Assembly (NCBI GenBank): GCA_903927605.1
Contig: CAIYNT010000233.1
Location: 1 to 16,122 of the forward strand
Reading direction: 5' to 3'
Source of the DNA: an uncultured Holophagaceae bacterium
Lineage (GTDB): Bacteria > Acidobacteriota > Holophagae > Holophagales > Holophagaceae
Length of the DNA: 16,122 bases
The translations under genes were made by a program, and so were the position numbers. Under the pieces are notes generated by a model, which was not told the origin of the DNA, did not search any database, and saw only the letters and a list, made by a program, of their open reading frames with translations. This document shows, in pieces, positions 1-16,122 of the stretch. Every line of letters starts with the position of its first letter. The stretch's first letter is position 1.

Positions 1-1
1 G

Positions 2-1903
2 GCGGCCGTGGAGGGCAAGCTGGCCACCCGCGCCGACGCCACCAAGCACCAGGGCGACTACCGCAAGATCGTCCAGGGCGTGAACGACTGTCTGGATGCC
101 GTCATTGGGCCGCTCAATGTGACAGCCGCCTACGTAGACCAGATCTCCAAGGGCGTGATCCCCCCAGTCATCACCGACAACTACAATGGCGACTTCAATA
201 TCATCAAGAACAACCTGAACAACATGGTCAAGATGATGAGCGACCTGCTCGCCCAGACCGACATCATCATCCAGGGCGCCGCCAATGGCGAACTCGACAA
301 GCGCGCCAACGCCGATATGTTCGTGGGCGGCTGGAACCAGCTGGTCAAGGGCGTCAACCAGGCCATCACCAACATCGTCGATCCCATGAACGTGACCGCC
401 GACTATGTGGACAAGGTGGCCAAGGGCATCATCCCGCCCACCATCACCACCGAATACAAGGGTCAGTACAACATCATCAAGAACAACCTGAACAACATGG
501 TCAAGATGATGAGCGACCTGCTGGCAGAGACCGACATCATCATCCAGGGCGCGATCAATGGCGAGCTCGACAAGCGCGCCAACGCCGACTTGTTTGTGGG
601 GGGCTGGAACCAGCTGGTCAAGGGCGTCAACGAAGCGATCACCAACATCATCAATCCGCTGAATGTGACCGCAAGCTATGTGGCCCGCATCGGCAAGGGT
701 GAGATCCCGCCCAAGATCACGGACAAGTACAACGGGGATTTCAACACCATCAAGGACAACATCAACTCCTGCATCGACGGGCTGCAGGGCCTGGTGGAGG
801 CCAACAACGTCATCCAGCGCATGGCCCAGAACGACTTCACCGTGCAGGTGGTGGGCCAGTACCAGGGCATCTTCGAGGAACTGGGCAAGGCCATCAACGA
901 AACCATCGGCCAGATGCGGGAGGCCCTCCTGCAGGTCCAGGAAGGCGCCCTGGCCATCGCCACGGCCTCGGGCGAAATCGCCATGGGCAACCAGGACCTC
1001 AGCAGCCGGACCGAAGAACAGGCAGCCAACCTCGAGGAGACCGCCAGCGGCCTGGAGCAGATCACCAGCAACGTGAACCTGACCGCGGACAATGCCCAGT
1101 CCGCCAACCAAGAAGCGGTCAAGGCCCGCCAGGTGGCCCAGGACGGCGGCACCGCCGTCACCCAGGTCATCGCCGCCATGGAATCCATCAACGCCTCCTC
1201 CGCCAAGATCAACGAGATCATCGGCGTGGTGGACGAGATCGCCTTCCAGACCAACCTGCTCGCGCTCAATGCAGCCGTTGAGGCCGCCCGGGCCGGGGAA
1301 CAGGGCCGCGGTTTCGCCGTGGTCGCCGCCGAGGTGCGCAACCTGGCCAAGCGCAGCGCCGACGCCGCCAAGGAGATCAAGGGACTGATCCGCGAAAGCG
1401 TGGCCAAGTCCCAGGACGGCAGCAAGGTGGCCGCCCACGCGGGGGAGACCATCCAGGAGGTGGTGGCCAATGTGCAGCGCGTTACCGCCCTCGTGGGCGA
1501 GATCGCCAACGCCACCCAGGAGCAGAGCACCGGCCTGATCGAGCTCAACAAGGCCGTGGTGCAGATGGACGAAGTCACCCAGCAGAACGCCGCCCTGGTG
1601 GAGGAGGCCGCCGCTGCCGCCGAAACCCTGGACAGCCAGGCCCATGCGCTGGCCGAAGTGGTCTCACGCTTCAAGACCGGCACGGAGGTCCGCCGCATGG
1701 AGAACAGCAGGACCACGGCCACCCCCCATGGGACAGCCCATCCGGCCGCTTCCAAGAAGACCATCACCACGCGCAAGGCCGTGGTGGCTGGGGTTACCAC
1801 CAAGGGTTCGGTCAAGGGGTCGGCCCTGCCTGAACTGGGCACCACCAAGCGGCCCGTGGCCACCCCCAAAGGTGGCGATGACGGCCAGTGGGAATCCTTC
1901 TGA
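2..1903 (+). CDS. Poly-HAMP methyl-accepting chemotaxis protein, 5'-partial
   Basis: Receptor that passes a stimulus to the CheA-CheW kinase complex. The reading frame is already open at the window edge, so the true start is upstream; residue 1 here is the GTG at base 8. Residues 4 to about 275 are HAMP-like units arranged in 91-residue repeats, then a last divergent HAMP-like unit to about 300. The signalling hairpin tip is fully canonical ([18 protein letters not shown] starting at residue 410, ending EVRNLA at 447), flanked by Glu/Gln-rich methylation helices (around 350 and 525). From about residue 556 a roughly 75-residue Pro/Thr/Lys-rich linker ends in QWESF, matching the NWETF-type CheR/CheB docking pentapeptide. 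No membrane segment is visible in this part, so location (cytoplasmic or anchored upstream) is open. It heads the che gene run, 98 bases before cheW. Confidence 0.96.
17..835 (+). repeat. Three tandem 273-bp repeats (poly-HAMP array)
   Basis: In-frame direct repeats with a 273-base (91-codon) period at about 17-289, 290-562 and 563-835. Anchor codons align without gaps: the codon starting ELDKRANA is at 290 and 563, and the first codon of IIKNN is at 200 and 473. Bases 200-249 and 473-522 are identical over 50 bases; the first half of copy 1 and the second half of copy 3 are more diverged. Each repeat encodes two HAMP-like halves, one with a [14 protein letters not shown] core and one with an NVTAxYVxxxxKGxIPPxIT core. 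Confidence 0.92.
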
Positions 1904-1965
1904 ATCCGGCCCATGAACCGCAGGAAACTCGCCTTTCCGATCCCTCCAACCGATTGATTCCTTAC

Positions 1966-1989
1966 ACCGGTCCCCTCCGGGGGATCGGT
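1966..1989 (+). promoter_or_regulatory. Hairpin just upstream of the cheW ribosome binding site
   Basis: Bases 1966-1975 (ACCGGTCCCC) pair with 1980-1989 (GGGGATCGGT) around a TCCG tetraloop, giving a 10-bp stem with one G-U pair. It lies in the 98-base gap between the receptor and cheW, and ends two bases before the GGAG ribosome binding site at 1992-1995. No T-run follows, so it does not look like an intrinsic terminator. It could be an mRNA processing or stability element or adjust cheW translation; function is inferred only. Confidence 0.5.
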
Positions 1990-2001
1990 ACGGAGAACGC
2001 C

Positions 2002-2502
2002 ATGGCCACCACTGAAGCCAGTTCGCAGGGTCTCCAGCAGGTGCTCTGCTTCGCCCTCGCGGACGAAGCCTACGCCCTGCCCATCATGAAGGTCCGGGAG
2101 ATCCAGGCCCAGGCCACCATCACCCGGATCCCCAAGGCTCCGCCCTACATGCCGGGGGTCATCAACCTCCGGGGGGCGATCGTACCCATCCTGGAGCTGC
2201 GCCATCGCTTCTCCCTTGGCGAAGCCCCCGAGGACACCCGACCCGTCATCGTCATCGTGGAGGTCCAGGGCCGCACCCTGGGCATCCGCGTGGACTCGGT
2301 GTCCGATGTGCTGGATCTGGATCCCAACGCCATCCGACCCGCCCCGGAACTGGGCACCCAGAGTGCCCTGGGTCGCGAGTTCATCGCGGGCCTGGCCAAG
2401 CTGCCGGGGTCCACCGGCGACGAAGCCATGCTGATTCTGCTCGACCTGGACCGCCTGCTTTCCGATGGTGAGCTCTCGGCCCTCGAAAACGCCACGGCCT
2501 GA
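2002..2502 (+). CDS. cheW: CheW chemotaxis coupling protein
   Basis: Cytoplasmic SH3-like adaptor that links receptors to the CheA kinase. The 166-residue length is normal for CheW. The CheW fold is visible from residue 13: LCFALADEAYALPIMKVREI, then the hallmark PGVINLRGAIVPILELR (residues 51-67) that holds the conserved NLRG arginine (Arg58), and a C-terminal ILLDLDRLL strand. I chose the ATG at 2002 because GGAG at 1992-1995 is 6 bases upstream; the frame is open further upstream, but that part overlaps the preceding receptor gene and has no CheW similarity. It is followed 4 bases later by the STAS gene. No other stand-alone CheW is present in the window, so it probably serves the receptors encoded beside it. 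Confidence 0.96.
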   Translation: MATTEASSQGLQQVLCFALADEAYALPIMKVREIQAQATITRIPKAPPYMPGVINLRGAIVPILELRHRFSLGEAPEDTRPVIVIVEVQGRTLGIRVDSVSDVLDLDPNAIRPAPELGTQSALGREFIAGLAKLPGSTGDEAMLILLDLDRLLSDGELSALENATA

Positions 2503-2506
2503 TTTC

Positions 2507-2809
2507 ATGGCACGGAAACCGGCCCCCCTCAAGCAGCCCCTCGCCTTCGAGGGCGATCTGGATGTCTTCTCCATCCATCAGCAGTGGGAGAAGGCCCTGC
2601 CCTTGCTCACCACCGGGAACAGCAGTGCGGAAGTGGACCTCTCCTCCGTCGGGGACCTGGATCTGTCCGGGCTCCAGCTGCTCTGCGCCCTGGACCGGGA
2701 CCTCCAGTCCAAGGGCATTCCGTTCACGGTGGTGGGCGCCAAGGCTGAGTGGAAGGATCGCTTCGCTTCGCTTGGGCTGAGCCGCATGTTCGACCCAGGG
2801 CAACCATGA
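2507..2809 (+). CDS. Small STAS-domain protein in the chemotaxis operon
   Basis: A 100-residue single-domain protein with a STAS fold signature: VDLSSVGDLDLSGLQLLCAL (residues 43-62) followed by KGIPFTVVG and a final amphipathic helix. STAS proteins such as SpoIIAA and MlaB act as small phospho-switch or partner-binding modules; the usual phospho-acceptor Ser/Thr before glycine corresponds to Ser54 in D-L-S-G. ATG 2507 is chosen because it lies 4 bases after the cheW stop; no strong ribosome binding site is seen, so reinitiation is likely. An in-frame ATG at 2465 would overlap cheW and add a non-STAS tail. The stop overlaps the next start (ATGA). No kinase or phosphatase partner (RsbW, SpoIIE type) is in the window, so its partner is unknown. 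Confidence 0.85.
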   Translation: MARKPAPLKQPLAFEGDLDVFSIHQQWEKALPLLTTGNSSAEVDLSSVGDLDLSGLQLLCALDRDLQSKGIPFTVVGAKAEWKDRFASLGLSRMFDPGQP

Positions 2810-3870
2810 GCCGCTGGTTCTCCGGCAGCTCCGCCACGGGGCCGGCGCTGGCCGAGGAACCTGTTGGCCAGCCTTCGGGGCTGTCGCCAATCCTGCTCCG
2901 GCTGGCCGCCCGTGAAGCCTCCATGCTGGAAGGGCAGGTGAACTTCCTGACTCCAGAGCTGCTCCAGGTGGACAGCCTGGTCCGGGAGGCGGCCGGCACC
3001 CTCGAGGACGCCCTGAAGACGCTGGATCGCAGCGTGCAGGGCCAGCACGCCCTGGTGGATGAAGTCCAGGCGGCCATGCGCCTCTCCATGGAGGGGAACG
3101 GGGGTACGGGAGGGTTCGAGACCATGAGCAGCACGATCACCGGCACCCTGGAAGGCTTTGTGAACCACATGGCGGAGGTGTCCCGCTCCACGGTGGAACT
3201 GGTGGCGCAGGTGGACGACATCCGCGAGCGCTCCCAGCGCATGGAGAACATGCTGGGGGAACTGGCCGAGATCGCCGGACGCACTCACCTGCTCTCCCTG
3301 AATGCCAGCATCGAGGCGGCCCACGCTCGGCAGTTCGGGGCGGGCTTCGCCGTGGTGGCCGGGGAGGTCTCCAAGCTGGCGGACCGCAGCACGGCCCTGA
3401 GCGCCACCATCCAGGAGCAGGTCACAGGCACGCGGCTGGCCCTGGAGCGCACGGACGCCCAGGTGCAGGCCATCGCCAGCAAGGATCTGAACAGGGCCAT
3501 GCAGTCCAAGGACGAGTCCGAGGCCCTGGTGAACTCGCTCCAGACCTGCAATCTGCACGTCAAGAACCTGGTGGGCCAGCTCGAGGACAATGCCCGGAAG
3601 ATCTCCAAGCAGGTGGGCCACGTGGTGCGCAGCCTCCAGTTCGAGGATCTCGTCCATCAAACCCTCATGGCCTGCCTGAAGGAACTGGGCAACCTGATGG
3701 AGCAGGGCGAGGCGTGGAAGGCGCTGGAGACCAGACTGACGGCCGGGGAACCGGCGGCCCCTGCCCTGGCCGACCTCGAGTCCCGGCTGGTCGAGATCGA
3801 AGCAGCCCGAGTGCAGTTCCGCGCGGTGAAGAGCAGTTCGCTCGCCGCCGGTGAAGTCGACCTTTTCTGA
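2806..3870 (+). CDS. Short cytoplasmic receptor-like (MCP signalling domain) protein
   Basis: 354 residues, almost all helical, with no transmembrane segment, HAMP or sensor domain. The MCP hairpin tip is recognisable at residues 155-192 (LLSLNASIEAA, then GAGFAVVAGEVSKLAD) but departs from consensus: FQTN is GRTH, and the Arg and Glu of the usual AARAGEQ are His173 and Gln176. After the return helix, residues 279-285 read FEDLVHQ, similar to the FQDLTGQ active motif of CheZ. The start is the ATG overlapping the STAS stop (ATGA), giving an MSRWFSG N-terminus; an earlier in-frame ATG would overlap the STAS gene. It ends 14 bases before cheY. Likely a soluble signalling protein that joins the CheA array or modulates CheY-P; the exact role is unknown. 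Confidence 0.85.
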   Translation: MSRWFSGSSATGPALAEEPVGQPSGLSPILLRLAAREASMLEGQVNFLTPELLQVDSLVREAAGTLEDALKTLDRSVQGQHALVDEVQAAMRLSMEGNGGTGGFETMSSTITGTLEGFVNHMAEVSRSTVELVAQVDDIRERSQRMENMLGELAEIAGRTHLLSLNASIEAAHARQFGAGFAVVAGEVSKLADRSTALSATIQEQVTGTRLALERTDAQVQAIASKDLNRAMQSKDESEALVNSLQTCNLHVKNLVGQLEDNARKISKQVGHVVRSLQFEDLVHQTLMACLKELGNLMEQGEAWKALETRLTAGEPAAPALADLESRLVEIEAARVQFRAVKSSSLAAGEVDLF

Positions 3871-3884
3871 CCAGGAGCTGAACG

Positions 3885-4247
3885 ATGGGCCGTCTCATCC
3901 TCACCGTCGATGACTCGAGCACGATGCGCCAGATGATCGCCTTCACCCTCAAGGGCGCCAACTTCGAGGTGGTCGAGGCGGGGGATGGTGTGGAGGCTCT
4001 CGAAGTGGCCAAGGGGAAGAAGCTTTCCCTCGTCATCACGGACGTGAACATGCCGAGGATGGACGGCATCACGCTGGTCCAGCGTCTGCGGGCCCTGCCC
4101 GAGTTCAAGTTCACGCCCATCCTGGTGCTCACCACCGAATCCGATGCGGCCATGAAGCAGAAGGGCAAGGAGGCGGGTGCCACGGGTTGGATCGTCAAGC
4201 CCTTCAGTCCCGAGAAGCTCCTGGATGTGGTGAACAAGGTCCTCTGA
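3885..4247 (+). CDS. cheY: CheY response regulator
   Basis: A 120-residue single receiver domain, the usual CheY length, with no output domain. All active-site residues are present: acidic pair Asp9-Asp10, phospho-acceptor Asp53 in ITDVNMPRMDG, Thr83 in LVLTTES and Lys105 in IVKPFSP. Phosphorylated by CheA, it would act on the flagellar motor (or another output). The start is supported by AGGAG at 3873-3877, 7 bases upstream, the best ribosome binding site in the operon, in keeping with the need for CheY in excess of the other parts. The start of cheA follows 8 bases after its stop. Confidence 0.97.
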   Translation: MGRLILTVDDSSTMRQMIAFTLKGANFEVVEAGDGVEALEVAKGKKLSLVITDVNMPRMDGITLVQRLRALPEFKFTPILVLTTESDAAMKQKGKEAGATGWIVKPFSPEKLLDVVNKVL

Positions 4248-4255
4248 GGTGCGGC

Positions 4256-6355
4256 ATGTCTGATGCGATGGCTCAATTCCGGGACGCCTTCTTCGAGGAG
4301 GCCACCGAGCTTGCGGACGGCATGGAGGCCACCCTCCTGTCCCTCGATCTGGCTGCCGTGGAGGTCGAGGATCTCCATTCCCTGTTCCGGGCCGCGCATT
4401 CCATCAAGGGCAACGCAGGTACCTTCGGTTTTCCCGCCGTGGCTTCCTTCACACACCAACTGGAGAGCACCCTGGAACCCGTCCGGCAGGGCACCCGGCC
4501 CATGACCCCCGATCTGCGGGAACTGCTGCTGCAGGGCGTGGACCTCATCCGCAGCCACCTGCACCACGCCCGGCGTGAGGAGAGCCTGCCCCTCAAGGAA
4601 CAGCAGGCCCAAACCGCGCTCATCGCCCGCCTCCAGCAGGACAGTGGAACCGCTGCGCCCCCACCGGCACCTGCCCCGTCGACCCCCGCGAAGTCCGAAT
4701 CACTGAAGGGAGCCAAGGGGTTCTCCATCCGGTTCGAGGCGCCCGTGGACGCCTTCCGCCGAGGCGTGAACCTTGAACGGCTCTTCCGGGATCTCGCCAG
4801 GCTCGGTCATCTCCATTGCTGGCCTGACCTCACCCGAATTCCCCCCGTGGACCGGATGGACCCCGAGGACTGCCACCTGGCCTGGGACATCCGGCTGGAG
4901 ACCACTCATCCCCAGATGGACGTGGCGGAGGTCTTCGAGTTCGTGGCGGACGGTGACAACCTGCGCCTCCAGCCCCTCACCCCTGAAGGGGCCGTGCCAA
5001 ACCTGGGTGAGATCCTCCAGGTGGAGGCAGACGTCAGCCCCGCGGACATCCGCGAGGCCCTGTCCCAGCAAAAACGCCTGGGCGAGCTGCTGGTGGATAT
5101 GGGCAAGGTCAAGCCCGAAGCCCTCAACAAGGCCCTCGAGCAGCAGCTGAAGAAGAAGAACCAGGCCGAGGCCTCCACGGTGCGGGTGGCCACGGAGAAG
5201 ATCGACCGCCTGGTGAACCTGGTGGGTGAGCTGGTCATCACCCAGGCCATGCTGACCCAGGCCTCCCAGCAGGCGAACACCATGCAGGGCGAGGAGATGA
5301 TGAGCGCGGCCCTGCTGCAGCTGGACCGGCAGACCCGGGAGCTGCAGGAGCGGGTCATGGGCATCCGCATGGTGCCAGTCGAAATGGTGTTCTCCCGGTT
5401 CCCGCGCATGGTCCACGAGCTGGGCAAGCAGCTGGGCAAGGATGTGGAACTGGTGATGGAAGGCCAGGCCACGGAGCTGGACAAGACCTTCATCGAGATG
5501 CTGGTGGATCCCCTGACGCATCTGGTCCGCAACGCCGTGGACCATGGCATGGAAACCAAGGAGGAGCGCCTTCAGACTGGCAAGCCGGCCATGGGCACCA
5601 TCGCCCTGCGCGCCTCCAGCCGCGGCGGCCACATCCACATCGAGGTCAAGGACGATGGCAAGGGCCTGAACCGGGACCGCATCTTGCAGAAGGCCCTGGA
5701 CCGGGGCCTCATCCCCCCGGGCAGCCGCCCTTCGGAGGAGGAACTGAATCTGCTCATCTTCGAACCTGGCTTCTCCACCGTGGAGCAGGTCTCGGACCTG
5801 TCCGGCCGCGGCGTGGGCATGGACGTGGTGCGCCAGAACGTGCGCGGCCTGGGCGGGCGCATCGAGGTGGAGAGCCTGCCTGGCCGGGGCACCCTGATCC
5901 GCCTGGTGCTGCCCCTCACCCTGGCCATCCTCGATGGGCTCACCGTCCGGGTGGGCGAGGAGACCTATGTCTTCCCCCTGGCCTCGGTGTTGGAGAGTTT
6001 CCAGCGCCAGGCTGGGGACGTGCAGACCGTCAAGGGCGACCGCGAGGTCATCAGCCTCCGGGGCGAGTTCATCCCGGTGGTGCGGCTGCAGAGCCTGCTG
6101 GCGGTGGGCACCCATATCGAGGCCACTGACCGCACCCTGCTGGTGCTGGTGGAATCCGAGGGCCGCCGGGCGGCCATGGCCGTGGACGAACTGCTCGGCC
6201 AGCAGCAGGTGGTCATCAAGAGCCTGGAGACCCACTACCGAAGGGTGGAGGGGATCTCGGGCGCCACCATCCTCGGGGATGGCCGCGTGGCTCTGATCCT
6301 CGACGTGCCAGGCCTCATGCGACTGGAGGCCAGCGCGGCCACGGTCGGCGCATGA
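4256..6355 (+). CDS. cheA: CheA histidine kinase
   Basis: A 699-residue chemotaxis kinase. In order: HPt domain with phospho-accepting His48 in AAHSIKGNAGTFG; a Pro/Ala linker; a response-regulator-binding (P2-like) domain at about 156-240 (FSIRFEAP, RLFRDLARLG, DPEDCHLAWDI); a helical LGELLVDMGKV segment at 260-298; P3 dimerisation from about 309 (VRVATEKIDRLVNLVGELVI); the ATPase with N box (HLVRNAVDHG, Asn426), G1 (DDGKG, 466-470) and G2 (GRGVGMDVV from 517); and a P5 CheW-like domain from about 554. The ATG at 4256 has GAGG 6 bases upstream and starts exactly at the HPt domain; the frame is open upstream, but that part overlaps cheY. The stop overlaps cheR (ATGA). All catalytic motifs look intact. 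Confidence 0.97.
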   Translation: MSDAMAQFRDAFFEEATELADGMEATLLSLDLAAVEVEDLHSLFRAAHSIKGNAGTFGFPAVASFTHQLESTLEPVRQGTRPMTPDLRELLLQGVDLIRSHLHHARREESLPLKEQQAQTALIARLQQDSGTAAPPPAPAPSTPAKSESLKGAKGFSIRFEAPVDAFRRGVNLERLFRDLARLGHLHCWPDLTRIPPVDRMDPEDCHLAWDIRLETTHPQMDVAEVFEFVADGDNLRLQPLTPEGAVPNLGEILQVEADVSPADIREALSQQKRLGELLVDMGKVKPEALNKALEQQLKKKNQAEASTVRVATEKIDRLVNLVGELVITQAMLTQASQQANTMQGEEMMSAALLQLDRQTRELQERVMGIRMVPVEMVFSRFPRMVHELGKQLGKDVELVMEGQATELDKTFIEMLVDPLTHLVRNAVDHGMETKEERLQTGKPAMGTIALRASSRGGHIHIEVKDDGKGLNRDRILQKALDRGLIPPGSRPSEEELNLLIFEPGFSTVEQVSDLSGRGVGMDVVRQNVRGLGGRIEVESLPGRGTLIRLVLPLTLAILDGLTVRVGEETYVFPLASVLESFQRQAGDVQTVKGDREVISLRGEFIPVVRLQSLLAVGTHIEATDRTLLVLVESEGRRAAMAVDELLGQQQVVIKSLETHYRRVEGISGATILGDGRVALILDVPGLMRLEASAATVGA

Positions 6356-7215
6356 GCCCTGCGGCACGTCCCAGCAGGGATCCCCTGCTCCTGGATCGGG
6401 AGCAGCTTTCCCCTGCCATCTTCGGCGCCCTTCGAAATCTTCTCCACAGCCATACTGGCATCGCCCTGGCACCCCACAAGCTCACCATGGTGCAGTCCCG
6501 GCTGGCCAAGCGGCTGCGCCTCCTGGGGATCGCGACCTATGAGGATTACCTCGAGCGGGTTAGCGGCCCCCAGTCCCCGGAGTGGCCGGAGTTCATCAAC
6601 GCCCTCACCACCAACCTCACCAGCTTCTTCCGCGAAGGCCACCACTTCACTCGCCTGCCGGAGCTCTTGCAGCCTGTGGCCAGGGCTTCCCGTCGCCTCC
6701 GGATCTGGAGCGCCGGCTGCTCCACCGGCGAGGAACCGTACACCCTGGCCATGACCCTCCTGAAGGCCTTCGGAGCTTCAAGGCCCATCCAGATCCTGGC
6801 CACAGACCTGGATACGGCCGTACTTGATACCGCTGCCGCCGGCACCTATCCCCTGGCCCGCATCGAGGACCTGGACCCCGAGTGGAAACGACTGGCCTTC
6901 CTCAAGGGCACCGGCACTCACCAGGGCCTGATTCGCGTCCGGCCGGAAGTGCGTCAGCTCATCACTTTCCAGCGACTGAACCTCCTGGACGAGGCCTGGC
7001 CCCTGGGGGACGAACCCTTCCAGGCCATCTTCTGCCGGAACGTGATGATCTACTTCGACAAGCCCACTCAGCGGAAGCTGCTCCAACGGTTCCACGCCAT
7101 GCTGGCGCCCGGAGGACTGCTCTTCGTCGGCCATTCCGAGGCTCTCCTGGATGGCAACCTGGGCTTCCAGTCCCTGGGCCAGACCATCTACCAGCGCAAA
7201 GCCCCGGCACCATGA
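6352..7215 (+). CDS. cheR: CheR receptor methyltransferase
   Basis: A 287-residue S-adenosylmethionine-dependent methyltransferase that methylates receptor glutamates for adaptation. The N-terminal helical domain includes TNLTSFFRE (87-95); the SAM-binding motif is WSAGCSTGEEPYT (119-131); FCRNVMIYF at 227-235 is the conserved catalytic-domain motif. The beta-subdomain has KGTGTHQGLIRVR (185-197), nearly the same as the GTGPHEGLVRVR loop of E. coli CheR, which binds the receptor C-terminal pentapeptide. This fits the QWESF tail of the receptor at the head of the operon. Start ATG overlaps the cheA stop and its own stop overlaps cheD, so translation is coupled at both ends; neither start has a clear ribosome binding site. 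Confidence 0.97.
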   Translation: MSPAARPSRDPLLLDREQLSPAIFGALRNLLHSHTGIALAPHKLTMVQSRLAKRLRLLGIATYEDYLERVSGPQSPEWPEFINALTTNLTSFFREGHHFTRLPELLQPVARASRRLRIWSAGCSTGEEPYTLAMTLLKAFGASRPIQILATDLDTAVLDTAAAGTYPLARIEDLDPEWKRLAFLKGTGTHQGLIRVRPEVRQLITFQRLNLLDEAWPLGDEPFQAIFCRNVMIYFDKPTQRKLLQRFHAMLAPGGLLFVGHSEALLDGNLGFQSLGQTIYQRKAPAP

Positions 7216-7826
7216 GCCCACCTTCCGTCCCGCTGGTCCATGGCCGCGCCTCGAAGTACCTGGACCGCCACTTCAACCGCCAGGCCATGAAGATCCTGCC
7301 GGGCGAGTTCTACGCCACAGACCAGGACGAGGTGATCGTCACGGTCCTTGGCAGCTGCGTGGCGGCCTGCCTGCTGGATCCCATCGCCATGGTGGGCGGC
7401 ATGAACCACTTCATGCTGCCGGTGAACCTGCGAGAGCGGGATCCGGACGTCTTCTACGCGGCCCGATACGGCGCGGCGGCCATGGAGTTCCTCATCAACA
7501 ATCTCCTCCACCTGGGCGCCCAGCGGGATCGCCTGGTGGCGAAGGCCTTCGGCGGCGGCCGCGTGATGGAGGGCATGTCCTCGGACGTGGGCGGCCAGAA
7601 CGTGGACTTCGTGCGCCAGTTCCTGCGGAACGAGGGCATTCCCCTCTGGAGCGAGGACATGGGCGGTCTCCATCCCCGCAAGGTCTACTTCTTCCCCCAC
7701 ACAGGACAGGTGCTGGTCAAGCGCATGGAGCGCACCAACAACAACACGGTCCTCAATCGCGAGCTGACCTATTTCCAGGAAGTCACCGGCCGGCCGATAG
7801 ATGGAGATGTGGAGCTGTTCACATGA
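7212..7826 (+). CDS. cheD: CheD receptor glutamine deamidase
   Basis: A 204-residue CheD. This family deamidates receptor glutamines to methylatable glutamates and in some bacteria also works with CheC. The catalytic cysteine and histidine are seen: Cys49 in VTVLGSCVAACLLD and His66 in GGMNHFMLP; Thr44 is the probable third residue. The conserved KAFGGGRV motif and the VYFFPHTGQVLVKR C-terminal strand are present. The N-terminal extension of about 25 residues before LPGEFYATDQDE is normal for proteobacterial-type CheDs. Start and stop overlap cheR and cheB as ATGA. No CheC is found in the window, so the CheC-stimulated CheY-P loop known in Bacillus and Thermotoga cannot be assumed here. Confidence 0.96.
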   Translation: MSPPSVPLVHGRASKYLDRHFNRQAMKILPGEFYATDQDEVIVTVLGSCVAACLLDPIAMVGGMNHFMLPVNLRERDPDVFYAARYGAAAMEFLINNLLHLGAQRDRLVAKAFGGGRVMEGMSSDVGGQNVDFVRQFLRNEGIPLWSEDMGGLHPRKVYFFPHTGQVLVKRMERTNNNTVLNRELTYFQEVTGRPIDGDVELFT

Positions 7827-8881
7827 ACCCTGAGCGCAAACGGCGGGTCCTGATCGTGGATGACAGCCCCCTGGTCCGCCAGGTGCTGAAGACCATCCTG
7901 TCGGGCCATCCCCAGCTGGAAGTCGTCGGCACGGCCATGGACCCCTATGAGGCCCGGGAGCGCATCAAGGAGCTGGATCCCGACGTGCTCACCCTGGATG
8001 TGGAGATGCCCCGCATGGACGGCCTCACCTTCCTCGGCAAACTGATGAAGGCCCATCCTATGCCCGCCGTGATGCTGTCAAGCCTCACGGCCCAAGGCAC
8101 CACCACGGCCCTGGATGCCCTGGCCCTGGGGGCGGTGGACGTGATCGGCAAGCCCGCCATGAACCAGGCCGCGGGTCTGGAGGCCATGGGTGCGGAGATC
8201 GCCGAGACGGTCTACGCCGCCTCCCTGGCCCGCGTGAGCGGTCCCCGCGCGCCTTCGCCATCTGCGCATGGGGGCCTGGCGCCCCTGGCCTCCCGGGCGA
8301 AGGCAGGCCGCACCCTCATCGCCATCGGCTCCAGCACCGGCGGTACCGAGGCATTGCGTCAGGTCTTCGAGGCCATCCCCGAGAATCTGCCACCCATCGC
8401 CGTAGTCCAGCACATGCTGCCCGGTTTCACCGCAGCCTTCGCCGAGCGCCTGGACCGCACCTGCCGGGCCCGGGTGAAGATCGCCGAGGATGGGGAGCCT
8501 CTGAAGCCGGGCACCGTATACCTGGCTCCCAGCGAAGCCCACCTCACCATAGCGCGCCACAGCCCGGGCCTGGTGGCTCTGCTTCAACCCGGGGAGCGGG
8601 TGTCCCGCCATCTGCCTTCCGTGGACGTGCTGTTCCAGTCCGTCGCCGAGGTCTGCGGCCCCCATGCCCTGGGTGTCATCCTCACGGGCATGGGCGACGA
8701 CGGCGCCCGCGGTCTCCTGCTGATGCGCCAGAAGGGCGCCCGCACCCTGGGCCAGGATGAGGCCACCTGCGTGGTCTACGGCATGCCCCGCGCCGCCTTC
8801 ATGCGTGGCGCCGTCGAAGAGCAGGCCCCCCTTCAGGCCATCGCCAACCATCTGGTCCTGTGGTGTGGACGGGAGGCCTGA
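7823..8881 (+). CDS. cheB: CheB receptor methylesterase/deamidase
   Basis: A 352-residue two-domain response regulator that removes receptor methyl groups when phosphorylated by CheA. The N-terminal receiver carries Asp12-Asp13 and phospho-acceptor Asp59 in LTLDVEMPRMDG. After a short Pro/Ala/Ser linker (about 138-162) the esterase domain holds the catalytic triad: Ser171 in IGSSTGGTEAL, His197 in VVQHMLPGF and Asp293 in TGMGDDG. The C-terminal VVYGMPRAA motif is conserved. The ATG overlaps the cheD stop. This is the last gene of the operon; its stop lies 23 bases from the stop of the convergent MCE gene, and no terminator is visible between them. Confidence 0.97.
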   Translation: MNPERKRRVLIVDDSPLVRQVLKTILSGHPQLEVVGTAMDPYEARERIKELDPDVLTLDVEMPRMDGLTFLGKLMKAHPMPAVMLSSLTAQGTTTALDALALGAVDVIGKPAMNQAAGLEAMGAEIAETVYAASLARVSGPRAPSPSAHGGLAPLASRAKAGRTLIAIGSSTGGTEALRQVFEAIPENLPPIAVVQHMLPGFTAAFAERLDRTCRARVKIAEDGEPLKPGTVYLAPSEAHLTIARHSPGLVALLQPGERVSRHLPSVDVLFQSVAEVCGPHALGVILTGMGDDGARGLLLMRQKGARTLGQDEATCVVYGMPRAAFMRGAVEEQAPLQAIANHLVLWCGREA

Positions 8882-8904
8882 TCCGCTGAACCGAATGAAC
8901 ACCG

Positions 8905-9870
8905 TCAGGGCTTGGGTGGTGCCTGCTTCCCGGTCTCCACGTTCTTCTTCGCCTTCTCGCGCTCGGCGTCGCTGGGCGTGCCCCAGACCACGCGACTGGG
9001 TTTCTGCTTGAGGATCTCCAGCAGCTCCTCGACGGAGGCCAGGGAGCGGCGCAGGCTCTTGAGGCTCTGCGCCAGCTCGGGGTGGTCCTGGTCGGCGAAG
9101 CGGCCCATGAAGGCCTCGGCCTGCTTCAATGTGGCGGCCAGGCTCACGAGGATCTGGTCCAGTTCGGGGCCACGCTTGTCCATGAGGGTCCGCACTGCGG
9201 AGAGGCTCTGATCAAGGGAGGCCAGGGCCTTGTCCGCCTCACCCATGCTGCGGTCGGCATGGCCCACCAGGCCACGGCTGTCCTTGGCCAGCGACTGGAA
9301 CTCGCGCAGGGTGCCATCCAGCGACACCAGCGCCTGATGCACCGAAGGGTGGTCCAGCACGTCGCCCAGGCCCCGGCGCTCGATGCGGGTCCGCAGGCCG
9401 TCCACGCCTGCCTGAAGGCTGGCCAAGAGGTGGTCCGCCCGCTCCAGGACCCCGGCGATGGACACACCGGAATCCCCCGGGATCTCGTCCCCGGGAGCAA
9501 GGGGCACCACCCGCTCCGCGAGGTCCGGCAGCCGCAGGTCCAGCAGCACGCTGCCCACGCCCTTGGGGGCCAGGTTCGCCCGGGTGCCCCGCCAGAGCTT
9601 GATGTCGTCCCGCACGGCGATGCGGGCCAGGAAGTGGTAGTCCTGTCCCTCCTGCCGCATATCCACCCGCTCCACCGACCCCACGCGGTAGCCCTTGAGC
9701 TGCACGTCTGCGCCTGGGGCCAGGCCCTCCATCTGCTCAAGGCGCACCACCAGCGGATAGGTCCGCTCCGTCACCACCCCCGCGTTCTTGTAGGCCACCA
9801 GACCCACGAAGAGGGCCAGGGCGACCAGGACCAGCAGGCCGAGACGGGCATCCTGTTTCTCGAAATTCAT
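8905..9870 (-). CDS. mlaD: MCE-domain (MlaD-type) lipid transporter subunit
   Basis: A 321-residue periplasmic lipid-binding subunit of an Mla-type ABC transporter. It has one N-terminal membrane anchor (residues about 10-27, LGLLVLVALALFVGLVAY) and a single MCE domain at about 36-115 with the family pattern GLAPGADVQLKGYRVGSVERV and KGVGSVLLDLR. Residues 135-290 are predicted long helices (many heptad-like Leu/Ala), which in this family form a channel or needle; the tail is Lys/Pro rich. The ATG has GGAG 5 bases upstream and overlaps the stop of the ATPase gene. Members move phospholipids between inner and outer membranes; the cargo and direction here are not known. Confidence 0.93.
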   Translation of the reverse strand: MNFEKQDARLGLLVLVALALFVGLVAYKNAGVVTERTYPLVVRLEQMEGLAPGADVQLKGYRVGSVERVDMRQEGQDYHFLARIAVRDDIKLWRGTRANLAPKGVGSVLLDLRLPDLAERVVPLAPGDEIPGDSGVSIAGVLERADHLLASLQAGVDGLRTRIERRGLGDVLDHPSVHQALVSLDGTLREFQSLAKDSRGLVGHADRSMGEADKALASLDQSLSAVRTLMDKRGPELDQILVSLAATLKQAEAFMGRFADQDHPELAQSLKSLRRSLASVEELLEILKQKPSRVVWGTPSDAEREKAKKNVETGKQAPPKP

Positions 9871-10532
9871 GGAAACTCCACGGTGATCGGCGCGTGGGAA
9901 AGCTGGAGGCGTGCGGCCTCGAGCCCGGTGAAGGCATCGGCCTCTTCGGCCGCGATCACCAGGGTGCAGGAGCTGTCCGCACCCCAGGCCCGGATCAGAT
10001 CCTGGACAATGGCCCGGTCCGCCGTATCCAGTCCCTCCAGCGGATCATCCAGCAGGATGAGTTCCGGCTCCAGGGCCAGCACCCGCGCGAGGTTCGCATG
10101 CTTGCGGGCGGAAGCGCTCACAGTGTGCGGGCGGAGACCCGCCACGGCCTCCAGGTCCAGGTGCGCCAGGACCTGTTCCGTGCGGTGGCCCACCTGCGCT
10201 TCAGGCACGCCTAGGAACCTCAGAGGAAGGGCGATGTTCTCCCGCAGGCTGAGGTTCGAGAGCAGCCCACCGGAAGCAAAGGCAAAGCCCAGCCGGACCT
10301 GGCCGATCAGGGCGAGAACTCCGCCACCGGGCCAGATGTCCCGACCGCCGATCCGGACCCGGCCCCGCCTGGGGCGCTCCGTTCCGGCGACCACTTTTAG
10401 CAGACGGCTCTTCCCACTGCCGCTGGGGCCTATCACCAGCTGGTTGCCGCCCCTGGGCACGGTCAGCTCGAGCCCCTCCAGCAGCAGCCGGCCATCCGGG
10501 GCATCCAAGGCGAGGTCGTGGACTTCGATCAT
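9867..10532 (-). CDS. Mla-type ABC transporter ATPase with altered catalytic motifs
   Basis: A 221-residue ABC ATPase placed between the permease and the MCE subunit, as in Mla systems. Walker A is intact (GPSGSGKS, residues 35-42) and the D-loop region reads EGLD. The other motifs are unusual: the Q-loop Gln of the FQ motif is Ala86 (GFAFASGG), the LSGGQ/M signature is VSASAR (138-143), the Walker B glutamate is Asp163 (LILLDDP), and the H-loop histidine appears to be Ala195 (LVIAAEE). ATG 10532 begins a normal ABC N-terminus (IEVHDLALD); the frame is open far upstream, but that part overlaps the permease. It starts 14 bases after the permease stop. It may hydrolyse ATP poorly, or act with another ATPase. 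Confidence 0.88.
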   Translation of the reverse strand: MIEVHDLALDAPDGRLLLEGLELTVPRGGNQLVIGPSGSGKSRLLKVVAGTERPRRGRVRIGGRDIWPGGGVLALIGQVRLGFAFASGGLLSNLSLRENIALPLRFLGVPEAQVGHRTEQVLAHLDLEAVAGLRPHTVSASARKHANLARVLALEPELILLDDPLEGLDTADRAIVQDLIRAWGADSSCTLVIAAEEADAFTGLEAARLQLSHAPITVEFP

Positions 10533-10546
10533 CGGCCGATCCCGGC

Positions 10547-11332
10547 TCAGAAGTAGAAGAGGGCGGCGATGAGGCCGTCCAGGGCGAAGACCGCCACCAG
10601 GGCGGACACGACCGTCTTGGTGACGGCCTGGGGGATCTCGGTCTGGCTGCGCCGGATGCGCAGGCCGAGGTGGCAGGCGGGAAACGTGATGGCCCCCGAG
10701 AAGAGCAGCACCTTGAGGAGCGTGGCGGCAAAATCCCGATTGGACAGGGCCTGTCGCACAGACTCCATGAAGAACCCGAAGGTGACGCCGTACTTCAGCC
10801 TCGCCACCAGGAAACCGCCGCCCAAAGCCGCGGCGTCGAAGCAGACCACCAGCACGAAGACCGAGATGAGCACCCCCAGCCAGCGGGGCAGCAGGAGGTA
10901 CTGGTAGGGGTTGATGCCATGGACCGCCAGGGCATCCACTTCCCCGTTCAGCTGCATGGAACCCAGTTCCGCGGCGATGGCGGTGGAACTGCGGCCGATC
11001 ACAAGCACGGCGGTGAGCAGAGGGCCCAGTTCCCGCAGGATGATGAGCACCATCAGGACGCCGATGTAGTTCTCGGCACCCAGCCCCGAGAGCTGGCTGA
11101 AGGCCTGGATGAGCGTCACCGCGCCCAGCAGAAGGGCCGTACCGCTCACCAGGAGGAGCGCGTCCAGCCCCGTGAAACGGATTTGGAGCTTCGTCTGGCG
11201 GCCGATCACGGCCAGCTGGTCCACGCGCAGGAGAAGGGCGTGGCGCAGCGTGCGCAGGACCAGGTGCGCCTGGTCGCCCAGGAACTCCAGGAAGCCGCGA
11301 ACCGGCGCGCCGAGCCGGGCTAGGTAGGCCAT
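10547..11332 (-). CDS. mlaE: MlaE-type ABC transporter permease
   Basis: A 261-residue inner-membrane permease of an Mla-type lipid transporter. The family signature is clear at residues 101-150: ELGPLLTAVLVIGR, SSTAIAAELGSMQL, then EVDALAVHGINPYQYLLLPR. Several hydrophobic membrane segments follow (about 55-78, 88-112, 152-175, 205-220, 238-261). The ATG at 11332 is preferred over the GTG one codon earlier; a GGTGAG lies close upstream. It is the first of three consecutive transporter genes. No genes for outer-membrane MlaA, periplasmic MlaC or a STAS MlaB protein are next to it. Confidence 0.93.
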   Translation of the reverse strand: MAYLARLGAPVRGFLEFLGDQAHLVLRTLRHALLLRVDQLAVIGRQTKLQIRFTGLDALLLVSGTALLLGAVTLIQAFSQLSGLGAENYIGVLMVLIILRELGPLLTAVLVIGRSSTAIAAELGSMQLNGEVDALAVHGINPYQYLLLPRWLGVLISVFVLVVCFDAAALGGGFLVARLKYGVTFGFFMESVRQALSNRDFAATLLKVLLFSGAITFPACHLGLRIRRSQTEIPQAVTKTVVSALVAVFALDGLIAALFYF

Positions 11333-11377
11333 CACTCACCCAAGGGTTGTGGCCCAGGCTAGCAGGAAAGGGGCTCC

Positions 11378-12001
11378 CTAATGTCCCAGGACGAATCCGT
11401 CCGCGTAGTCGATCACCGTCACCACCCGGTAGTCCCGATGGGGCGCGGTCCCGGCCCCGGCCTGATGCAGATCCGGGTTGAAGAGGTTGTGGCGATGGCC
11501 CCGGCTGGGAACGCCGTCATCAACCAGCAGCTGGATGACCACCTGGCGGGGATCCACCTCCAGGGTTCCGATGTTCTCGGCGATGAGCCCCTGCCAGCTG
11601 CCGAGGCGGTTGAGCCGGTCGGAAAGCCGACTGCCGTCGGAGCCCAGGTGCTCGAGGGCGCCGCGGGGGCCGATGTCCTCGGCGTGGCGGCGGGCGGCCC
11701 GGGCCAGCCCCTCGTTGAAGCGGAGGGGTCCGACCGGGCGTGTCGATTCGAGAAAGGCGATGGCTTCATCGTAGGCGGCCAGCCCTTCCTCCGTGCGTAG
11801 CGGCGTGCGCCCGGGCCGCTTCCAGAGGGTGCCTTCAAAGCAGTCCCGCAGCTCCCGGAGGTGCCTGGCATAGGCCTTGGGTCGCACCCGGACATCGCTC
11901 ATCTCCTGCACCACCGCCCGGTCAAAGGCCGTGGCCATCCCCGGGGTGGATTCCTGGGCAGGCAGCACCATGGCAACCAGCAGCAGCGCGACAAACCTCA
12001 T
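11378..12001 (-). CDS. Secreted CAP-domain (SCP/PR1-like) protein
   Basis: A 207-residue exported protein. Residues 1-18 form a signal peptide (MRFVALLLVAMVLPAQ) with likely cleavage near PAQ-ES. The CAP fold is shown by RAARRHAEDI, a following EHLGSDG, AENIGTL and GHRHNLFNP, which supply the His/Glu cleft residues, and a final VTVIDYADGF strand. The N-terminal part (RVRPKAYARHLRELRDCF, KRPGRTPLRTEEGLAAYDEAI) matches an extended bacterial CAP subgroup. I chose ATG 12001 because GAGG sits 6 bases upstream; a GTG two codons earlier overlaps that site. It lies between cysK and the lipid transporter. Its function is unknown; CAP proteins bind sterols, lipids or other small ligands in other organisms. 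Confidence 0.88.
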   Translation of the reverse strand: MRFVALLLVAMVLPAQESTPGMATAFDRAVVQEMSDVRVRPKAYARHLRELRDCFEGTLWKRPGRTPLRTEEGLAAYDEAIAFLESTRPVGPLRFNEGLARAARRHAEDIGPRGALEHLGSDGSRLSDRLNRLGSWQGLIAENIGTLEVDPRQVVIQLLVDDGVPSRGHRHNLFNPDLHQAGAGTAPHRDYRVVTVIDYADGFVLGH

Positions 12002-12023
12002 GGACACCTCGGAGCGATCCCGA

Positions 12024-12029
12024 AGTATA
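12024..12029 (-). promoter_or_regulatory. Possible -10 box for the CAP gene
   Basis: On the minus strand the 50-base cysK-CAP gap contains TATACT, a 5 of 6 match to TATAAT, 22 bases before the CAP ATG. No convincing -35 box is found 16-18 bases upstream, so this is weak; the gene may simply be read from the cysK promoter. Confidence 0.3.
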
Positions 12030-12051
12030 GAGGCCAGAAAGATCCGACGGT

Positions 12052-13005
12052 TTAGACCGCTGGTCCATCAATCTCCGCAAACAAGGGGTGCGTGAGGTAG
12101 CGCTCGCCGGTATCGCAAAGCACGGCCACCACCGTCTTGCCTTCCCCCAGTTCCTTCGCGACTTCCAGCGCTGCGAAGACGATGGCGCCGGTGCTGATGC
12201 CCGTGAGCAGGCCCTCCTCGCGGGCCAGACGGCGGGCGATGGCGATGGCATCGTCGTAGCCCACGGTGCGGATGCGCTGGAAGGCCTGACGATTCAGGAT
12301 GCCCGGCACGAAGTTCGGCCCGAGCCCCTGGAGCTTGTGGGGGCCAGCCTGCCCCGTGCTGAGCAGCGGCGAAGTATCCGGCTCCACGGCCACCACCAGG
12401 GTGCCGGGCTTCTTCTGGGCCAGCACCTCGCCCACACCGGTGATGGTGCCGCCCGTACCCACGCCCGCCACAAAGGCATCCAGCTCCGGCACCTGCTCCA
12501 GGATCTCCAGGGCCGTGGTGCGGCGATGCACGGCGGGGTTGGCCGGGTTCTCGAACTGGCGCACCAGGAAGTAGGAAGGATCGGCGTCCGCCAGCTCCTG
12601 CGCCTTGTCCACGGCGGCCTTCATGCCGCCGGAGCCGGGGGTCAGCACCAGCTCCGCACCATAGGCCTTCAGCAGGGCGCGGCGTTCCTGGGTCATGGTG
12701 TCCGGCATCACCAGCGTGATCCGGTAGCCCTTGGCCGCCGCCACAAAAGCGAGGCCGATGCCCGTGTTGCCGCTGGTGGCCTCCAGCAGGGTCATGCCGG
12801 CCTTCAGGGTGCCCCGGGCCTCCGCATCCTGGATCATGCTCAGCGCGATGCGATCCTTCACGCTGCCGCCGGGATTGGCGCTTTCGAGCTTCACGTAGAC
12901 CTTCGCGGAGCCCTTCGGCACCAGGCGGTTCAATCGCACGACGGGCGTGTAGCCCACGAGCTCATAGGCATGTTCGACGCGGTTGGGACGGGTGATGCTG
13001 CTCAT
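12052..13005 (-). CDS. cysK: Cysteine synthase (O-acetylserine sulfhydrylase)
   Basis: A 317-residue cytoplasmic PLP enzyme that makes cysteine from O-acetylserine and sulfide. Visible motifs: the PLP lysine Lys50 in NPGGSVKDR, the substrate loop TSGNTG (77-82), MTQERRALLKAYGAELVLTPG, the PLP phosphate loop GTGGT (183-187) and GISTGAIV near the C-terminus. Length and motifs are those of the CysK/CysM type; lack of any fused CBS or regulatory domain argues against cystathionine beta-synthase forms. ATG 13005 has an AAGGGGG ribosome binding site whose first bases fall in a 15-bp inverted repeat. It is divergent from an Rrf2-type regulator gene, 124 bases away, which suggests local control by cysteine or its precursor. 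Confidence 0.96.
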   Translation of the reverse strand: MSSITRPNRVEHAYELVGYTPVVRLNRLVPKGSAKVYVKLESANPGGSVKDRIALSMIQDAEARGTLKAGMTLLEATSGNTGIGLAFVAAAKGYRITLVMPDTMTQERRALLKAYGAELVLTPGSGGMKAAVDKAQELADADPSYFLVRQFENPANPAVHRRTTALEILEQVPELDAFVAGVGTGGTITGVGEVLAQKKPGTLVVAVEPDTSPLLSTGQAGPHKLQGLGPNFVPGILNRQAFQRIRTVGYDDAIAIARRLAREEGLLTGISTGAIVFAALEVAKELGEGKTVVAVLCDTGERYLTHPLFAEIDGPAV

Positions 13006-13013
13006 GGGGCCCC

Positions 13014-13046
13014 CTTCAGGCTTCGGGCTCCGCCCGAAGCCTGAAG
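13014..13046. repeat. Perfect 15-bp inverted repeat in the cysK leader/promoter
   Basis: Bases 13014-13028 (CTTCAGGCTTCGGGC) and 13032-13046 are exact reverse complements around a TCC loop. It begins 8 bases upstream of the cysK ATG and reaches into the predicted -10 box. As DNA it could be an operator; as RNA it would hold part of the cysK ribosome binding site. No gene ends here, so a terminator role is unlikely. Confidence 0.8.
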
Positions 13047-13072
13047 TATGGGAAGGAGAAATAAATTGTCAA
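13045..13072 (-). promoter_or_regulatory. Predicted sigma-70-type promoter of cysK
   Basis: On the minus strand, a perfect TTGACA -35 box (13072-13067), a 16-base spacer and a CATACT -10 box (13050-13045, 4 of 6 matches). The predicted transcript start is near 13038, inside the inverted repeat. A second TTGACT copy lies 9 bases upstream (13081-13076). Confidence 0.6.
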
Positions 13073-13084
13073 GTTAGTCAATTT
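13063..13084. promoter_or_regulatory. Candidate Rrf2-type operator dyad
   Basis: A 22-base dyad AAATTG-N10-CAATTT with two further symmetric inner pairs, covering the cysK -35 box, within an AT-rich island of the otherwise GC-rich window. Position between divergent cysK and the regulator gene suits a site that controls both. Assignment to the neighbouring Rrf2 protein is inference. Confidence 0.45.
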
Positions 13085-13103
13085 TTTTAGTTATATATTA
13101 AAT
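13066..13103 (+). promoter_or_regulatory. Region likely to hold the rrf2-type regulator promoter
   Basis: On the plus strand this AT-rich stretch has TTGTCA (13066-13071) as a possible -35 and TTATAT, TATATT or TATTAA (13091-13101) as possible -10 boxes, but no pair has ideal 16-18 base spacing with good matches to both. The regulator must be transcribed from here since its upstream neighbour is divergent; the exact boxes are uncertain. Confidence 0.35.
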
Positions 13104-13129
13104 ACCGGCATGGCGCTGGAGGTTCGATC

Positions 13130-13558
13130 ATGAAGAATTCTGCCAAGGGACGTTATGGATTGCAGATGATGGTGGACCTAGCCCTCCAGTCCGGTCGCGG
13201 CCCCGCCCTGGTGGAGGCCATTGCTCAACGCCAGCAGCTTCCGCCCAAGTTTCTCCGGGTGCTGCTGGGCCCCCTCAAGACCGCCGGTCTCCTCCAGGTC
13301 CAGCGCGGTCCCAGCGGCGGCTGCCTGCTGGCCCGCCATCCCAGCCATATCAGCGCCCTGGAGGTGCTGGAGGCCCTGGAAGGTCGCCTGGGCAGCGACA
13401 GCCTGCCCTCCAACGCCACCCCCGGCGCCCGGGCTGTCCGCGAGCTGTGGACCCGCAGCACCGAGACCGCCCGCGACGTCCTCCGCGGCACCACGCTGGC
13501 CGACCTCGCTGCGCGGCAGCAGGCCCTAGAGGTGAACAGCCAGGGGTACTCGATCTGA
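13130..13558 (+). CDS. Rrf2-family transcriptional regulator, CymR-like
   Basis: A 142-residue winged-helix DNA-binding regulator. The Rrf2 pattern is clear: AKGRYGLQMMVDLAL at the start, helix-turn-helix with PPKFLRVLLGPLKTAGLL (38-55), the wing RGPSGGCLLAR (59-69) and dimer helix ISALEVLEALEG. It has a single cysteine (Cys65, in the wing, where GGY is usual) and so lacks the three-Cys cluster site of IscR; NsrR-type clustering is equally excluded. The last four residues are GYSI, like the CysK-docking tails of CysE and CdiA toxins. GGAGG at 13118-13122 is 7 bases before ATG. Being divergent from cysK, it is most likely a cysteine-metabolism repressor like CymR of Bacillus, which acts in complex with CysK; this is inference. 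Confidence 0.9.
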   Translation: MKNSAKGRYGLQMMVDLALQSGRGPALVEAIAQRQQLPPKFLRVLLGPLKTAGLLQVQRGPSGGCLLARHPSHISALEVLEALEGRLGSDSLPSNATPGARAVRELWTRSTETARDVLRGTTLADLAARQQALEVNSQGYSI

Positions 13559-14818
13559 TCAGGGCCTGGCCGCCTTCCTCCGCCGCAGCTTCACGGTGAG
13601 AGAGACCTGTTCCTTGTCGCGCTTCACAGTGAAGACCACCTCGTCCCCCCAGAATTTTCGGGACATCACCGCGTTGAACTGTTCGAGGTCCTTCAGCGGC
13701 TGCCCATCCATGGAGACCAGGACATCACCGACCTTCAGGCCCGCGGCAGAAGCCGGGCTATCCTTGGGCACATCGATGACGGCCAGGGGTTGCCCATTGC
13801 GCCCGCCGCGAGTGGACATTCCGACGGAGGGGAACTGGGGCTCCTCCTCCCGGGGCAGTCCCCACAGGTAGTCGGCGAAGGAGGCCTGCACCTTCTCGAA
13901 GGCCTTGCCCTTGAGGTCCTCCACATGGACGGGAATCACGGAAGCCATCTTGCCGTCGAACCAATGGGCGGCCTGGCGCTGGATGCCCAGACCATAGGCC
14001 ACATGCCCCTGCCCAATGAGAACGACCATGATGTCCCGCTTCCCTCCACTGCGTTTGAGGGCCTGGAACGCATTGAACCCCATGGTCGCGTCCCAGGTGC
14101 ACTGCGCGACATACATGCCCTCAAAGACTTGATCACTCATGGTGTGCATCCCGCTCTCGTCGTCCGAGAACAGGGCCCTCACCACCCGACGGTGGTCCGG
14201 ACTGTCGGTGTCGATCTGCGCGGGAATGGCCGCGCCCTCTTCTGCCGTGAGGTCCTTGAAACCCTTCTTCCGCACCGCCGCGACCACCTCACGGGGCGTG
14301 TTCACTCCGTTCATCTTGATCCCGTGATCCCGTGCGAAGAGAAAGATCTCGCGATAGTAGGCCCAGTTGTAGCCCCAGTTCAGGTACCAGTGGCTGGCAT
14401 CCAGGAACTGCTGTTCAGTCAAGCCGCCCTGGTTCCACTGATCCAGGGCAGGCTGGGCCGTGTAGGGGAACATCTCAAGACCGATGAGCACCGTCCGGCC
14501 CCGCTTCTGCAGCTCGCGGATCACCTGCAGCTGCACCTGGTGAAAGGCCGGGTCCGTGTGGCTCTCCCCCACAAACACCATGCGGGCGTCCTCCAGTCTG
14601 GCGGCCAACTCCGCCGGTGTGAGCGCGGCCCCCGTGGCGGAATCGGTGATGGTGTCCATCTGCACCACAGCCTCACGGTTCTTGCGCGCTGGATCTCCCA
14701 CCGGAAGGCGGGTCACATCTTCGGCCTGAGGCAGCAGCCCTCCCAGGAGTGCGAACACACATGCAGGCCAGGAGGGGAGCAACATGGCAGGTCCGTCCGG
14801 AAAGGAGCTGTGCGTCAT
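13559..14818 (-). CDS. Exported ChaN/EreA-like protein with C-terminal PDZ domain
   Basis: A 419-residue protein. A hydrophobic signal segment (about residues 13-32, LLPSWPACVFALLGGLLPQA) suggests export; there is no lipobox. The ChaN-like (DUF399) domain spans about 55-320, with VFVGESHTDPAFHQVQL (Glu85, His87, His93), LIGLEMFP, NWGYNWAYYREIF and GQGHVAYGLGI near 267. From about residue 344 a PDZ domain follows (DSPASAAGLKVGDVLVSMDGQPLKDLEQF). ChaN of Campylobacter is a haem-binding lipoprotein, and related folds include erythromycin esterase, so substrate prediction is unsafe. ATG 14818 overlaps the upstream gene stop (ATGA) and is favoured by coupling; ATG 14785 is an alternative that starts at the signal peptide. 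Neither has a good ribosome binding site. Its stop abuts the stop of the Rrf2 gene. Confidence 0.85.
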   Translation of the reverse strand: MTHSSFPDGPAMLLPSWPACVFALLGGLLPQAEDVTRLPVGDPARKNREAVVQMDTITDSATGAALTPAELAARLEDARMVFVGESHTDPAFHQVQLQVIRELQKRGRTVLIGLEMFPYTAQPALDQWNQGGLTEQQFLDASHWYLNWGYNWAYYREIFLFARDHGIKMNGVNTPREVVAAVRKKGFKDLTAEEGAAIPAQIDTDSPDHRRVVRALFSDDESGMHTMSDQVFEGMYVAQCTWDATMGFNAFQALKRSGGKRDIMVVLIGQGHVAYGLGIQRQAAHWFDGKMASVIPVHVEDLKGKAFEKVQASFADYLWGLPREEEPQFPSVGMSTRGGRNGQPLAVIDVPKDSPASAAGLKVGDVLVSMDGQPLKDLEQFNAVMSRKFWGDEVVFTVKRDKEQVSLTVKLRRRKAARP

Positions 14819-16122
14819 GGCGGGAAGGGAAGCGTCAGGGCTTCAGGGGTCACCGAACCCTTCGACTGCACCTCAACGCCCCGATAGAGCGCCCAGCCAG
14901 GGAGACCGCGGGGGATGGTCTTCGTCATCGCCCACTGCTGGACGCGGCTGTTGGAGAGCACCAGCACCAGCATCCGCTTCGGGTTCCAGGGGTTCGGGAA
15001 GGCGGCCAGGAGGCCGTCATCGGGCCGGCCATACGTACGGTCCTGCCACTTGAACCAGCCGGCTCCGGCTTCGACGGGCAGCTTTCCCTCGGCCTGGAGC
15101 CGCGCGGCCAGGCCGTTCTCGGCGGGGCCACCGAAGACCAGCAGATCCTTCGCGCCAAGTTCGGCGTCGCTGATCTCCGCGTCAGCCTGCACCGGCAGCA
15201 GCACCTCGGTCATGTTGTCGGCCAGGGTGTCGCGGTAGTTCAGGACCAGAGTGCGCTGGGCCTCCACTTCCCGGGCGGTGCCGTAGACCAGCAGGGTGGC
15301 ACTCCAGTCATCCAGCACGTTGCCTGGAATCCAGAAATTGCTGCGCGGCACCGGGAGGTCGTTGCCCGCGTTGAAGACCACCCGCGTGGGCCTGGCCTCG
15401 CAAGGGTAGGTGAAGGTCGCCCTGGCCGCCTTCATCTCCACCCGCTCCAACCGGATGCCCTTCTCGGTTTCCAGGCTCACGGAAGCCACGAACGGATAAA
15501 CGAAACCCGCCTGCTCAACATCCAATCGGACCTCGTAGCTCTTGCCAGCCTGCTTCACCTCGGCATGGATTCTGGGCCTGGGCAGGTCCGCCCGCTCGAG
15601 CCACGGCCTCAGGAGGGGCGCCACATCCCGGCCGGCACCCTCCGAAAGGGCCTTCAGGATGTCCTCGGTGCGGGCCGGCCGGCCACTGAAGCGGCTATGC
15701 ACCGTCTGCATGGCCTTGGCGAAGGCGGCATTGCCCAGGTGGAGGCGCAATTGATGCAAGGCGAACAGACCCCGGATGCGGGGGATCTGGTAGGCGCCGT
15801 AGCGATCGTAGTCCGTCGATGTGGCGATGGGGGCCTTCACACCTTCCCTGGCCTCCAGCCAGAGGTGGCGGGTGTTCAGGTCCGCCAGGGCCGAACCCAG
15901 GCTCTCGAAGGCCTTGGCCGGCGCCTCCGGAAGGTGCTTCAGCTGCTGCCAGTAGGCCGCAGAGCCACTGACGAACCAGTTCTCCGCATCCGTGGCGGGC
16001 CGGACCGTTCCAGTCCAGAGGCCCTTCGAGCTGTAGCTGTAGGTCTCCTTGACTCCAGCGACATCAGGCGACGGCGCCGCCTTCGCTAGTGTAGGTCGCC
16101 AGAAATACGTGCAACATCCAGA
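14815..16122 (-). CDS. M1-aminopeptidase-like protein, 5'-partial
   Basis: The frame is open from the window end to the stop at 14815-14817, giving at least 435 residues; the start is outside. The part near base 15600-15840 (RIRGLFALHQLRLHLG, FAKAMQTVHSRFSGRPARTEDILKALSEGAG, LLRPWLERADLPRP) matches the region that follows the zinc site in M1 peptidases (helical Leu-rich stretch, tt-x-D-hh-x-hhe, Wh-x-x-x-hP). The HExxH zinc motif would be further upstream, off the window, so activity cannot be judged. The C-terminal part has a beta-sandwich-like stretch (EVKQAGKSYEVRLDVEQ) and a region with LLVFGGPAENGLAARL. The stop overlaps the ChaN-PDZ start (ATGA), so the two are coexpressed. Confidence 0.7.
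   Translation of the reverse strand, partial: SGCCTYFWRPTLAKAAPSPDVAGVKETYSYSSKGLWTGTVRPATDAENWFVSGSAAYWQQLKHLPEAPAKAFESLGSALADLNTRHLWLEAREGVKAPIATSTDYDRYGAYQIPRIRGLFALHQLRLHLGNAAFAKAMQTVHSRFSGRPARTEDILKALSEGAGRDVAPLLRPWLERADLPRPRIHAEVKQAGKSYEVRLDVEQAGFVYPFVASVSLETEKGIRLERVEMKAARATFTYPCEARPTRVVFNAGNDLPVPRSNFWIPGNVLDDWSATLLVYGTAREVEAQRTLVLNYRDTLADNMTEVLLPVQADAEISDAELGAKDLLVFGGPAENGLAARLQAEGKLPVEAGAGWFKWQDRTYGRPDDGLLAAFPNPWNPKRMLVLVLSNSRVQQWAMTKTIPRGLPGWALYRGVEVQSKGSVTPEALTLPFPP

Follow-up and report, generated by a model that had tools for sequence, protein, structure and literature searches.

Genes and features at the locus

The DNA analyzed here (the window) is a stretch of 16,122 nucleotides from an uncultured Holophagaceae bacterium, in which cysK and a gene for an Rrf2-family regulator are divergently arranged (Table 1). 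This arrangement, the GYSI end of the regulator and the lack of IscR cluster cysteines had been described in a sequence-only reading of the same DNA, and all three observations held. CysK passed the NCBI cutoff, the regulator frame ends in ...VNSQGYSI, and its sole cysteine, C65, lies outside the IscR cluster loop, so that the three cluster cysteines are missing. An IscR-type identity was rejected because these cysteines are absent, and the score against the IscR model was 60.6 bits, below the cutoff of 207.55. The regulator matched the Rrf2 superfamily model PF02082 with 103.8 bits (gathering cutoff, 30), which places it in that superfamily. Against NF047409, the NCBIfam equivalog model for CymR, it scored 98.4 bits, below the cutoff of 195, and none of 297 genomes of the phylum gave a match above that cutoff. 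The deduced CysK carries the motifs TSGNTG at 77, RQFENP at 149 and GPHKLQGLG at 221 and, judged by motif, retains the peptide-contact residues named in the part of PMC12895370 available to us.

Table 1. Coordinates of genes and predicted elements in the window
Feature	Position	Strand	Basis
cysK, cysteine synthase A (O-acetylserine sulfhydrylase)	12052..13005	-	TIGR01139 427.5 bits, cutoff 351
Predicted cysK promoter, TTGACA-16-CATACT	13045..13072	-	10/12 matches; shuffles mean 0.3
Candidate palindromic operator, AATTGTCAAGTTAGTCAATT	13064..13083		One mismatch to consensus AATTNNCAANNTTGNNAATT
Rrf2-family regulator, CymR-like, C-terminal GYSI	13130..13558	+	142-aa ORF; Rrf2 profile match; AlphaFold2 model
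Codons for the C-terminal G-Y-S-I tag of the regulator	13544..13555	+	Residues invariant in 33/33 loci

Among the best 120 of 336 homologues of the regulator, the closest named proteins were from Geothrix and Holophagaceae; thus, the window was assigned to the Geothrix group. Some homologues already carry automatic annotations of this kind, such as "HTH-type transcriptional regulator CymR" for a Geothrix oryzae protein and "Rrf2 family cysteine metabolism transcriptional repressor" for others. A search of viral contigs recovered no relatives. Elsewhere in the window, positions 1 to 8881 hold a chemotaxis-like cluster with receptor, CheW-, CheA-, CheR-, CheD- and CheB-like genes, as judged by eye.

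Candidate operator and predicted promoter between the two genes

The -35 box of the predicted cysK promoter lies inside the candidate palindromic operator. In 36 aligned upstream regions, the palindrome occurred with at most one mismatch in 30 and with two mismatches in 2, and it was absent from 4 (L031, L032, L033 and L035), all of which keep the tail. At the genome level, 26 sites with at most one mismatch were found in 23 of the 26 genomes of the group and none in the other three. By position, 23 of these 26 sites are the cysK-regulator site, and a reversed control pattern matched one genome. An 18-base one-sided pattern, allowing up to three mismatches, matched 24 of the 26 genomes. The palindrome is almost unique per genome, the three extra sites being in G253, G302 and G304. 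The extra site in G253 (L322, G253:C36:176000-180000, operator 1993-2012) is located about 55 bases before genes for uroporphyrinogen methyltransferase, siroheme synthase and sulfite reductase. This position suggests that the regulon is sometimes wider, and in G253 sulfite reduction may also be under the control of the regulator. In G305 (L095), two ORFs were tested beside a secondary palindrome-like site, and neither gave an NCBIfam match. The regulator side of the gap between the two genes yielded no consensus promoter.

Between the predicted cysK -10 box and the start codon lies a perfect inverted repeat (13014-13046; 15-base arms, 3-base loop). Folding in relatives gave a strong repeat in some of them, whereas in others it was weak or missing; Rfam gave no match in the window. 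Because folding is patchy and one arm runs into the predicted -10 box, an RNA element is not claimed here.

Conservation of the tail in the Geothrix group

With the whole protein, tail included, as the query, the terminal isoleucine was present in all of the best 120 of 336 homologues, the query among them (119 GYSI and 1 EYSI). The loci L001 to L036 were retrieved with a Geothrix query, and in 33 of them (L001-L033) the last four residues were invariant, while their codons varied (four for Gly and two each for Tyr, Ser and Ile). In the same 33 loci, the comparison positions -5 and -15 held three and six different residues, respectively. Fixed residues with synonymously varying codons indicate that the tail is under selection, and a chance origin of the terminal isoleucine was rejected by its conservation.

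At an E value of 1e-15, the regulator was matched at 47 places in 42 of the 61 genomes of its order. Forty-five of these places were read and all 45 end in an aromatic residue, any residue and isoleucine (aromatic-x-Ile, the tag), in the forms GYSI, GYAI, AWMI, AYVI, LYVI, GFAI, DFSI, NYSI and NYAI; the remaining two are fragments. By the Pfam model, the Geothrix fermentans genome carries eight Rrf2 genes; a terminal isoleucine is encoded by just one of them, that beside cysK.

Tail and gene neighborhood in Acidobacteriota

Scanned with the CymR model, the 297 genomes of the phylum gave at least 150 places, 30 of which came with loci. Of the 120 others, 92 were read and 28 were left out, near-copies and stretches already read among them. 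Together with other loci, these gave 153 unique Rrf2 frames, 152 of them with a stop codon. Among the 152 proteins, 45 of 47 encoded beside a cysteine-synthase-like gene (one whose product is similar to the window CysK) ended in aromatic-x-Ile, compared with 11 of 105 others. The two untagged neighbors are L189 (RYGV), from the lineage of the tagged L175, and L070 (ATA). In L070, an untagged Rrf2 gene adjoins cysteine-synthase-like and Mec-like genes, which counts against the explanation that we favor. Three of the 11 tagged proteins without such a neighbor are encoded at the ends of Geothrix contigs, and three more are sulfur linked, being encoded beside MetX-MetW (L157), O-acetylhomoserine sulfhydrylase (L182), or CysH, CysD and sulfite reductase (L148). 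No sulfur gene was detected near the tagged L188, L196, L201, L202 and L203, which form four clusters, L188 and L196 falling together.

The comparison was also made between clusters at 75% identity. A sulfur gene was nearby in 15 of 19 tagged versus 4 of 58 untagged clusters (p 3e-9), a count that is partly circular because the CysM, Mec, CysO, MetXW, MetY, CysH, CysD and CysI references came from tagged loci; CysE neighbors in it were detected through two cyanobacterial CysE sequences. With cysteine-synthase-like neighbors alone, for which the window CysK is the sole reference needed, the counts were 12 of 19 versus 2 of 58 (p 1e-7), and after removal of the window clade they were 6 of 13 versus 2 of 58 (p 3e-4). 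The sequence-only reading had asked whether the terminal isoleucine is conserved only in the cysK-linked group. Its retention beside cysK and its absence from the seven other G. fermentans paralogues agree with that idea, but isoleucine tails are also seen away from cysK. A tail unique to cysK neighbors was rejected, since it is present also beside MetXW, MetY and CysHDI. Because tags occur beside these other sulfur genes and, in cyanobacteria, near cysK, the C-terminal tail is, as judged from gene neighborhoods, a mark of sulfur-linked Rrf2 regulators, cysK neighbors and others alike.

The regulator could instead repress cysK alone, sensing cysteine or redox state via C65, with the tail having another role or being an ancestral remnant. 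C65 (codon at 13322-13324, motif GGC) is invariant among 22 aligned homologues and is a possible redox switch, and a redox-sensitive cysteine is reported for Staphylococcus aureus CymR in the available part of PMC13256707. However, cysteine is absent from P0122, a protein with 99% identity to the B. subtilis chain. A remnant, moreover, would not stay invariant amid synonymous turnover while the paralogues are without it, nor would it follow sulfur genes across lineages. We therefore consider this explanation unlikely.

The AlphaFold2 model of the regulator has a mean pLDDT of 89.3. An isoleucine tail that is simply the conserved end of a C-terminal helix for Rrf2 dimerization, unrelated to CysK, would fit its position straight after the last helix (123-139). 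However, the last residues lie outside this helix and are modeled with low confidence (pLDDT of 46 in the last block), the other Rrf2 paralogues are tailless, and the last residues track gene neighborhood. These points leave a role in dimerization with a very slim chance of being the explanation.

Several tagged loci showed further features. A row of genes for Rrf2, a cysteine-synthase-like protein, a protease-like protein and a small MoaD/SAMP-like carrier is repeated in L175, L183 and L192. In L175, on which NCBIfam was run, the nearest model of the protease-like gene was "desampylase"; we take the protease-like and small carrier genes of this row to be Mec and CysO. Partial versions of the row consist of Rrf2 and synthase in L210 and L206, with a partial synthase in L189. 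In L313, Rrf2 (NYSI), CysK and CysE (DWVI) occur together. By eye, at least three cysteines were seen in the IscR cluster region of the tagged Rrf2 proteins of L052, L157, L182, L188, L196, L308, L310, L312, L314, L315, L316 and L317. Tagged members with an IscR-like cysteine triad occur in G098, G312, G315, G319, G320, G328 and G330 and in L157, L182 and L188. This distribution of cysteines suggests that one protein can have both cluster and tail, and that the cysteines were lost in the Geothrix group.

Tagged regulators in other phyla

In Bacillota, a search whose query stopped short of the tail gave 7479 CymR-type matches, and among the 120 listed, 118 end in MFYI, 1 ends in MYYI and 1 is a truncated record labeled partial. 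Thus, 119 of 120 listed CymR-type proteins end in isoleucine, and the aromatic-x-Ile end of CymR is found in the regulator as GYSI. A profile built from acidobacterial and cyanobacterial members, with the tail left in, gave 5185 matches; all 120 listed, which are of the cyanobacterial type, end in MYYI, and the named organisms among them are all cyanobacterial. Tagged cyanobacterial Rrf2 genes were also found near cysK. Among plasmids, 228 records contained a match, and 9 of 15 regions picked by the author and read were tagged, among them that of Synechococcus elongatus pANL (MFYI). The six untagged regions are from Streptomyces, Pusillibacter, Variovorax, Vescimonas, Lysinibacillus and Shinella. 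The untagged Shinella gene lies near sulfate transport genes and is, by context, a counterexample. On pANL, the tagged Rrf2 gene is near that of the SrpI encapsulin; the word Rrf2 is absent from the eLife encapsulin paper (PMC8049743).

On a tree of 92 rows, built with the tail columns left out, the tag requires eight changes, and none of 500 shuffles was as low. At least three of the tag changes are forced by supported branches. A single clade of all tagged Rrf2 proteins was rejected (p 3.8e-7). A single clade without Methylosinus and with L189 and Streptomyces was not rejected (p 0.107), this group having been chosen after inspection of the tree. The window group and the Bacillus/Listeria CymR proteins showed no supported join, and a single clade of the two was not rejected (p-AU 0.405). 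The tag may mark an ancient class, with repeated losses and one independent gain, or it may have arisen by convergence.

CysE tails

The terminal isoleucine is the anchor of CysE in the CysK active site, according to the available parts of PMC12895370 and PMC9547175. We read 52 CysE ends, found with one model and one Geothrix CysE, a search by which other CysE types could be missed. The main CysE of Geothrix-type genomes ends in GMP or GMPx, and none of 32 has a terminal isoleucine. In the five sister-lineage genomes, whose regulators end in AWMI, AYVI or LYVI, all five CysE proteins end in isoleucine (WMI or WSI). Lower-scoring CysE proteins without isoleucine were found in G151, G335, G325 and G327; those of G325 and G327 are near the sister lineage by score and still lack it, which counts against our favored explanation. 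Some genomes have a second, divergent CysE, ending in WMI or WVI in 10 of 11 cases. Among the genomes of the order matched by the regulator, 35 encode one that ends in GYSI or GYAI. In 23 of these 35, every CysE found is without isoleucine, and in 8 a second, isoleucine-ending CysE is present as well; G304 has a fragment of the isoleucine-type second CysE (L280), and G302, G310 and G323 are outside the count. The regulator thus carries the sole docking tail detected in 23 of the 35 genomes, although further CysE proteins may be hidden by the draft state of the assemblies and by the limit of the search.

Another explanation is that the tail docks in CysK chiefly to inhibit or stabilize the enzyme, as CysE does, with a secondary effect on transcription. 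The main Geothrix CysE being tailless, the regulator is left as a candidate CysK partner, and in G098 the two tails are alike, CysE ending in AWSI and the regulator in AWMI. However, the palindrome sits on the cysK promoter. A repressor is also normally far scarcer than CysK, which counts against a primary action on the enzyme. We regard this explanation as quite improbable.

Proposed mechanism

The regulator has a conserved tail, is associated with sulfur genes, has a palindrome over the cysK -35 box at its locus and shares the CymR fold. It is probably a repressor of the Rrf2 family, similar to CymR, for which CysK serves as the O-acetylserine sensor. Points against this reading include the low score with the CymR model, the lack of a supported join to Bacillus CymR in the tree, the five tagged proteins with no sulfur gene detected nearby, the upstream regions and genomes in which the palindrome is missing, and the regulator side of the gap with no consensus promoter. 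In the CymR system, O-acetylserine dissolves the CymR-CysK complex. For the regulator, we infer that it binds CysK, that O-acetylserine releases it, that its control is negative, and that it also acts on its own gene. With ample cysteine and little O-acetylserine, the Tyr-Ser-Ile tail would enter the unoccupied active site of CysK. Bound to CysK, the regulator would then occupy the palindrome and block cysK, and it would probably block its own gene as well. When cysteine drops, O-acetylserine would accumulate, fill the CysK active site, eject the tail and lift the repression. Because the main CysE lacks a tail, the regulator would take the place of CysE as the docking partner of CysK in Geothrix-type genomes, some of which have a tailed second CysE. 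If this is true, many Geothrix-type bacteria lost the CysE-CysK complex and retained its docking site for a repressor.

More tentatively, we suggest that a C-terminal aromatic-x-isoleucine tag might define a cross-phylum Rrf2 class (Bacillota, Acidobacteriota, Cyanobacteriota and perhaps Pseudomonadota) that reads O-acetylserine through cysteine synthase. Within such a class, control would have moved from the enzyme to the gene in Geothrix, since the main CysE lost the tag and the repressor kept it. Some members, which also retain the IscR-like cysteine triad, could respond jointly to Fe-S status and O-acetylserine. Known from Firmicutes, the CymR-CysK device may be an old and portable sensor of cysteine supply, and its three-residue signature is easy to search and test, including in the model cyanobacterium S. 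elongatus.

Comparison with known systems

Our paper search, in the parts of the sources available, found no description of this regulator in Geothrix or other Acidobacteriota, nor of a tail-defined Rrf2 class. The closest known system is CymR of Bacillus subtilis, Listeria and Staphylococcus, which, like the regulator, is an Rrf2 protein without cluster cysteines, with the same fold, an aromatic-x-Ile end and a link to cysteine synthesis. CymR had been named as a precedent in the sequence-only reading; it has the same kind of tail, and B. subtilis CymR (2y75, 40% identity) is the nearest solved structure by both sequence and fold. In B. subtilis, a CymR-CysK complex acts on DNA, with CysK stabilizing CymR (PMC4961446, citing Tanous 2008, as far as the available part shows). 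By the title of structure 2y75, CymR is a global cysteine regulator; in Geothrix, by contrast, the regulator gene and cysK are divergent and a genome holds roughly one palindrome. The regulator scores under the NCBI CymR cutoff. The IscR/NsrR type of Rrf2 protein has the fold in common with the Geothrix regulator, which lacks the cluster cysteines. In CdiA-CT of Escherichia coli 536, a C-terminal GYGI is inserted into CysK (PMC12895370, available part); the likeness is confined to the last residues, and the outcome there is toxin activation, not gene regulation. The cysteine synthase complex likewise depends on a CysK-anchoring terminal isoleucine, as in the WMI or WSI ends of CysE in the five sister-lineage genomes, whereas in the Geothrix group a DNA-binding protein bears the tail and the main CysE does not end in isoleucine.
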